Below are positions 1-64,000 of a DNA stretch of 64,000 nt, in pieces. A program made the translations under genes and the position numbers. Numbering within the stretch: the first letter of the stretch is position 1; each line of letters begins with the position of its first letter. The notes under the pieces were generated by a model, which was not told where the DNA came from, ran no database searches, and saw only the letters and a list, made by a program, of their open reading frames with translations. The DNA comes from a virus, in IMG/VR virus record IMGVR_UViG_3300042308_000168, positions 62,001-126,000 of that record. One strand, written 5' to 3'.

Positions 1-1
1 G

Positions 2-3000
2 GCAGCAACGACCGTAACAGTCCGTGACGAAGCCGGACTTGATAGATTTAAAAACGGTATCTTTGTTGACTCACTCAAAGACGATACACTTAGCATCAAC
101 GGTAAATCAAGCCAGTGGTGTCTAGATCCAGTTGAACAGAGCTATAGACCAATCTATACCTCAGAATCATTCATGTTCGATTTGATTAGATCATCGGGCG
201 TTGTTGCTAGAGATAGAATGGTTATTCTAAACTACTCTGAAATGCAATTTTTAAATCAGAATGTCGCAACATCTGAAAGAAATCTCGAAAGAGCCTCATA
301 TCTATTCTTGGGACAGTTGAAACTAACTCCCGATAGAGATATCTGGACCGATACAACATTCCTAGCCGACGAAGTTCTAACAACTCCAGAGTTTGTTACA
401 CAGCAAAATCTCGGTGGTACTTACACTAAGATTTCCACGACATGGAATGATTGGTATGTAACTAACAGAACTTATACCGTTCGTAACCCTGCTGGTGGTG
501 GTATTGTCTATCAAGGCACCGACTACTCTACAGCTAGAAGAACTGCTGATCAGTATAACACAAATTCATCTGTTAATATTGCTATTGACATTGATTGGAA
601 TAGAACAGGAACCGAATACGGAAGAAACAACCAGACTTCTTTCATTGTCCAGAACGCTACTGTTCGTGACGTTGAAATCGTTCCTTATATCAGACCTCAG
701 GTCATTTACTGTGAAGCATCAAATCTAAAACCAAATGCAAGAATTTGGGTTTACTTTGATAACATTCCTGTATCTAATACTTGTCGCCCACTAACAGCCT
801 CACAGTATAATACAGCATTGACCACATATAGATTTGGTTCATCAGGTCCTGTTAATCCAGGTGAGGCACTAAGTCAGGCAGTTGATGCTAACGGTGTATT
901 CATTTCATCCATTAACATTACTGACAACCTCGTAACAGCAAGTCTTCCTGCTGCTTTAGGTAATCTTCCGGCAGAAGGAACACCTATTTTTGTTGGACTA
1001 GATGGAAAGTGCTTTTTCTCTTATAGAATACAGCAGGGACAGTTTAGAACTGGTGAAAGAAAGATGATTATCGGTGATAGCCGTGTTATTATTTCTGAAT
1101 CAGGCGTAAGTCTAGATGATCCATCAGAGTCTATTACTACTGGCGCATCAGCAACATTTACGGCTGCTGGACAAAAGATGATTAAACAAAGAACTGTTAT
1201 TAAGATTCCAACAGTTCAAAATGTAACCAAGCCTGTCGATGAACAGAGAAGAACATTTGATTCCGAAACAGTTCCAAGAGATCCACCACCACCTCCTCCA
1301 TTCCCATGGTGGCTTTTCATGGGCTCTTGCTCTGCCTATTCATTCTTGGCAAAAACACCAAACAACGAAGAAGGTATGTTCTTAACAAGCGCAACTATCT
1401 TCGTGGGAAGAAAGTCAACTTCAACCTCAAGAGGTATTTGGTTTGAAGTTAGAGAAATTGACTCTGGCGGCGGCATTACAAGAAATCAGGTACCTGGTTC
1501 AGAAAAGCATTTTGAAAATATTGAGATCCCGATTTCTACAAACGGAATCGATAATGGCTTGACAATAACTTTTAATCATCCTCTTTTCTTGTTCAATGAT
1601 ACACAATATGCATTCGTTGTTCACTCTGACGCAGCCGATCCAGATACTTATATCTGGACAGCCAAACTAGGCGAGGTTGATGTTAATACAGGTGCTAGAA
1701 GAACAAGCCGTCCATACACAGGAACATATTACACAACAAACAATAATATGAACTGGGATATGGAACCTGATGTTGATATGACCATTAGATTAAGACGAGC
1801 GGAGTTCGTTAGAAACTCACTTGGTACCGCAACACTAGGTAACAAGCCAATTGATAAGCTTAGACTTGTTTCGATGAGTAAAGAATTTACACCGGCTCTT
1901 GGTGATATGTTCCATATTCCTGATAGATTGGTTCTAGATAGCACAACTAACATTGTTCCTGGCGATATCATTAAGAAGTTGTCCGGTGCAACCGTTGTTG
2001 CACAAGGTACTGTTGCATCTGTTAGCGGAAAAGTTGTTACACTAACTGGCTTCACCAACTTCTCAACTGGAACAGTTAATGTATTCAATTCAGCCAATAC
2101 TGCTAAGTTCACTAGAGTTCTAGAGAACATTCAGGTTGCCTTCGGTACACTAACTAGCGTTTACACTCTACCAGGTGAATCCGGAACAATTGCAGAGTTC
2201 TCAAGTGCATCTGGTGGCTTTGTTGTCGGTCAGGTAATTAGAAGCATTAGTGATTCCACATTCTATGCTACTATCAATGAATTGCTCAACTTTGACTATT
2301 CTACTGCAACTTATGACCCAGATGTTATCAAGTTTAATGGAACATCTGTTTCTTATCAGATTGAATCAACATCAAAGTCTGATTTTACAAGAAACACAAA
2401 GGCAATGACACCTGGTGAGCAGCTTAACTATTTGAACGAAAGAACAGTTCTTTCTATTTCAAATGAAAGACTTCGTGGTGTCAATAGATCAATGAATGTT
2501 CATATTTCTATGACAACCACATCAAATGTTATTTCGCCCATTATCAACATCGACGGAACAAATGCTGTCGCAACTGATAATATCATTAGTAGTGACTATA
2601 CAAATGAGACAAGTCCTGACGGCGGAAATATGCTCAATAAGTATATTTCAAAAACCGTAACACTAGCTGATGATCAAGACGCAGAAGATTTGAGAATTTA
2701 TCTCTCAGCATTTCGTCCAAGAGGAACTGATATTAAGGTATGGGTAAAGTTCAAGCATCGTGAAGATTCTACTTCATTTGAAGATAGACCTTGGATTGAA
2801 CTAGAAAAACTTACTGGCGAATTTAACTTCTCAACAATTTCTGAAACAAGCAGAAATGATTGGAAAGAATATCAGTATAAGATTCCTGGTGCAAACATGA
2901 CTGGCACAGGCGGCGCAATCGCATATACATCATCAACTGGTGCTATATTCGAAGGCTACAAGCAGTTCTCAATTAAGATTGGACTACTGCTAGATCCTGG

Positions 3001-3064
3001 CGTAACTGATACAGCAATCGTGCCAAGAGTTGCCGACATTAGATGTATCGCATTGCAAATGTAA
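2..3064 (+). CDS. Large virion structural protein (C-terminal part; 5' end outside window)
   Basis: The frame is open from base 2 and reads through the internal ATG at 173, so this is the 3' part of a longer gene. At least 1020 residues are present. A proline run followed by two tryptophans (nt about 1278-1311) separates an N-terminal region from a beta-rich module, and a C-terminal domain ends just before the stop. The pattern resembles the very large baseplate/virion structural proteins next to tail-fibre genes in T4-like cyanophages and rhizobial phages. That assignment rests on remembered family style and on position before the fibre locus. The exact role (baseplate periphery or fibre attachment) is inferred. 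No enzymatic motif was seen. Confidence 0.7.
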   Translation, partial: AATTVTVRDEAGLDRFKNGIFVDSLKDDTLSINGKSSQWCLDPVEQSYRPIYTSESFMFDLIRSSGVVARDRMVILNYSEMQFLNQNVATSERNLERASYLFLGQLKLTPDRDIWTDTTFLADEVLTTPEFVTQQNLGGTYTKISTTWNDWYVTNRTYTVRNPAGGGIVYQGTDYSTARRTADQYNTNSSVNIAIDIDWNRTGTEYGRNNQTSFIVQNATVRDVEIVPYIRPQVIYCEASNLKPNARIWVYFDNIPVSNTCRPLTASQYNTALTTYRFGSSGPVNPGEALSQAVDANGVFISSINITDNLVTASLPAALGNLPAEGTPIFVGLDGKCFFSYRIQQGQFRTGERKMIIGDSRVIISESGVSLDDPSESITTGASATFTAAGQKMIKQRTVIKIPTVQNVTKPVDEQRRTFDSETVPRDPPPPPPFPWWLFMGSCSAYSFLAKTPNNEEGMFLTSATIFVGRKSTSTSRGIWFEVREIDSGGGITRNQVPGSEKHFENIEIPISTNGIDNGLTITFNHPLFLFNDTQYAFVVHSDAADPDTYIWTAKLGEVDVNTGARRTSRPYTGTYYTTNNNMNWDMEPDVDMTIRLRRAEFVRNSLGTATLGNKPIDKLRLVSMSKEFTPALGDMFHIPDRLVLDSTTNIVPGDIIKKLSGATVVAQGTVASVSGKVVTLTGFTNFSTGTVNVFNSANTAKFTRVLENIQVAFGTLTSVYTLPGESGTIAEFSSASGGFVVGQVIRSISDSTFYATINELLNFDYSTATYDPDVIKFNGTSVSYQIESTSKSDFTRNTKAMTPGEQLNYLNERTVLSISNERLRGVNRSMNVHISMTTTSNVISPIINIDGTNAVATDNIISSDYTNETSPDGGNMLNKYISKTVTLADDQDAEDLRIYLSAFRPRGTDIKVWVKFKHREDSTSFEDRPWIELEKLTGEFNFSTISETSRNDWKEYQYKIPGANMTGTGGAIAYTSSTGAIFEGYKQFSIKIGLLLDPGVTDTAIVPRVADIRCIALQM

Positions 3065-3076
3065 TTGGAGAATAAT

Positions 3077-3697
3077 ATGAGTGAAGTTGAAGTGATTGAA
3101 ATTGATATTGATGAAACACTATTTGATTTCAAAGATGGCAACGGATTAGTAGCAGCCCATCGACACCCAAAAGGAAAAGGATGGGTTGCTAACACTGCCA
3201 AAGTTGATGAAGATTGTTTCATTGGCGAAGATGCAAGAGTGTATGGAAATGCTGTTGTTTCCGGTAATGCAAGAGTATATGATAAGGCGAGAGTATATGG
3301 CGATGCCACTATTACAAACAGTGCAAGAGTATCAGGTAACTCTAAAGTATATGGAAATGCAGTAGTTTGTAACAATGCAATGATTTACGGCGATGCCGAA
3401 GTTTATGAAGATGCAAAGGTGAGAAACCATTCGCAAGTATATGGTTCAGCAATTGTTTGTGGCGATGCTGATTTATCAGGTAACATTAAGATCAACTCTA
3501 ACAACATTGTTACTAGACGAGCAGTTGCTATTCTAGGTTTTGATGTTGACATAGTAATTACCGACCATCATATCACTCTCGGTGAGTATGCTATACCACC
3601 TAGCCAGATAACCAACATCGAAGGTGTTGATGAAGAATGGGCGAAGCTACTTAGCAAAGTTGCAGAATTTCACGGGTGCATAGACAATGACAAATAA
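3077..3697 (+). CDS. Hexapeptide-repeat (left-handed beta-helix) protein
   Basis: A 206-residue protein. Residues about 35-150 are a run of imperfect six-residue repeats of the type A-x-V-Y/S-G-N/D, as in left-handed beta-helix (LbH) acyltransferase-like solenoids. No catalytic histidine of an acyltransferase is obvious, so a structural or host-recognition role is as likely as an enzyme. The start is set at ATG 3077, with GGAG at 3067-3070 six bases upstream, rather than the TTG at 3065. It lies between the large virion protein and the fibre genes and overlaps the next gene by 11 bases, so it probably belongs to the late tail transcript. Confidence 0.65.
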   Translation: MSEVEVIEIDIDETLFDFKDGNGLVAAHRHPKGKGWVANTAKVDEDCFIGEDARVYGNAVVSGNARVYDKARVYGDATITNSARVSGNSKVYGNAVVCNNAMIYGDAEVYEDAKVRNHSQVYGSAIVCGDADLSGNIKINSNNIVTRRAVAILGFDVDIVITDHHITLGEYAIPPSQITNIEGVDEEWAKLLSKVAEFHGCIDNDK

Positions 3698-3893
3698 AGA
3701 ACAGAAAACAGAAGTTCCGGGTCTCTATAAAGTCTCTGAAGGAATACTTATAAATAGAGATACCGATGCTTTAAATGCATACAAGCGAAACAAGCAAAGA
3801 ATGATGGCTGTAGATACTTTACAGCAAGATATGAAGACGGTAAAAGAAGACATAAACGAAATTAAAGAATTACTAAAGGGACTCGTAAAGTAA
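3687..3893 (+). CDS. Small charged protein with C-terminal helix, tail-fibre locus
   Basis: A 68-residue protein whose ATG overlaps the preceding gene and whose stop directly abuts the giant fibre start. The N-terminus is polar. The last 30 residues are a heptad-like amphipathic helix (V-x-x-D-I-x-E-I-K-E-L-L). Function is not recognised. Small coiled-coil proteins of this kind are common beside T4-like fibre genes and may act as fibre-assembly or attachment partners; that is inference. A TATAAATA late-promoter-like octamer lies inside the gene (3749-3756) and could serve the fibre gene that follows. Confidence 0.6.
   Translation: MTNKEQKTEVPGLYKVSEGILINRDTDALNAYKRNKQRMMAVDTLQQDMKTVKEDINEIKELLKGLVK
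3749..3756 (+). promoter_or_regulatory. TATAAATA late-promoter-like motif
   Basis: Exact match to the T4 late promoter octamer, 137 bases upstream of the 1715-aa fibre start and inside the small gene before it. The phage encodes a gp55-type late sigma factor (42402-42980). Being intragenic, it could occur by chance. Confidence 0.45.
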
Positions 3894-6800
3894 ATGGCCA
3901 ACTTACCAAACGTAGCGTTCACTGACACATTTGATCAATGGCGCATCAAAACAAATCAGATTATTTACGCATACAGTGGTAATACAGCCCAAACTCGTTC
4001 TAACAGTTTATCTGTTCGAACCACGGCCTCAATCAATGTAGGCGAAATCATTTACATTGATGTTATCCCCTCTCAGAATGTTCTCGACACAGTATCATCT
4101 AATGTTGCTGGTATTCGTGTCGTAGGTAATACATTCACTCTAGCAAACGCTACCATGATTAAGGTAAACAGCGTTGCTATTAGTGCCAATGCATGGGCAA
4201 ACAATCTAGCTTCTTCTGCCAATGTTTATATCGATAGAGTAGCCGATTCGGGTAACGCTTGGTCAAATACTGTCGGTAGCTCAGGAAATTCATATACAGT
4301 AGCCGTTGGTGCTGCTGGTAATGCATGGTCGAATACTGTCGGTGCATCTGCTAATGCTTGGGCCAATACAATTGGTGCAAGATCAAACACATGGGCTAAT
4401 ACAGTCGGTAGCTCAGGAAATTCATACACAGTAGCCGTTGGTGCTGCTGGTAATGCATGGTCTAATACAGTAGGTGTTGCAGGAAATGCTTATACAGTAT
4501 TTGTTGGATCATCAGCCAATGCCTGGTCTAATACAGTGGGTGTTGCAGGCAATGTCTATACTAATTTTGTTGGAGCATCTGGTAATGCTTGGTCTAACAC
4601 TGTCGGCGCATCCGCAAATGCATGGGCCAATACCATTGGCGCAAGATCAAATACTTGGGCCAATACAGTAGGCACATCAGGTAATGCTTATACTGTAGCA
4701 GTCGGAGCATCAGGAAATTCATACACAGTAGCCGTTGGTGCTGCTGGTAACTCATACACTGTCGCTGTAGGTGTCGCTGGTAATACTTATACGGTAGCAG
4801 TCGGCGCTGCTGGCAATGCTTGGTCTAACACTGTCGGTGCTTCTGCTAATGCATGGTCAAATACAGTTGGTGCATCAAGTAATGCATGGTCAAACACAGT
4901 AGGAACATCAGGTAACTCATATACTGTAGCAGTTGGCGTAGCTGGAAACAATTATACTGTAGCTGTTGGCGCTGCTGGTAATGCTTGGTCAAACACAATT
5001 GGTGCAAGATCCAATACATGGGCTAATACTGTAGGTACATCAGGTAATGCTTACACTGTAGCAGTCGGAGCATCAGGAAACGCTTGGTCTAATACAGTAG
5101 GCTCATCAGGAAATGCATACTCTGTAGCCGTTGGAGCCGCTGGTAATGCTTATACAGTAGCAGTTGGAACCGCAGGAAATTCTTATGCAGTAGCCGTTGG
5201 AGCCGCTGGAAATGCTTATACAGTAGCAGTAGGATCATCTGCTAATGCATACTCTATAGCTGTTGGCGCTGCCGGCAATGCTTATACTGTAGCAGTAGGA
5301 TCATCTGCTAATGCATATGCTATTGCTGTAGGAACAGCTGGTAATAATTATGCTATTGCTGTCGGATCATCTGCTAATGCTTGGTCAAACACAATTGGTG
5401 CAAGATCAAATGCATGGGCCAACACTGTAGGTACATCAGGTAATGCTTATGCTCAGTCAGTCGGTTCATCCGGCAATACATATATGCTTGCCGTTAATGC
5501 ATCAGGTAATGCTTATACTGTAGCAGTTGGAGCCGCAGGAAATGCTTATACAGTAGCCGTTGGTGCTGCTGGTAATTCTTATACAGTAGCCGTTGGTGCA
5601 GCATCTAATAGCTGGGCTAATACAGTAGGCACTGCCGGTAATAACTACTCAGTATCAATTGGTGCAGCATCTAATGGTTGGGCCAACACCGTCAATTCAG
5701 CAATTTACGCACAGATTCAGAACTTAACTCTAAATCAGAACCAAGTTTCAGAATCTATGGTTGCAGCCGCTAATGGCTGGGCTAATACAATTGGAGCAAG
5801 ATCAAATACCTGGGCCAACACCGTTGGATCATCTGGTAATAGTTATATGCTTGCTGTTAACGCAGCCGGTAATTCATACACTGTAGCAGTTGGAGCAGCC
5901 GGTAATGCATATGCAATATCAGTTGGCGCATCATCAAATGCATGGGCTAACTCTATTAACTCACATGCTGGTGCAACTTTCTACACCAAGTCAGGTGGTA
6001 CAATTAGTGGCGATGTTACCGTAACTGGCAACCTTGTCATCGCTGGACAGACAACATACGCCAATACACAAACACTAATGGTTGGCGATAATATCATTGT
6101 TCTAAACGCTGACTGGTTCGGTTCTGTTATTCCTACAGAAGATGCTGGTATCGAAGTTAATCGTGGTCTAACTTCAAATGCTGTCTCTGTTCTATGGAAC
6201 GAAACCTTAAACAGATGGACACTTAATGACGGTACAGGCAACTATGGTATTGCAACCAATACCCATGTTGAGAGTGCTAATGCTTGGGCCGCTGGAAGCA
6301 TTCAGCTTACCGCAGTTAGTGCCAATACACTAGCCGGTAGAATGGCTAACAGTGCTAATAACTGGGCTAATACCAAGATTGGTGCCGTTACAAGTAATAG
6401 CACCTCAAGAATTTGGGCTAACAATACCACCGATGCATCAAGCAATGAACTTGTATTCATTGACCTTGCTCAGTCAGGTGTTACAGCAACCACATATGGT
6501 AGTGCTACTGTTACTCCAGTATTTACAGTCGATGCTTACGGTCGTATTACATCATCAGCTAATGTTACATCGATTGTTCCAATCTCATCTGGTGTATCTG
6601 GACTAGGAACTGGTGTATCAACTGCACTAGCTACCTCTGTAGGTACTGCCGGAGCATTCGTCACCAATGGTGGTGCTCTCGGTACACCATCAAGTGGTAA
6701 CCTAGGAAACTGTACCTTCCCAACTCTAAACCAGAACACAACTGGTTCCGCTGGATCATTGACAACTGCCAGAACCCTAACTGTTGGTTCAACTGGCAAG

Positions 6801-9041
6801 ACATTCAATGGCACTGCCGATGTTTCTTGGACACTATCTGAAATTGGTGTTATTGGTGTCGCTGCGGCTGCTAATAACTGGGCCAATACTAAGATTGCTG
6901 CTGTTACAAGCAATAACACTACTAGAATTTGGGCCAATAATGTTGTTGATGCCTCAAGTAATGAACTTGTATTCGTTGATCTTGCAACATCTGGTGTTGC
7001 TGCCGGTACATACGGCGGAGCTTCAACCATACCATCATACACTGTAGATGCTTATGGAAGAATTACATCAGCATCTAATATTACAGCATCTATTCCAATC
7101 TCTACCGGTGTATCTGGACTTGGTACCGGTGTTGCTACTGCACTAGCTACCGCAGTTGGCTCAGCCGGTGCGTTTGTTACAAATGGTGGTGCGCTAGGCA
7201 CACCATCTTCTGGTACATTAATAAACTGTACCTTCCCGACACTAAATCAGAACACAACTGGTTCAGCAGGCACACTAACAACAGCAAGAAATATTAACGG
7301 AACTGCATTTAATGGTTCTGCTGATATCACCACTGCCAATTGGGGTACTGCTAGAACTATTACAATTGGTGATACTGGCAAATCAGTTAATGGTTCAGGA
7401 AACTATACTTGGACACTATCTGAAATGGGTGTTGCTGCAAATGATGCCACTGTCAATGTTGGTACTACATCAATCGTATTGAATAGAGCCTCAGCAGCGC
7501 AGTCACTAACTGGTATCACCTCCATTGATGGTTCGGCTGCTAAACTAACTACAGCAAGAGCCATCAATGGTACTAATTTTGATGGTACTGCTGCTATTAC
7601 TACCGCAACATGGGGTACTGCTAGAACAATCACCATTGGATCGACCGGTAAGTCTGTCGATGGATCGGCCGCTGTATCATGGACAGTAGCAGAAATTGGT
7701 GCAGCAGCCGTTGGTGCAACCACTTATGTTGGTACTACCGCTATTACACTTAATAGAGCATCCGCAGCACAGTCATTGACCGGCATCACCTCTATTGATG
7801 GTTCCGCTGCATCATTGACAACCGCTAGAAACATCAATGGTACAGCGTTCAATGGTACGGGTAATATCACCACTACCACTTGGGGTACTTCTAGAACAAT
7901 CACCCTCGGCGATACTGCAAAATCTGTTGATGGTTCAGGCAACTATACTTGGACACATAGCGAAATGGGTGTGGCCGCTAACGATTCTACTGTCAATGTT
8001 GGTACTACTTCAATAGTATTAAATAGAGCATCGGCAGCGCAGTCACTAACTGGTATTACATCTATTGATGGTTCAGCCGCTACACTAACAACCGCTAGAA
8101 ACATTAACGGTACTGCATTCAATGGATCGGCAGCAATTACTACTGCCACATGGGGTACTGCAAGAACCATTACAATTGGATCGACCGGTAAGTCTGTTGA
8201 TGGTTCTGCCGCAGTATCTTGGTCATTGGCCGAAATTGGTGCTGCCGCTGTAGGAGCAACTACTTATGTTGGTACTACTGCCATCACACTCAATAGAGCA
8301 TCAGCCGCACAATCGCTAACCGGTATCACTTCAATTGATGGATCGGCTGCTACATTAACAACAGCAAGAAATATTAACGGTACAGCCTTTAACGGTTCTG
8401 CTGCTATTACTACCGCTACATGGGGAACTGCCAGAACAATCACTATCGGTTCAACCGGAAAGAGCGTGGATGGTTCTGCTGCTGTTTCATGGTCACTAGC
8501 CGAAATTGGTGCTGCCGCTGTAGGAGCAACCACTTATGTTGGTACTACCGCCATTGCTCTTAATAGAGCCTCGGCTGCACAGTCACTAACTGGTATTACT
8601 AGTATTGACGGATCGGCTGTTACATTTACTAGCACAACTCAAAATTCACAGTTTAACTCAATCGGTGTTGGTACCGCTGGTTCTGGAACTGCTGGTCAGA
8701 TTAGAGCAACAAACGATATTACAGCATTCTATTCATCCGATGCTTCATTGAAGGAGAATGTTAAGACTATCGATAATGCTCTTGCCAAGATCGAAAAGAT
8801 CAATGGTGTTGAGTTTGATTGGACAGACGCCTTCATTGAAGCCCAAGGTGGTGAAGATGATTACTTTGTTCGCAAGCATGATATTGGTGTTATCGCTCAA
8901 GAGATTGAAGCAGTTCTTCCAGAAGTTGTTGCAACTAGAGAAGACGGAATCAAAGCAGTCAAGTATGATCGTATTGTTCCGCTTCTAATTGAAGCAATCA
9001 AAGAACTAAAGACCGAGCTAGATGAGCTAAAAGCTAAATAA
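3894..9041 (+). CDS. Giant tail fibre with 11-residue repeats and C-terminal S74 chaperone domain
   Basis: A 1715-residue fibre. Residues 1-93 are a unique N-terminal, probably attachment, domain. Residues 94-687 are about 54 tandem 11-residue units of form V-G-x-x-x-N-x-(Y/W)-x-x-x. A beta-type module follows (about 688-780), then fibre-shaft modules, then near-identical ~90-residue repeats (about 1130-1580, with T-A-R-x-I and S-I-D-G motifs). The last ~101 residues are a Peptidase S74 intramolecular chaperone starting at S1615-D (S-D-x-S-L-K-E-N) and ending in a helix. In this family the domain trimerises the fibre and then cuts itself off before that serine. The gene starts directly after the 68-aa gene. 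Receptor binding is inferred from family and context. Confidence 0.9.
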   Translation: MANLPNVAFTDTFDQWRIKTNQIIYAYSGNTAQTRSNSLSVRTTASINVGEIIYIDVIPSQNVLDTVSSNVAGIRVVGNTFTLANATMIKVNSVAISANAWANNLASSANVYIDRVADSGNAWSNTVGSSGNSYTVAVGAAGNAWSNTVGASANAWANTIGARSNTWANTVGSSGNSYTVAVGAAGNAWSNTVGVAGNAYTVFVGSSANAWSNTVGVAGNVYTNFVGASGNAWSNTVGASANAWANTIGARSNTWANTVGTSGNAYTVAVGASGNSYTVAVGAAGNSYTVAVGVAGNTYTVAVGAAGNAWSNTVGASANAWSNTVGASSNAWSNTVGTSGNSYTVAVGVAGNNYTVAVGAAGNAWSNTIGARSNTWANTVGTSGNAYTVAVGASGNAWSNTVGSSGNAYSVAVGAAGNAYTVAVGTAGNSYAVAVGAAGNAYTVAVGSSANAYSIAVGAAGNAYTVAVGSSANAYAIAVGTAGNNYAIAVGSSANAWSNTIGARSNAWANTVGTSGNAYAQSVGSSGNTYMLAVNASGNAYTVAVGAAGNAYTVAVGAAGNSYTVAVGAASNSWANTVGTAGNNYSVSIGAASNGWANTVNSAIYAQIQNLTLNQNQVSESMVAAANGWANTIGARSNTWANTVGSSGNSYMLAVNAAGNSYTVAVGAAGNAYAISVGASSNAWANSINSHAGATFYTKSGGTISGDVTVTGNLVIAGQTTYANTQTLMVGDNIIVLNADWFGSVIPTEDAGIEVNRGLTSNAVSVLWNETLNRWTLNDGTGNYGIATNTHVESANAWAAGSIQLTAVSANTLAGRMANSANNWANTKIGAVTSNSTSRIWANNTTDASSNELVFIDLAQSGVTATTYGSATVTPVFTVDAYGRITSSANVTSIVPISSGVSGLGTGVSTALATSVGTAGAFVTNGGALGTPSSGNLGNCTFPTLNQNTTGSAGSLTTARTLTVGSTGKTFNGTADVSWTLSEIGVIGVAAAANNWANTKIAAVTSNNTTRIWANNVVDASSNELVFVDLATSGVAAGTYGGASTIPSYTVDAYGRITSASNITASIPISTGVSGLGTGVATALATAVGSAGAFVTNGGALGTPSSGTLINCTFPTLNQNTTGSAGTLTTARNINGTAFNGSADITTANWGTARTITIGDTGKSVNGSGNYTWTLSEMGVAANDATVNVGTTSIVLNRASAAQSLTGITSIDGSAAKLTTARAINGTNFDGTAAITTATWGTARTITIGSTGKSVDGSAAVSWTVAEIGAAAVGATTYVGTTAITLNRASAAQSLTGITSIDGSAASLTTARNINGTAFNGTGNITTTTWGTSRTITLGDTAKSVDGSGNYTWTHSEMGVAANDSTVNVGTTSIVLNRASAAQSLTGITSIDGSAATLTTARNINGTAFNGSAAITTATWGTARTITIGSTGKSVDGSAAVSWSLAEIGAAAVGATTYVGTTAITLNRASAAQSLTGITSIDGSAATLTTARNINGTAFNGSAAITTATWGTARTITIGSTGKSVDGSAAVSWSLAEIGAAAVGATTYVGTTAIALNRASAAQSLTGITSIDGSAVTFTSTTQNSQFNSIGVGTAGSGTAGQIRATNDITAFYSSDASLKENVKTIDNALAKIEKINGVEFDWTDAFIEAQGGEDDYFVRKHDIGVIAQEIEAVLPEVVATREDGIKAVKYDRIVPLLIEAIKELKTELDELKAK
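4173..5954 (+). repeat. Tandem 33-bp / 11-residue repeat array (about 54 units)
   Basis: Codons 94-687 of the fibre form a continuous array of 33-bp units with no break in register. Position 1 is V/I, position 6 mostly N, position 8 Y or W. Units differ mainly by synonymous and conservative changes, but many short blocks are identical, which makes the region prone to slippage and recombination. Confidence 0.9.
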
Positions 9042-9045
9042 GAGG

Positions 9046-9053
9046 AATAAATA
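9046..9053 (+). promoter_or_regulatory. AATAAATA late-promoter-like motif
   Basis: Seven of eight matches to TATAAATA in the 21-bp gap between the fibre and the next gene. It ends only nine bases before the ATG at 9063, so if used it would give an almost leaderless transcript. It may instead be just the spacer after AGAGGA. Confidence 0.25.
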
Positions 9054-9062
9054 GGAAAGTAA

Positions 9063-9407
9063 ATGGCAGAATACGCAGAACTTTACATAGACAGAGGTGC
9101 GGATTTCAATGTAGTAATTGAATTAAATGATGACAATACGAATATGCCACAGAACACTTCTGGGTATGTTATAACAAGTCAGTTAAGACGCTCTTTACTG
9201 TCCGTAAACGCCTCTGCCAATCTAACTTGCTCAGTATTAGATGGATCAAATGGCGAACTATCACTGTCAATGACGGCAGCGAATACCGCTAATCTAAGAC
9301 CCGGTAACTATTTCTTTGATGTTAAAGTTGTTAACCCTAGAGCGCAAAACGAAACAACGAGACTAATAGAGGGTGTGATTTTCGTAACACATGGCATAAC
9401 TCGATAG
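9063..9407 (+). CDS. Small beta-rich tail/baseplate-type structural protein
   Basis: A 114-residue protein. The segment arrangement (I-D-R-G-A-D-F at the start, a G-Y-V-I-T-S-Q-L-R-R strand, a D-G-S-N-G-E turn, an L-R-P-G-N-Y-F-F-D-V strand) resembles the BppU-like N-terminal beta-sandwich found in small structural proteins of T4-like phages. It lies between two fibre genes. No catalytic motif is visible. A role as connector or fibre adaptor is inferred. Confidence 0.55.
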   Translation: MAEYAELYIDRGADFNVVIELNDDNTNMPQNTSGYVITSQLRRSLLSVNASANLTCSVLDGSNGELSLSMTAANTANLRPGNYFFDVKVVNPRAQNETTRLIEGVIFVTHGITR

Positions 9408-9414
9408 GACTAAA

Positions 9415-9648
9415 ATGTCAATCATTGTTAGAACACAACCCAAGAATAGAATTTCTATCAACATACAGCAACAGTCAAATATTAAATCTGTAGGATTGTC
9501 AGGTAAACAAAACCTTAAAGAAAATTTGAGACAATTGAATGATGTTGATGCTACCAGCTTGAATAACAACGAAACTATTGTTTATGATGAGGCGAGTGAC
9601 AAATTTGTAGTTAGAGAATTGCCCATCGTAAACGGAGGAACCTTCTAA
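9415..9648 (+). CDS. Small fibre-associated protein
   Basis: A 77-residue protein. Its second half (L-N-D-V-D-A-T-S-L followed by N-N-E-T-I-V-Y-D-E) is the 'question-answer' beta motif that recurs in phage tail-fibre proteins. It ends in G-G-T-F, as does the 359-aa fibre immediately downstream, which suggests shared ancestry or duplication of a fibre end. The stop overlaps the next ATG by one base (TAATG). It is probably a structural partner in fibre assembly; function is inferred. Confidence 0.55.
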   Translation: MSIIVRTQPKNRISINIQQQSNIKSVGLSGKQNLKENLRQLNDVDATSLNNNETIVYDEASDKFVVRELPIVNGGTF

Positions 9649-10727
9649 TGAGCAATACAGTAATTCAGATTAAACGATCAACAGGGACGACCACCCCACC
9701 AGGTGGTTCGCTCTCTGCCGCAGAACTAGCGTATTCCTACGCTTCCGATAGACTCTTTATCGGCACAGCAAATGGTCTAAGCGTTAATGAAATCGGTGGT
9801 ACCTATTGGGTAAACCACACAATAGCTGCCTTTGAACATGCAAACTCGGTGGCTAGTGCTGCCAATGCATGGCTAGGCACAGTTGCAGCCTCTGGTAATG
9901 CATGGGCTAACACAGTTGGTACCTCAGGTAATGCTTACGCCGAATTTGTTGGTGCATCTGCTAACACATATGCAACTGATACATTCTATGCCAAGACAGG
10001 CGGCACCATTTCAGGTGATGTTGTCGTTTCTGGTAACCTAACAATTTCAGGTGTTACAACTTATGCCAATACTCAGACATTGAATGTTGGCGATAACATC
10101 TTCGTTCTAAATGCCGATCTTCCAGCAGGTGCTTCACCATCTGAAAATGCTGGTATGGAAGTTAATCGTGGTAATCAGAACGATGTCGCAATTCTTTGGG
10201 ACGAGTCTCAGACAGTTTGGACATTCACTAATGATGGTTCGACATATCACCAAATTGCTTCTAACACATTTGTTAACAGCGTAGCAGCCAGTGCCAATGC
10301 TTATGCACAGGCCGTTGGTGTTGCAGGTAATAATTACACTGATGCCGTTGGTGCTGCTGGTAATGCTTATACTGTAGCAGTCGGTACAGCCGGTAATGCT
10401 TACACCAATGCAGTCAACACAAAAATCTTCCAGACATTCTCTGATGCAGCAAATCTAGTATCTGGTATCATTGCATCTGCAAGAGTTTCGGGAACATACT
10501 CAGGAATCACCGGTGTTGGTACTCTAACTTCTGGTACATGGAATGCAGACACAATCACTGTTCCATACGGTGGTACCGGAAAGAATCTATTTACAACTAA
10601 TGGTATCCTATTCGGAAACAATGCAGGTTCTCTACAGGTTACTTCTGCCGGTACTGAAGGACAAGTTCTACAGGCCGATGCATTTGGTGTTCCAGCGTTT
10701 GGTATGCTAGATGGGGGAACATTCTAA
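9648..10727 (+). CDS. Short tail fibre protein (359 aa)
   Basis: The N-terminus (I-Q-I-K-R-S then E-L-A-Y-S-Y and L-F-I-G) is the common attachment-type start of phage fibre proteins. It carries a few of the 11-residue V-G-x-x-x-N-x-Y/W units (about residues 65-105 and 215-255) around the same beta module found in the giant fibres (G-G-T-I-S-G-D-V, V-G-D-N-I-F-V-L-N-A-D). The C-terminus has a Y-G-G-T-G-K-N strand and ends in G-G-T-F, without an S74 chaperone. It could be a side or proximal fibre that pairs with the long fibres. Confidence 0.75.
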   Translation: MSNTVIQIKRSTGTTTPPGGSLSAAELAYSYASDRLFIGTANGLSVNEIGGTYWVNHTIAAFEHANSVASAANAWLGTVAASGNAWANTVGTSGNAYAEFVGASANTYATDTFYAKTGGTISGDVVVSGNLTISGVTTYANTQTLNVGDNIFVLNADLPAGASPSENAGMEVNRGNQNDVAILWDESQTVWTFTNDGSTYHQIASNTFVNSVAASANAYAQAVGVAGNNYTDAVGAAGNAYTVAVGTAGNAYTNAVNTKIFQTFSDAANLVSGIIASARVSGTYSGITGVGTLTSGTWNADTITVPYGGTGKNLFTTNGILFGNNAGSLQVTSAGTEGQVLQADAFGVPAFGMLDGGTF

Positions 10728-10746
10728 CTAACACGGAGACTTTATT

Positions 10747-11286
10747 ATGAGTGATGCTAACAAGTTTATGAATACTTATGTTGATATTACAGTTTCAACA
10801 TTACATGATCAAATCAATACTATTCTACAGTTGAAAACGCAAGCAAAGTTGGCTAGTGACCTCATCGCCGAAAAAGATGGGGTCATTTCCACTTTGAAAG
10901 AAGAACTTACAAATGCTAGTAAAAATCAGCAAGAGTTTTCAAAAGCAACTGAAAATGCAACAAAATGGGAACAAGAATACAATGCCATGAAAAACAAGGT
11001 GAGTCATATGGACACCTTGACTAATCAATATAATGATCTAAGAAATCAGTTTGTTGATAAGAATAGAGATATTGATAGACTCAATTCTCTAGTAGAATCT
11101 ATGAAACAACAACTAGAAACAGCCAACAATGAACTAACGAGTGTTAAGAATGAGTTACAAGCAAAAGATAAGCAACTCATTAAGTTAACACCTCAGCCCA
11201 AAAAACAGCCGTCTAAAAAGAACATAAATACAAAGATTATAGAAATGCCCTTTGTGGAACAGGAAGATAAGACAGACGACTTTTAA
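10747..11286 (+). CDS. Coiled-coil protein in tail-fibre locus
   Basis: A 179-residue protein, almost entirely predicted helix from about 15 to 145 with heptad-spaced hydrophobics. A basic, proline-containing stretch (P-K-K-Q-P-S-K-K) and an acidic tail ending D-D-F follow. It is separated from the 359-aa fibre by 19 bases containing a CGGAG ribosome site, and its stop overlaps the next fibre start by one base. No enzymatic motif. Likely a fibre assembly factor or a structural rod; not recognised as a named family. Confidence 0.55.
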   Translation: MSDANKFMNTYVDITVSTLHDQINTILQLKTQAKLASDLIAEKDGVISTLKEELTNASKNQQEFSKATENATKWEQEYNAMKNKVSHMDTLTNQYNDLRNQFVDKNRDIDRLNSLVESMKQQLETANNELTSVKNELQAKDKQLIKLTPQPKKQPSKKNINTKIIEMPFVEQEDKTDDF

Positions 11287-14200
11287 TGACCAACACAGTA
11301 ATTGCTCTAAAGAAATCATCTATTCCAGGATCTTCACCGGCTGATCTAGCTAATGGTGAAATTGCTATTAACTATGCCGATGGTCTTATTTACTATAAGG
11401 ACATTAACGGCAACATTCAGTCTATCTCTGGTGGTGAAGGTGGTTTCAACTTCGGAACCATCAATGCAGCCGGCACACTGGTAATTGCAGATATCCCAAA
11501 TGATATTCTTACCTTTAATCAAGGACAGAATATTGAGATTACTAGTTCGGCACTCACAGATGCAATTACAATCTCTGCAAATCTGACACCTGCTATTGAT
11601 CTTGCTTCGGCAGCATTTGATAGCACTAACACCACTCTTACTTTAACACAAGCAGCATTTGATCGTGCTAATCTTTCAAATGATGTTCTCTATGTGGCGG
11701 CCGCCTATGATAATGCCAATGCTGCATTCGATAAAGCGAATGCTGCAAATGTTCTGGCGTATGATACAGGAATAGGCGCTAATGCTTACTCCGGATATCT
11801 TTTTGAATTAGCAAATAATAGAATTACAGATACGGGTGCTGGTGCTAATGCTTATGTCATTACAGTTGCCGCAGCCGGTAATAACTATACGATTGCTGTT
11901 GGTGTTGCAGGTAATAATTACACCGATGCCGTTGGTGCTGCTGGTAATGCATATACTGTTGCTGTTGGTGTTGCAGGTAATAACTGGGCTAACACAATCG
12001 GCGCAAGATCATATACATGGTCCAATACAGTTGGATCATCTGCCAATGCTTATGCATTATCAGTAGCTACACAAGTCGGACAAGCCGGTAACGCTTATGC
12101 TTTATCAACAGCTACACAAGTCGGACAAGCCGGTAACGCTTATGCTTTATCAACAGCTACATCGGTTGGATCATCAGGTAACTCTTATACTGTAGCAGTT
12201 GGAACAGCAGGAAACACATGGGCTAATACAGTCGGGGCCGCCGGTAATAACTATACCATTTCTGTTGGTGCTGCTGGTAATGCTTACTCAGTTGTAATCG
12301 GATCAGCCGGTAATGCTTATACTGTAGCAGTTGGTACAGCCGGTAATGCTTATTCAACAGCCGTTGGTGCATCATCAAATGCATGGGCCAATACAATCAG
12401 TGCAAGTTCAAATGCTTGGGCTAATACAGTAGGTTCGTCAGGTAATACTTACATGCTTGCCGTTAATGCCGCAGGTAATGCTTATACTGTTGCAGTTGGT
12501 GCAGCCGGTAATGCTTACACAGTAGCAGTTGGAGCCTCAGGTAACTCATACACTGTAGCAGTTGGAGCAGCCGCAAATGCTTATGCATTATCAGTCGCCA
12601 CAACAGTAGGTTCATCCGGTAATACATATATGCTTGCCGTTAATGCATCAGGTAATGCTTATACAGTAGCAGTCGGAGCTTCAAGTAATGCTTGGGCTAA
12701 TACGGTAGGTTCGTCAGGTAATACATACATGCTTGCTGTTAATGCAGCCGGCAACAACTATACTATTGCAACTGGTGCGGCAGCTAATGCTTGGGCCAAT
12801 ACAATCAGTGCAAGTTCAAATGCTTGGGCTAACATTGTTGGTACCTCAGGTAACTCATATACAGTAGCAGTTGGTACAGCCGGTAATGCTTATACTGTAT
12901 CCGTAGGAGCAGTAACAAACGCTTGGTCAAATACTGTTGGTACAGCCGGTAACTCATATACAGTAGCAGTTGGTGCAGCCGGTAACTCATATACAGTAGC
13001 AGTTGGTGCAGCCGCAAATGCATGGGCCAACACAATTGGCGCAAGATCAAATACTTGGGCTAATACAGTCGGCACCTCAGGTAATAACTATACCATTTCT
13101 GTCGGTACTGCTGGTAACAACTACACCATTACTGTTGGTGCATCAAGCAATGCTTGGGCCAATTCAGTAAACATATATTCAGATTCAACCTACTTTAAGA
13201 AATCTGGTGGCACAATTACCGGTGACTTACAAGTTACAGGCAATCTAATAATATCTGGTAATGCAACAACTATCACAACAGATAGTCTTTCTGTTGAAGA
13301 TTCTCTAATTTTTCTAGCAACAAATAACATTTCTGATATTGTTGATATTGGTTTTGTTGGACACTATAGCAACGGAACATCTAATGTTCATACTGGATTG
13401 TATAGAGACCATGCTTCCAAAGAATATTTCCTATTCAGTGGATTGTCTGGAGAACCATCATTAGTAAACGATATTGTTCCGTATGCAAACAATATGGTCA
13501 ATGCCGTTCTGAACTCTGATATCAGAACAAGCAACCTGATCCTTGGTGGTGCTAATGCTATCATAACTATTCGGAACAATGCTGTCGGTGCCAATGGATG
13601 GGCAAACACAGTTGGTACATCAGGTAATAATTATACAGTATCAGTTGGAGCGGCATCCAATGCTTGGTCCAATTCAGTTGGTACATCAGGCAACTCCTAT
13701 ACATTATCCGTTGGTGCATCTGCTAATGCTTGGTCGAATACTGTCGGAACATCTGCCAACGCTTGGGCAAATACAATCGGAGCAAGATCCAATACATGGT
13801 CCAATACAGTTGGAACATCAGGAAATTCATACACAGTAGCCGTTGGTGCTGCTGGCAACAACTACACCATTACTGTTGGTGCATCTGCTAATGCTTGGTC
13901 AAATACCAAACTATCAAACAATAATGTCGTTCTAGCAGGTAACATTGGTGTTCTTGGATATGTTTCGACTACTCGTGGTGTGTATGATGACGGTGTAGCT
14001 GGTACTGTTAGAATAACTAACCCTGGCGGTGGTGCATTCTCGAACAACGCTGCGACTGCTACTGGTGCTATTAAAATTAAAATGCCTGTCGCTGCAAATA
14101 ACAATAACACAATGTTGCGTGTTACTGTAAAAATTTTCAACTATGTAACAGGAACATCAACAACATTACAATTTGGTGGTTATAACTATAGTGTTGTTGG

Positions 14201-17200
14201 TGGATGGTATAATACATTTGTTACACAAGAAACTCAGTCAGGACCAGAACTAAATGTTCGTTTCGGACAAGACGCTACGTCGGACTGTATCTGGATTGGT
14301 GAGACATCAACAGCTTGGGCTTATCCAAAAGTTTACATTACAGAAGTCGAAGCAGGTTTTAGTGGTGGAACTGCGGCTGCATGGAGAGAAGATTGGCAGA
14401 TTTCACTTGTTACCGCATTTGATACAGTCGAATCTACGGTCATTGCTGGTAAGTCACTCGACTCTCAGAACTTTGCTTCTACAGTTTATCCATATGTTAA
14501 TACTAAAGTTGCCGTAGTTTCAAGCAACAGCACTTCAAGAGTTTGGGCCAATACAACTACCGATGCCTCAAGCAACGAATTGGTGTTTATTGATCTAGCA
14601 ACATCTGGTGTTACAGCAACCACATACGGTGGTGTTGCAACTATACCTTCATATACAGTAGATGCTTATGGTCGCATAACTTCATCTTCTAATGTTACTG
14701 CATCTATTCCTATTTCTACCGGTGTGTCTGGTCTAGGTACCGGTGTTGCAACTGCTCTTGCTGTTGCTGTAGGAACTGCGGGTTCATTCGTAACAAACGG
14801 CGGTGCTCTCGGCACACCCGCAAGCGGTAACTTCTCAACTGGAACATTTACTTGGCCAACATTCAATCAAAGCACCACCGGTTCTGCTGCAACTCTAACT
14901 ACAGCTAGAACACTAACTATTGGTTCAACTGGTAAGACATTTAACGGTGGCGCCGATGTTTCTTGGTCATTGACTGAAATTGGTGTCACAGGAGTAGGCG
15001 CTTCATCTAATGCTTGGTCAAATACCAAAGTTGCTTCTGTATCAAGTAATAGCACATCAAGAATTTGGGCTAATACAACAGTTGATGCATCAAGCAATGA
15101 ATTAGTATTCATAGATTTAGCCACATCTGGTGTTACAGCAACCACATATGGCGGCGCTGCAACCATTCCATCATTCACCGTTGATGCTTATGGTCGAATT
15201 ACCTCGGCATCTGGTGTTACAGCATCTATTCCGATTTCATCTGGTGTTTCTGGTCTTGGCACAGGTGTTGCTACTGCACTTGCAACAGCCGTTGGTTCTG
15301 CTGGTGCATTCGTCACCAATGGTGGTGCCCTTGGAACACCATCATCTGGCACACTAACAAACTGTACCTTCCCAACTCTAAATCAGAATACTACAGGTTT
15401 TGCAACATTTTTAAATGCCGCCCAGTCAAGTGCTGATGCTCCTAATCAAAGTATTGCATCACGTATTAATTCTGGTTTCTGGCAAACATCATATGCCACA
15501 ACAGCTAACGGTTGGCCAGTAACAACTTCATCTTGGTATCATTTGATTGCCTCAACGCATAGTAATGGTTCAAATTATTATTCTATGCAACTTGCGGCAG
15601 ACTTCTATTCAAATAGTCTATATTATAGATCGACCAATGCTTCGGGTAGCAATGCATGGAGTAGAGTATTACTAGATGGTGGCGCTCTAGGCACACCATC
15701 TTCTGGCACACTAACAAACTGTACCGGTTTACCACTAACTACAGGTGTTACGGGAACGCTTGCTGCGGCTAATGGCGGTACCGGTCAAACAGTATATGCC
15801 GTTGGCGATCTTCTTTTTGCTTCAACAACTACTGCATTGTCGAGACTTGCCGATGTTGCTACCGGTAACGCTCTTATCTCTGGTGGTGTTGGTGTTGCTC
15901 CAGCTTGGGGTAAGATTGGTCTAACAACTCATATTTCTGGCACTCTAGCTGTTGCCAACGGCGGTACAGGTACTACAACCAGCACAGGATCAGGTAGCGT
16001 TGTTTTATCAACCAGCCCCACACTAACAACTCCTGCACTTGGAACACCATCAAGCGGAAACTTAACAAACTGTACCTTTCCAACTCTAAATCAGAACACT
16101 ACCGGCTCTGCCTTTTATATAACTTCTCGTGATACAAGAGCCACCGTAGATGGACCTAGCCTTGGTGCGGCCCGTGTTCAATTTGACTTTAAAACAAATA
16201 CCACCGACGGTCTAAATGATGGCGGCACCTACCATGGTGTTATGACATTCCAGCAATACGCTGACGCATCTGGTGGTGGTACAAGACAACTTGGTTTCAC
16301 TGATAACGATAATCTATGGATTAGAGGTAGCGGATCAGCACTATCAACTTACGGTGCTTGGAAACGAGTTCTAACTGCCAATGCTGCTCTCGGAACACCA
16401 GCATCTGGCACACTAACAAACTGTACCGGTTTACCACTAACTACAGGTGTTACGGGAACGCTTGCTGCGGCTAATGGCGGTACAGGAAACGCATCATATG
16501 CCGTTGGTGATATTCTGTATGCTTCAACAACTACAGCATTGACAAGACTTGCCGATGTTGCTACAGGTAACGCTCTTATCTCAGGCGGTGTAGGCGTAGC
16601 ACCTGCATGGGGTAAGATTGGTCTAACGACCCATGTTTCTGGCACTCTAGCTGTTGCCAACGGCGGTACGGGTACTACAACCAGCACAGGATCAGGTAGC
16701 GTTGTTTTATCAACCAGCCCCACACTAACAACTCCTGCACTTGGTACTCCATCATCTGGCACACTAACAAACTGTACCATTCCTTGGTCAGGTGTTACAG
16801 GCAAACCAACTACATTATCTGGTTATGGTATTACAGATGCTCTTCCATTAGCTGGCGGAACAATGACCGGATTGATTACCGGAAGAACCAATGCTGCGGC
16901 GGCCAATACATCAAATACCTCAGTTTCTAATGATACAGGTTCATTTTCTGTTAGAGGCACACAATTCGTTAGCGCCGTCATGTCATTTCATAGAACTGGT
17001 GCCTACGCTATCAACCTTGGTCTTGATATAGACAACATATTCAGAATTGGTGGTTGGTCTGATGGTGTTAATACTTATAGATTAACACTAGGAGCACCAG
17101 GTGGCACACATACCTTTAATGGTACAGTATCAGCAACAGCTTTCAGCGGACCTCTAACATATACAGTTCTTACTGGTCCAGCATCAACCAGTAGAGATAA

Positions 17201-18122
17201 AATTAGAGTTTGGAGTGATAGTAATTATACGATTGGCATGACCAATGGATTTACTTTCGGACCGATCGAAAACGAATATGCTATGACATTCCAAATGAAT
17301 GATTCTGCTACTAGAGGATTTTGGTGGGGCGACGCTGCGCATACAGCCGCTCAGGGTGCTATGGCCCTTTCAACCGACGGTAAGTTGACAGTTGCTCATA
17401 GCGTTCGACTAGGTTATGGTGAGTCAGACACTACACTTCCTGGGGCAACTCATAGACTTGATGTTTCTGGGTCAGGTAACTTCACAGGTAGCGTAACAGT
17501 TCCAAACTCAAGCAATACTACAGGTTCTACTACAGCCGGTGTCAATTTCAGCGCACAAGGAAGTGCTTATATCTTTGGTACAACTAGTGATAGTGTCGCC
17601 TCTACCACTTCAAACTTGAAGATTACTTCTTGGTTCGGTATTGGTTTTGGTCCATCGGTTTCTGGTCAGACTGTTCCACAATGGGAAAATGCTATGTGGC
17701 TAAACGCCAGAACAGGCGATTTGTCATGTAGAGCAAACATTACCGCTTATGCTTCTGACGAAAGACTAAAAGAAAACTTTAGTCCTATCGCAAATGCTAT
17801 TGATAAGATCAAGCGCATTTCTGGTTATACTTTCGATTGGAGAGTAGAAAAGTGTAAGTCTTTAGGCTTTGCTCCATATAGAGAACATGAACACGGACTA
17901 AAGGCTCAGGAAGTCGAAAAAGTAATGTCTGATGCTGTTGACATTGCACCTTTTGATTGCGACTCAGATGAAAATGGTAATAAGATTTCTAGAACAGGCA
18001 AAAACTATCTAACAGTTAAATATGAAAAACTTGTTCCTCTATTGATCGAAGCAATCAAGGAGCAGCAAACCGAGATAGACAATCTAAAGCGTATTGTTGA
18101 TATGCTAAATACTGTTAAATAA
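11286..18122 (+). CDS. Giant tail fibre (2278 aa), modular, with knob-like cassettes and S74 chaperone
   Basis: The largest gene in the window. After an attachment-type N-terminus and a few A-N-A-A-F heptads, residues about 195-630 carry 38 repeats, 34 of 11 residues and 4 of 15. A shared beta module (G-G-T-I-T-G-D) and a second short repeat block (about 765-880) follow. Next come shaft modules (G-A-L-G-T-P, N-G-G-T-G, D-A-Y-G-R-I). Two pyocin-knob-like modules (nt about 15396-15682 and 16110-16386) are embedded between duplicated linkers. The last 122 residues are an S74 chaperone (S2157-D-E-R-L-K-E-N) ending in a helix. Probable receptor-binding long fibre; the receptor is unknown. Confidence 0.9.
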   Translation: MTNTVIALKKSSIPGSSPADLANGEIAINYADGLIYYKDINGNIQSISGGEGGFNFGTINAAGTLVIADIPNDILTFNQGQNIEITSSALTDAITISANLTPAIDLASAAFDSTNTTLTLTQAAFDRANLSNDVLYVAAAYDNANAAFDKANAANVLAYDTGIGANAYSGYLFELANNRITDTGAGANAYVITVAAAGNNYTIAVGVAGNNYTDAVGAAGNAYTVAVGVAGNNWANTIGARSYTWSNTVGSSANAYALSVATQVGQAGNAYALSTATQVGQAGNAYALSTATSVGSSGNSYTVAVGTAGNTWANTVGAAGNNYTISVGAAGNAYSVVIGSAGNAYTVAVGTAGNAYSTAVGASSNAWANTISASSNAWANTVGSSGNTYMLAVNAAGNAYTVAVGAAGNAYTVAVGASGNSYTVAVGAAANAYALSVATTVGSSGNTYMLAVNASGNAYTVAVGASSNAWANTVGSSGNTYMLAVNAAGNNYTIATGAAANAWANTISASSNAWANIVGTSGNSYTVAVGTAGNAYTVSVGAVTNAWSNTVGTAGNSYTVAVGAAGNSYTVAVGAAANAWANTIGARSNTWANTVGTSGNNYTISVGTAGNNYTITVGASSNAWANSVNIYSDSTYFKKSGGTITGDLQVTGNLIISGNATTITTDSLSVEDSLIFLATNNISDIVDIGFVGHYSNGTSNVHTGLYRDHASKEYFLFSGLSGEPSLVNDIVPYANNMVNAVLNSDIRTSNLILGGANAIITIRNNAVGANGWANTVGTSGNNYTVSVGAASNAWSNSVGTSGNSYTLSVGASANAWSNTVGTSANAWANTIGARSNTWSNTVGTSGNSYTVAVGAAGNNYTITVGASANAWSNTKLSNNNVVLAGNIGVLGYVSTTRGVYDDGVAGTVRITNPGGGAFSNNAATATGAIKIKMPVAANNNNTMLRVTVKIFNYVTGTSTTLQFGGYNYSVVGGWYNTFVTQETQSGPELNVRFGQDATSDCIWIGETSTAWAYPKVYITEVEAGFSGGTAAAWREDWQISLVTAFDTVESTVIAGKSLDSQNFASTVYPYVNTKVAVVSSNSTSRVWANTTTDASSNELVFIDLATSGVTATTYGGVATIPSYTVDAYGRITSSSNVTASIPISTGVSGLGTGVATALAVAVGTAGSFVTNGGALGTPASGNFSTGTFTWPTFNQSTTGSAATLTTARTLTIGSTGKTFNGGADVSWSLTEIGVTGVGASSNAWSNTKVASVSSNSTSRIWANTTVDASSNELVFIDLATSGVTATTYGGAATIPSFTVDAYGRITSASGVTASIPISSGVSGLGTGVATALATAVGSAGAFVTNGGALGTPSSGTLTNCTFPTLNQNTTGFATFLNAAQSSADAPNQSIASRINSGFWQTSYATTANGWPVTTSSWYHLIASTHSNGSNYYSMQLAADFYSNSLYYRSTNASGSNAWSRVLLDGGALGTPSSGTLTNCTGLPLTTGVTGTLAAANGGTGQTVYAVGDLLFASTTTALSRLADVATGNALISGGVGVAPAWGKIGLTTHISGTLAVANGGTGTTTSTGSGSVVLSTSPTLTTPALGTPSSGNLTNCTFPTLNQNTTGSAFYITSRDTRATVDGPSLGAARVQFDFKTNTTDGLNDGGTYHGVMTFQQYADASGGGTRQLGFTDNDNLWIRGSGSALSTYGAWKRVLTANAALGTPASGTLTNCTGLPLTTGVTGTLAAANGGTGNASYAVGDILYASTTTALTRLADVATGNALISGGVGVAPAWGKIGLTTHVSGTLAVANGGTGTTTSTGSGSVVLSTSPTLTTPALGTPSSGTLTNCTIPWSGVTGKPTTLSGYGITDALPLAGGTMTGLITGRTNAAAANTSNTSVSNDTGSFSVRGTQFVSAVMSFHRTGAYAINLGLDIDNIFRIGGWSDGVNTYRLTLGAPGGTHTFNGTVSATAFSGPLTYTVLTGPASTSRDKIRVWSDSNYTIGMTNGFTFGPIENEYAMTFQMNDSATRGFWWGDAAHTAAQGAMALSTDGKLTVAHSVRLGYGESDTTLPGATHRLDVSGSGNFTGSVTVPNSSNTTGSTTAGVNFSAQGSAYIFGTTSDSVASTTSNLKITSWFGIGFGPSVSGQTVPQWENAMWLNARTGDLSCRANITAYASDERLKENFSPIANAIDKIKRISGYTFDWRVEKCKSLGFAPYREHEHGLKAQEVEKVMSDAVDIAPFDCDSDENGNKISRTGKNYLTVKYEKLVPLLIEAIKEQQTEIDNLKRIVDMLNTVK
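12066..12155 (+). repeat. Exact 45-bp tandem duplication inside fibre gene
   Basis: Two perfect head-to-tail 45-bp copies, 12066-12110 and 12111-12155, encode 15-residue variants of the usual 11-residue unit. Identity at every synonymous site indicates a recent slippage or recombination event. Confidence 0.9.
15702..16042 (+). repeat. Fibre linker direct repeat, copy 1
   Basis: About 341 bp that match 16404-16744 at an exact 702-bp offset. The first ~78 bp and the last ~105 bp are identical or nearly so, while the middle has diverged. The copies flank the second knob-like module. Confidence 0.85.
16404..16744 (+). repeat. Fibre linker direct repeat, copy 2
   Basis: Second copy of the linker at 15702-16042, in the same reading frame. 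Patchy identity (perfect ends, diverged centre) suggests ongoing gene conversion or recent duplication. Confidence 0.85.
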
Positions 18123-18145
18123 ATGCATCTGCTTCAAGCAGGCAT
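18123..18145 (+). other. Short stem-loop after giant fibre gene
   Basis: ATGC, a two-base bulge, CTGCT, loop TCA, AGCAG, GCAT. It starts right after the fibre stop codon and is not followed by a T-run, so it is a weak terminator candidate. It could be a 3'-end or processing hairpin. Confidence 0.3.
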
Positions 18146-18163
18146 TAACTAAAGAGGTATATT

Positions 18164-18343
18164 ATGGAAAAGACAATTAAACTAGAACTTACAATTCCTA
18201 TGATTAACAATGTTCTTACGGCTCTATCTAAGATGCCCCTAGAACAGACATTGGAAACATTTCTAGCTATTCGTCAACAAGCAGATTCACAGGTGCAGGA
18301 ACTAAATGTGAATGTCACTGAGAGTTCTGTCCTTAATAAGTAA
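18164..18343 (+). CDS. Small conserved-style phage protein (59 aa)
   Basis: An ATG preceded by AAAGAGGT (18151-18158) opens a 59-codon frame that fills the gap before the neck genes. The peptide begins M-E-K-T-I-K-L-E-L-T and continues with a short helix (I-N-N-V-L-T-A-L-S-K-M-P) and a polar tail. Small proteins with this layout occur beside neck and fibre genes in T4-like phages; I do not know their function. The ribosome site, fit to the gap and absence of other coding in the interval support it. Confidence 0.65.
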   Translation: MEKTIKLELTIPMINNVLTALSKMPLEQTLETFLAIRQQADSQVQELNVNVTESSVLNK

Positions 18344-18361
18344 AAGACACGGATGAGGTAA

Positions 18362-19111
18362 ATGTCGATCAATCAGCCAGCAAATAAAGAAGAACTAAAA
18401 GACTTTTGCCTAAGACAGTTAGGATATCCTGTCATTCAGGTTAATGTTGATGATGTTCAGGTCGAAGATGCCATTGAGTTGGCATTTGAGTTCTGGAATG
18501 AGTTCCATTTCAATGGCACTGAAAGATCGTATGTGAAGCATCAAATAACACAGCAAGACCTAAACAATCAATACATTCCTGTATCTGATGGTTTGATTGG
18601 TGCTATTCGTGTGTTTCCTGTTGGTGGTTCTTACCTCGCCATGAACATGTTTGATTTAAGGTACCAGTTGCGTCTTAACGACCTCTGGGACCTTTCATCA
18701 ACATCATATGTCAATTATGCTCTAACAATGCAGCATCTTGCCACACTTAATATGATCTTCACAGGTCAGCAGCCTATTCGTTTCAATCGTATCACTAACA
18801 AACTCTATATCGATTGGGACTGGAAGAATGACATTCAACCCGGTGAATATATCATCGTTGAAGGTATCGTAATTACAGACCCAACAACTTACACTAGAGT
18901 TTGGAACGACCGTATGCTCAAGAAACTTGCCACAGCGTATGTCAAGAAACAATGGGGACAGAATATGTCCAAGTTTGACAAGATGCAGTTGCCAGGTGGT
19001 GTAATGATGCGTGGTGTCGATATCTTCAATGAAGCCACGGCAGAAATTGAAAAGATCGAACTAGAAATTCGTTCGACTTATGAGCAGCCTCCTGCCTTCT
19101 TGGTAGGTTAA
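18362..19111 (+). CDS. 13: Neck protein gp13
   Basis: A 249-residue homologue of T4 gp13. The start (L-K-D-F-C-L-R-Q-L-G-Y-P-V-I-Q-V-N-V) and the D-A-I-E-L-A-F-E-F-W motif are characteristic. With gp14, this protein forms the head-neck connector that closes the filled capsid and accepts the tail. It is followed after one base by gp14 and then gp15, the T4 order. It is shorter than T4 gp13, as in cyanophage versions. Late structural gene. Confidence 0.85.
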   Translation: MSINQPANKEELKDFCLRQLGYPVIQVNVDDVQVEDAIELAFEFWNEFHFNGTERSYVKHQITQQDLNNQYIPVSDGLIGAIRVFPVGGSYLAMNMFDLRYQLRLNDLWDLSSTSYVNYALTMQHLATLNMIFTGQQPIRFNRITNKLYIDWDWKNDIQPGEYIIVEGIVITDPTTYTRVWNDRMLKKLATAYVKKQWGQNMSKFDKMQLPGGVMMRGVDIFNEATAEIEKIELEIRSTYEQPPAFLVG

Positions 19112-19112
19112 A

Positions 19113-20006
19113 ATGGCAGTAAACGGTTATTTCAATAACTTTCCCTCACAGAATAGATTGGGAAACGAGCATTCTCTTATGGAGGATGTTATCGTTGAAT
19201 CTATTCAAATCATGGGACATAATTGCTATTACATTCCTAGAGAATCGCTAGACAATGTTGATATGATCTTTGGTGAAACTACCAAGGTCAAATTTAAACA
19301 TGCTTACATCATTGAAGCATATATTGCCAATGCAGAAGGATACGAAGGTGATCATGATTTCTTCTCTAAGTTTGGTCTAGAGATTAGAGATACATCTAAC
19401 TTTGTTATCTCACGCCGTTCATTTGCTCGTATAGTTCCATCAGCACTTAGAGAACGCCCACAAGAGGGCGATCTTGTTTGGGTACCACTATTACACCGTA
19501 TGTTTGAGATTAAGTTCATTGAAAAGAAACTTATGTTCTATTCATTGGGCAATCGTCATCCATTCGTCTTTGAAATGCGTTGTGAAGTCTTCCGTTATAG
19601 TGAAGAAGATTTTGATACTGGCATTGGTGAGATTGATCAAGTCGAAGAAGATAACGGCTACACAATTAAACTAACTCTAAACACATCTGGTTCAGGATCA
19701 TTCCGTGATAACGAGGTTGTTTATCAGTCACCAGACGGAACATGGGCAAACGCTACTGCTACAGCCGAAGTTTCTGAATGGTTTGCAGCTAATGGAACAA
19801 TGCTTCTACACAACATCATGGGCACATTCAGCCCAAGTGCTAATGTTTATGGTAATACATCGCAGGCAATATTCTCTACAACCGCCAACGGTGTAGATGC
19901 AACTGGTGATTTCGTAATGCAAGATTTCTTTAACAACGATGATTTCGGCAAGTCAACAGAACTTATTCTTGATCTATCTGAAATCAATCCATTCGGAACA
20001 CCGTAA
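19113..20006 (+). CDS. 14: Neck protein gp14
   Basis: A 297-residue homologue of T4 gp14. The N-terminus (Q-N-x-L-x-x-x-H-S-L-M-E-D-V-I-V-E-S-I-Q-I-M-G) and the segment W-V-P-L-L-H-R-M-F-E-I-K-F are typical. It works with gp13 in the neck. A C-terminal extension of about 110 residues, rich in T, N and G, is probably a separate beta domain. The stop overlaps the gp15 ATG by one base (TAATG). Confidence 0.85.
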   Translation: MAVNGYFNNFPSQNRLGNEHSLMEDVIVESIQIMGHNCYYIPRESLDNVDMIFGETTKVKFKHAYIIEAYIANAEGYEGDHDFFSKFGLEIRDTSNFVISRRSFARIVPSALRERPQEGDLVWVPLLHRMFEIKFIEKKLMFYSLGNRHPFVFEMRCEVFRYSEEDFDTGIGEIDQVEEDNGYTIKLTLNTSGSGSFRDNEVVYQSPDGTWANATATAEVSEWFAANGTMLLHNIMGTFSPSANVYGNTSQAIFSTTANGVDATGDFVMQDFFNNDDFGKSTELILDLSEINPFGTP

Positions 20007-21004
20007 TGCTAGGTAATGCACCGTTTTATCACTCACTAACTAAGAAAGCAGTCATTCTATTTGGCAGACTGTTTGATGACATTACTGTAGTTAGAACGAA
20101 TAATCAGACAGGCAAAGAGACACAGCGTTTCTTGGTCCCGATCATCTATGCTCCTAAAGAGAAGATGGTCACTCGTATTGAGTCCGACCCAGCACTACTA
20201 AAACAGTTTCAAGCTATTCTTCCTAGAATGAGTTTCGAGATTACAGGTATCTCATATGATCCTACTCGCAAGCAAAACTCTACATTAAGGGCAGTAGCAC
20301 CTAATAATGGATCATCTGTTAAGTCGCAGTATGTTGGTGTGCCTTATGACATTACATTCGCTTTGAACATCTATGCAAGAAACATTGATGATGGCACACA
20401 TATTGTAGAACAGATTTTACCTTTCTTCAATCCCGATTTCACAGTCACAACAAACATGATTCCCGATCTAGGATTTCTAAAAGATGTGCCTGTAATTCTT
20501 AATTCAGTAACAAACGACATTCAATACGAAGGCAACTTTGACTCAGTTCGTTATGTATATTGGACTCTCACTTTCACAATGAAGATGCATTTCTATGGCC
20601 CAATCACAACGCCCAAGATTATCACTTCTGCTAATACTAGAGTGTTTGCTGATAACACTATCATAACAAACAATGGCTATATTGCCACATTGAATGTTGC
20701 AAATGCAAACGGTAGCTTCAATAGAGGTGATGTGGTCTATCAGGGACATAATCCTCTAACATCTAATGCATACGGCAAAGTGGTATCATATAATGCTAAT
20801 GCACACAGCCTTGTTGTTAATGTCACAGAAGGAAGATTCTTCGCTAACAACAGAGTTCATGCCACCGAATCCAATGCGGTATGCACTATCATATCACAGA
20901 AACAACCTGTAGAAGATGCATTTATGATTAGACATACACCCGATCCTATTAATTCTGAACCCGGCGACGATTATGGGTATAGCGAAACTTTGTATAGACG
21001 GTAA
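20006..21004 (+). CDS. 15: Tail sheath stabiliser / completion protein gp15
   Basis: A 332-residue protein. The start (F-Y-H-S-L-T-K-K-A-V-I-L-F-G-R-L-F-D-D-I) matches T4 gp15, which caps the tail tube and sheath and joins them to the neck. The core runs to about residue 205. The remainder is an extra beta-rich extension (G-D-V-V-Y-Q-G and similar), longer than in T4, and resembles the extension of gp14. It follows gp13-gp14 in T4 order. Confidence 0.85.
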   Translation: MLGNAPFYHSLTKKAVILFGRLFDDITVVRTNNQTGKETQRFLVPIIYAPKEKMVTRIESDPALLKQFQAILPRMSFEITGISYDPTRKQNSTLRAVAPNNGSSVKSQYVGVPYDITFALNIYARNIDDGTHIVEQILPFFNPDFTVTTNMIPDLGFLKDVPVILNSVTNDIQYEGNFDSVRYVYWTLTFTMKMHFYGPITTPKIITSANTRVFADNTIITNNGYIATLNVANANGSFNRGDVVYQGHNPLTSNAYGKVVSYNANAHSLVVNVTEGRFFANNRVHATESNAVCTIISQKQPVEDAFMIRHTPDPINSEPGDDYGYSETLYRR

Positions 21005-21021
21005 CTAAATATACTTAAATA
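21004..21021 (+). promoter_or_regulatory. Paired TAAATA late-promoter-like motifs
   Basis: ACTAAATA (21004-21011, overlapping the gp15 stop) and CTTAAATA (21014-21021) lie 18-28 bases before the fibre ATG at 21040. They resemble the TATAAATA motif elsewhere in the window. Medium-low confidence because CTAAAT also arises from common codons. Confidence 0.4.
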
Positions 21022-21039
21022 ACCTCGGATTAAGAGAAC

Positions 21040-22620
21040 ATGACCAGACAAATAGTAAATGTAGGTTCGGTTGCTAACGACGGCAAAGGCGATACACTTA
21101 GAGATTCGTTTATTAAAGTAAACGACAACTTTCAAGAATTGTTTGCCAACGGCACTAATACCGTTAATACAATTAACTCATTTAGTAGAAGCACAAACAA
21201 CAGAATTAATCTGGCATGGGCTCACGCCAACTCTGCATATGATCGTGCAAATCTAACATTCGGTGGCTTCGCACAAATATCACAAAATACTGTTTTAGCT
21301 TTTCGCACCGCCAATCTAGCATACTTTAAGGCAAACGATGCCTTTGCGACAACAAACACCGTTTGGCGTCATGCTAATGCTGCATATTTCAATGCTAATA
21401 CCGTTTTCAATCACTCTAACAATCTTTTTGCTAGAGCGAATACTGTTATATTCCGTCATGCAAACTCAGCGTATTTCAATGCTAATGCGGCATTCTCACA
21501 TTCTAACAATGCATTCGGAAGAGCAAATGTTACTAGGGATCATGCCAACTCAGCATACATAAACGCCAATACGGCAAGAACCCATGCGAATGCTGGTTAT
21601 ATTAACGCTAACACGGCTCGCACACATGCTAATGCCGCATTCCTACATTCTAACAATGTATTGATAGCATTGCAAGCATTACCACCCAATTCAACAGTCT
21701 TTAGACATGCTAACGCTGCATTCATTAAAGCAAATGCCGCATTCGAAAGAACAAGTTTTGTTAATATGACTTGCTCTAATGCCGTTTACGCTCCTCTCTT
21801 GATCGATCTAAACAATCAAGATTACCGAGTTGATCCTAATGGCAATTCTAAACTAGCTAACCTTGATGTTAATTATATTCGTTCGTTTGGTGATATTGTT
21901 GGAAGAAGATTCCTTGATCAAGATAATCAGACTTTCTTACTCGATCCTGCGGGAACTTCAATTCTAAACGAAGTTCAAGTAAGTTCTATTAGAGATAGAA
22001 ACAACATCAACTATTATGTTGATCCATCTGCTGGAACTAGATTGAATGTCCTTGAGCTAAACAACGATCAGTGGGTTAGATCATATCCAGATAATTTCGT
22101 TAGATTCCATTTCAGTAATGGTGGTGCAACCTGGATTTCAGGAAGCTTTACAAATCAGTGGTGGATTAGATTCGGCACACAAGACAATGGTACTAGAGCT
22201 ATTTTCGAAGGCGCTGGCAACTTCTACACAAACGGCAATATTACTGCTTATTGGTCGGATAGAAGACTTAAGAAGAACCTTACTAAGATTACTGATTGGC
22301 GCACAATTCTTAATGGTATAAATGGTTATCGTTATGAATGGAATGATATCGGCAACAAACTTTTGGATGAAACTAATACTGGCATCGAAGTTGGTTTGGT
22401 TGCACAGGAAGTTCAAGAGGTTCTTCCACAGGCAGCAGCAATTCAAATGCTACAATATACTAATAAGGATGGTGACAGATTGATTCCTAGAGAAGGCATC
22501 AACTATGATCCTGAAAACCCATATTTGACAGTAAGAGAAGAAAAGATAGTTCCTGTGTTAGTAGAAGCAATCAAAGGACTAATGGCTGAAATTGATGAAT
22601 TAAAGAAGAAGATAGGATAA
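21040..22620 (+). CDS. Tail fibre with heptad repeats and S74 chaperone (526 aa)
   Basis: The N-terminus (V-N-V-G-S-V-A-N-D-G-K-G-D-T-L-R) is a common phage fibre attachment motif. Residues about 60-245 are seven-residue A-N-x-A-Y/F-x-x repeats, predicted to form a trimeric coiled coil. Two beta modules with D-Q-D-N-Q and Y-x-V-D-P signatures follow (about 255-345). The C-terminal ~121 residues are an S74 chaperone (S406-D-R-R-L-K-K-N) ending in a helix. In this family the chaperone trimerises the fibre and cleaves itself off. The gene lies between gp15 and gp16, so it is part of a fibre insertion in the structural operon. Confidence 0.85.
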   Translation: MTRQIVNVGSVANDGKGDTLRDSFIKVNDNFQELFANGTNTVNTINSFSRSTNNRINLAWAHANSAYDRANLTFGGFAQISQNTVLAFRTANLAYFKANDAFATTNTVWRHANAAYFNANTVFNHSNNLFARANTVIFRHANSAYFNANAAFSHSNNAFGRANVTRDHANSAYINANTARTHANAGYINANTARTHANAAFLHSNNVLIALQALPPNSTVFRHANAAFIKANAAFERTSFVNMTCSNAVYAPLLIDLNNQDYRVDPNGNSKLANLDVNYIRSFGDIVGRRFLDQDNQTFLLDPAGTSILNEVQVSSIRDRNNINYYVDPSAGTRLNVLELNNDQWVRSYPDNFVRFHFSNGGATWISGSFTNQWWIRFGTQDNGTRAIFEGAGNFYTNGNITAYWSDRRLKKNLTKITDWRTILNGINGYRYEWNDIGNKLLDETNTGIEVGLVAQEVQEVLPQAAAIQMLQYTNKDGDRLIPREGINYDPENPYLTVREEKIVPVLVEAIKGLMAEIDELKKKIG

Positions 22621-22625
22621 TTTAA

Positions 22626-24929
22626 ATGGCAGACCCAATTTTCGATACAGCAAATTCAGCATATGATACAGCTAATGCGGCTTACACAACCGCTAATAGC
22701 TCATATGCACTTGCAAACGATTCATCAAATACAGTAATATCAGCATTTGCTTTTGCTAACGATACCTCAAACACTGTAACATCTGTATATGGATTAGCAA
22801 ACAATACTGCCCTGGCTGCTAATACATTATCGGATCTTTCTAATACAGCATTCATTTCTATCGGAAATGCACTTGATAGTATTACTACGCTTCAAGGCGC
22901 ACTCAACTCATCTAATGCTACTGTATCGACATTATCTGCCAACTTTACTGTATCTTACAATCAATCGAACCTTGCTTATGCAACATCACAAGCATCTTTT
23001 GATTATGCTAATACATTTGGCTCTAAACTTAGTGCTGCATATGATCAATCAAATACAGCATATAACTTTGCCAACAGTGCCCTATTACAAACAGGACTTG
23101 TTAGCACCACTCTATCATATGCTTATGATCTAGCCAATACACTTGTCACCATTACATCGGCCACAAATTCCGATGTTGCTAATGTTTATACATTTGCCAA
23201 TTCGGTTAATGCATATGCTTATTCACTTACAAATGGTGATCTGGATACCAGAGTCAATACAGTATATGACCAGGCGAATGCTGCATTTGCTTTTGCTAAC
23301 GACACATCTAATGTTGCTGTAGCCGCTTTCGCATTTGCTAACAATCTTTCGCTTACATCTGGCGCAGGCTTAGCCGCTACTGTTGCCGAAGTATCAGACA
23401 GAACAAATGCTGCCTTTGATTATGCAAATACGGTAAATACATATGTATCCGATGTTGCTAACAGTGTGGCTATTGTTTTCAATGCTTCCAATACTGTTAA
23501 TACTCGTTCCGATGGACTAGAGTTTAGAATCAACCAGCTATTCAATGTTGCTAATACCTCAAACGGTTATTCTCAGAATGTCTATGCTACACTAAACACC
23601 GTTTATGATCTAGCAAATAGTCTTTCATCATTCACTCTAGAATATAAGTTCCCAACAATTGCTATTGCTGCATTTGATGAAGCCAATACATGTAATGACA
23701 GAATTACATTGGTAGATGAAAGAGTTAATGCCGTTTCAAATCTAGTTAATACTGTCAATACATTCGGATATCAAACATTTGATCTAGCAACTGCCGCATA
23801 TATCGCTGCAACTGCCGCAAACTCTTTCGTCTATAGCCTAGACGGTGGTGCTGTTTCTCTATTGGCATATGAGTTCGGTAATACACTCAACTCATTTAGC
23901 AATACTATTACAGTTACAGCATCTAATACAGCAAACGCTCTAGCAATCGCTCAGGCTGCCAATACCAATGTTAATAACTTCCTTGGTGGACTTAGTGTCA
24001 ATACTATCGCCCTTGCTGCATTCACCGGAGCATTTGAGAGAGCAAACCTAGCAAATGATACAGCAAATTCCGCTCTAGTCAATGCTATTGCATCATTCAC
24101 ATTTGCAAACACTGTTAATAGCTTCTCATACAATGTGGCTGCCACCACAACTGTTGTGTTTGATCTAGCTAATACAAGTAATGCTCTTGTTTATGGTGTC
24201 ATTGCTAATACTAATGCTGCATTCCTTCATGCCAACTCATCTTATGATGTTGCTAACAGTGCATATAACCGTGCTAATACAATTGCTAGTGAGTTCGGTT
24301 ATCCTGGTCCTGCATTCGATAGAGCCAATGCCGCATACATTCTAGCTAATAACGGATCTAACTTTGCTAACTCGACATATGAGTATGCATATAATGTTGC
24401 CGCAACTACAATCGCTTCATATGGACAGTTGAATGTAATTTCAACCATTTCTAATACATCATTCAACATTGCTAACTACGCAGCGGTAACAGTTAACACA
24501 TTCGGTACTACCATTACTGCTGCATTTAATACAGCAAACAATTCTCTACCTAATACAAATGCAAGTCTTGAAGGCAGTCTATATGTAAATGGTTATGTAT
24601 CTGATGTTAACGGTCCGCTAAGAGATTTGCCAGTTAATAGTCAGCCTGCATCATATATTCTAACATTGGCTGATACCGGTAAGTTGATTTCTGTTGATGC
24701 ACCCGGTGCTAATGTGTTTATCGTAAACTCTGTATTTGCCACCGGTCAGACAGTAAGCATCTTCAACAATACCGCAACATCATTGACGATTACACAGAAC
24801 AACAATGTTACGCTACTTCTATCCGGTACCAACGATACAGGAAATAGATTGTTGAGCAATTATGGACTCGCAACTCTTATCTGTGTCCGTGCTAATACAT
24901 TTGCCGTATCAGGAGCTGGTTTGTCATAA
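22626..24929 (+). CDS. Long heptad-repeat fibre/rod protein (767 aa)
   Basis: From residue 7 to about 640 the protein consists of seven-residue units (A-N-x-A-Y/F-x-x and variants). It should form an alpha-helical coiled-coil rod several hundred residues long. The C-terminal ~110 residues form a beta-type tip (A-D-T-G-K-L-I-S-V, then T-S-L-T-I-T-Q-N and L-x-C-V-R-A-N) typical of phage fibre ends. No S74 domain. It starts six bases after the previous fibre, and its stop overlaps the next ATG. Probably a shaft that carries or pairs with its neighbours. Confidence 0.8.
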   Translation: MADPIFDTANSAYDTANAAYTTANSSYALANDSSNTVISAFAFANDTSNTVTSVYGLANNTALAANTLSDLSNTAFISIGNALDSITTLQGALNSSNATVSTLSANFTVSYNQSNLAYATSQASFDYANTFGSKLSAAYDQSNTAYNFANSALLQTGLVSTTLSYAYDLANTLVTITSATNSDVANVYTFANSVNAYAYSLTNGDLDTRVNTVYDQANAAFAFANDTSNVAVAAFAFANNLSLTSGAGLAATVAEVSDRTNAAFDYANTVNTYVSDVANSVAIVFNASNTVNTRSDGLEFRINQLFNVANTSNGYSQNVYATLNTVYDLANSLSSFTLEYKFPTIAIAAFDEANTCNDRITLVDERVNAVSNLVNTVNTFGYQTFDLATAAYIAATAANSFVYSLDGGAVSLLAYEFGNTLNSFSNTITVTASNTANALAIAQAANTNVNNFLGGLSVNTIALAAFTGAFERANLANDTANSALVNAIASFTFANTVNSFSYNVAATTTVVFDLANTSNALVYGVIANTNAAFLHANSSYDVANSAYNRANTIASEFGYPGPAFDRANAAYILANNGSNFANSTYEYAYNVAATTIASYGQLNVISTISNTSFNIANYAAVTVNTFGTTITAAFNTANNSLPNTNASLEGSLYVNGYVSDVNGPLRDLPVNSQPASYILTLADTGKLISVDAPGANVFIVNSVFATGQTVSIFNNTATSLTITQNNNVTLLLSGTNDTGNRLLSNYGLATLICVRANTFAVSGAGLS

Positions 24930-25555
24930 TGGCAATTCAACAGACATTAGTTGGACTAGGTAACAACCCAAAATTTGTTGGACAAACTATGACTTCTGAA
25001 AGAGTTGTAGAGAATATAACTTTTGAGTATCCAAGCGGTTATGCAGGTGATACACTGGTTGTATTTGCTGTAGCAGATAACTTAACAGTTCCAGAATTGC
25101 CAGCAGATTGGAATACAATATATTCTAATACCACAACCGCCGTTAATGGTTCGGGTTCTGGTAGATTGCTTGCATATAAGAAAAGAGGCATTGACGAGTC
25201 AAATTCAACCGTCTTTGTATCTGGTGGAGGTAATATTAATTGTGTCGCATTGAGAGGTTTTAATCAACAATTCTCTAATGTTACCGAGTGGGTTGCTAAT
25301 AGTTCAATTGGTGTGGTAGCTAATACAACTGTCAAGTCTAGACAGATTTGGGTTGCTATGTTCAATCAAGACGGTGCGGTAGCAAATGCTGTTATTGGTA
25401 TTACCAATACAACTGCTACATTTGCTCGCTCTAACAATGATACTAGAAGCACAACAATTGGTTACCTACAAAATACCTATACCACAATTAGCAAATCGAA
25501 CTACTTTACTATCGATGCTGAAAATGCATATGGAATGACATTCTTAGTTACATAA
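24929..25555 (+). CDS. Beta-sandwich-like tail protein, putative adhesin
   Basis: A 208-residue protein with no helix-repeat. It is rich in beta-prone segments and has the signatures A-G-D-T-L-V-V-F-A-V and P-x-x-W-N-x-I. Such layouts occur in phage tail-tip and adhesin-like beta-sandwich domains. It follows the heptad-repeat rod with a one-base stop/start overlap (TAATG), so it may be the receptor-binding or accessory subunit of that fibre. Function is inferred from neighbours; family not named. Confidence 0.55.
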   Translation: MAIQQTLVGLGNNPKFVGQTMTSERVVENITFEYPSGYAGDTLVVFAVADNLTVPELPADWNTIYSNTTTAVNGSGSGRLLAYKKRGIDESNSTVFVSGGGNINCVALRGFNQQFSNVTEWVANSSIGVVANTTVKSRQIWVAMFNQDGAVANAVIGITNTTATFARSNNDTRSTTIGYLQNTYTTISKSNYFTIDAENAYGMTFLVT

Positions 25556-25568
25556 TTGGAAGTGAGAC

Positions 25569-26036
25569 ATGACAAAGAACTTATCTGACGCACTAGGTAT
25601 TGAGCATAAGGTTGAAGAAACAAAAAATGAGCCAAGCAAGGAAGTTGTTGTATATGAACAATTGCCAGCAGAAGAAGATCAAGACGCAGACTATAAACTA
25701 GTCAGAAATACCCTCCGTAATCTTATCGAAAAGGGTAACGATGCCCTTGAAGATATCTCTACTATTGCTAGACAAAACGAATCAGCAAGAGGCTTTGAGG
25801 TAGTTGCCAACCTAATCAAGACGGTCGGTGAAACATCTAAAGACCTATATAATCTACAGAAAATGAAAAGGGATCTTAAAGAACCTGATCCTGATTCGGA
25901 TCCTCGCAAGAAAAACGCCGAGGGACATATTAATGTTGAACAAGCAGTTTTTGTGGGTTCTACCGCAGAGTTGTTATCTGCCATAAAGAACAAGAAAGAG
26001 CAAGATGGCAAGGACACCTTACAGCTACCAGAATAA
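25569..26036 (+). CDS. 16: Terminase small subunit gp16
   Basis: A 155-residue, largely helical protein. The central region (R-N-T-L-R-N-L-I-E-K-G-N-D-A-L, then A-R-x-F/Y-E-V-V-A-N-L-I-K-T, then K-D-L-Y-N-L-Q-K) is typical of T4-like gp16, which forms a ring and regulates packaging by gp17. Its 3' end overlaps the gp17 start by 32 bases, the expected coupling of the terminase pair. Confidence 0.85.
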   Translation: MTKNLSDALGIEHKVEETKNEPSKEVVVYEQLPAEEDQDADYKLVRNTLRNLIEKGNDALEDISTIARQNESARGFEVVANLIKTVGETSKDLYNLQKMKRDLKEPDPDSDPRKKNAEGHINVEQAVFVGSTAELLSAIKNKKEQDGKDTLQLPE

Positions 26037-27672
26037 TCCCAATCTGCCTAATGAGCAGTATCGTCATTCTTTTACTCAAAAAGAACTAGATGAGTATCTA
26101 AAGTGTGCCGAAGATCCTGTTTATTTTGCTCGCAAGTATATCAAGATCATTAACGTTGACCGTGGTTTGATCCCATTCGAAATGTGGGACTTCCAGGAAA
26201 GAATGCTGCAAACATTCCACGACAATCGTTTCTCTATCTGTAAACTACCTCGTCAGGTCGGTAAGTCTACTACATCGGTAGCGTATATCCTTCACCAAGT
26301 CTTGTTTAACGAGAACTTTGTTGTCGCTATTCTTGCTAACCGTGCACCGACTGCTAGAGAACTACTTGGCAAACTTAAGCTAGCCTTCGAATACTTGCCA
26401 ATGTTTCTAAAACAGGGCATCAAAGAGTGGAACAAAGGATCCATTTATCTCGCCAACGGTTCGAGAGTTCTAGCCGACTCTACCTCAGGTAGTTCCGTCC
26501 GTGGTTTCTCATTCAACCTAATCTTTCTAGACGAGTTTGCGTTCGTACCGAATAATATTGCTGAGGACTTCTTTAATTCTACATATCCTACTATTTCATC
26601 TGGTAAAACTTCTAAGGTCGTTATCGTCTCTACACCTAACGGCATGAACTTGTTCTATAAGATGTGGACGAAAGCCGTCGAAAAGACTAGCACATATATG
26701 CCTATTGAAATTCACTGGAGCATGGTGCCGGGTAGAGACGAAGCATGGGCGCAAGAAACGATTCGAAACACCTCACAAAGACAGTTCGACCAAGAGTTTG
26801 GTTGTGAGTTCTTAGGTTCATCTAACACACTTATCAATGGTGCTAAACTTGCATCGTTGCACTGGAAAGAGCCTATTCGTCGTATGGAATGTATGGAAGT
26901 ATTCGAAGAACCTATTCCTAAACACACATATGTTTTGACCGTTGATGTTGCCGAGGGACAGGGACTAGATTACTCAGCATTCTCCATATTCGATGTTACT
27001 GAAATACCTTATCGTCAGGTAGCTAAATACAGAAACAATGAAATCAGCCCTATGCTTTTACCAGCGGTTGTATATTCTGCTGGCATGAAGTATAACGAGG
27101 CATTTGTTCTTGTTGAAATCAATTCGATTGGTTTGCAAGTTGCAGACATTCTTCATTATGAATTGAATTACGAAAACTTGCTAAAGTTTCAAACCAAAGG
27201 CAAGCAAGGTACACAAGCATCAAGTGGCTTTGCTGCTGGTAAGAACAAGTTAGCATTTGGTCTTAAAATGACAGCACAATCTAAGATGATTGGCTGTGCC
27301 AACCTTAAAACTCTTGTCGAAAATGATAAACTCATTCTGAATGATGAAGACACGATTACAGAATTGTTTTCATTCTCTGCCGATAAAAAGACCTTCAAGG
27401 CAGAAGAAGGATCAAACGATGACATGGCGATGACTTTGGTTCATTTTGGTTGGTTGACTGCACAGAAATTATTTAAAGAAACAGTTTCAAATGATATCAG
27501 ATATGCTCTACAAAGAGAGCAATCATACTTACAAGATGTGGAAAATGTGCCATTCGGTTTCATTGATAACGGTTTGGATGAAGTGGTGGAACAAGATGCT
27601 ACTGGTGACTCATGGTATAAGGTGGATAAAGAAGGCCTATACTATAATGACAGATGGGATCCGAGACTGTAA
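26005..27672 (+). CDS. 17: Terminase large subunit gp17 (packaging ATPase/nuclease)
   Basis: A 555-residue packaging motor. The ATPase domain has the adenine-binding Q about residue 64, a Walker A variant L-P-R-Q-V-G-K-S-T (81-89) and Walker B L-I-F-L-D-E (172-177). The C-terminal nuclease has D-V-A-E-G (about 314-318), E-I-N-S and D-D-M-A-M acidic clusters. It pumps DNA into the prohead and makes the headful cuts at the portal. The start at 26005 lies inside gp16 and gives the usual gp17 N-terminus. Confidence 0.95.
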   Translation: MARTPYSYQNNPNLPNEQYRHSFTQKELDEYLKCAEDPVYFARKYIKIINVDRGLIPFEMWDFQERMLQTFHDNRFSICKLPRQVGKSTTSVAYILHQVLFNENFVVAILANRAPTARELLGKLKLAFEYLPMFLKQGIKEWNKGSIYLANGSRVLADSTSGSSVRGFSFNLIFLDEFAFVPNNIAEDFFNSTYPTISSGKTSKVVIVSTPNGMNLFYKMWTKAVEKTSTYMPIEIHWSMVPGRDEAWAQETIRNTSQRQFDQEFGCEFLGSSNTLINGAKLASLHWKEPIRRMECMEVFEEPIPKHTYVLTVDVAEGQGLDYSAFSIFDVTEIPYRQVAKYRNNEISPMLLPAVVYSAGMKYNEAFVLVEINSIGLQVADILHYELNYENLLKFQTKGKQGTQASSGFAAGKNKLAFGLKMTAQSKMIGCANLKTLVENDKLILNDEDTITELFSFSADKKTFKAEEGSNDDMAMTLVHFGWLTAQKLFKETVSNDIRYALQREQSYLQDVENVPFGFIDNGLDEVVEQDATGDSWYKVDKEGLYYNDRWDPRL

Positions 27673-27693
27673 GTTTCGGAAAAACATCAAAAT

Positions 27694-27701
27694 ACTAAAT
27701 A
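27694..27701 (+). promoter_or_regulatory. ACTAAATA late-promoter-like motif before gp18
   Basis: Intergenic, 45 bases upstream of the sheath ATG. The same octamer recurs before gp22 and before the gene at 39044, and all three resemble TATAAATA. Consistent with gp55-type late transcription. Confidence 0.5.
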
Positions 27702-27746
27702 AGGTTAAATGGATACACACCATTCCAACCTATAAAGGAGTTAAAA

Positions 27747-29612
27747 ATGGCATATAATCTTTCCCCAGGTGTGACATGGTCTGAAATTGATTTAACGACC
27801 ATTGTTCCCTCAGTTGCAACTTCCGGCGGCGCTCTTGTCGGTGAGTTCGATTGGGGTCCTGTCGATACACTTTTTAAGGTTAGTGACGAGGATAGCCTAG
27901 TTAGAGTTTTCGGTAAGCCATCATCAAATGTTAATAGACAGAACCAGATTCAGTCATTCTTTGCTGCTGCAAACTTTCTTTCATACGGCGCCGATCTAAC
28001 AATCGTTCGTGCTGCTAATACGCTTCTAAGAAATGCTACCACAGGTACATCTACAGAACTTATTAAGAACCCAGATGAATATGAAATCAATTTTGCTGAT
28101 ATGAGCAGAACCTTGTCACTGGGTGCAGCTAATACAGCAGGCATGTTCGCTGCAAGATATCCTGGTACTCACGGTAACGGCATCAGAATTGAACTATTCG
28201 CAACATCTTATGTATCTGGTAACGTAGCTGCCTGGAATGCTTGGAAGTATAAGAACCTATTCCCTTCAAAGCCAGGAACTTCTGATTATGCTCTACAACA
28301 AACCAGACAAGTTCCTATTCATGATGAAATGCATATTCTAGTTATCGATTCTACAGGTAAATTCTCAGGAACTGCTAATACAGTTCTAGAAAAGTTTGCT
28401 TATGTATCAAAGGCAAAAGATGCTAAGAACCCTGATGGCACATCAAACTATTATGTTGATGTTCTACAGAATCAGTCAAACTACATCTATGCAATCAATA
28501 CTGCATCAAACAATACAACAGGTGTTGCCGAAACAACAACCTGGGGTAAGACTGTTGATGAAATTGCAACTCAGGATGCACAGGGCAATCCATCATGGAC
28601 TCAGGATTCTCTTAGAACCTTCCATCAGACCTACTATACCTACTCAATGCAGACAAGAAATGGTGTATCACCTGACGCAACAACTGGCGATATTATGAGA
28701 GCATATGATAAGTTTGGAAACATGGATGAAGCAGATGTAAGCCTAATTGTCACTGGTCACCACGATTACTTAGTTTCAAAGTATGTGGTTGAAAATATTG
28801 TTGATGGTGGAACATTCAATGATGACGATTCATATGGTATCATTGCAACAGGCGGTAGAAAAGACTGTGTTGTATTTGTATCACCTCCACAGACAGCAGT
28901 TGTTAACAAGGCAGGTTTCGAGTTAAATAACATTAAATCATGGGCAAATAGTCAGTTCAACATTTCATCAAGCTATGTATTTGTTGACTCCGGATGGAAG
29001 CGCCAGTATGACAAGTATAACGATGTTTATCGTTGGACTCCTCTAAATCCTGACATTGCCGGTCTGTGTGCTAGAACAGACTACACTAACGATCCATGGT
29101 GGTCACCTGCTGGTCTAAACCGTGGTAAGATTAAGAATGTTGCTAAACTAGCATGGAACCCAAAGAAGTCTGAAAGAGACGATCTATACCAGATTGGTAT
29201 CAATCCTGTCATCACCATCAAGGGTGAGGGAACTGTTCTATTTGGTGATAAGACATTCGTTAGCAAGCCATCAGCATTTGATCGTTTGAATGTTCGTCGT
29301 CTATTCATTGTTCTCGAAAAGTCAATTTCAAGAGCATCTAAGTATTCTCTATTCGAGTTTAACGATGAGTTTACTAGAGCCCAGTTCGTTGCCCTTATTG
29401 AACCATTCCTTCGTGATGTTAAGGGTCGTCGTGGTATCTATGACTACCGTGTAGTTTGCGACGAAACAAACAATACACCAGAGGTCGTTGACCGTAATGA
29501 ATTTGTCGGAGACATTTATGTTAAGCCAGCACGTTCTATCAATTATATTCATCTTAATTTCGTGGCTGTTAGAACAGGTGTCGCCTTCTCCGAAGTTGTC
29601 GGTAGATTTTAA
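27747..29612 (+). CDS. 18: Tail sheath protein gp18
   Basis: A 621-residue protein. The N-terminus (S-P-G-V-T-W-S-E-I-D-L-T) and the C-terminal domain (S-I-S-R-A-S-K-Y-S-L-F-E-F-N-D) are the conserved contractile-sheath signatures. It polymerises around the gp19 tube and contracts on adsorption. AAAGGAG lies eight bases before the ATG. Gene order gp17-gp18-gp19 is as in T4. Confidence 0.95.
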   Translation: MAYNLSPGVTWSEIDLTTIVPSVATSGGALVGEFDWGPVDTLFKVSDEDSLVRVFGKPSSNVNRQNQIQSFFAAANFLSYGADLTIVRAANTLLRNATTGTSTELIKNPDEYEINFADMSRTLSLGAANTAGMFAARYPGTHGNGIRIELFATSYVSGNVAAWNAWKYKNLFPSKPGTSDYALQQTRQVPIHDEMHILVIDSTGKFSGTANTVLEKFAYVSKAKDAKNPDGTSNYYVDVLQNQSNYIYAINTASNNTTGVAETTTWGKTVDEIATQDAQGNPSWTQDSLRTFHQTYYTYSMQTRNGVSPDATTGDIMRAYDKFGNMDEADVSLIVTGHHDYLVSKYVVENIVDGGTFNDDDSYGIIATGGRKDCVVFVSPPQTAVVNKAGFELNNIKSWANSQFNISSSYVFVDSGWKRQYDKYNDVYRWTPLNPDIAGLCARTDYTNDPWWSPAGLNRGKIKNVAKLAWNPKKSERDDLYQIGINPVITIKGEGTVLFGDKTFVSKPSAFDRLNVRRLFIVLEKSISRASKYSLFEFNDEFTRAQFVALIEPFLRDVKGRRGIYDYRVVCDETNNTPEVVDRNEFVGDIYVKPARSINYIHLNFVAVRTGVAFSEVVGRF

Positions 29613-29618
29613 TAAATA
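29611..29618 (+). promoter_or_regulatory. AATAAATA late-promoter-like motif before gp19
   Basis: Seven of eight matches to TATAAATA, overlapping the gp18 stop and 23 bases before the tail-tube ATG; the spacing suits a late promoter for the abundant tube protein. Confidence 0.5.
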
Positions 29619-29641
29619 GAAACACATAAGGAGAAAAACAA

Positions 29642-30232
29642 ATGGCATTTGACGTATCCACATTTAGAGCAAATTTGCTTAATGATGGTGCAAGACCTAG
29701 TCTATTCCAAGTTACGATTCCATTTCCAACTGGTGCTTATGGAGGGGCTGCGGTCCCTCCAGTAGTTGGCGCTGGTGGAGTTAATGCACTAAACGCAACT
29801 GGATCACTATCATTCGTTTGTAGAGCAGCTTCGCTCCCAGCAGACAGTATTTCATCAATTGTAATTCCATACTTTGGTCGTGAAATCAAAGTAGCTGGTA
29901 CCAGAACATTCTCACAATGGTCTGTTACTATCATCAATGATGAAAGCTTCTCTGTTCGTAACAACCTTGAAGTTTGGATGAATACTATCAACTCACATGT
30001 TGGTAACATTCGTTCACCAGGTTATAGTCCTCCAGCATCATATCAAACTGATGCTATTGTTACTCAGTATGGTAAGACCGGACCTCAGAATGTTATCAAA
30101 AGATACACTCTAGTCGGTGCATTCCCAACTGATGTTGCTGCTATCGACCTCGATTGGGCACTAGGTGATCAGATCGAAGAATATACAGTGACCTTCGACT
30201 ATCAGTGGTGGGTATCAAACACTACAACCTAA
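29642..30232 (+). CDS. 19: Tail tube protein gp19
   Basis: A 196-residue protein. Features of the tube fold are the N-terminal F-R-A-N-L-L-N-D-G-A-R-P, the C-R-A-A-S-L-P-A region, Y-F-G-R-E-I-K-V-A-G-T-R-T-F and the late beta-strand E-E-Y-T-V-T-F-D-Y-Q-W-W. It forms the hexameric inner tube through which DNA passes. AAGGAG lies nine bases before the ATG. A terminator follows within 20 bases. Confidence 0.93.
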   Translation: MAFDVSTFRANLLNDGARPSLFQVTIPFPTGAYGGAAVPPVVGAGGVNALNATGSLSFVCRAASLPADSISSIVIPYFGREIKVAGTRTFSQWSVTIINDESFSVRNNLEVWMNTINSHVGNIRSPGYSPPASYQTDAIVTQYGKTGPQNVIKRYTLVGAFPTDVAAIDLDWALGDQIEEYTVTFDYQWWVSNTTT

Positions 30233-30236
30233 TCAG

Positions 30237-30244
30237 GATAAATA
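30237..30244 (+). promoter_or_regulatory. GATAAATA late-promoter-like motif before terminator and gp20
   Basis: Seven of eight matches to TATAAATA, just after the gp19 stop. Any transcript from it would start just before, or within, the terminator at 30252-30280. Confidence 0.35.
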
Positions 30245-30251
30245 CTACAAT

Positions 30252-30280
30252 CCATGGGGATTCATTTCCCCATGGGTTTT
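30252..30280 (+). terminator. Rho-independent terminator after gp19
   Basis: Nine-base perfect stem CCATGGGGA / TCCCCATGG with a six-base loop, followed by GTTTT. It would end or attenuate the tube transcript before the portal gene, separating high tube expression from low portal expression. Confidence 0.75.
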
Positions 30281-30303
30281 AGGTCTAATAAAAGGATAAG
30301 ATT

Positions 30304-32178
30304 GTGAAGTTATTTGGATTTGAAATCGGTTCCGAGAAGAAGGCTGTAGACCAACAACTCCAAGAACCAAAAAATAAAACATTCACACTGCCTCAGAATG
30401 ATGACGGGGCGGTGACAATTGCAGGTGCGGGCTATTACGGCACTTATGTCGATCTTGACGGCACCTTTCGTAACGAAACACAACTTATCACAAAGTATCG
30501 TGAACTTGCTATTCAGCCAGAAGCGGAATCGGCAATCGATGAAATCGTAAATGAGGCCATCGTTGTAGAAGATTCTGGAACATCGGTTGAAATCAATATG
30601 GATGAAGTCAAACTTCCTCCTGCTATTAAAAAGCGTATTGAAGAAGAATTTGATTATGTATTGAAGCTACTTAACTTTGGTAATATGGGTCATGAAATCT
30701 TTCGTCGTTGGTATATCGACGGCAGACTATTCTATCATCTAACTATCGATGAAACGAACCCCACCCTAGGCATTCAAGAAATCAAGTATATTGATCCTCG
30801 CCGTATCCGTAAGATCCGTGAAATTCAAAAGATGCGTGATCCTAATACTGGTGTTGAGATTATCAGAAAGCAGATCGAATACTACCTTTACAACGAAAAG
30901 GGTCTTATCGGTGCAGGAACTAATCTAGGTTCTAAGATTGCTCCAGACTCTATCGTTAACATCAATTCAGGTATCATGGATCCAAAGCAGACCATGGTTC
31001 TATCATATCTTCATAAATCAATTAAGCCATTTAACAACCTACGCATGGTTGAGGACGCCACTGTTATCTATCGTCTAAGCCGTGCTCCCGAGCGTAGAGT
31101 GTTCTATATCGATGTTGGTAATATGCCAACAGTTAAAGCGGAACAGTATGTCCGTGATATCATGGTCAAGTATCGTAACAAGTTGGTTTACGATTCAAAC
31201 ACTGGTGAGATTAGAGACGACCGTAAGCATCTATCAATGCTTGAAGACTTCTGGTTACCACGCCGTGAAGGATCAAAAGGAACTGAAATTAGCACACTAG
31301 AAGGCGCTCGTAACCTTGGTGAGCTAGAAGATGTTAAGTATTTCCAGACCAAGCTATACAAGTCACTTGGTGTTCCCGTCTCTCGTCTAGAACAGAATAA
31401 CGGATTCTCACTTGGTCGTACCACAGAAATCACAAGAGACGAACTAAAGTTTAATAAGTTCGTTACCCGTCTTCGTAACAAGTTTGCTTCATTGTTCGAT
31501 GAAGTTCTCCGTGTGCAGCTAGTTCTTAAGAATGTTTGTACCGAAGAAGAATGGAACGAGTTTAAAGAAGATATTTGGTATGACTTCAAGAAAGACAATA
31601 ACTTTGACGAACTTAAAGAGGCAGAGCTTATCAATGTTCGTCTCGATACACTAGTTAAGGTCGATCCTTTCGTCGGTAAGTATTATTCTATCATGTGGGT
31701 TCGTAAAAACATTCTTCAACAGACAGATGATGACATTGAAGAAATGAATGCCCAGATGGAGGAAGAAGGACAGGTTCAGGCGCAGATTGACCAGCAAAAC
31801 GCCGAAGTGATGGCACAGCAACAGCAACAAGATATGCAAAATCAGATTGCTTTTGGTGCTCAACAGCAAATTGCTCAGGCACATGTTCAGAAAGAAGTGG
31901 ACAAGATTGCTGGACCAGATCAGGAACCAGGTAAGGCAGAAACAGCAAGCCGTGATCATGAATCCAACATGATGGATAAGAAGATCAAACTTGCAACTAT
32001 TCAGTCTAAGAAGGGTTCTACACCTCCTAAGAAAGAACCAGCTAAGAAGAAAAAGACTGTAGCAGAAGAAGCAAAAGATTTAGGACTGGTCTATGTTGGT
32101 AGTGGCAAGTATGCTGCACCTAATGGCACAGTAACACACCTCAACGAGAATGGCATTCTAGTGCCACATAAGGATTAA
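30304..32178 (+). CDS. 20: Portal protein gp20
   Basis: A 624-residue portal. Diagnostic segments are E-S-A-I-D-E-I-V-N-E-A-I-V, the M-V-E-D-A-T-V-I-Y-R-L-S-R-A-P-E-R-R core and the F-W-L-P-R-R-E-G-S-K-G region. It forms the dodecameric vertex for packaging and tail attachment. It starts with GTG after AAAGGA. It is about 100 residues longer than T4 gp20 through a glutamine-rich helical stretch (about 475-535) and a lysine-rich linker before a short C-terminal module. Confidence 0.95.
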   Translation: MKLFGFEIGSEKKAVDQQLQEPKNKTFTLPQNDDGAVTIAGAGYYGTYVDLDGTFRNETQLITKYRELAIQPEAESAIDEIVNEAIVVEDSGTSVEINMDEVKLPPAIKKRIEEEFDYVLKLLNFGNMGHEIFRRWYIDGRLFYHLTIDETNPTLGIQEIKYIDPRRIRKIREIQKMRDPNTGVEIIRKQIEYYLYNEKGLIGAGTNLGSKIAPDSIVNINSGIMDPKQTMVLSYLHKSIKPFNNLRMVEDATVIYRLSRAPERRVFYIDVGNMPTVKAEQYVRDIMVKYRNKLVYDSNTGEIRDDRKHLSMLEDFWLPRREGSKGTEISTLEGARNLGELEDVKYFQTKLYKSLGVPVSRLEQNNGFSLGRTTEITRDELKFNKFVTRLRNKFASLFDEVLRVQLVLKNVCTEEEWNEFKEDIWYDFKKDNNFDELKEAELINVRLDTLVKVDPFVGKYYSIMWVRKNILQQTDDDIEEMNAQMEEEGQVQAQIDQQNAEVMAQQQQQDMQNQIAFGAQQQIAQAHVQKEVDKIAGPDQEPGKAETASRDHESNMMDKKIKLATIQSKKGSTPPKKEPAKKKKTVAEEAKDLGLVYVGSGKYAAPNGTVTHLNENGILVPHKD

Positions 32179-32180
32179 TC

Positions 32181-33428
32181 ATGTCTCTAAAAAGCACCGA
32201 TGTAAGAACACTAGGCAACGAAGCGATTGCAAAGAAGTTTAAGATTTCTTTAGCAAGAGTTCGTGACCTTGTTAAGAAAGGTGCGAAGCATGAAAAAGAA
32301 CATAATACTAATCAGAAAAAGGCAGAGCAAGTTGCTAGGGATCATATAGGTGAAAGACCTGATTACTATGCAATGCTTGATAAGGCCGATAAAGCAGATA
32401 AGAATAAACTTAAAGAAGAAATTGGTACAAGTGCTGTTAGAGGACTAGGATATGTCACTGGTGATCCCGGTGTAAATCCAGTAGAACGATACACCACTAC
32501 AAACATGATGGCATATAATGATCAGAATGGAAACAACTTAAAGTATATCAAAAACAAACATTATAAATATCATAATGATAAGTTAGGTTTTAAAGCATTT
32601 GATCCAACTAAAATGGATGCAAATAAGAACTTTGGTAACATTGCAGAAGAAAAGCTGAATGAACTAGGCGAATACGATCATAATGGTGGAGTTAATGTTG
32701 TTGGCGATCTTACAGGTAACACCAGAAGGGTAGCAAAAGTGGAAGAGAAGAACGATCTTAAAGGTGCTTGCTGGAAAGGCTATACAGCCAAGGGACTAAA
32801 GAAAAAGGGTAACCGTATGGTACCTAATTGTGTTCCTACAGAGCAAGTCGAAGCCAGTGTTTCTCGTTATACAGAGAGAGCAACATACGAAGAAAATAAG
32901 TATCCCACTTCTACTGAACGAGGCATCTACCAAGAAGATTGGCAGTCAGTTAATCGCAAGGACAAGACAGACGGTCTATCGCAAAAGGCAGTTGATGCAT
33001 ATAAGAGAGAGAACCCAGGTTCTAAACTACAGACAGCAGTAACAGAAAAGAACCCTAAGGGCAAAAGAGCGTCCCGCCGTAAGTCATTCTGTTCACGCAT
33101 GGGTGGAATGAAGAAGCGTCTAACATCTGCTAAGACTGCAAACGATCCCGATTCAAGAATTAATAAGGCACTACGCCGTTGGAATTGTGAAGAAAACTTC
33201 AACAAACCAGACACAAGATATGCACCAGGTGCTACAGGTACAACCAAAACAATCTACGAGGAAACTAAAATGAATAACAAAGAAATTATTCAAGAGGCAT
33301 TTGACAATATCCTTGAGAATAACCTTGACGATATGAGAGAAAACTTCCAGGCTATTCTTCAAGAAAAGACTATCGAAAAGCTAGAAGAACGCAAGAAGGA
33401 AATTGCTTCTAACTATTTCGCACAGTAA
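32181..33428 (+). CDS. Composite prohead-core protein: DUF5661-like, basic domain and gp67-like tail
   Basis: A 415-residue protein with three parts. Residues about 5-70 resemble DUF5661 (E-K-E-H-N, A-x-x-V-A-R-D-H-I-G-E-R-P-D-Y-Y). Residues about 250-340 are a strongly basic, conserved-looking domain (S-R-R-K-S-F-C-S-R-M-G-G-M and S-R-I-N-K-A-L-R-R-W-N-C). The last 52 residues resemble T4 gp67 (helix ending E-R-K-K-E-I-A-S-N-Y-F). It lies between portal and gp21, where T4 has gp67/gp68. The tail could also be made alone (see 33270). A basic internal or DNA-associated capsid protein is inferred. Confidence 0.65.
   Translation: MSLKSTDVRTLGNEAIAKKFKISLARVRDLVKKGAKHEKEHNTNQKKAEQVARDHIGERPDYYAMLDKADKADKNKLKEEIGTSAVRGLGYVTGDPGVNPVERYTTTNMMAYNDQNGNNLKYIKNKHYKYHNDKLGFKAFDPTKMDANKNFGNIAEEKLNELGEYDHNGGVNVVGDLTGNTRRVAKVEEKNDLKGACWKGYTAKGLKKKGNRMVPNCVPTEQVEASVSRYTERATYEENKYPTSTERGIYQEDWQSVNRKDKTDGLSQKAVDAYKRENPGSKLQTAVTEKNPKGKRASRRKSFCSRMGGMKKRLTSAKTANDPDSRINKALRRWNCEENFNKPDTRYAPGATGTTKTIYEETKMNNKEIIQEAFDNILENNLDDMRENFQAILQEKTIEKLEERKKEIASNYFAQ
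33270..33428 (+). CDS. Nested in-frame gp67-like prohead core protein (52 aa)
   Basis: The in-frame ATG at 33270 has GAGGA at 33258-33262, seven bases upstream. Translation from it gives just the gp67-like C-terminal module, a short helix with I-I-Q-E-A near the start and E-R-K-K-E-I-A at the end. T4 gp67 is a separate small protein, so the larger gene may also express this segment alone. Inferred from the start signal; needs protein evidence. Confidence 0.45.
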   Translation: MNNKEIIQEAFDNILENNLDDMRENFQAILQEKTIEKLEERKKEIASNYFAQ

Positions 33429-33437
33429 GGAACAAAG

Positions 33438-34283
33438 ATGAAAACTCTTAAACAGATTCGTGAAGAATATGATACCAAAGATCATAGTGTTTTAAATGAA
33501 GCATCTGGTAAGTCAAACCCTGTTAAAGCAGGATTTCCAAACATGCCTTCTATGCTATTGTTTAAGAGAGTGACATATAGAATTTATCCTAACAACCAGT
33601 TAGTTGCTCTTTACTATTCAAGAATGATCGACAAGTATCTCACTATTCCTTTCAGCAAGGAAGGCGTTCTACAAATGTCGGAAGCAATTGTTCATGATTC
33701 GGAAGAACAACTAAACGAACTTCTCGGTCCTGCACTAGCAGTTGGCGGTGAAATGATTGCTGGCGCTGCTGGTAGAGCTATTACAACAGGTGCAGCAAGG
33801 GCAGTCACAAGCGGAGCCGGTAGAGCATTAGTTCGTGGTGGAGCAGGAAGAGCAATCGAAAGAGCCGTAACTAAAGTTGGCGGTAAAAAAGGTCTTAGAG
33901 CTTATAGATCAATAAAGAAAAACATTACTGCTCCTTCTTCTGGCGATGATAGTCAATCATCATCTACACCAGCACCAATAAAGCAATCTAAAACGGGTGA
34001 TGTTAGTTATGAAAAACCAAAAACTGGTAGTTCATGGACTTCTAGACAAAAGCAAATTCAAGAAAACAAAATTACAGACATTCGCAAGATGGTTAAAGAA
34101 GGTATTGATTCAAAAGATTTAAATATCAATGGAAGAACAATTACCCTAAATAACAGTATGGCTAAAAGAATACTTGAAGTTTATGACTCGGTCAATACTA
34201 GAAACAAAAAGATCGTAGAGAACATGTTGAACGAAGACCTTGAGTCCTTCAAGAAACTATTAAACTTTTCAATTAGGAATTAA
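33438..34283 (+). CDS. Putative prohead core / internal protein
   Basis: A 281-residue protein. The N-terminus (M-K-T-L-K-Q-I-R-E-E-Y) is followed by V-L-N-E|A, a match to the likely gp21 cleavage motif. Residues about 95-135 are a glycine-, alanine- and arginine-rich stretch containing A-G-R-A-x-x repeats, then a polar linker and a helical C-terminus (about 210-281). It sits between portal and gp21 with other core proteins. Probable internal scaffold component that is cleaved during maturation; a homologue of T4 gp68 is possible but not shown. Confidence 0.5.
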   Translation: MKTLKQIREEYDTKDHSVLNEASGKSNPVKAGFPNMPSMLLFKRVTYRIYPNNQLVALYYSRMIDKYLTIPFSKEGVLQMSEAIVHDSEEQLNELLGPALAVGGEMIAGAAGRAITTGAARAVTSGAGRALVRGGAGRAIERAVTKVGGKKGLRAYRSIKKNITAPSSGDDSQSSSTPAPIKQSKTGDVSYEKPKTGSSWTSRQKQIQENKITDIRKMVKEGIDSKDLNINGRTITLNNSMAKRILEVYDSVNTRNKKIVENMLNEDLESFKKLLNFSIRN

Positions 34284-34285
34284 CA

Positions 34286-34810
34286 ATGGCAAACATTCTA
34301 TACAAACAAGTTTTGGTAGACACTAATAGAAGATCACTTGTCAAGTGGGTCGGTGTCTCTGACGGTACAGCAGAAGCAAATACTGTATTGCTTGATGTTG
34401 CATCATTAGCATTTTCAATGAATGCTAATAATCAGATTCTAGGAACTGGCACTGACAGAAAGTCACTTTATAGAACATCAATTAAGAGAATTTATGGACA
34501 AGGCGTTTTCAAAAATAAGGGACATATCTTTCTAAAGTGGCAGGGCACTAATGGAGAGAACATTCCTTTTGTTGCAGTCGGTGACGGAAGTTTTGACTAT
34601 AACTTTGAAGTTGAAGGTATGTCTGCTGCCATTTCAATTGTCGATTCTGCTAATAGCACGGGTAATATCGTATTTTCTTCTGCTGGTAATACAAACGGCG
34701 ATGCTCTAACTCTATTCATTGACCTCAAGAAAGATGGTCGTGATTATGATCAAGGACAGACCGCAGCACCAAGAGATTTCAACTACGGCGTAACAGGTAG
34801 AGGTCAGTAA
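34286..34810 (+). CDS. Virion structural protein, capsid locus
   Basis: A 174-residue, beta-rich protein with segments V-L-V-D-T-N-R-R-S-L-V-K-W-V and G-H-I-F-L-K-W-Q-G-T. It lies within the prohead gene block, two bases after the previous stop. It shows no core-type helix content, so it is more likely a head decoration or virion protein than scaffold. The pattern recalls small structural proteins of T4-like cyanophages; function unknown. Confidence 0.55.
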   Translation: MANILYKQVLVDTNRRSLVKWVGVSDGTAEANTVLLDVASLAFSMNANNQILGTGTDRKSLYRTSIKRIYGQGVFKNKGHIFLKWQGTNGENIPFVAVGDGSFDYNFEVEGMSAAISIVDSANSTGNIVFSSAGNTNGDALTLFIDLKKDGRDYDQGQTAAPRDFNYGVTGRGQ

Positions 34811-34811
34811 T

Positions 34812-35432
34812 ATGAGCGAACTTCTCGACGCCATCCTCAATAAAAATCTAGTAGAAGCAAACGAATATTTCGAGGATCGTATCGATTCTATTCGTGAGCA
34901 GAAACTATTAGAAGTCAAAAGATCACTAAACTTAACCGAGCTAATGGGTTATCGTGGTTATGGCGCTAAGTCTGGTCCTCTTGTAGGCAAATCAGATGCA
35001 GAGAAGAAGGCTTATTGGAAGGCTAAGATTGCTCAGAGAAAAACTGAAAAAGAATATCAAGCTACCACAACACCAAAGGGATTTGGTAAAGGTGGAAAAC
35101 TTTCTCCAGCAGATATTGAAGCCCGCAAGAAGGCTGGCTATAAAAGAGCAGCAGATGTTCTAGATAAAGAAAAGAAAAAGCCAGAAGCAAAGCATGGTCT
35201 AAGAGACGCATCGACCGAGAAAAGAAAAGAAAAAATGAAGCCTAAGGCCCCTAAGGCAGAGCCAGAAGCACCAGAAGTTAAACTAACTGGTGAACCTAAG
35301 TCTCTTGGTCGTCGCATTCATGATAAAGCTGGTGAGACATTAGGTAAGATGACAGGCGTTAAAGGTCGCCCAGTAACAGTTAAAGACTTTGCAAAGCATG
35401 TTGCTAGTGCCATCCAAGCTGGTAGAAGTTAA
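34812..35432 (+). CDS. Lysine-rich prohead core protein with gp67-like N-terminus
   Basis: A 206-residue protein. The first 40 residues resemble T4 gp67 (L-L-D-A-I-L, E-A-N-E-Y-F-E-D-R-I, E-Q-K-L-L-E-V-K-R) and contain L-V-E|A, a likely gp21 site. The rest is basic and lysine-rich (many K-K-P, E-K-R-K, K-P-K-A-P-K), consistent with an internal DNA-associated head protein, like T4 internal proteins or processed core peptides. It lies two bases after its upstream neighbour and immediately before gp21. Confidence 0.6.
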   Translation: MSELLDAILNKNLVEANEYFEDRIDSIREQKLLEVKRSLNLTELMGYRGYGAKSGPLVGKSDAEKKAYWKAKIAQRKTEKEYQATTTPKGFGKGGKLSPADIEARKKAGYKRAADVLDKEKKKPEAKHGLRDASTEKRKEKMKPKAPKAEPEAPEVKLTGEPKSLGRRIHDKAGETLGKMTGVKGRPVTVKDFAKHVASAIQAGRS

Positions 35433-35443
35433 GGAATAAATAG

Positions 35444-36091
35444 ATGAAACTCATTAGAGAAGAAATTCAAGATATTCAATATCTGGTAGAATCAGATGGT
35501 AAGGGTGGTAAGAACCATTATATCACCGGTATCTTCATGCAAGCAGAAAAGCAAAATCGTAACGGTCGTGTTTATCCTATGAGCGTTCTTTCAAAAGAAG
35601 CAGATCGTTACAATAGAGAATATGTTCAAAAGAACAGAGCATTTGGTGAACTAGGTCATCCTGAGAATCCTCAAATCAACCTAGATCGTGTGTCCCACAT
35701 GATTACATCATTGAAACCTGACGGGACTAATTTTATTGGTAAAGCAAAAATTTTGGATACTCCTAACGGAAAAATTGTTAAGAGTTTATTAGATGGTGGT
35801 GCAAGTCTTGGTGTGTCAACAAGAGGCGTAGGGTCTCTTAGACCATATAATGGATACCAACAGGTACAAGACGACTATAAGTTAGCAACTGCGGCAGACG
35901 TTGTTGCTGATCCTAGCGCACAAGACGCATTCGTTCGAGGCATCATGGAAGGTAAGGAGTGGATTTTTGAAAATGGTAACTGGAAAGAACAAGATTACTA
36001 TCGTGCAAAGAAACTCATTACTGAGGCATCAAAACACGATATTGAAGATGTCGCCTTGAAGATTTTCGAGAACTATATCTCAAAACTTTGA
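35444..36091 (+). CDS. 21: Prohead core protease gp21
   Basis: A 215-residue serine protease of the T4 gp21 (peptidase S77-like) family. The catalytic histidine lies in F-G-E-L-G-H72-P-E and the serine in L-G-V-S125-T-R-G. A third conserved segment is A-D-V-V-A-D-P-S-A. It cleaves scaffold and capsid proteins after L/I-x-E during head maturation. Its own N-terminus has L-V-E|S and its C-terminal region I-T-E|A, possible autocleavage sites. AAGGA precedes the ATG. Confidence 0.92.
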   Translation: MKLIREEIQDIQYLVESDGKGGKNHYITGIFMQAEKQNRNGRVYPMSVLSKEADRYNREYVQKNRAFGELGHPENPQINLDRVSHMITSLKPDGTNFIGKAKILDTPNGKIVKSLLDGGASLGVSTRGVGSLRPYNGYQQVQDDYKLATAADVVADPSAQDAFVRGIMEGKEWIFENGNWKEQDYYRAKKLITEASKHDIEDVALKIFENYISKL

Positions 36092-36095
36092 AAAT

Positions 36096-36103
36096 ACTAA
36101 ATA
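36096..36103 (+). promoter_or_regulatory. ACTAAATA late-promoter-like motif before gp22
   Basis: Intergenic, 30 bases upstream of gp22. Identical octamer to that before gp18. It could raise expression of the scaffold and major capsid genes. Confidence 0.5.
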
Positions 36104-36133
36104 ACAATTAGGAATAAAAGGAGTATCATTCCA

Positions 36134-37567
36134 ATGGCATCATTAACAGAAGCAGCAAAGGCTGTTCTAGAGGGAAAGACTCTAGGGGAAGGTTATGGTA
36201 GCAATCCTTATCCATCAGTGGGTAATGGTGGCGTATCGAATCCTGATCCTGTAGATCCTTCTACCGCTTCAACAGGCAATGCTAAGACACTACGCCCAGG
36301 TTCAAAGATGAAAGAAGATAAGAAGCGTTCACAGAACGGTGCTGGTTCTTCTGATAATGCTGATTTCGAAGGTCAGCAGCAGGATATTGGTGGACAGACA
36401 CCAACTTCACTTCCATCAGGCAATCTAGGCGCTGCCGCTGCATCAGCAGTTGGTAAGGATTCTTCTCGTGCTGGTAAGGGTTCAGTTGCACCCGAGCCAA
36501 CTAAGAAGCTATCAGAAGATGAAGTAAATGAAGGTGAAGTAGTTGAAGAAGAAAATGCTCCAACTCTAGCCGAGCGCATTAAGGCTCTTAAAGAAGCCCG
36601 TAAGCACGACAAAGAAGAAAAAGAAGACAAAGAAGAAAAAGAAGATGAAGATGAGAAGCACGAAGGTAAAGAAAAGTGCGATGAAGAACTAGAACTTTCA
36701 GAAGAACTAGAAGACTTTATTGCAGAAGCCATCGAAGCTGGTCTTGATGAAGAAGAAATTCTTGCTGCTATCGATGAGAACTTTGAGTTCGTCTCAGAGG
36801 AATCAGATGAGATTGCAGAATCACTAGAGACATACGAAGTTGATATGTCAGAGCATGTTGATGCCCTTCTAGAAGGTGAGAACCTTTCTGAGGAGTTCCA
36901 TGCTAAGGCAACAACAATCTTCGAAGCAGCCGTTAAGGCAAAGCTAGAAGAGGAAGTAGCTCTACTAGAGCAGGCTTATGCCGAAACTCTAGAAGAAAGA
37001 GTTGCTGAAATCTACGAACAGCTATCAACCGACGTTGATGACTATCTAAACTATGTTGTTGAACAGTGGATTGAAGAAAATGAAGTTGCTGTTGAGTCCG
37101 CTCTCCGTAGCGAACTTACAGAAGATTTCATCAGTGGTCTTCGTGCCCTATTCGCTGAACACTATATCGACATTCCAGAGGATTCTGTACCTGTAGTTGA
37201 GGAACTATCAGCAACAGTTGAGGAACTAGAAGCCAAACTTAACGAAGAAATTGAGCGCAATGTTGCACTATCATCTGCACTTAACGAATCACGCAAGTAT
37301 GAGCTAGTTTCTGCTGTTTGTGAAGGTCTAACATCAACTCAGGCAGAGAAGCTAAAGGGTCTTGCCGAGAACGTTACCTATACATCAGACGAAGAATTTA
37401 TCGATAAGATTTCAACACTAAGGGAGAACTATTTCCCAACTGCTGTTAAGGCAGATGGCGTTCTAGACCTAGTTGAGTCAAGCGATCCATCAGTAATCAA
37501 CGAGAGCAATCTTGAAGGTCCAATGGCTCGTTATGTTCAGGCCCTTGGCAGAACTCTCCCAAAGTAA
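36134..37567 (+). CDS. 22: Prohead core scaffold gp22
   Basis: A 477-residue, very acidic helical protein placed directly before gp23 and after gp21, as in T4. It begins A-S-L-T-E|A-A, matching the gp21 cleavage motif. An S/G/N-rich segment (about 20-125) and a low-complexity E-E-K-E-D region (about 160-180) precede long coiled-coil helices (about 190-400) and a conserved C-terminal domain. It is much longer than T4 gp22. It assembles the inner core and is digested by gp21 after head assembly. Confidence 0.85.
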   Translation: MASLTEAAKAVLEGKTLGEGYGSNPYPSVGNGGVSNPDPVDPSTASTGNAKTLRPGSKMKEDKKRSQNGAGSSDNADFEGQQQDIGGQTPTSLPSGNLGAAAASAVGKDSSRAGKGSVAPEPTKKLSEDEVNEGEVVEEENAPTLAERIKALKEARKHDKEEKEDKEEKEDEDEKHEGKEKCDEELELSEELEDFIAEAIEAGLDEEEILAAIDENFEFVSEESDEIAESLETYEVDMSEHVDALLEGENLSEEFHAKATTIFEAAVKAKLEEEVALLEQAYAETLEERVAEIYEQLSTDVDDYLNYVVEQWIEENEVAVESALRSELTEDFISGLRALFAEHYIDIPEDSVPVVEELSATVEELEAKLNEEIERNVALSSALNESRKYELVSAVCEGLTSTQAEKLKGLAENVTYTSDEEFIDKISTLRENYFPTAVKADGVLDLVESSDPSVINESNLEGPMARYVQALGRTLPK

Positions 37568-37606
37568 TTTAAACTAACTTTAGTTAACAGAAAGAAGGAA
37601 ACTAAA

Positions 37607-38956
37607 ATGTATTTAACAGAACAGCTAGAAAACAAGTGGTCCCCAGTTCTTGACCACGACGGCGCTGGTAAGATCAAGGATGCTTATCGTCGTGCCGTTA
37701 CTGCCGTTATTCTTGAGAACCAGGAAAAGGCAATGGCTGAGGAAAGCCGCACACTAAACGAAGCCGCTCCAACTAACTCTGGTGGTGGTCTAGGTACCGG
37801 AACTAATGTCGCTTCATACGACCCAATTCTTATCTCCCTAGTTCGCCGTGCGCTTCCAAACCTAATCGCTTATGACGTTTGCGGCGTTCAGCCAATGACC
37901 GGTCCAACCGGCCTAATCTTCGCAATGCGTTCAAAGTATAAGTCAATGGGTGGCAGCGAGGCTCTATTCTATGAAGCCAATACTGCTTTCTCATCACAGA
38001 ATGCAACCGGTAATACTTCTGCTCTTAACGGTTCACAGCCAGCCGGCAACAATAACCCATTCGCAGAAGGTGCTAACTGGACTGCTAACTCATTCCCAAC
38101 TGGCGTTGGTATGACCACAGCACAGGCAGAAGCACTAGGCGATGCAGCTTCAAACGCATTCGCTGAAATGGCTTTCGCCATCGATAAGGTTACTGTTACT
38201 GCTCGCAGCCGTGCGCTAAAGGCAGAATACACCACCGAGCTTGCTCAGGATCTTAAGGCAATTCACGGCCTTGATGCTGAGACCGAGCTAGCCAACATTC
38301 TCTCAACAGAGATTCTTGCTGAAATCAATCGTGAGGTTATCCGCACAATTTATCGTTCAGCAACAGTTGGTGCTCAGTATGGTGTTACAACCGCTGGTAC
38401 ATTCGATCTTGACACAGACTCAAACGGCCGTTGGTCAGTTGAGAAGTTCAAGGGACTTATCTTCCACATTGAGCGTGAAGCTAATGCTATTGCTAAGGCT
38501 ACCCGCCGTGGTAAGGGTAACGTTCTGATCGTTTCATCAGACGTTGCATCTGCTATGGCTATGGCTGGTGTTCTTTCTTACACCCCAGCCCTATCAGCCG
38601 ACCTAACCGTTGACGATACTGGCAACACCTTCGTTGGTATGCTACACGGCCGTATTAAGGTTTATATCGATCCTTACTTCGGTGGTTCAGCAAACGGCGA
38701 CGAGCTAGTAACCGTTGGTTATCGTGGTTCTTCACCATTCGACGCTGGTCTATTCTACTGCCCATACGTTCCACTACAGATGGTCCGTGCAATCGGTCAG
38801 GATACCTTCCAGCCAAAGATTGGCTTCAAGACTCGTTACGGCATGGTTGCTAACCCATTCGCAACCACCGCTGGTGACGGCGTTGTTGGTAGCCGTGATG
38901 TTTCCGGTCAGGCAAACATCTACTACCGTATCTTCCGTGTTCGCAATCTAACCTAA
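37607..38956 (+). CDS. 23: Major capsid protein gp23
   Basis: A 449-residue precursor. Homology to T4 gp23 is clear from V-R-R-A-L-P-N-L-I-A-Y-D, V-C-G-V-Q-P-M-T-G-P-T-G-L-I-F-A-M-R and the Y-C-P-Y-V-P-L-Q-M region. Residues 49-53 (T-L-N-E52|A53) match the expected gp21 cut, which would remove a 52-residue propeptide. Forms the hexameric capsid lattice. AGAAGGA lies seven to eight bases before the ATG. A strong terminator follows 30 bases after the stop. Confidence 0.96.
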   Translation: MYLTEQLENKWSPVLDHDGAGKIKDAYRRAVTAVILENQEKAMAEESRTLNEAAPTNSGGGLGTGTNVASYDPILISLVRRALPNLIAYDVCGVQPMTGPTGLIFAMRSKYKSMGGSEALFYEANTAFSSQNATGNTSALNGSQPAGNNNPFAEGANWTANSFPTGVGMTTAQAEALGDAASNAFAEMAFAIDKVTVTARSRALKAEYTTELAQDLKAIHGLDAETELANILSTEILAEINREVIRTIYRSATVGAQYGVTTAGTFDLDTDSNGRWSVEKFKGLIFHIEREANAIAKATRRGKGNVLIVSSDVASAMAMAGVLSYTPALSADLTVDDTGNTFVGMLHGRIKVYIDPYFGGSANGDELVTVGYRGSSPFDAGLFYCPYVPLQMVRAIGQDTFQPKIGFKTRYGMVANPFATTAGDGVVGSRDVSGQANIYYRIFRVRNLT

Positions 38957-38987
38957 GTTAGATGCGTGGCGAAAGCCAAAACTTAAG

Positions 38988-39015
38988 AGCGGGGCCTTCG
39001 GGCTCCGCTTTTTTT
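38988..39015 (+). terminator. Strong rho-independent terminator after gp23
   Basis: Nine-base GC-rich stem (AGCGGGGCC / GGCTCCGCT, one G-T pair) with a TTCG tetraloop and a run of seven T. It closes the highly expressed capsid transcript. Confidence 0.92.
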
Positions 39016-39018
39016 ATG

Positions 39019-39026
39019 ACTAAATA
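39019..39026 (+). promoter_or_regulatory. ACTAAATA late-promoter-like motif
   Basis: Directly after the gp23 terminator and 17 bases before the next ATG, so a new transcript start is needed here. Confidence 0.5.
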
Positions 39027-39043
39027 ACTGACGGAGGAATCTA

Positions 39044-39568
39044 ATGACAACCAAATCAGTTCTGACAACTACACCAGAGAATACATCTATTCTTCAACCT
39101 ACGAAGTTTACTTTCTTTATTCCTGATAAGCCATTTCTAAGATACTTTTGTCAGACAGTCACAATTCCTTCTGTGTCATTAACTCCTATTGCTGTTCCTA
39201 CTCCTTTCGTTGATACATATAGACACGGCAGTAAAATGACATTTGAGCCATTAGTGATTACCGCATTGATGGACGAAGATTTGCGTGTATGGCATGAAAC
39301 ATACAAGTGGATGAATAGTCTAGGACAATCTTCTAATCTTGATAAGTATCCAAGAAGATCATTGAAAGATACTAATCCTCTTTACTTTGATGGATATCTA
39401 ACAATCAATACAAACTCTAACAATCCTAATATTCGTATCAAATTCTTGAACTGTCACCCCACAGATGTTGGCGGTATCAACTTTGACACCAAGCAAGATG
39501 CTGATAACATTCCTACCGCAGACTTCACATTCCGTTACGATGTGTTTGAAATTGAACGCTTGACATAA
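39044..39568 (+). CDS. Tail-tube-fold protein (gp3-like tail completion or gp19 paralogue)
   Basis: A 174-residue protein. Pattern K-F-T-F-F-I-P near the N-terminus, V-T-I-P-S-V-S-L, P-T-P-F-V-D-T-Y-R-H-G and L-M-D-E-D-L-R-V-W-H-E is typical of tube-fold proteins that initiate or terminate the tail. In T4-like cyanophages a gp3-type protein of about this length lies between gp23 and uvsY, the position seen here. gp3 ends the tail tube and stabilises the sheath. A gp19 paralogue is an alternative. Confidence 0.65.
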   Translation: MTTKSVLTTTPENTSILQPTKFTFFIPDKPFLRYFCQTVTIPSVSLTPIAVPTPFVDTYRHGSKMTFEPLVITALMDEDLRVWHETYKWMNSLGQSSNLDKYPRRSLKDTNPLYFDGYLTINTNSNNPNIRIKFLNCHPTDVGGINFDTKQDADNIPTADFTFRYDVFEIERLT

Positions 39569-39588
39569 CCGTTTATTTCCACTATAAT
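39560..39588 (+). promoter_or_regulatory. Consensus sigma70-type promoter before uvsY
   Basis: TTGACA (39560-39565), 17-bp spacer, TATAAT (39583-39588). Both hexamers are perfect. It overlaps the upstream stop codon and would start an early transcript for uvsY and uvsW. Confidence 0.88.
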
Positions 39589-39619
39589 TGTTAGTATTTT
39601 TGTCACATGGAGGTATGCG

Positions 39620-40072
39620 GTGAATCTTAAACCACCAGTAGCTATTGAAGATTTGATGAAGGAATGGTCAGAGGATACTAAACTCGATTCTTCCGCTATT
39701 GATTTGGAACTCTTGAAGATTTCCAATCTACACGGTAAGTATCTTAACATTATGTCCTATCATCGTCATCTTGTCCGTAAGATAGATACGGACTTTAAAA
39801 ACATGAAAGGCTTGCGTGAAGATTACTATGCTGGTCATCTTACACAGGAAGAATGTGATAAGCGTGGTTGGGAGTATATGCAGCATGTTCATTCTAACCC
39901 CAAGATTGCTAGACTACTCGAAACTGATCCCGAACTAAATAAACTGTTGCTTAAGAAAATAGCACACGAAGAAATTGTCTCCTATTGCGAGTTTGTTCTT
40001 AAATCTCTAAACAATCGCACATGGGACCTAAAGACATACACAGACTATAGAAAGCACTTTGACGGTAGATAA
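39620..40072 (+). CDS. uvsY: Recombination mediator UvsY
   Basis: A 150-residue protein. The segment L-K-I-S-N-L-H-G-K-Y-L-N and L-R-E-D-Y-Y-A-G-H-L is the UvsY signature. It loads the UvsX recombinase onto gp32-covered single-stranded DNA. GTG start with GGAGG six bases upstream. Its stop overlaps the uvsW ATG by one base, a two-gene recombination unit as in T4-like cyanophages. Confidence 0.88.
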   Translation: MNLKPPVAIEDLMKEWSEDTKLDSSAIDLELLKISNLHGKYLNIMSYHRHLVRKIDTDFKNMKGLREDYYAGHLTQEECDKRGWEYMQHVHSNPKIARLLETDPELNKLLLKKIAHEEIVSYCEFVLKSLNNRTWDLKTYTDYRKHFDGR

Positions 40073-41547
40073 TGGAACACTTGATCATTAGGAATTTGAA
40101 TGAGTCTTATATTCATGTCACCTGTAGTGAAGGTGTAGCATGGGAACTCAGAGACGCATTCTCATTCCGTCCTCCCGGGTTTCAATTTGTCCCTTCTTAC
40201 AAAATGAAACTCTGGGATGGATATCTTCGCCTCTTTGATGCCAATAAGCGTATCATTCTTCGTGGTCTTGCTCCTCAGGTAATGGAGTGGATACGCAAGA
40301 GAGGTTATACCTATGAGTATGAGGATGAACAGTATGGCACATCATTTTCAGTGGAAGAAGCAAATGAGTTTATTGAAAAACTCAACCCCAAGCATCCTCC
40401 TAGAGACTATCAGCTTAACTCTTTCGTTCACGCAATACGCTCTAAGCGTCGTCTTGTGCTGTCTCCTACTGGTTCAGGCAAGTCTTTGCTTCTTTACTTG
40501 GTCTCTATGTATTTGCTTACCAAAGGGAAGAGAGGTCTTATCATCGTTCCTAGGTCGGCGCTTGTAGAACAGTTATTCTCCGACTTTCAAGACTATTCTG
40601 TAAAGAATGGTAAGGATATGAATAAGTATTGTTGGAGAGTATATTCAGGTCGTGATAAAGAGGCAGAGCATCCTATCATCATATCTACCTGGCAGTCACT
40701 ACAAAGATTACCTAAAGAATACTTTCAGAAGTTTGATTATGTAATCTGTGACGAAGTTCATCAAGCACAAGCAAAGGCACTATCTGATATCATTTCTAAG
40801 TGTACCAATGCTGCGTATCGTATCGGTGTTACTGGTACTCTATCTGGTGCTAAGACGCATGAATGGGTGCTTACCGGTTTGTTTGGTGAAATCTATAAAG
40901 CAACTACATCTAAAGAACTGATGGATAAGGAACAGCTTGCTAAACTAACCATCAAGTGCCTGTTGCTAAAATACTCTGACGAAGAATGTCAGTATATGAA
41001 GACTGCCGACTATCAGGCAGAGATTGACTATATTGTATCTAATAAGGAGCGAAACAAGTTCATTGTAAATCTTGCCCTCTCCTTAGAGGGCAATACTCTA
41101 CTGCTATTTAACTATGTGGAGAAGCATGGAGCCGTTTTATACGACATGCTAAATAAGCGTGTAAAAGAAGGCAGAAAAGTATTTTATATACATGGAGGAA
41201 CTGAGGTTGAAGACCGAGAAGAAATTCGAAGGATCGTCGAGAACGAGCGTAATGCTATTATTGTTGGGTCCGTTGGTGTTTTGTCTACTGGTACTAACAT
41301 CGTGGCCTTGGATAACGTCATATTTGCATCTCCTTCCAAGTCCAAGATCCGTAACTTACAATCAATCGGTAGAGGGCTTCGGGTTAGTGACAAGAAAAAA
41401 TCCGCCACTCTCTATGACATTGCCGATGACTTTAAGTGGAAAGCAAGAGAGAACTTTACCCTTAAGCATTTCTTTGAAAGACTCAAAGTCTATGGTGAAG
41501 AAGGGTTCGAGTTCAAAATCTACAAAATAAACATGAAGGATAGATGA
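40072..41547 (+). CDS. uvsW: DNA/RNA helicase UvsW (SF2)
   Basis: A 491-residue SF2 helicase. An N-terminal domain (1-110) is followed by R-D-Y-Q (Q-motif), Walker A S-P-T-G-S-G-K-S (131-138), I-C-D-E-V-H (DEVH box, about 223-228), V-T-G-T-L motif III and Q-S-I-G-R-G-L-R motif VI. T4 UvsW unwinds R-loops and reverses forks, switching replication from origin to recombination-dependent. Overlaps uvsY and the next gene. Confidence 0.92.
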   Translation: MEHLIIRNLNESYIHVTCSEGVAWELRDAFSFRPPGFQFVPSYKMKLWDGYLRLFDANKRIILRGLAPQVMEWIRKRGYTYEYEDEQYGTSFSVEEANEFIEKLNPKHPPRDYQLNSFVHAIRSKRRLVLSPTGSGKSLLLYLVSMYLLTKGKRGLIIVPRSALVEQLFSDFQDYSVKNGKDMNKYCWRVYSGRDKEAEHPIIISTWQSLQRLPKEYFQKFDYVICDEVHQAQAKALSDIISKCTNAAYRIGVTGTLSGAKTHEWVLTGLFGEIYKATTSKELMDKEQLAKLTIKCLLLKYSDEECQYMKTADYQAEIDYIVSNKERNKFIVNLALSLEGNTLLLFNYVEKHGAVLYDMLNKRVKEGRKVFYIHGGTEVEDREEIRRIVENERNAIIVGSVGVLSTGTNIVALDNVIFASPSKSKIRNLQSIGRGLRVSDKKKSATLYDIADDFKWKARENFTLKHFFERLKVYGEEGFEFKIYKINMKDR

Positions 41548-41957
41548 TGGATGATTACAGTGAATATCCTAGAGCAAAGTTTATTCGTCTCGATAATGGG
41601 GATGATTTAATAGCGGAAGTAGTAGAGGTTGGTGATGATGATAATCTAATGTATCATCTTTATCATCCTCTTAAAGTTGTTTATATACCTTCTGAGAAAA
41701 CTGGCTTCTATAGTATTGCTTTTATGCCATGGGTCTTTCCTAGAATGGTTGAAACGCAAGAATTTACTTTACAATCCGAAAAAATTATGATAATAACAGA
41801 TGTATCAGAAAAAACTAATGCGTCCTATTGGGAAAGTGTTAGTGAGTACCTAAAGTATAATGATCCTGCCAATGACGAACTAAGTCTTACAGAAGAACAG
41901 GAAGATAGTATAGCCGAGGCTCTTGAAGCATTCGCACAGAAAAGGATATATCACTAA
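41544..41957 (+). CDS. Conserved-type phage protein, possible Sm-like beta-barrel
   Basis: A 137-residue acidic protein. The first ~75 residues alternate beta strands (A-K-F-I-R-L-D-N-G-D-D-L-I-A-E-V, Y-H-L-Y-H-P-L-K-V-V-Y-I), reminiscent of Sm-like small barrels found next to uvsW in T4-like cyanophages. The C-terminus is a helical acidic tail. ATGATG start overlaps the uvsW stop. Nucleic-acid binding is only a possibility; no named family assigned. Confidence 0.5.
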   Translation: MMDDYSEYPRAKFIRLDNGDDLIAEVVEVGDDDNLMYHLYHPLKVVYIPSEKTGFYSIAFMPWVFPRMVETQEFTLQSEKIMIITDVSEKTNASYWESVSEYLKYNDPANDELSLTEEQEDSIAEALEAFAQKRIYH

Positions 41958-42262
41958 TGGCAACGACCACCACAAAAGAAACTAATCCATATCTCACATT
42001 TGACGATGCGGACCTAACCGATGATTTCGGCTTTTCTTTCGGTAACGAAGACGACATTATCGCAGACGCCATCGCACCGACACAAGACGAAGTGGCCGAT
42101 CTTAAAAAGAGATTAGAAGCTATTAGGAAGATTTATATGCCTTTGCTACAGAACCTAGCAAAGAACTCCGATCAGCCTATCATCAAGTGGCCTAACAGAG
42201 GTCCTATCCTTGAGAAGCAGATAGCGAAACTTATTACACTTACCGAACCAGGGTTCAAGTAA
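41957..42262 (+). CDS. Small conserved-style protein of the uvsW operon
   Basis: A 101-residue protein whose ATG overlaps the previous stop by one base. It has an acidic N-terminal half (D-D-A-D-L-T-D-D-F-G-F-S-F-G-N-E-D-D) and a helical C-terminal half (D-L-K-K-R-L-E-A-I-R-K-I, then P-N-R-G-P-I-L-E-K-Q-I). Similar small acidic/helical genes follow uvsW in T4-like phages. Function unknown; replication/recombination context. Confidence 0.5.
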   Translation: MATTTTKETNPYLTFDDADLTDDFGFSFGNEDDIIADAIAPTQDEVADLKKRLEAIRKIYMPLLQNLAKNSDQPIIKWPNRGPILEKQIAKLITLTEPGFK

Positions 42263-42266
42263 GGTG

Positions 42267-42284
42267 AACTTGCTAACGCAAGTT
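42267..42284. other. Short hairpin in gap between uvsW operon and gp55
   Basis: Perfect 7-bp stem AACTTGC / GCAAGTT with loop TAAC. No good T-run on either strand. It would lie within the RNA made from the leftward promoter at 42346-42374. Confidence 0.4.
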
Positions 42285-42345
42285 TGTCTCGCTTCGCTCG
42301 ACGGTTGCTCTTGGTTAAGGTTTAGGTGGTGGTTTCTTAAAGACC

Positions 42346-42374
42346 ATTATACCCTAAGTTGAAAATGTTGTCAA
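42346..42374 (-). promoter_or_regulatory. Perfect sigma70-type promoter on the minus strand
   Basis: Read leftwards: TTGACA (42374-42369), 17-bp spacer, TATAAT (42351-42346). Both hexamers are exact. No minus-strand gene lies downstream; the product would be an RNA starting near 42339 and running antisense to the 101-aa and 137-aa genes. Confidence 0.75.
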
Positions 42375-42401
42375 GCCCAAAAATGAAAGAAAGTGAATAA
42401 A

Positions 42402-42980
42402 ATGGCAAAAAAAGTTAAGCGTCATTATGTAGATAATAAGAAGTTTTTGGAAGAGATTGTAGAATACAAGAAACAGTGTGCCTATGCAGAACAGCATGGA
42501 CTAACAAAGCCTGTTATCTCAAACTACATTGGTAAGTGTATTAAGGACATTGCGGAGCATCTTAGCACCAAGCCTTTGTTCATGAACTACTCATATCGTG
42601 ATGAAATGATATCGGATGCAATTGAAAACTGTTTCATGTATTTCGATAACTTCAATCCCGAGAAGTCAGAGAACCCCTTTGCATACTTCACACAGATTAG
42701 TTACTACGCCTTTCAGAGAAGGAAGAACAAAGAAAAGAAGAACAAATATATAATGTATAAGAGGTTTCAAGAAAGTGTTCTGCATACTAATGATGCCTCA
42801 CTTATGATTGATGCCGATGGAAATCACTTGATTTCTTCAAACATCTATGATAACATTAATGACTTCATACGAGATTTTGAGGAAAGAGAACTTCTAAAGA
42901 AACTCGAAAGAAAGAAGGCCAAGGAAGGCTTAGAAAAGTTTGTTGAAGGAGAGAATGATGACGGAAGAGAATCAGTATGA
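42402..42980 (+). CDS. 55: Late-transcription sigma factor gp55
   Basis: A 192-residue homologue of T4 gp55. The central region (F-D-N-F-N-P-E-K-S-E-N-P-F-A-Y-F-T-Q-I and Y-A-F-Q-R-R-K-N-K-E) is the conserved sigma-region-2-like core. It redirects host RNA polymerase to TATAAATA-type late promoters together with the sliding clamp gp45, which is also encoded here. ATG 42402 is chosen over GTG 42393. The 3' end overlaps the next gene by 23 bases. Confidence 0.9.
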   Translation: MAKKVKRHYVDNKKFLEEIVEYKKQCAYAEQHGLTKPVISNYIGKCIKDIAEHLSTKPLFMNYSYRDEMISDAIENCFMYFDNFNPEKSENPFAYFTQISYYAFQRRKNKEKKNKYIMYKRFQESVLHTNDASLMIDADGNHLISSNIYDNINDFIRDFEERELLKKLERKKAKEGLEKFVEGENDDGRESV

Positions 42981-43158
42981 TGTGCCCTTTCAGGTACAGA
43001 CATTGATCACATCCCTTAAGAATAAAGGTGAGCGTGTTCATATTCGTAGTAACTATCGAATGAGACTAGAAGGTATTCGTAAAGCTATTGATAAGGCTTT
43101 ACTAGAATATGATCAGGAAATGGTTCAGTCAACTCGATATAAGATGGGACCACGATAA
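42958..43158 (+). CDS. Small basic protein after gp55
   Basis: A 66-residue protein starting at ATG 42958, six bases after AAGGAG, within the 3' end of gp55. Charged and helical (I-R-K-A-I-D-K-A-L-L-E-Y-D). The stop overlaps the next ATG by one base. No family recognised. Translational coupling places it in the late-transcription unit; ATG 42955 is an alternative start. Confidence 0.5.
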   Translation: MTEENQYDVPFQVQTLITSLKNKGERVHIRSNYRMRLEGIRKAIDKALLEYDQEMVQSTRYKMGPR

Positions 43159-43340
43159 TGGACACGGATGATATTGTTAAAGAGATTGAGCAAAACTTAG
43201 AATGGTTTTGTGATAAGATCGTAGAACCTGTTCCGCTTAACCCTGAGGATAAGCAGAAGGTGTTTCGTAGAATGATCAATTTGGGATGGATAAGACAATC
43301 CGAGGTTGATATCTATAATGAAATTACCAAAGACGATTGA
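43158..43340 (+). CDS. Small acidic protein between gp55 and gp47
   Basis: A 60-residue helical acidic protein with C-D-K-I-V-E-P-V-P-L-N-P. The ATG overlaps the previous stop, and its own stop overlaps the promoter for gp47. Not recognised. Its compact, coupled position makes it a real gene more likely than not. Confidence 0.5.
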   Translation: MDTDDIVKEIEQNLEWFCDKIVEPVPLNPEDKQKVFRRMINLGWIRQSEVDIYNEITKDD

Positions 43341-43365
43341 CAATATCATCTTTATGATATATACT
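43337..43365 (+). promoter_or_regulatory. Consensus sigma70-type promoter before gp47, with a dyad in the spacer
   Basis: TTGACA (43337-43342), 17-bp spacer, TATACT (43360-43365). The spacer is almost filled by an inverted repeat ATATCAT-CTTT-ATGATAT (43343-43360), a possible operator. Likely drives gp47, ftsH and gp46. Confidence 0.85.
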
Positions 43366-43403
43366 GTTTCTTTGAACTTAATACTAGACTTTAAGGATTG
43401 GGT

Positions 43404-44480
43404 ATGGCAAAGATTGCGATGGTAACAGATACACATGCCGGGGTCAGAAATGACAACCCGGCATTTCAGTTGTATCAAAAGCAATGTTGGCAATGGTTTT
43501 TCAATCAGATTGATGAACATGGTATCAAGCATATCATTCATCTTGGTGATATCTATGATCGCCGTAAGTATATCAACTTTATGTCTGCCAAGCGCCTTCG
43601 TGAAGATTTCTTTGAACCTCTAGCAGAAAGAGGTATTGAAACGCATATCGTTGTTGGTAATCATGATATGTATTACAAAGATACTCACGAGGTCAATGCT
43701 CTAGACGAAGTTGTCCGTGGTAGATACTCTAATATTAACATCTATTCAGTTCCTGAAATCATCAACATTGATGGCTTAGACATTCAGCTAATGCCATGGA
43801 TCACAGACTCCAATCGTGCAGAAGCACTAGAAGCAATCACCAAACCTAAAGCATCTATTCTCATGGGTCACCTTGAGTTGACAGGCTTTACAATGCATAG
43901 AGGACAGATATCAGACCATGGTATGGAACGCATCGCATTTGATAAATTTGATAAGGTATATTCAGGTCACTATCATCATCGTAGCACTATTGGTAATGTA
44001 TCCTATATTGGCGCTTTTGGAGAATATACTTGGCATGATTATAATGATCCCCGAGGTTTTTCGTTATTTGATACGGGGTCCAGAGTTTTAGAGTTCGTCC
44101 AGAATCCATATAGAATGTTTAGGATTGCAAAGTATGATGATGTTGCTAATCCTGAAATCGTAGAGAAGATACAGAAAACAGACTTTTCTAGATATAAGAA
44201 TACTTATGTTAAGCTTGTTGTTATCAATAAGTCTAACCCATATGCCTTCGATCTACTATTTGATTCTATCTATAAGGCAAGTCCTTTAGATATCACGGTC
44301 GTAGAAGATCCAACAGTTCTCTTAGAGAACGAAGAAGCAGACGAAGTAAATGAAGCGGAAGATACCCCTACGATCCTTCGTAAGTATATCGATACGCTAA
44401 CATTACCATTAGATAGCGGTAAAATGAAACACTTTATGATGGACATATACAATGAGGCCTTACAGGTCGAGACTGTATAA
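43404..44480 (+). CDS. 47: Recombination exonuclease subunit gp47 (Mre11/SbcD-like)
   Basis: A 358-residue metallophosphoesterase. Motifs D9-x-H11, G-D49, G-N86-H87-D88, a G-H (M-G-H-L-E) and G-H-Y-H-H bind the two catalytic metals. With gp46 it resects ends and initiates recombination-dependent replication. ATG 43404 has AAGGA six bases upstream and is preferred to TTG 43398. Separated from gp46 by ftsH, an unusual arrangement. Confidence 0.93.
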
Positions 44481-44483
44481 ATA
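44476..44483 (+). promoter_or_regulatory. Perfect TATAAATA late promoter before ftsH
   Basis: Exact T4-type late octamer overlapping the gp47 stop, 26 bases before the ftsH ATG. It suggests that ftsH (and gp46) can be expressed late as well as from the upstream early promoter. Confidence 0.7.
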
Positions 44484-44509
44484 CTTCGATAAACTTAAGG
44501 AAGTTTGAT

Positions 44510-46294
44510 ATGATTAAAAAGAATTTACCATGGATTATACTTATTGGACTGACCATCGGTCTAGTTGCCTTTATGTTTGATAATCCTAAACAGAAAGCAA
44601 TCAGTGAAATCGGCTACAGTGACTTTATTGCACAAGTCGATGCTGGAAGAGTTCATGATGTAACAATTATAGGAACCGAAGTTGTCGGACATTATATGGA
44701 TAACCGACAGTTCACCACCACAGTCACCGGAGTTAGTAATCTACTCCCTCGCCTTGAACAGCACAAAGTAAATATCACAGTTAAAGAAGAACAAGGTAAT
44801 TTTTGGTTTGGTCTATTGATCAATCTACTTCCTGTTTTCCTATTCTTCGCACTATGGATTTTTCTATCACGAGGTCGAGCCGGAGGTCCGGGCGGTGTTA
44901 TGGGACTTGGTAAGTCTAAGGCCAAACTTCTTACTGAAAATCAGACTAAGGTAACATTCGATGATGTTGCTGGTGTTGATCATGCCAAAGAAGACTTGCA
45001 AGAGGTTGTAGAGTTTCTACAATCACCAGAAAAGTTTCATAGACTTGGTGGAAAGATTCCAAAGGGTGTTCTACTCGTCGGACCTCCAGGAACAGGTAAG
45101 ACACTGTTAGCAAGAGCGGTTGCTGGTGAAGCAAATGTTCCTTTCTTCTCTATCTCTGGTTCCGACTTCGTTGAAATGTTCGTCGGCGTTGGTGCTAGTC
45201 GTGTTAGAGATATGTTTGAACAAGCAAAGAAGAATGCACCATGCATTATCTTCATTGACGAAATCGATGCTGTTGGTCGTTCAAGAGCAAACGGTATATC
45301 AGGTAATGATGAGCGTGATCAAACACTAAACGCTATGCTAGTTGAAATGGATGGCTTTGAAACTAATGAAGGCATTATCATTGTCGCTGCTACAAACCGT
45401 GCAGATGTTCTAGATAAGGCTCTATTGCGCCCTGGTCGTTTTGATCGTCAGATTCAAGTTCCTAACCCAGACTTTATTGGTCGTGAAAAGATCCTTAAGG
45501 TTCATACTCGCAAGGTTCCAATTGGTTCTGATGTTGATCTAAAGCGAGTTGCAAAGGGAACACCTGGCTTCTCTGGTGCTGACCTTGCTAATCTAGTCAA
45601 TGAAGCGGCTTTGCTTGCTGCTAGAAGATCAAAGCGTATCGTTACTAGTATGGAGTTTGAAGATGCTCGTGATAAGATCCTTATGGGTCCTGAGCGTCGT
45701 TCACTAATGATGACTGACGAAGAAAAGAAGATGACTGCATATCACGAAGCTGGTCATGCTCTAGTCTCTCTTAACATGCCTGGTTCTGTTCCAATTCACA
45801 AAGCAACAATCATTCCTCGTGGTCGTGCTTTGGGTATGGTTCAGTCCCTACCAGAGCGAGATAAAATCTCCATGCACTATGATGAAATGATCGCCAATCT
45901 AGCAATGGCTATGGGTGGTCGTGTAGCAGAAGAAATGATCTTTGGTGATGACAAGGTATCTTCTGGTGCATCTGGTGACATTCAGATGGCAACTCAACTT
46001 GCTCGTTCTATGGTCACCGAGTATGGTTTCTCTCCTGTTCTAGGTCGTATGGCATACTCAACACCAGGTGCAGATATGTTCCATGCACCAAAGATTGCCG
46101 AAGAAACTCAGAAGGTAGTCGATATGGAAATCAAGCGGCTTGTTGAAGAAGGATATCTTACTGCTAAGAAAATCCTTACAGAGAAAAGAAAAGACCTTGA
46201 CAAACTTGCTAATGGTCTGTTAGAATACGAAACTCTATCGGGTGAAGAAATCTCCGATCTACTAGAGGGTAAGATTCCAACAAGAGAGTTTTGA
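44510..46294 (+). CDS. ftsH: Complete FtsH membrane-anchored AAA+ zinc protease
   Basis: A 594-residue, apparently intact FtsH. Two transmembrane helices (about 8-22 and 101-119) flank a periplasmic domain. The AAA domain has Walker A G-P-P-G-T-G-K-T (191-198), pore loop F224-V-G, Walker B I-I-F-I-D-E (246-251) and arginine fingers in R-P-G-R-F-D-R. The M41 protease has H412-E-A-G-H416 and third ligand D490 (S-G-D-I). It degrades membrane and regulatory proteins in bacteria. Position between gp47 and gp46 is unusual for T4-like phages. A role in membrane-protein or host-factor turnover is inferred. Confidence 0.95.
46197..46226 (+). promoter_or_regulatory. Possible promoter inside ftsH, before gp46
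   Basis: TTGACA (46197-46202), 18-bp spacer, TAGAAT (46221-46226). Eleven of twelve hexamer bases match, but it is intragenic. May give gp46 its own early transcript. Confidence 0.4.
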
Positions 46295-48015
46295 TGATAA
46301 CTTTTCATTATGTCAAGTGGAAGAATTTTCTGTCCGCAGGTAATGTATGGACAGAAATTGAACTAGATACGCACAAGAATACTCTAATCATGGGCCACAA
46401 TGGGTCGGGGAAGTCAACCTTCCTCGACGCATTGACTTTTGTGCTATTCGGTAAGCCTTTTCGTAAGGTGAACAAGGGTAATGTTGTAAACTCTATCAAC
46501 AATAAGAACTGTGAGGTTGAGATTGAGTTTTCCATAAACAACAAAAGATATAAAGTTGTTCGTGGTGCAAAACCAAATCTCTTTCAAATCTATTGTGATG
46601 GTGTCATGTTGAATCAAGATGCCGCTGCGAAGGATTATCAAGAATATCTTGAGAAGCATATCCTTAAGATGAACTTCAAGTCCTTTACACAGGTGGTCAT
46701 CCTCGGCTCGGCATCGTTCGTTCCATTCATGCAGCTATCAGCTAATGATCGCCGTGCAGTTATTGAAGACCTTCTAGACATTCAAATCTTTACAGCCATG
46801 TCAACCGTGGTTAAGAATAGACTACAGGCTAATCGTGAAGGTTTGGAGAAGAACCGTGTCATTCTAACATCTAAGGATGAAAACAAGTCTTATATCGAAA
46901 AGACTCTCGCTTCACTCAAGGCCAACAGTGAAGAAAAGCTAAGAGAACTAGAAGCAAAGAAGCAGGGCCTAGAGGAACAGGTTGCTATTGAAAAGCAAGG
47001 TGTGGCTAATCGTCAAGTCTTGCTAGAGAAGGCTCTTGAAAAGGATCTTGATCTATCACCTTTTAAGTCTAAGCATTCTAAGCTACTATCTTTCAGAGCA
47101 AAGATGGAAGCTAATCGTGATAAGTATGTCAAAGACATTGACTTCTTTGCAGCTACAGGCACATGTCCGACTTGTCGTCAGGATATTGATCCTGAGTTTT
47201 CAAAAAAGATGATCGAAGATAATGATGTTAAGATCAATGAACTTTCCGACGGACTAAATAAAGTTGAAAAGCAGATTGACTCGGTTCTAACGGAAATCGA
47301 TGAGATTGAAAAGATCCTTACTAACATCAACATCCTTAAGATGGACTTGGCATCTGCTAAGTCTTCCTATAACAATATTGCTAATAATCTGCGCCAAGTT
47401 GTTGAGCAGATTGAATCCTTCTCTGGGTCAGATAAAACCACCCAAGAGTCAGAACGACAACTTGAAACAGTGCAACATGATATTTCCACCCTCCAAAAGG
47501 AGAAGGAGACCCTTTTAGATGAGCGTCAATACATCGACCTCGCTACTACTCTACTCAAAGATGGTGGAATCAAAACTAAGATCATTAAGCAGTATCTACC
47601 CATCATTAACAAACACATCAACAAGTATCTTGCAAAACTTGGCTTCTTCGTCAACTTTAATATCAATGAGTCATTCGAAGAATCTATCAAGTCTAGATAC
47701 CGAGACGAGTTCTCATACCACAATTTCTCAGAAGGAGAGAAGTTAAGAATTGACCTTGCTATTCTTCTAACATGGCGACAGATTGCCAAACTAAAGAATA
47801 GTGTCAATGTCAATATCCTTGTGTTCGATGAGATACTAGATCGTGCTATGGACTCTAGCGGTATTGATGAGTTTATCCGTATCATGTGGGATATCGGACA
47901 TGAAGGAACTAATGTGTTTGTCATTTCCCATAAGGACACAATGATTGATAGATTTGAAAGAACTATCAAGTTTGAGAAGGTAAAGAACTTTAGCACCTTG
48001 ACAAAAGAGGGTTGA
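46294..48015 (+). CDS. 46: Recombination nuclease subunit gp46 (Rad50/SbcC-like)
   Basis: A 573-residue SMC-like ATPase. Walker A G-H-N-G-S-G-K-S (34-41), long coiled-coil arms, a zinc hook C291-P-T-C294, the signature F-S-E-G-E-K-L-R and Walker B L-V-F-D-E-I (509-514). Works with gp47 in double-strand break resection and phage recombination. The ATG at 46294 overlaps the ftsH TGA; the TTG at 46291 is less likely. Confidence 0.93.
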   Translation: MITFHYVKWKNFLSAGNVWTEIELDTHKNTLIMGHNGSGKSTFLDALTFVLFGKPFRKVNKGNVVNSINNKNCEVEIEFSINNKRYKVVRGAKPNLFQIYCDGVMLNQDAAAKDYQEYLEKHILKMNFKSFTQVVILGSASFVPFMQLSANDRRAVIEDLLDIQIFTAMSTVVKNRLQANREGLEKNRVILTSKDENKSYIEKTLASLKANSEEKLRELEAKKQGLEEQVAIEKQGVANRQVLLEKALEKDLDLSPFKSKHSKLLSFRAKMEANRDKYVKDIDFFAATGTCPTCRQDIDPEFSKKMIEDNDVKINELSDGLNKVEKQIDSVLTEIDEIEKILTNINILKMDLASAKSSYNNIANNLRQVVEQIESFSGSDKTTQESERQLETVQHDISTLQKEKETLLDERQYIDLATTLLKDGGIKTKIIKQYLPIINKHINKYLAKLGFFVNFNINESFEESIKSRYRDEFSYHNFSEGEKLRIDLAILLTWRQIAKLKNSVNVNILVFDEILDRAMDSSGIDEFIRIMWDIGHEGTNVFVISHKDTMIDRFERTIKFEKVKNFSTLTKEG

Positions 48016-48026
48016 TCATCTATGAT
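47998..48026 (+). promoter_or_regulatory. Promoter overlapped by an imperfect palindrome
   Basis: TTGACA (47998-48003), 17-bp spacer, TATGAT (48021-48026). An imperfect palindrome (48012-48036: TTGAT, C, ATCTAT, G, ATAGAT, C, ATCAA) is centred on the -10, a plausible operator. It drives the accessory cassette starting at 48051. Confidence 0.75.
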
Positions 48027-48050
48027 AGATCATCAATGAAAGGAATCGAT

Positions 48051-48161
48051 ATGATTACCATTGTTAATACTCCCTTTGGGTATTATACCTATAACATAGA
48101 TAATCTGTGGACCGGACTCTCGCAAATGGGTGATGTAAATGTCTGTGCCGAAGCAAGTTGA
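48051..48161 (+). CDS. Small protein at the start of the accessory cassette (36 aa)
   Basis: ATG preceded by AAAGGA (48038-48043) just after a promoter; 36 codons (M-I-T-I-V-N-T-P-F-G-Y-Y). Its end overlaps the next gene by 23 bases. Too short to classify; the start signals support it. Confidence 0.45.
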   Translation: MITIVNTPFGYYTYNIDNLWTGLSQMGDVNVCAEAS

Positions 48162-48378
48162 GTTTGTATTTGAGTGGGCATCAACAGCAATTCTATTGTG
48201 TGGTGCCTATTTAACCTCTGTAAACATATACCCGCTTAATGTCTATCTATCAATGGCAGGTAATCTAGGATGGCTTGTTGTTGCTCTATCATGGCGTAAG
48301 TGGTCGTTAATCATAATCCAGTTGGTGATTACTTTAATCTATGTCTCTGGCCTAATCAAAACAGGAGCATTTCACTAA
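48139..48378 (+). CDS. Small membrane protein with three hydrophobic segments
   Basis: A 79-residue protein, mostly membrane: hydrophobic stretches about 13-27, 31-50 and 54-74. The T-S-V-N-I-Y-P-L-N and W-R-K-W-S-L-I patterns resemble small inner-membrane proteins in T4-like cyanophages. Function unknown. The stop overlaps the next ATG. Confidence 0.65.
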   Translation: MSVPKQVEFVFEWASTAILLCGAYLTSVNIYPLNVYLSMAGNLGWLVVALSWRKWSLIIIQLVITLIYVSGLIKTGAFH

Positions 48379-48554
48379 TGGAAAAACCAGACCCGCACAA
48401 GACCCACCACTACTCGCATGAACAACTTGTTCTCTCTGCTTATACCCTAGAATTATATCATGTGAGAAACAATCCTAAGTATGACAATGTTCGTGAGATT
48501 CTAGAAACATTTATGAATGAGCGGGTGAAAGAGATTAAGGATCGCTGGAAGTGA
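48378..48554 (+). CDS. Small charged protein (58 aa)
   Basis: Start placed at ATG 48378, overlapping the previous stop (TAATG), rather than further upstream. Histidine-rich N-terminus (H-K-T-H-H-Y-S-H) and a helical remainder ending E-R-V-K-E-I-K-D-R-W-K. No family recognised. Confidence 0.55.
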   Translation: MEKPDPHKTHHYSHEQLVLSAYTLELYHVRNNPKYDNVREILETFMNERVKEIKDRWK

Positions 48555-48766
48555 AAGTTGACTTTAACACATTTAAGTCTGGTGATGTTGTAAGATTGAA
48601 GCCAGGCTTTCCTTATGTCAATCGTGAACTTCTAATAGATGAGATATACATAATAGACAAGATGATTGCCGACGCTGGTATTGTAACACTTATCGGTCAG
48701 CAACCAAATAAAACATTCCCTGAGGATGCTTTTGAACTAGTGAGCAAAGATGACGCTATACAATGA
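48551..48766 (+). CDS. Small SH3/KOW-like protein (71 aa)
   Basis: GTG start overlapping the previous stop. The layout (F-K-S-G-D-V-V-R-L-K-P-G near the N-terminus, then four short strands) resembles small SH3-like/KOW barrels, but this is weak. It overlaps the next gene by 17 bases. Confidence 0.5.
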   Translation: MKVDFNTFKSGDVVRLKPGFPYVNRELLIDEIYIIDKMIADAGIVTLIGQQPNKTFPEDAFELVSKDDAIQ

Positions 48767-49556
48767 AACAGCAGAAGACTATCTAAGCCTAATCGGCAAT
48801 TGGGTTGATCCCAATCCTGCACCAGTGATTGTAGAACACGAAGGTTATCATGTTGTTCGTGATGACCTTCTTTCTGTTGGTTCTAAGGCGAGAGCCGGTG
48901 ACTATCTTATTGGTCATGCGACTGAATATGCAAACATAAAAGAGTGGGTGTATGGATCATCGCCTGCAACTGGCTATGCTCAAATCTCCCTCCCCTTCAT
49001 TTGCAATCGTTATAACAAAAAAGCCGTAATCTTTATGGCAGAAAGATCGATGGATAAATTACATGAGTATCAAAAGCGTGGCATTGAACTTGGCGGTGAA
49101 TATCATTGGGTCCCGAACGGTATGCTTCCGGTTACGCAAAAGAGGGCTAAAGACTATGTTGCAGAATTGCCTGACGAAAGAGCATTACTTCCAATTGGTG
49201 TTGAACACCCTACCTCGATTGCTTGTATTATTCGTGTTGCTCGTTCTATTGCGGTTTCTCCCAAAGAGGTCTGGTCCGTAGGATCATCTGGCACTCTAAC
49301 GAGAGCATTGCAACTTGCATGGCCTGATGCAGAAGTTCATGTGGTATCTGTAGGACATACAATGGGCCCTAGAGAAATCGGGCGTGCCATACTGCACAAG
49401 TCGCCATACAAGTTTGACAAGCCAGTGAAGAAAGAACATACACCGCCTTATCCTTCTGCACCTACCTATGATGCAAAGGTATGGCATGTCATGAAAGAAT
49501 ATCACGAAGGACACTCCCGAAAAGAGCCTTGTCTGGTATGGAATGTAGCAGGATGA
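48750..49556 (+). CDS. Fold-type II PLP-enzyme homologue (ACC deaminase / D-cysteine desulfhydrase-like)
   Basis: A 268-residue protein. V-V-R-D-D-L followed by G-S-K46 parallels the R-D-D-L and G-N-K of ACC deaminase, whose lysine binds pyridoxal phosphate. V-Y-G-S-S-P-A-T-G-Y-A-Q takes the place of the substrate-loop S-N-H, so the substrate probably differs. S-V-G-S-S-G-T-L-T-R matches the phosphate-binding G-S-G-G-T-L-A-G. Cytosolic. It is overlapped by a glycosyltransferase-like gene and then a DNA methyltransferase, suggesting a shared modification pathway. Superfamily is clear; reaction is not. Confidence 0.7.
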   Translation: MTLYNETAEDYLSLIGNWVDPNPAPVIVEHEGYHVVRDDLLSVGSKARAGDYLIGHATEYANIKEWVYGSSPATGYAQISLPFICNRYNKKAVIFMAERSMDKLHEYQKRGIELGGEYHWVPNGMLPVTQKRAKDYVAELPDERALLPIGVEHPTSIACIIRVARSIAVSPKEVWSVGSSGTLTRALQLAWPDAEVHVVSVGHTMGPREIGRAILHKSPYKFDKPVKKEHTPPYPSAPTYDAKVWHVMKEYHEGHSRKEPCLVWNVAG

Positions 49557-50530
49557 AGATTTGTATTTGTCGTCTCCGTTCTTCGGCTAACTATATCGTT
49601 CCGTTGGAACATATCATGGACTCATTCTTTGAGTTGCTAAAGTTGTATGTGCGCAATCATCCTGAGCATGAATGGTATTATTACAATTTCGGTTTCAACA
49701 TGAAGCCTCGTCGTGAACCAGAAGCAATCAAAAATGCAGACATTATCATCATACCCAGTGAAGCAGAGTTCACTTATTGGATCCCTGGTGCTATTCACAC
49801 ATTAGATTTGAAACGATCTAATGAGCATCTTGAGACAATCAAACCATACTTTGAAGGCAAGAAGGTCATCATTCTACGGTCAGATCGCCGTGACGATGAA
49901 GAACTATACAGAACTAAAGTCTTCCCTAATATGAACATTACATATGAGACGATTGATGAATGTGACTTTGGTAATGTTCATGGTATGAAATATCGTTTCA
50001 TCAAGAACCATAGTTTTCTTTTCCCTCATGATGAGAAGACGATTGACTTTGTATATTGGGGTTCGGACAAGCGCAAGACAATTGATGGTAAGCTATCAGG
50101 CGACCAGCGCCATACAATTCTAAAACAGATTCATAAGAGCGACCTTGATACATGGTTCATTGGTCGTTTTCATGGTTTCAAGAGAGACCAAAGATGGGGT
50201 AAGATGAAAGACATTCTTCCTACTCTATTGCTTTCACGGTCCACATTATGCTTTAACTGGATGGATCCTAAAGCAACAACCTCAAGATATGTTGAAGCCG
50301 TTGCATGTGGCATCTTTCCCTTTGTCTGGGATAACTATGACGAAGATAAAACCTTTGTCGCTACCGATTGGCAGAGGGTAAGATCATTCGATGAGTATCT
50401 TGACAAGTATCACAGTTTAGAGTATATTGATCACTTCGAAGAAATTGAGAACAAACTTTTTACCGTCCTCAAGACGCCTGACCAATATTATGCACAGTTT
50501 GAAGGAATGCTAAATGCAATGGTTTTATGA
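49553..50530 (+). CDS. Glycosyltransferase-like protein (GT-B type C-terminal signature)
   Basis: Start taken at ATG 49553, overlapping the previous stop (ATGA). 325 residues. The C-terminal half contains W-F-I-G-R-F-H-G-F and T-T-S-R-Y-V-E-A-V-A-C-G-I-F-P-F-V-W-D, which resembles the nucleotide-sugar binding S-R-x-x-E-A-x-A-C-G of GT-B enzymes. The N-terminal half is divergent (I-I-I-I-P-S-E-A-E). Likely glycosylates DNA, a protein or a small molecule; linkage with the PLP homologue and methyltransferase is the main clue. Overlaps the next gene by 17 bases. Confidence 0.55.
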   Translation: MKICICRLRSSANYIVPLEHIMDSFFELLKLYVRNHPEHEWYYYNFGFNMKPRREPEAIKNADIIIIPSEAEFTYWIPGAIHTLDLKRSNEHLETIKPYFEGKKVIILRSDRRDDEELYRTKVFPNMNITYETIDECDFGNVHGMKYRFIKNHSFLFPHDEKTIDFVYWGSDKRKTIDGKLSGDQRHTILKQIHKSDLDTWFIGRFHGFKRDQRWGKMKDILPTLLLSRSTLCFNWMDPKATTSRYVEAVACGIFPFVWDNYDEDKTFVATDWQRVRSFDEYLDKYHSLEYIDHFEEIENKLFTVLKTPDQYYAQFEGMLNAMVL

Positions 50531-52130
50531 ACGCAATGACCAGTTACTAAACTCTCCTGTCAATAAGACATTTGAAGAACTGCTATGGATGACCAATGAT
50601 GAGTTTCGTCAGTGGGTCATTGATATGCGTAAAGAGGTTGTGCGCTTATGGGATGAAGAAGGCATTCCTCCTCGTGTGGGTTTTACCAAAGATGGTATAG
50701 TTGATAACTTTCAGAAGATGGTTTCATTTCCAGTTCATGAGTTTGAAACGCTCGACCTTCGCACAGGTGAGAAAGATGTTATTCGTAACACCTCTGTAGT
50801 AGGCAATGCTGTCAATCAATGGTTCCCTACCATGATGAAGACGGGCATTTCATATTCAACAAAAGGCAAGGCTAAGTCGATCTATGATTATTTTGCTGAT
50901 GATGACTATCTGGACACCTTCGTTACTTATGCCTCTAGACACTTTAAGCGTGACTCTTTTTACCATTATTCCAATCCTATTAGCATTGGTGATACCGGAC
51001 GCATAAACAACATTCCATATCATGTTGAGTCTGCTGACCAGTTTATTGAGTTTATGAAAGACAAAGAAGGTTGGGACTACTGGCTTTGCCCTATCAAAGA
51101 AGATAAGGTTTACACAGGCTATTCTGCTACTCTAGGCAAGAAACAGAATGTGATTGTGGACGCTGATTATGCTGATAAGGTACCAGAGCGTTGTCGCACC
51201 AATGTTGATCGTAACAAGACCAATGCATACACCATTCGTCTATTCAAACTAGGACAGAAGATATTCCCTCTAGGTCTTAAATCATTTAGAGTGTCTTTCT
51301 GTCAGTATGCGGTGAACTATCCACCACTCACCGCTCGTTATCTTTATGAGCGTTTCACTGATCATATCAAGGATCAAGATGTAATCAACATTTGGGATCC
51401 TTCTAGTGGTTGGGCAGGTCGTATCGTAGGAGCTATGTCTGTAGATGACAAGAGAACGATTCATTACATTGGTACTGATCCTAATACAGACCATAACACT
51501 ACTCCTGGTCGCACTAAGTACCATGAAGTGGCAGATTTCTTCAATGAGAATGTAAGAGAGAATGGCAGTCTGTTCCCTAAGTCACACACATATGAGATTT
51601 TTCAGTGTGGGTCTGAGGTAGCACAGTTTCAGCCTGGCTTTCAAAAGTATAAGGGCAAGCTTGATATGGTGTTCACTTCACCACCTTATTTTGCAAAAGA
51701 GGTCTATTCGGATGATCCCGAACAATCTTGTCACAAGTTTTCGCAATATGAGGATTGGGTTGATGGTTTTCTACGACCTACTCTGGAGACTGCCGTTAGC
51801 TACCTACGACCGGATCGTTATCTTCTTTGGAACATTGCTGATGCTGCATTTGATGGGAAGCTATTGACATTAGAGGAAGATTCCTGTAATATATTAAAAG
51901 AGTTGGGAATGGAATATGTCGGAACTCTAAAGATGGCTCTTGCTCAAATGCCGGGCGGAAACAGAATGGTTGAGACTGGTGAAAAGGTAACAATCAACCC
52001 TATTACCGGCGAAGAAGAAACGGAAGTCATCCTTGAAGGCAAGATGAAAAACTTTTGTCAGATTGAAAACAATGGCAAAAAGATCATGCTGAAATATGAA
52101 CCCGTTTTCGTTTTCAGAAAGGTTAAATGA
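50514..52130 (+). CDS. DNA methyltransferase (TSPPY-type, N4-cytosine or N6-adenine)
   Basis: A 538-residue protein. The C-terminal half is an S-adenosylmethionine-dependent MTase: SAM-site motif D295-P-S-S-G-W-A-G-R303, acidic residue in Y-I-G-T-D-P-N, and catalytic T388-S-P-P-Y392. TSPPY is typical of beta-class amino-MTases, often N4-cytosine. The N-terminal ~270 residues are a separate domain with no obvious family, possibly target recognition. It may protect phage DNA or take part in further base modification with its two neighbours. Confidence 0.8.
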   Translation: MQWFYERNDQLLNSPVNKTFEELLWMTNDEFRQWVIDMRKEVVRLWDEEGIPPRVGFTKDGIVDNFQKMVSFPVHEFETLDLRTGEKDVIRNTSVVGNAVNQWFPTMMKTGISYSTKGKAKSIYDYFADDDYLDTFVTYASRHFKRDSFYHYSNPISIGDTGRINNIPYHVESADQFIEFMKDKEGWDYWLCPIKEDKVYTGYSATLGKKQNVIVDADYADKVPERCRTNVDRNKTNAYTIRLFKLGQKIFPLGLKSFRVSFCQYAVNYPPLTARYLYERFTDHIKDQDVINIWDPSSGWAGRIVGAMSVDDKRTIHYIGTDPNTDHNTTPGRTKYHEVADFFNENVRENGSLFPKSHTYEIFQCGSEVAQFQPGFQKYKGKLDMVFTSPPYFAKEVYSDDPEQSCHKFSQYEDWVDGFLRPTLETAVSYLRPDRYLLWNIADAAFDGKLLTLEEDSCNILKELGMEYVGTLKMALAQMPGGNRMVETGEKVTINPITGEEETEVILEGKMKNFCQIENNGKKIMLKYEPVFVFRKVK

Positions 52131-52267
52131 TGCATTATACCCCTAACTATTTCGATTTTGATAAGCTTAAGCATACCGGTGAGATTGCGGAAGTTTTCCT
52201 AATGGTCGCTGCCGTTTACATTCTGATCTATTCCGTTTCTTGGCTATATGTATATCTTCGTAAGTGA
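52130..52267 (+). CDS. Small single-span membrane protein (45 aa)
   Basis: ATG overlaps the methyltransferase stop (an alternative in-frame ATG is at 52127). A polar N-terminus, then one hydrophobic segment (about 22-42) with a basic end. Too short to classify; the overlap and the membrane span support it. Confidence 0.55.
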   Translation: MHYTPNYFDFDKLKHTGEIAEVFLMVAAVYILIYSVSWLYVYLRK

Positions 52268-52283
52268 TTGATTCCATTAGGAC

Positions 52284-52312
52284 TTGACAAACCCGGCCTG
52301 ATTTGCTATACT
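52284..52312 (+). promoter_or_regulatory. Consensus sigma70-type promoter before the VWA gene
   Basis: TTGACA (52284-52289), 17-bp spacer, TATACT (52307-52312). The expected start near 52319 excludes the ATG at 52314 and supports translation from 52338. Confidence 0.88.
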
Positions 52313-52337
52313 TATGAAAATCGTGAAAGGAACACAT

Positions 52338-54521
52338 ATGTCGGATAAGTCGCTTCTTGCTAAACTCCTCGCTACGGAAAACATCACCGTCCAGCGCAAC
52401 CCGGCGCTTAAGACGGCTATGTTTGACCTTAAGAACCGTGTCCTTATGCTGCCCATCTGGCAGGGTATCTCTAATGACCTTGAGGACCTTTTGCTGGTTC
52501 ATGAAACTGGTCATGCTCTTGATACTCCGTCTGCCGATGTTTATAAGCAGACTGCCGATGATCTTGCTGCTAAGATTTTTCCTGGTGAGAAAGTCTCCGA
52601 GGCTCTCCGTCGTACCGTTCAAGGCTTCTTGAATGTTATCGAGGATGCTCGTATTGATAAGCGTCAAAAGCGCCGTTATCCTGGCTGCCGTCGCAACTAT
52701 CTTGCTGGCTACAAAGAACTGGTTGAGCGTGACTTTTTCGGTACCGCTAACCGTGATATCAATTCAATGAACTTTATCGACCGCTTGAATATCTATTTCA
52801 AGGGTGGTAATGTGCATATGAATATTACCTTCTCTTCCGAAGAAAAGGTTCTTCTCAAGAAAGTTGAAAACGCTGAAACTTGGGATGATGTTGTTTCTCT
52901 TACTGAGGAAATTTACGCCTATTGTAAGAAGAAACTCGAAGAACAAAATGAAATGGAAATCGACCTAATTGCAGGAGAAGGTGATGATGATGTTGATCTT
53001 GACGACCTTGATTATGAGGAAATTGATGGTGATGAAGGTGATGGAGATGAAAACGGCAAAAGCCAGGGTGTAAGAAGCGAAGGCGAGTCTTCGGGTGCTG
53101 GTGGCTTCGGTAAGGGCGCTGGTCAGTCAGAGGCTCCTTCTAATGCTCCTCGCTCCGAGACTGATGAAACTTGGCAGCGTAAGTCTGAGGAAATTGTTAA
53201 GAACGAAAACTCCACTTTCGTTTATCTGACAATGCCTAATGTCAATTGGGATAAGGCTGTTAATGACTATAAGGTCGTTATCAAAGATTGGCGTGATGAA
53301 CTTTCTGGCAATAAAAAGTCGCCTTATGCTACGCCTCTTAGCAATGCGGCATTTGATGATTGCCGTCGTCTTATGACCCAGTGGAAAATGAAAGAGAAAG
53401 AAACAATCTCTTTCATGGTCAAGGAGTTTGAACAGCGTAAGGCTGCCGAACTTTATGCTCGTATCAATGTGGCTAAGACTGGTGTTATCGACACCAACAA
53501 GCTTCATTCTTACAAGTATAACGACGATATCTTCCGTCGTCTTGCTACTACGCCTAAGGGTAAGAACCATGGCTTTGTTATGTTCATTGACTGGTCCGGT
53601 TCTATGCATTACAACCTTCAAGAGACTTTGAAGCAGTTGTTTTCGCTTACCCTGTTCTGTAAGCAGATTGGTGTGCCTTTCGAGGTCTATGGCTTCAAGG
53701 ATTCTGGTGCTGATAATCCGTTCTCTTACATCGGTAAGCAGAATGTGATTAAAGGCTCCCGCTTGGTATTGCGCAACTTCCTCTCTTCCCGAATGAACAT
53801 TCAGGAAATGAATTTCGCAATGTCGTTCCTTTGGGCTGCTGGTATGGGTCATTATCTTGCGAGTGACACAATGGGCGGTACCCCGCTTAATGATGCAATC
53901 ATGATTGCACCCAAGGTCATCCGTGAGTTTACGACTCGTAACAAGCTGGAAATCACGAATGTTGTTTGGCTCACCGATGGCGAGTCGAATGGTTCTGCTG
54001 GTATTGAAAACTCCAACGAACCTCGCAACTTTACAAAGGGGCATAACACTCGTTATTTCTATGTCGATCCGATCACCAATAAGACTTACGATTGGTATCC
54101 TCATCATTGGAGTGCCACTCGTGAAAACACCAATACGCTGCTGCGTATTCTAAAAGATAGCACCGGCTGCAATCTCGTCGGCTTCTTTCTTTACGACTAC
54201 AATAACTTCAAGCGTATTGATAACGAGTATGGTATCTCTAATGGCAATCCCGATGCCTTTACGAAGGCTCGTAAATACTGGAGTGACAACAAATACTATC
54301 CTGTCAAGAGTGCGGGCTATGATGAGTATTATATCATCAACACCTCTGCCATGAAAGACACGGAGAACAATCTGGAAATCGATAACTCCGGTGATAAGAA
54401 AATGACCGTCAAAAAGATGGCTTCCGCTTTCTCCAAGTTTGCCCAGAAAAAGACGGTAAACCGTGTTCTTTTGCGCCAGTTTGTGGAACGGATTGCTGGT
54501 CATTCCAAGAAAGTAGCGTAA
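52338..54521 (+). CDS. HExxH metallopeptidase-like plus VWA-domain protein (CobT-like)
   Basis: A 727-residue protein with start at ATG 52338 (GAAAGGAA upstream). Near the N-terminus H55-E-T-G-H59 is followed by N-V-I-E102-D-A-R, a zinc-metallopeptidase-like trio. An acidic, low-complexity region (about 205-275) follows. The C-terminal half is a VWA domain with MIDAS D418-W-S-G-S and T-D-G-E. CobT, the chelatase partner of CobS, has an acidic linker and VWA domain like this; the HExxH trio recalls COG3864/DUF2201-type VWA proteins. Next gene is a CobS-like ATPase. It probably works as a peptidase or remodelling adaptor driven by that ATPase, not in cobalamin synthesis. Confidence 0.8.
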   Translation: MSDKSLLAKLLATENITVQRNPALKTAMFDLKNRVLMLPIWQGISNDLEDLLLVHETGHALDTPSADVYKQTADDLAAKIFPGEKVSEALRRTVQGFLNVIEDARIDKRQKRRYPGCRRNYLAGYKELVERDFFGTANRDINSMNFIDRLNIYFKGGNVHMNITFSSEEKVLLKKVENAETWDDVVSLTEEIYAYCKKKLEEQNEMEIDLIAGEGDDDVDLDDLDYEEIDGDEGDGDENGKSQGVRSEGESSGAGGFGKGAGQSEAPSNAPRSETDETWQRKSEEIVKNENSTFVYLTMPNVNWDKAVNDYKVVIKDWRDELSGNKKSPYATPLSNAAFDDCRRLMTQWKMKEKETISFMVKEFEQRKAAELYARINVAKTGVIDTNKLHSYKYNDDIFRRLATTPKGKNHGFVMFIDWSGSMHYNLQETLKQLFSLTLFCKQIGVPFEVYGFKDSGADNPFSYIGKQNVIKGSRLVLRNFLSSRMNIQEMNFAMSFLWAAGMGHYLASDTMGGTPLNDAIMIAPKVIREFTTRNKLEITNVVWLTDGESNGSAGIENSNEPRNFTKGHNTRYFYVDPITNKTYDWYPHHWSATRENTNTLLRILKDSTGCNLVGFFLYDYNNFKRIDNEYGISNGNPDAFTKARKYWSDNKYYPVKSAGYDEYYIINTSAMKDTENNLEIDNSGDKKMTVKKMASAFSKFAQKKTVNRVLLRQFVERIAGHSKKVA

Positions 54522-54533
54522 AATCAAACACTT

Positions 54534-54560
54534 AGGAGGGGCTTGACAAAAGCCCTTCCT
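54534..54560. other. Strong hairpin overlapping the -35 of the next promoter
   Basis: Eleven-base stem AGGAGGGGCTT / AAGCCCTTCCT (one G-T pair) with loop GACAA; the loop and left arm contain the TTGACA. No T-run follows, so it is a weak terminator; it could be an operator or a 3'-end hairpin for the VWA gene. Confidence 0.6.
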
Positions 54561-54571
54561 TCCGCTATAAT
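54543..54571 (+). promoter_or_regulatory. Perfect sigma70-type promoter before CobS-like gene
   Basis: TTGACA (54543-54548), 17-bp spacer, TATAAT (54566-54571). Sequence downstream to the ATG is 24 of 27 identical to the leader of the VWA gene, so both genes seem to share post-transcriptional or translational control. Confidence 0.9.
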
Positions 54572-54604
54572 ATATGCATAATGAGAATTGTGAAAGGAAC
54601 TCAT

Positions 54605-55792
54605 ATGACTAAGGTTGCTGCTGCTCGTACCGAGTTTTTCGACAAGGTGCGTTTTGAGTTTGGTGCTATCCGTGAAATCACTCGTGCCCAGGTTAAAGAG
54701 GTTACTGAAAAGTATAATCTCGCTTGGCCTCATTGGTTCTTGAATGATGCTGACCGCCGTCTCGGTCGTGGTCTTTATGCAATCACCGAGCATGGTTCTG
54801 AAACTGCCGCTAAGGTTGTTTCTAAGCCTGCTAAGGTTGTGGCTCCCGTTGAGCCGACTGTAGCAGTTGCTATGGTTGCTCCGTCTGTTCTTTCGCATAA
54901 TGCTGAAATGTCGCTTGTGCCTGAAAAGGCAACTGGCTATGTCCCGTTTGGCAACTTCCCTGATGTTCGTGCTATTATCAAGTCTCGTAAGTTTTATCCC
55001 GCTTACATTACTGGTCTTTCTGGCAACGGCAAGACTATGATGGTCGAACAGGTTTGCGCTAATGAAAAGCGTGAATGTGTCCGTGTCAATATTACTATTG
55101 AAACCGACGAAGATGATTTGATCGGTGGCTTCCGCCTTGTTAACGGTGAAACTGTCTGGCAGGACGGACCTGTTGTTACTGCCATGACTCGTGGTGCCGT
55201 TCTCCTTCTTGACGAAGTGGATCTTGGTTCTAATAAGATGATGTGCCTTCAGCCTGTCCTTGAAGGCAAGGCTGTTTATCTTAAAAAGACCAATCGTGTT
55301 GTTCATCCTGCTCCTGGCTTCAATGTGATTGCAACTGCAAACACTAAGGGTAAGGGTTCTGATGACGGCCGTTTCATCGGCACCAATGTTATGAACGAAG
55401 CGTTCCTTGAGCGTTTCAGCATTACAATGGAACAAGAATATCCGTCTGCTAAAGTTGAGGCTAAAATCCTCAACAATGTCCTCAATGCTTCTGGTGTTTC
55501 TAACACCGACTTTGTTGATAAGATGGTCACTTGGGCAGATGTTATTCGCAAGTCCTTCTATGAAGGTGCTTTGTCCGAGATTATCTCTACCCGTCGTCTC
55601 GTTCATATCTGCGAGGCTTATGCAATCTTTGGTCAGAACAAAGTGAAAGCAATTGAACTTTGTCTGAACCGTTTCGATGTGGATACTAAGAATGCCTTCA
55701 TGGAACTGTATAAGAAAGTCGATGAGACGATTGACCCGGCTCCTGTGGCTGAACAGGCGACTCCCGATGTTACTGCGGAAGTTGCTTTCTAA
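54605..55792 (+). CDS. CobS/MoxR-like AAA+ ATPase
   Basis: A 395-residue AAA+ ATPase. An N-terminal helical domain (about 1-60) and an alanine/valine/proline-rich linker precede the motor: Walker A G-L-S-G-N-G-K-T (137-144), Walker B L-L-L-D-E-V-D, sensor T-A-N-T and F-L-E-R-F-S. CobS-type proteins drive CobT-type VWA partners, here the upstream gene. Homologues called cobS are core genes of T4-like cyanophages, with uncertain function. Start at ATG 54605 has GAAAGGAAC upstream. Leu codon CTA, common elsewhere in the window, is absent here. Confidence 0.85.
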   Translation: MTKVAAARTEFFDKVRFEFGAIREITRAQVKEVTEKYNLAWPHWFLNDADRRLGRGLYAITEHGSETAAKVVSKPAKVVAPVEPTVAVAMVAPSVLSHNAEMSLVPEKATGYVPFGNFPDVRAIIKSRKFYPAYITGLSGNGKTMMVEQVCANEKRECVRVNITIETDEDDLIGGFRLVNGETVWQDGPVVTAMTRGAVLLLDEVDLGSNKMMCLQPVLEGKAVYLKKTNRVVHPAPGFNVIATANTKGKGSDDGRFIGTNVMNEAFLERFSITMEQEYPSAKVEAKILNNVLNASGVSNTDFVDKMVTWADVIRKSFYEGALSEIISTRRLVHICEAYAIFGQNKVKAIELCLNRFDVDTKNAFMELYKKVDETIDPAPVAEQATPDVTAEVAF

Positions 55793-55805
55793 GTAATATA
55801 AGAAT

Positions 55806-55873
55806 ACCCGTGTATAATAAAATGGTGTTGGTGGTTATACACGGGTCCTTTCCTTTCACGACCACCAACACCA
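55806..55873 (+). promoter_or_regulatory. Structured leader: 12-bp inverted repeat whose loop pairs 13 bases downstream
   Basis: ACCCGTGTATAA (55806-55817) and TTATACACGGGT (55835-55846) are perfect inverted repeats. The loop sequence TGGTGTTGGTGGT (55823-55835) is a perfect complement of ACCACCAACACCA (55861-55873). Both pairings together would form a pseudoknot; if mutually exclusive they would be an RNA switch. As DNA it is a possible operator. It precedes a small DNA-binding-type gene. Confidence 0.65.
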
Positions 55874-55897
55874 AAACTTTGAATGGAGAATTATATA

Positions 55898-56119
55898 ATG
55901 GCTACACCCCGTAAGACTCAGATTGAGAAGATTGAAACCGCCCTGCTAAACCATAACACTGGTCCAGGCATTACTGCCGCTTCTATTGCCCGCATGGCTC
56001 GTGTGCCATATGAGGCAGTTGCCAAGCGAGTTTACGATCTTCGTGAGCATTACACCATCTATACCAATTGGCGTAAGGTCAATGGCAAGCGCACCGCTTT
56101 CTATCGCCTTGCTAACTAA
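55898..56119 (+). CDS. Small winged-helix / HTH protein (73 aa)
   Basis: Start set at ATG 55898, nine bases after GGAG (55885-55888); the ATG at 55883 lies before that site. Residues about 24-48 (I-T-A-A-S-I-A-R-M-A-R-V-P-Y-E-A-V-A-K-R-V) look like a helix-turn-helix and are followed by a wing-like G-K-R-T-A-F-Y-R-L. Probably a DNA-binding regulator. Its structured leader may be an autoregulatory site. A terminator follows. Confidence 0.65.
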   Translation: MATPRKTQIEKIETALLNHNTGPGITAASIARMARVPYEAVAKRVYDLREHYTIYTNWRKVNGKRTAFYRLAN

Positions 56120-56142
56120 TTCTTAAAAAGAATACTATATAT

Positions 56143-56174
56143 AAGCGTGGTGCCTTTTTGGGCTCCACGCTTTT
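56143..56174 (+). terminator. Rho-independent terminator
   Basis: AAGCGTGG-T-GCC / GGC-T-CCACGC with a TTTTTG loop and a TTTT tail. One T-T mismatch in the stem. It ends the transcript of the small winged-helix gene. Confidence 0.8.
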
Positions 56175-56191
56175 CGTGTATGGAGAACATT

Positions 56192-56998
56192 ATGGAAATT
56201 AAAATTACAACAGATGAATTGAGAAAGAGAAAGTTGTTTATCGCCACCCCCTGCTACGGTGGTGTTTGCACAGGACTTTATGCCAAAGCATGTTTAGACC
56301 TTCAAGGGCTGTGCATTCAGTATGGCGTGGAGTGTCGCTTCTCATTCATCTTCAATGAATCTCTAATCACCCGTGCCAGAAACTATCTCGTTGATGAATT
56401 TCTTCGTTCTGGTTGCACTCATATGTTGTTTATCGACGCCGACATTCAGTTCAATCCACAAGATGTTATCGCCCTTCTAGCAATGGATCGTGATATCATT
56501 GGTGGTCCATATCCTAAGAAGACAATCAATTGGGCTAACATTGTCAATGCAGTTAAGAACCATGCTGACAAGGAAGGCTTCAATCCTAATGAGCTAGATC
56601 AGGTCACCGGTGACTTCGTTTTCAATCCAGTTCCTGGTACTAAGTCATTCAGAGTTACCGAGCCAGTTGAAGTTATGGAGATTGGTACCGGCTTCATGAT
56701 GGTAAAGCGTGAAGTGTTTGATACTTATGCTGAAAAGTATCCAGAGTTGAACTATAAGCCAGATCATATCGGTCAGGCCAACTTTGATGGTACTCGCTAC
56801 ATTCACGCCTACTTTGATACAGTCATCGACCCACAATCACACCGCTATCTATCGGAGGACTATATGTTCTGTCAGAATGCTCGTGCTATTGGCATCAAGG
56901 TTTGGCTATGCCCATGGATGAAGACTACACATGTTGGAACATATGCGTTCCAGGGTGATCTACCAGCCGTCGCCGCTCTTACAGGTGCTTTGCGATGA
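56192..56998 (+). CDS. Phage glycosyltransferase, GT-A type
   Basis: A 268-residue protein, start ATG 56192 (GGAG at 56182-56185). A-T-P-C-Y-G-G and the stretch N-E-S-L-I-T-R-A-R-N-Y-L then L-F-I-D-A-D-I-Q-F-N-P contain the D-A-D metal/nucleotide-sugar motif of GT-A enzymes often found in large phages. It may act on modified DNA or on host glycans. The 3' end overlaps the dNMP kinase by 4 bases. Confidence 0.7.
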   Translation: MEIKITTDELRKRKLFIATPCYGGVCTGLYAKACLDLQGLCIQYGVECRFSFIFNESLITRARNYLVDEFLRSGCTHMLFIDADIQFNPQDVIALLAMDRDIIGGPYPKKTINWANIVNAVKNHADKEGFNPNELDQVTGDFVFNPVPGTKSFRVTEPVEVMEIGTGFMMVKREVFDTYAEKYPELNYKPDHIGQANFDGTRYIHAYFDTVIDPQSHRYLSEDYMFCQNARAIGIKVWLCPWMKTTHVGTYAFQGDLPAVAALTGALR

Positions 56999-57591
56999 TT
57001 ATCGGCCTTGTCGGGTTTATCGGATCCGGCAAGGGCACCGTAGCCGATCTTCTCGTTAAAGATCACGGCTATAGAAAGTTTGCCTTTGCTGATGCTCTAA
57101 AGGATGCCGTTGCCACAATCTTTATGTGGCCACGGGGCCTTCTAGAAGGTGATAGTAATGCCTCACGGACCTTTCGTGAGACTGTTGATCCATGGTGGTC
57201 ACATAAGCTAGGATACGAGGTAACTCCTCGTCTCATTCTACAAAAGTTTGGTACCGAAGCTTGTCGCCATGGCATTGCTGATAACATATGGATTGCTGCC
57301 TTAGAGAAGCGTATCCATGGTTATGAAGATGTTGTTATCTCCGATTGCCGCTTCCCGAATGAAATCGATTTTATCCGGAGTGTCGGCGGCAAGATAATTC
57401 ATGTTTCTAGAGGTAAATATCCTAGCACCGAAGAACTTGCAAAGATGCACATATCGGAGACCGCATGGACTGATATCTTTCCTGATTATACCGTCTTCAA
57501 CAACGGCACTCTGGCTGAACTGAATAAGGAAGTCAGTTTGCTCTTGACAGGAATCGAAAAACCTCGTACCATATTTCATCATCCCGTATAA
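56995..57591 (+). CDS. 1: Deoxynucleoside monophosphate kinase (T4 gp1-like)
   Basis: A 198-residue kinase. Walker A G-F-I-G-S-G-K-G-T (8-16), then F-A-D-A-L-K-D-A and D-P-W-W and I-S-D-C-R-F-P-N-E, are gp1 signatures. It phosphorylates dNMPs, in T4 including hydroxymethyl-dCMP, to feed DNA synthesis. Overlaps the glycosyltransferase gene, and lies upstream of the clamp. Confidence 0.85.
   Translation: MIIGLVGFIGSGKGTVADLLVKDHGYRKFAFADALKDAVATIFMWPRGLLEGDSNASRTFRETVDPWWSHKLGYEVTPRLILQKFGTEACRHGIADNIWIAALEKRIHGYEDVVISDCRFPNEIDFIRSVGGKIIHVSRGKYPSTEELAKMHISETAWTDIFPDYTVFNNGTLAELNKEVSLLLTGIEKPRTIFHHPV
57544..57572 (+). promoter_or_regulatory. Probable promoter for sliding clamp gene
   Basis: TTGACA (57544-57549), 17-bp spacer, TACCAT (57567-57572; four of six). 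Inside the 3' end of the kinase gene, 30 bases before gp45. Confidence 0.5.
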
Positions 57592-57602
57592 AGGAGTTTA
57601 TA

Positions 57603-58256
57603 ATGAAGCTAAGTGAAAATACCTTGAATGTTCTAAAGAACTTTGCCTCTATCAATAGCGGCGTTGTTCTAAATGAAGGCAAGGTTCAGAAAACTATCTC
57701 CCCCGAAAAGTCTATTCTTGTAGAGGCTACTCTTGAGGATGAAATCCCAAATCAGTTTGGCATCTATGATCTTAATCAGTTCCTTGCCAATCTAACTCTT
57801 ATCAAGAATACCGAGATTACATTCGACAAGGATTCTGTTACGATCTTTGATGGTGAAATGTCGTTTAACTATCTCGGTTGTTCTACAAACCTAATCATCA
57901 CCCCACCAGATAAGGAACTTGCTTTAAAGTCGGTTGATGTTAAGTTCACCCTACTCAATTCATCTTTTCAGAATTGGATCAAGAGAGCAGTTCTTAACTC
58001 TATTCCTAATCTATCTGTCATTGGTAAGAACGGTGAACTTCTTATCAAGATTCATGAAAAGGCAAACGATACTTCCAATCAGGGTTCAGTCAAGATTGGT
58101 GACTATGCTGGCAAGGACTTCGTTGCAACCTTCAAGATCGACAATCTAAAGTTGCTTCCTGATGATTACACCGTTGAGGTTCAGGCTGGTGCGTTTGCTA
58201 AGTTTACGAATGCCAACAATACTCTTACATACTTCATTGCTCTGGAGACAAAGTAA
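57603..58256 (+). CDS. 45: Sliding clamp gp45
   Basis: A 217-residue clamp. The N-terminus (L-S-E-N-T-L-N-V-L-K-N-F-A-S-I-N), P-N-Q-F-G-I-Y-D-L-N-Q-F and the C-terminal F-T-N-A-N-N-T-L-T-Y-F match T4 gp45. It tethers the polymerase and, with gp55, activates late promoters. Upstream of the clamp-loader genes, as in T4. Confidence 0.9.
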   Translation: MKLSENTLNVLKNFASINSGVVLNEGKVQKTISPEKSILVEATLEDEIPNQFGIYDLNQFLANLTLIKNTEITFDKDSVTIFDGEMSFNYLGCSTNLIITPPDKELALKSVDVKFTLLNSSFQNWIKRAVLNSIPNLSVIGKNGELLIKIHEKANDTSNQGSVKIGDYAGKDFVATFKIDNLKLLPDDYTVEVQAGAFAKFTNANNTLTYFIALETK

Positions 58257-58522
58257 TGATGGGTGATCGTCAGTTTGCAAGTCGAGCCGTTTCTGAATGG
58301 CTTGATCCACTTGGTGTAATTATTCTCGGCACAGTCGGTATTTCTGTGCTTACTGTCATTGCAATGTTATATGTTGCTCACCAGAACGATCTGGAGCGCA
58401 ATGCATTTCAAAAAGTTTGTGTAGATTCTGGTGGATATCCGGTTGTTACCTATTCATACATCAAAGGTAGTAAAGATGGCCGCCTTTGTATCAATCCATC
58501 CGCAATTATTGAGGTAAACTAA
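58256..58522 (+). CDS. Small single-span membrane protein (88 aa)
   Basis: The ATG overlaps the clamp stop codon (TAATG). One hydrophobic span (about 18-41), then an exported-looking part with two cysteines (K-V-C-V and R-L-C-I). No family recognised; perhaps an envelope protein. The stop overlaps the following gene. Confidence 0.6.
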   Translation: MMGDRQFASRAVSEWLDPLGVIILGTVGISVLTVIAMLYVAHQNDLERNAFQKVCVDSGGYPVVTYSYIKGSKDGRLCINPSAIIEVN

Positions 58523-58632
58523 TGTTTGATGATCGTTATATGGTAAGCCTTCTATTGAAGGTTATTGAACTACTCGAAACGAAACAGACCGCAAAGCAGA
58601 AGCATTGTGGTATTGGATACGGAGGCCTCTAA
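58522..58632 (+). CDS. Very small protein (36 aa)
   Basis: ATG and stop both overlap neighbours by one base (TAATG each side). Short leucine-rich helix then basic end with G-Y-G-G-L; the GGAGG encoded there is the ribosome site of the next gene. Function unknown; coupling supports expression. Confidence 0.4.
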   Translation: MFDDRYMVSLLLKVIELLETKQTAKQKHCGIGYGGL

Positions 58633-58928
58633 TGAGTATGATTGGTCATAACCAGCAGCAACGCTCGGTTCAGGGTCTTACCGATGAAGATCGTAAGACA
58701 CTTAAAAAGGCTGTTATTGAAATGAATGACTCAATGACTCGTGTGGGGGCGGAGCGTGAGTTGCAGAAAGAAACCGTTAATGAAGTCTGCGACAAGCTAG
58801 GCATCGATAAGAAGCTATTTCGCCGTATGTCTCGTGCATACTTTAAGGCAAACTTCAAGGATGAGGTTCAGGAGAACACCGACTTTGAGGAGTTCTATAC
58901 CGCAGTTATTGAGAAGACTGCACCATGA
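58632..58928 (+). CDS. DsbA-like late transcription / dsDNA-binding protein
   Basis: A 98-residue protein. Start ATG 58632 has GGAGG six bases upstream. The central helix A-E-R-E-L-Q-K-E-T-V and F-R-R-M-S-R-A-Y-F-K-A-N-F resembles the small T4 DsbA/double-strand-binding regulator of late genes. It lies within the clamp/loader cluster. Homology moderately confident only. Confidence 0.5.
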   Translation: MSMIGHNQQQRSVQGLTDEDRKTLKKAVIEMNDSMTRVGAERELQKETVNEVCDKLGIDKKLFRRMSRAYFKANFKDEVQENTDFEEFYTAVIEKTAP

Positions 58929-59086
58929 TTGAACTGGCATTTGAACTTGTGGGGGCGGCCAATCTTGTGGCTGCCCTTATCTACTTTGCTATCGATGAGA
59001 ATGATATCATGCACTGGTTGTTTTATCTTCTCGTTTCTGCTATAATGTATATCAATGCAATCCGCTATGATAAGGGGAATGAATGA
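58925..59086 (+). CDS. Small two-span membrane protein (53 aa)
   Basis: ATGA overlaps at both ends. Hydrophobic spans about 7-22 and 30-45. Its coding sequence contains the clamp-loader promoter. Function unknown. Confidence 0.55.
   Translation: MIELAFELVGAANLVAALIYFAIDENDIMHWLFYLLVSAIMYINAIRYDKGNE
59018..59046 (+). promoter_or_regulatory. Probable promoter for clamp-loader operon
   Basis: TTGTTT (59018-59023), 17-bp spacer, perfect TATAAT (59041-59046), 36 bases before the gp44 ATG. Confidence 0.55.
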
Positions 59087-60018
59087 GTGAATATCTATAT
59101 GTTGAGAAGTATCGTCCTCACAAGATTGAGGACTGTATTCTTCCTGATCGCCTAAAGAAGGTCTTTCAGGAGTATGTGACAAAGGGAGAAATCCCAAATC
59201 TAATGCTCACTGGGTCTGCCGGTTGCGGTAAGACTACAGTGGCAAAGGCGATGTGTGAGGAGATTGGCCTTAATCATCTTTTCATTAACTCGTCCGATGA
59301 AAGAGGTATTGACACCCTTAGAACAAAGATCAAGGGTTATGCCTCTACTGTATCTCTTACAGGTGGTCGTAAGGTTATCATCCTTGACGAAGCAGACTAT
59401 CTAACTCCAGAGGCGCAGGCAGGCCTGCGTGGTGCCATCGAGGAGTTTAGTGAAAACTGTTCGTTTATCTTCACCTGTAACTTTAAGGCTCGTCTGATTG
59501 ATGCCCTTCATTCTCGCTGTTCTGTCATTGACTTCTCCCTTAAGGGTGATGAAAAGTCAAAGATGGCAATGCAGATGTTTAAGCGACTAACAAACATTCT
59601 TTCGCAAGAGGGTATTGAATATGACAAGCAAGTATTGGCAAAGATTGTTGAGCGATATTTTCCAGACTATCGTAGGACTCTTAACGAACTCCAGAGGTAT
59701 TCTACTTCTGGAAACATTGATGCTGGTGTTCTTAGTCAGGTTAATGATGTTCGCAAACTAGACGAACTTATCAAGACACTAAAGAGTAAAGACTTTGGTG
59801 CTATGCGTAAGTGGGTCGTTCTCAATTCAGATGTTGATCCAGCCCGTGTGTTTCGTAACATCTATGACGGTTTGTCAGAATATCTAAAGCCCGAGAGTGT
59901 ACCAGCGGCTGTTATTACACTTGCTAAGTATCAGTATCAGGCAGCGTTCGTTGCCGATCAAGAAATCAATCTAGTTGCATGTCTAACAGAACTGATGGTT
60001 GAGTGTGAGGTAAAGTAA
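59083..60018 (+). CDS. 44: Clamp-loader large subunit gp44
   Basis: A 311-residue AAA+ protein. Walker A G-S-A-G-C-G-K-T (44-51), Walker B I-L-D-E-A-D and S-R-C. N-terminus K-Y-R-P is typical of RFC-type loaders. With gp62 it opens and loads gp45. ATGA overlap with the upstream membrane-protein gene. Confidence 0.93.
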   Translation: MSEYLYVEKYRPHKIEDCILPDRLKKVFQEYVTKGEIPNLMLTGSAGCGKTTVAKAMCEEIGLNHLFINSSDERGIDTLRTKIKGYASTVSLTGGRKVIILDEADYLTPEAQAGLRGAIEEFSENCSFIFTCNFKARLIDALHSRCSVIDFSLKGDEKSKMAMQMFKRLTNILSQEGIEYDKQVLAKIVERYFPDYRRTLNELQRYSTSGNIDAGVLSQVNDVRKLDELIKTLKSKDFGAMRKWVVLNSDVDPARVFRNIYDGLSEYLKPESVPAAVITLAKYQYQAAFVADQEINLVACLTELMVECEVK

Positions 60019-60398
60019 TGTATGCTAGAGCATCAAGGTTTCAAACAGGACAATTCAAGGCAACTCAAAGAACAGTAATTGAACATGGATTCGTCCAGAG
60101 TTTCGTTGAGGAAACGTTCAACGAAAAATTGAAAGGTGAGATAACTCGGGAAGAGTATGCTTCTATCATAGACAAACGATTTGATGAAATCATAAAGGAG
60201 TATCCATATAACGAGTCAACAGACGTTATGCCATTTGGTATGTATAAAGGTGATCGTATTATAGATATCTTCAATGAAAATCCTGAGTATCTATTATACA
60301 TTCTTTGGGTTAAAAAAACTGATAAGAATTTTATCAGACTCATATCCGAGAATTGTAATTTACCTTATCTTGTTAGAAAGTTGGTTGCTATACAATGA
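60018..60398 (+). CDS. ExoX-C/DUF3820-like small protein between clamp-loader genes
   Basis: A 126-residue protein. C-terminal half has M-P-F-G-M-Y-K-G-D-R-I-I-D-I and Y-L-L-Y-I-L-W, the motif of small DUF3820/exodeoxyribonuclease X C-terminal-type domains, which are DNA-repair associated. T4 has gp44 and gp62 adjacent, so this insertion is unusual. Start overlaps gp44 and its stop overlaps gp62. A replication or repair accessory is inferred. Confidence 0.6.
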   Translation: MYARASRFQTGQFKATQRTVIEHGFVQSFVEETFNEKLKGEITREEYASIIDKRFDEIIKEYPYNESTDVMPFGMYKGDRIIDIFNENPEYLLYILWVKKTDKNFIRLISENCNLPYLVRKLVAIQ

Positions 60399-60802
60399 CA
60401 GACCTATTCAGAGATATCATTCCAAGCATCCTTCAAACTAAGAAGGATGTCTTGGAAACCGAAAAAGATTATAATGCTTTCGTAGTGAACCGGGCCCTCT
60501 CGTTTCACTATGATTGCGTTTTGCAAGCAAATGAAATGAACCGTTATCCCTCGTTGCCAGGATCCCTGCAATATCAGTATTTACTAAATACCATCCGTGG
60601 ATACAAACGTCCATTTAGACCATGGCAGAAGCGTGAGACCATTGAGAATCTGGAAGCTGTGAAAGAGTATTACAACTACTCTTACGAAAAGGCGAAAGAA
60701 GTGATGGTTTTACTAAATGCCAACCAGATAGAAGAAATAAAAAAACAGATTCATAAGGGTGGCACAGATGACAGTAAACCTAGACGAGTTCGTGGAAGTT
60801 AA
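60395..60802 (+). CDS. 62: Clamp-loader small subunit gp62
   Basis: A 135-residue protein. Y-N-A-F-V-V-N-R-A-L-S, A-N-E-M-N, and Y-Y-N-Y-S-Y-E-K-A-K-E-V are gp62 signatures. Shorter than T4 gp62. It overlaps RegA by 35 bases, as these genes are tightly linked in T4. Confidence 0.85.
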   Translation: MTDLFRDIIPSILQTKKDVLETEKDYNAFVVNRALSFHYDCVLQANEMNRYPSLPGSLQYQYLLNTIRGYKRPFRPWQKRETIENLEAVKEYYNYSYEKAKEVMVLLNANQIEEIKKQIHKGGTDDSKPRRVRGS

Positions 60803-61178
60803 ACTTCCCGACCCTCAAGCCTTTTTAAAGGTAAAGGAGACGCTGACCCGCATTGGTGTGGCGTCTAAGAAAGATAAGACTCTTTATCAGTCTTGTCATA
60901 TTCTACATAAGCAAGGGCATTACTACCTTGTTCATTTCAAAGAAATGTTTATTCTAGATAACAAGCCAACAGACTTCTCTGAGGAAGATAGAGGTCGTCG
61001 TAACACGATTGCCAATCTTCTAGCAGAATGGGGATTGGTTTCATTAGTCGATCCTAAGAAGTCACAAGAGCCTTTGACTCCTATTAACCGTATCAAGATC
61101 ATATCATACGGCGAGAAGTCAGAATGGAATCTAGTTGCTAAGTATTCTCTAGGCAAGAAGAAATACACCGAAGAATAA
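60768..61178 (+). CDS. regA: Translational repressor RegA
   Basis: A 136-residue RegA homologue. F-L-K-V-K-E-T-L-T-R-I-G and L-Y-Q-S-C-H-I-L and Y-Y-L-V-H-F-K-E-M are diagnostic. T4 RegA represses early mRNAs by binding near their start codons. ATG 60768 has AAGGG eight bases upstream; GTG 60759 is an alternative start. Confidence 0.93.
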   Translation: MTVNLDEFVEVKLPDPQAFLKVKETLTRIGVASKKDKTLYQSCHILHKQGHYYLVHFKEMFILDNKPTDFSEEDRGRRNTIANLLAEWGLVSLVDPKKSQEPLTPINRIKIISYGEKSEWNLVAKYSLGKKKYTEE

Positions 61179-61193
61179 GAAAGTGAGTATATT

Positions 61194-61790
61194 ATGGAAA
61201 CATTGAAAGTTTGGAAAACACATCCTTCAGTTAGACTCCCAGTTCATCAGACCGAACAGTCTGCTTGTTTTGACCTGGCATTCCAGCCGGCTGGCAAATC
61301 TGTTTGTCAGGGTTACACACAATTCAATAAGCCAATCAATCGTGAAATGAGAGAATCGATTACCATTAGTCCTGGTGACAGGGTGATGGTACCTACTGGT
61401 CTTGTATTCGACATTCCAGAGGGTTATTCGGTTCGTGTTCATGCTCGTTCTGGTTTATCACTTAAGCAGGGTCTAGCACTTGTCAATGCCGAGGGTGTTA
61501 TAGATGCTGACTATGTTCAAGAGGTGTATGTCCTCATTCATAATGTGTCTGGTAACCCTGTAACGATCAATAACGGTGATCGTGTTGCACAGGCCGAACT
61601 AGTCAAGAATGTAGAATATAAGATTGAAGAAATCAATTTCATGCCTCTTGTTAAGACAAGTCGCACAGGTGGCTTTGGTTCTACCGGAGTGTCCGCCGAG
61701 ATTAAAGTTATCAATATAAATACAGAAGAAGCAAAAGTTGAGCCTGTTCCTGTTAAACGGGGCAGAGGAAGACCTAGGAAGGATTCATGA
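61194..61790 (+). CDS. dut: dUTPase
   Basis: A 198-residue trimeric-type dUTP diphosphatase with motifs A-C-F-D-L, H-A-R-S-G-L-S, N-A-E-G-V-I-D-A-D-Y and R-T-G-G-F-G-S-T-G. It makes dUMP and keeps uracil out of phage DNA. An extra C-terminal tail is basic, ending K-R-G-R-G-R-P-R-K, like an AT-hook, which may bind DNA. Confidence 0.9.
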   Translation: METLKVWKTHPSVRLPVHQTEQSACFDLAFQPAGKSVCQGYTQFNKPINREMRESITISPGDRVMVPTGLVFDIPEGYSVRVHARSGLSLKQGLALVNAEGVIDADYVQEVYVLIHNVSGNPVTINNGDRVAQAELVKNVEYKIEEINFMPLVKTSRTGGFGSTGVSAEIKVININTEEAKVEPVPVKRGRGRPRKDS

Positions 61791-62341
61791 GCGGATTTCC
61801 AGTTCATTTCATCGGTGCATTAAGAATGTGTGGTGCTTTAACCACACCAGGTCCTGGCAACCCAATGAATGTGTTTGTTGAGGGTAAGCCTGTTGCGGTA
61901 GCTGGTGATTTAAATACACACAATAATCTAGGTGCTTTGCTATCTCTATCACCGGGTAATGTCTTGGTCGGAGGTGTCCCTCTTGTCGTTTCTTTGTTAG
62001 ATCAAGGATCACCAGATGTTCAAGGCATTATACCTCATGTAACTGGTCTGCCAACACCTGCCGAAGGTTCGGGTGTTGTAAAGGCGTATGGGATGCTTAG
62101 TAGCACCCTTGGCATGATGGGTGGTGGTAAAGGTAACAAAAATGGCAGAATGGATACAGGAGAAAATGTATTAGCTGGAGGCCAGAAGGTAGGTGATATC
62201 TACCGTGTAGTTGATGGTGGTGGTGCTGGTTTCGATGTTCTAGTTTTGGCTAATGTATCGAATACCGTTGTTAATGGTTCCTCAGTCACCGGTGAAACAT
62301 CAGGTAACACTTTTACATTTTCCACCTACTATTCCACTTGA
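61787..62341 (+). CDS. PAAR-repeat tail-spike tip protein (gp5.4-like)
   Basis: A 184-residue protein. The first ~95 residues have repeated G-x-P-V/M and glycine-rich hairpins typical of PAAR needle-tip proteins (T4 gp5.4). The remainder is an added G/N/S-rich beta region. It caps the central spike on the baseplate. ATGA overlap with dUTPase, far from other baseplate genes in this window, is notable. Confidence 0.7.
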   Translation: MSGFPVHFIGALRMCGALTTPGPGNPMNVFVEGKPVAVAGDLNTHNNLGALLSLSPGNVLVGGVPLVVSLLDQGSPDVQGIIPHVTGLPTPAEGSGVVKAYGMLSSTLGMMGGGKGNKNGRMDTGENVLAGGQKVGDIYRVVDGGGAGFDVLVLANVSNTVVNGSSVTGETSGNTFTFSTYYST

Positions 62342-62367
62342 CAATCACCCGATGTTTACTATATAAT
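62338..62367 (+). promoter_or_regulatory. Consensus promoter before hsp20
   Basis: TTGACA (62338-62343), 18-bp spacer, TATAAT (62362-62367), overlapping the PAAR stop codon. Confidence 0.8.
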
Positions 62368-62424
62368 GTATGATGATAGCCGAAAGGTATCGTCTTTTAT
62401 AATCTCGCTGAAAAGGAGAAACAC

Positions 62425-62967
62425 ATGGAAACTTTCAAGAAATTCAATACCGATAACTTTGGTATTCCTGATTCGCTATCCCGTCAATTTATCGGCTTTG
62501 ATGCCATTCTAGATACTTTGCGCCGTTCTAATGAACAATTGGCAAAGGCATCTAATTACCCTCCATACAATATCAAAAAGATTGATGATGAACATTTTGT
62601 GATCGAAATGGCTGTTGCTGGTTTCGGCAAGCAGAACCTTGATATTGAATTGAAGGAAGGTGAACTAACTATTACTGGTTCACATGAAGCCGAGGAAAAC
62701 GATTACATCTATCAAGGCATTGCAAATCGTGCCTTTACTCGCAAGTTCACTCTTGCTGACACTGTTGTTGTAAAAAATGCGGAGTTGGTCAATGGTCTAC
62801 TTAAAATCGCTCTTGAACGCTATATTCCCGAGGAGAAGAAGGCTAAGAAAATCGATATCTTGGATCCGTTCGGCGTCGGGGAGACGACGAGGCAGCTTCT
62901 CAACGAGGGTACGAAAGCGTGGGCGGATGGCGTCCAGAAGATTGCGGACTCGCTAACACCTAAGTGA
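62425..62967 (+). CDS. hsp20: Small heat-shock protein Hsp20
   Basis: A 180-residue IbpA-like protein. A-crystallin core about 45-145 (V-I-E-M-A-V-A-G-F, L-T-I-T-G-S, N-G-L-L-K-I-A-L-E). Holdase that prevents aggregation; hsp20 is common in T4-like cyanophages. AAGGAG eight bases upstream. The last ~90 bases are far more GC-rich than the rest. Confidence 0.9.
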   Translation: METFKKFNTDNFGIPDSLSRQFIGFDAILDTLRRSNEQLAKASNYPPYNIKKIDDEHFVIEMAVAGFGKQNLDIELKEGELTITGSHEAEENDYIYQGIANRAFTRKFTLADTVVVKNAELVNGLLKIALERYIPEEKKAKKIDILDPFGVGETTRQLLNEGTKAWADGVQKIADSLTPK

Positions 62968-62975
62968 TATAAATA
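62968..62975 (+). promoter_or_regulatory. TATAAATA late promoter-like motif after hsp20
   Basis: Exact T4 late octamer starting right after the hsp20 stop (TGA 62965-62967). It is followed by a terminator before the next gene. Confidence 0.45.
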
Positions 62976-62985
62976 AAAATAACAC

Positions 62986-63024
62986 GGTCGGGACCTCTGT
63001 TCATACAAGTCCCGGCCTTCTTTT
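62986..63024 (+). terminator. Rho-independent terminator after hsp20
   Basis: Nine-base stem GGTCGGGAC / GTCCCGGCC (one G-T pair), 14-base loop, followed by TTCTTTT. Confidence 0.85.
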
Positions 63025-63038
63025 ATATGAGGTAGATT

Positions 63039-63608
63039 ATGCAGCTTACAATTATTGATACAGAATATGTTCGTCCCGACATTCACATTTCTAAAGAAAA
63101 TCTAGAGAAGTATAAGAACGGCGATACATTCATTGAAACAGGAACCTATCATGGTGATACAGTTTCAATGGTCCTCAAAACTAATCTATTCAAAACAATC
63201 CATACAATCGAACTAGACAAGCAACTGTATGACAATGCCGTTGAAAACTTTAGTAAGAATACAGAGGTAGTTTGTCATCAGGGTGACTCTATTGATTGTC
63301 TCAAGGAAATCGTTTCAAAGTTAGAAGGACCTGCTACATTCTGGCTAGATGCACATGCTTCGGGACCGCTTCCTGGTGGTAAGTCTGGTGGTTCTCCTGT
63401 ATTGGATGAACTAGATATCATTGCAGCAACCGGTCGTAACGATCATACCATTATCATTGATGACTGTCGTTTGTTCGGTTCAGCAGAATGGTCTTTCGTT
63501 ACTAAAGAAGATGCTGTAGAACGGATTAAGAAGATCAATCCAAACTACAATATTCACTACCTTGATGGTCATGAAAGAAACGATGTTCTTTGGGCAACAG
63601 TGAAATGA
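63039..63608 (+). CDS. SAM-dependent methyltransferase (class I)
   Basis: A 189-residue protein. F-I-E-T-G-T-Y-H-G-D-T is SAM-binding motif I and H-T-I-E-L-D the acidic motif; F-W-L-D-A-H-A-S-G follows. Likely modifies a glycan or small molecule, as it is immediately followed by a glycosyltransferase with an ATGA overlap. Substrate unknown. Confidence 0.7.
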   Translation: MQLTIIDTEYVRPDIHISKENLEKYKNGDTFIETGTYHGDTVSMVLKTNLFKTIHTIELDKQLYDNAVENFSKNTEVVCHQGDSIDCLKEIVSKLEGPATFWLDAHASGPLPGGKSGGSPVLDELDIIAATGRNDHTIIIDDCRLFGSAEWSFVTKEDAVERIKKINPNYNIHYLDGHERNDVLWATVK

Positions 63609-64000
63609 AACTTGTAATCGAAAAGCCTGTAGCGGTTATCACACCTACAATCGGTTCTCCTAAACTAGTTGATGCTATGAAGTCTGTAGCAAATCAGACT
63701 TACAAGTGTAAGCATTATATCGTTATTGATGGACCTCAATACAGTGATAATGTTGCAGACACGGAAGCATTCTCTGGCATTGATCGTGATAGATATGAAA
63801 TCACCATTCTTCCAGAGAACACAGGTAAGACTGGCGGTGACTTCTACGGGCATCGTATCTATGCTGCAATGCCGCATCTTCTCAACTCAGAATATGTTCT
63901 CTTTCTAGATGAAGATAACTGGTATGAACCAGATCATGTCGCCACTCTTATTGAGACAATCGAAACTAAGCAATTAGACTTTGCATATTCACTTCGTAAG
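63605..64000 (+). CDS. Glycosyltransferase family 2-like protein (5' part; continues beyond window)
   Basis: 132 codons before the window ends. V-A-V-I-T-P-T-I-G-S at the N-terminus, Y-I-V-I-D-G-P, and F-L-D-E-D-N-W-Y (D-E-D) are GT-A motifs. Its ATG overlaps the methyltransferase stop. Probably sugar decoration with its neighbour; truncated by the window. Confidence 0.7.
   Translation, partial: MKLVIEKPVAVITPTIGSPKLVDAMKSVANQTYKCKHYIVIDGPQYSDNVADTEAFSGIDRDRYEITILPENTGKTGGDFYGHRIYAAMPHLLNSEYVLFLDEDNWYEPDHVATLIETIETKQLDFAYSLRK

Follow-up and report, generated by a model that had tools for sequence, protein, structure and literature searches.

What could a perfect leftward promoter serve in a region where every recognised gene reads rightward? 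The question is raised by the genome of a T4-like virus (174,499 bp, 59% A+T), whose closest isolates by major capsid protein (63-65%) are Pelagibacter phage Mosig, Stenotrophomonas phage DLP_6 and Methylophilales phage Melnitz. A 64,000-nucleotide stretch of this record (hereafter the window, to which coordinates refer) carries uvsY, uvsW, orf137, orf101, gp55 and gp47, all on the plus strand and with no minus-strand gene nearby. The uvsW helicase gene (40072-41547, identified by profile matches) is followed by orf137 (41544-41957; DUF6561-like by a Pfam match that falls under the Pfam cut-off, and 'methylamine utilization' in PHROG), by orf101 (41957-42262), an open reading frame with no match in Pfam and PHROG searches and more than 300 relatives in IMG/VR, and by the late sigma factor gene gp55 (42402-42980; phrog_234, E 1.4e-53). 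A full-length FtsH-like ATP-dependent metalloprotease (AAA plus peptidase M41) is encoded downstream of gp47, at 44510-46294. A tRNA/tmRNA search of the window returned none.

A conserved leftward promoter upstream of gp55

The orf101 stop codon (42262) and the gp55 ATG (42402) are separated by 139 bp, the largest gap between 39 and 46 kb. Within it the minus strand reads, from 42374 to 42346, TTGACA-ACATTTTCAACTTAGGG-TATAAT: an exact -35 element (42369-42374) and an exact -10 element (42346-42351), matching the consensus at 12 of 12 positions with a 17-bp spacer. The original prediction was thus accurate in describing a perfect leftward promoter, in placing it in the only larger gap, and in assigning all recognised genes of the region to the plus strand. 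In the whole record, exact promoter matches number ten on the forward strand and one, the present site, on the reverse strand; a reversed-pattern control gave no match, and base composition predicts about 0.04 exact matches per strand at 17-bp spacing. Since a single leftward match has a chance of about 4% per such genome, the promoter alone is suggestive, not convincing. Five other minus-strand sites match at 11/12, each inside a plus-strand gene.

Conservation lifts the promoter far above chance. Relatives of the locus were gathered by similarity to the orf101 protein, not by motif. In all 70 unselected loci, with 59-100% orf101 identity, a leftward promoter and hairpins lie past the orf101 stop codon; after most duplicates had been removed, the promoter and the core of the first hairpin (H1, see below) were present in 45/45 loci. 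Both hexamers are invariant in a 30-sequence alignment. The module is not universal, being absent from orf101 relatives at 51-55% identity. These data establish the leftward promoter as genuine, with conservation in dozens of T4-like viruses from freshwater. In many relatives (L097, L107, L117 and others) an extra gene (MFxFFHRTPEIxLDCFT...) is found between the leftward promoter and gp55.

Rightward transcription of the region includes a perfect forward promoter upstream of uvsY (39560-39588, 12/12), convergent with the leftward one and scoring 11/12 and 10/12 in two relatives. Upstream of uvsW, no forward sigma70-like promoter above 9/12 was found in seven phages, nor was any found in the 160 nt upstream of gp55, here (around 42330-42401) or in one relative (G001). 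A second relative (G002) and cyanophages have a forward promoter of 11/12 or 12/12 upstream of gp55. Expression of the late sigma factor in the present phage may rest on read-through.

A wider survey covered 57 distinct gp55-upstream regions outside the family of orf101 relatives. Of these, 24 had leftward promoters of at least 11/12, where 0.5-0.6 would be expected; in 14 the leftward promoter was perfect, compared to an expectation of 0-0.33. The carriers include DLP_6, the pelagiphage HTVC008M and cyanophages with a TACAAT or TAGAAT -10 element, so that the promoter recurs at the gp55 junction in marine cyanophage and pelagiphage isolates. These distant phages have the promoter only, without the hairpins, suggesting that the promoter is older than the hairpins. 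Leftward promoters of the distant T4-like phages (loci L012-L087 and L293-L301, upstream of gp55) often contain two TTGACA boxes spaced 11 bp apart (TTGACW-N5-TTGACA-N6-TATAAA), with GGCTATG next. Such an arrangement resembles a regulated type of promoter whose start-site sequence is conserved.

A short inverted repeat, TCT-TTA-AGA, spans the predicted start site (about 42339) at 42335-42343 of the minus strand. It is weak here. Across the family, inverted repeats just past the -10 element have a mean stem of 3.14, compared to 2.46 in shuffles (the maximum of 200 shuffles being 2.91), and those at the start sites of the distant phages a mean stem of 3.39, compared to 2.54. The sequence of the repeat differs in each phage, and it may be an operator. 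Palindromes within the promoter spacers were not significantly enriched (3 found, 1.03 expected).

An unpaired leader and two covarying hairpins

Downstream of the predicted start, composition and predicted folding define an unpaired, C/A-rich and G-poor leader on the minus strand (42303-42339; ACCACCACC...AACCAAGAGCAACC). Family leaders contain 31.5% C and 10.9% G, compared to 20.4% C and 18.2% G for the minus strand locally, extend for 25-55 nt from the start to H1, and frequently include ACCACC and ACCAAA-like stretches. The leader is followed by two hairpins with covarying stems. The AACTTGC/GCAAGTT hairpin of the original prediction is present at 42267-42273/42278-42284 and is referred to as H2 (AACTTGC-GTTA-GCAAGTT, minus strand, 42267-42284). 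The other hairpin, H1 (GTC-GA-GC-GAA-GC-GA-GAC, minus strand, 42302-42286), which has tandem G-A mismatches and a GNA loop, was recognised in the present analysis, as were the C-rich leader and the conservation of the whole. In the family, H1 and H2 are 0-4 bases apart, mostly 0.

H1 consists of a constant core within a short stem that varies from phage to phage (GTC/GAC, CAT/ATG, GTG/CAC, GAT/ATC, GTT/AAC). Among 36 distinct relatives, stem pairs 1, 2 and 3 are Watson-Crick in 36, 35 and 26, respectively, with up to three pair types each; pairs 4-6 are down to shuffle level in the 36 distinct regions. With its flanking stem, the H1 motif occurs once in the present genome and is found in neither Syn9 nor S-PM2. 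The core alone is also found in unrelated viral contigs and for this reason was not used to define the family. H2 is a perfect stem of 5-9 pairs whose sequence varies among relatives; its pairs 1-6 are Watson-Crick in 34-36 of the 36 relatives, with up to four types. The minus-strand loop of H2 is GAA in most members, GTTA here and GTAA, GGTA or GTCA elsewhere, always of the form G...A in these family members. None of the 36 sequences has a G-U pair among H2 pairs 1-6, despite free variation of the stems. An RNA helix would not usually look like this, and a DNA hairpin fits the pattern equally well.

The covariation score of the two hairpins on the alignment is 0.373, compared to 0.111 in shuffles, none of 500 shuffles reaching the observed value; structures slid along the alignment scored at most 0.060. 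In the present genome the minus strand gives the better fold (-13.5 kcal/mol, compared to -10.2 for the plus strand), as it does in one of two relatives tested, the order being slightly reversed in the other. On this evidence the functional strand is the minus strand, be it as RNA or as single-stranded DNA.

No minus-strand reading frame is common to the family. Readable lengths range from 0 to 112 aa, two members have none, and the frames share no sequence other than the complement of orf101. A hidden minus-strand peptide was thus ruled out, there being no shared ORF. Neither strand has a U-tract or intrinsic terminator at H1/H2, and no intrinsic terminator was found nearby downstream of the promoter in the window, which is unusual for a small-RNA gene. 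Pairing of the leader with gene start regions in three phages gave 2, 3 and 0 matches, below the shuffle means.

Further copies of the module

A covariance model of the module finds one strong site in the present genome (74 bits), the next match scoring 16 bits. In G002 it finds two, one at gp55 and another at 14,008-14,107 (E 4e-14). The second copy contains the -10 element, the leader, H1 and H2 and sits between genes for proteins of 129 and 149 aa; in the present genome these two genes overlap and their junction is empty. Another T4-like group (G006-G009) has more weakly matching relatives of the module beside gp55 and close to the gene for the 129-aa protein, in some cases accompanied by a promoter. 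In this group, loci L399, L397, L398 and L400 (G007, G008) contain several two-hairpin elements on the minus strand, not all of them with a promoter. In one two-hairpin element of the second T4-like group the H2 loop is reversed, with TTC instead of GAA on the minus strand, indicating that loop orientation is not absolute there. Copies in cellular genomes were also sought. The pattern occurred twelve times, in unrelated groups such as Bacteroidota and Firmicutes, and these matches were taken as chance; the eleven that were scored either stayed at or below 25 bits or did not appear in the list, compared to 74 bits for the phage site.

The occurrence of a second whole copy at another junction argues that the conserved part is the leader plus two-hairpin module and not a pairing to particular genes. 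This bears on the proposal that the RNA would be antisense to the two small genes after uvsW. The geometry is as described. The relatives, however, do not share one antisense target, and conserved pairing to these genes finds no support, the second copy of the module lying elsewhere. The segment from the start to H2 stops short of the orf101 stop codon, so that overlap with orf101 requires run-on transcription; its 3' end would then be crossed in antisense by the predicted leftward RNA.

Candidate functions and known systems

Taken together, a promoter conserved in all 45 relatives, a secondary structure with covariation support and the lack of a conserved open reading frame make it probable that the element is a non-coding RNA gene, driven by host sigma70 and encoding a predicted early regulatory RNA made of a leader and two hairpins. 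The leftward non-coding RNA of the original prediction gains strong support from the conserved promoter and the covarying minus-strand hairpins, and a regulatory role for it is plausible. On this reading of the sequence, host sigma70 RNA polymerase would start near 42339 early in infection and head leftward. The predicted product is an untranslated RNA with a C-rich unpaired leader of about 37 nt followed by the abutting hairpins H1 and H2. As there is no terminator, transcription would run on in antisense into orf101, orf137 and uvsW, and the stable RNA would probably comprise the leader and hairpins, trimmed back to H2, for a length of about 75-90 nt. The module may bind a protein or pair through its leader. 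Leftward polymerases, for their part, would impede those that read on from the early uvsY promoter into uvsW and gp55, up to the time when gp55 replaces sigma70 transcription. Holding back uvsW early would make sense, since UvsW of T4 is a late protein, with the task of unwinding R-loops at origins (PMC3016281).

It seems conceivable, but quite improbable, that leftward transcription as such is the whole function. An early promoter placed where a late module ends would then stop early read-through, either through collision or through antisense pairing, with no role for the sequence of the RNA. The leftward promoter upstream of gp55 is indeed far more widespread than the hairpins, and it converges with the early uvsY promoter. 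However, in the present clade the leader and hairpins are conserved and are duplicated together with the promoter. Such conservation and duplication as a unit speak for a regulatory RNA that depends on the module itself. The possibility that the hairpins act instead in the plus-strand mRNA of the uvsW operon, as a 3' stabiliser or terminator, with the leftward promoter a coincidence, appears highly improbable. Although H1/H2 lie just past a plus-strand stop codon at both genomic positions, the plus strand has no U-tract, the G...A loops and tandem G-A mismatches are on the minus strand, in most pairs tested the better fold is that of the minus strand (one relative being reversed), and the promoter is kept throughout the 45 loci.

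The main alternative is a replication origin of the T4 oriF/oriG type. In T4, these are elements of about 100 bp in which a promoter transcript forms an R-loop that UvsW unwinds (PMC3016281). At the present locus, the leftward early transcript would stay hybridised and prime leading-strand synthesis, the displaced minus DNA strand would fold into H1/H2, holding the bubble open or loading helicase/primase, and the R-loop would be cleared later by UvsW, the product of a neighbouring gene. Several features fit such an origin. The promoter lies within an element of about 100 bp, as in oriF/oriG, and the strand displaced would be the one that carries H1/H2; the lack of G-U in H2 pairs 1-6 is more DNA-like than RNA-like; and the GCGAAGC motif, which forms an unusually stable hairpin in DNA, would suit the displaced strand. 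The element is also present in one to three copies per genome, next to uvsW and uvsY, and its transcript would be untranslated and lack a terminator. On the other hand, T4 origins have an A+T-rich unwinding element downstream, whereas here the leader (42303-42339) is about half A+T, compared to 59% for the genome, and H1/H2 are rich in G+C. In addition, G-poor RNA does not favour R-loops, and GC- and TA-skew minima, computed at fourfold sites in seven phages, are not consistently at the site: the TA-skew minimum falls within 5 kb of it in two of the seven, but not in the others. On balance, an R-loop origin is considered rather unlikely. A more specific version, also unlikely, would be a transportable R-loop origin whose displaced minus strand folds as two GAA-loop mini-hairpins and which arose from a promoter-only ancestor at the gp55-uvsW junction in the wider group. 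If true, it would amount to a single-stranded-DNA-hairpin origin in T4-like phages.

The element does not correspond to a catalogued RNA. Searches with Rfam 15 at the gathering threshold, over the whole window and 12 related loci, gave no family match, and a relaxed search gave only a chance match (E 0.95); nor was the element described in the literature searched, which did not include the Syn9 transcriptome. An undescribed covarying module with its own early-type promoter sits between uvsW, the gene of the R-loop helicase, and gp55, the late sigma gene. This is the point where, in T4-like phages, origin replication gives way to recombination replication, and early to late transcription. If expressed, the module would provide this switch with a regulator, or an origin, that is simple and open to testing, in a group of phages that is very abundant.

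Among known systems, the HK022 put antitermination RNA also consists of two adjacent stem-loops right after an early phage promoter. It serves long early operons, whereas no minus-strand gene lies downstream of the present element; the resemblance is one of layout. With oriF (uvsY) and oriG (34) of T4 the element shares small size, a promoter, an untranslated transcript (here predicted) and a link to uvsY/UvsW, the R-loop being known for T4; it differs in having a perfect early-type promoter, a C-rich leader and G+C-rich hairpins in place of middle-mode promoters and an A+T-rich unwinding element. The structured or antisense RNAs known from T4-like cyanophages lie at other places. CfrI of cyanophage S-PM2, an antisense RNA of about 225 nt, overlaps psbA and a homing-endonuclease gene (PMC2984593). 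It is a non-coding RNA of a T4-like phage and antisense to plus-strand genes, as the product of the present element would also be; unlike the RNA predicted here from the uvsW-gp55 junction, with its two conserved hairpins, CfrI has been demonstrated. The structured RNAs manA, wcaG and PhotoRC-II were also found in T4-like cyanophages, by comparative genomics (PMC2864571). manA and wcaG belong to 5' UTRs and PhotoRC-II is found in association with psbA-type genes, whereas the present element has a promoter of its own, opposing all genes around it.
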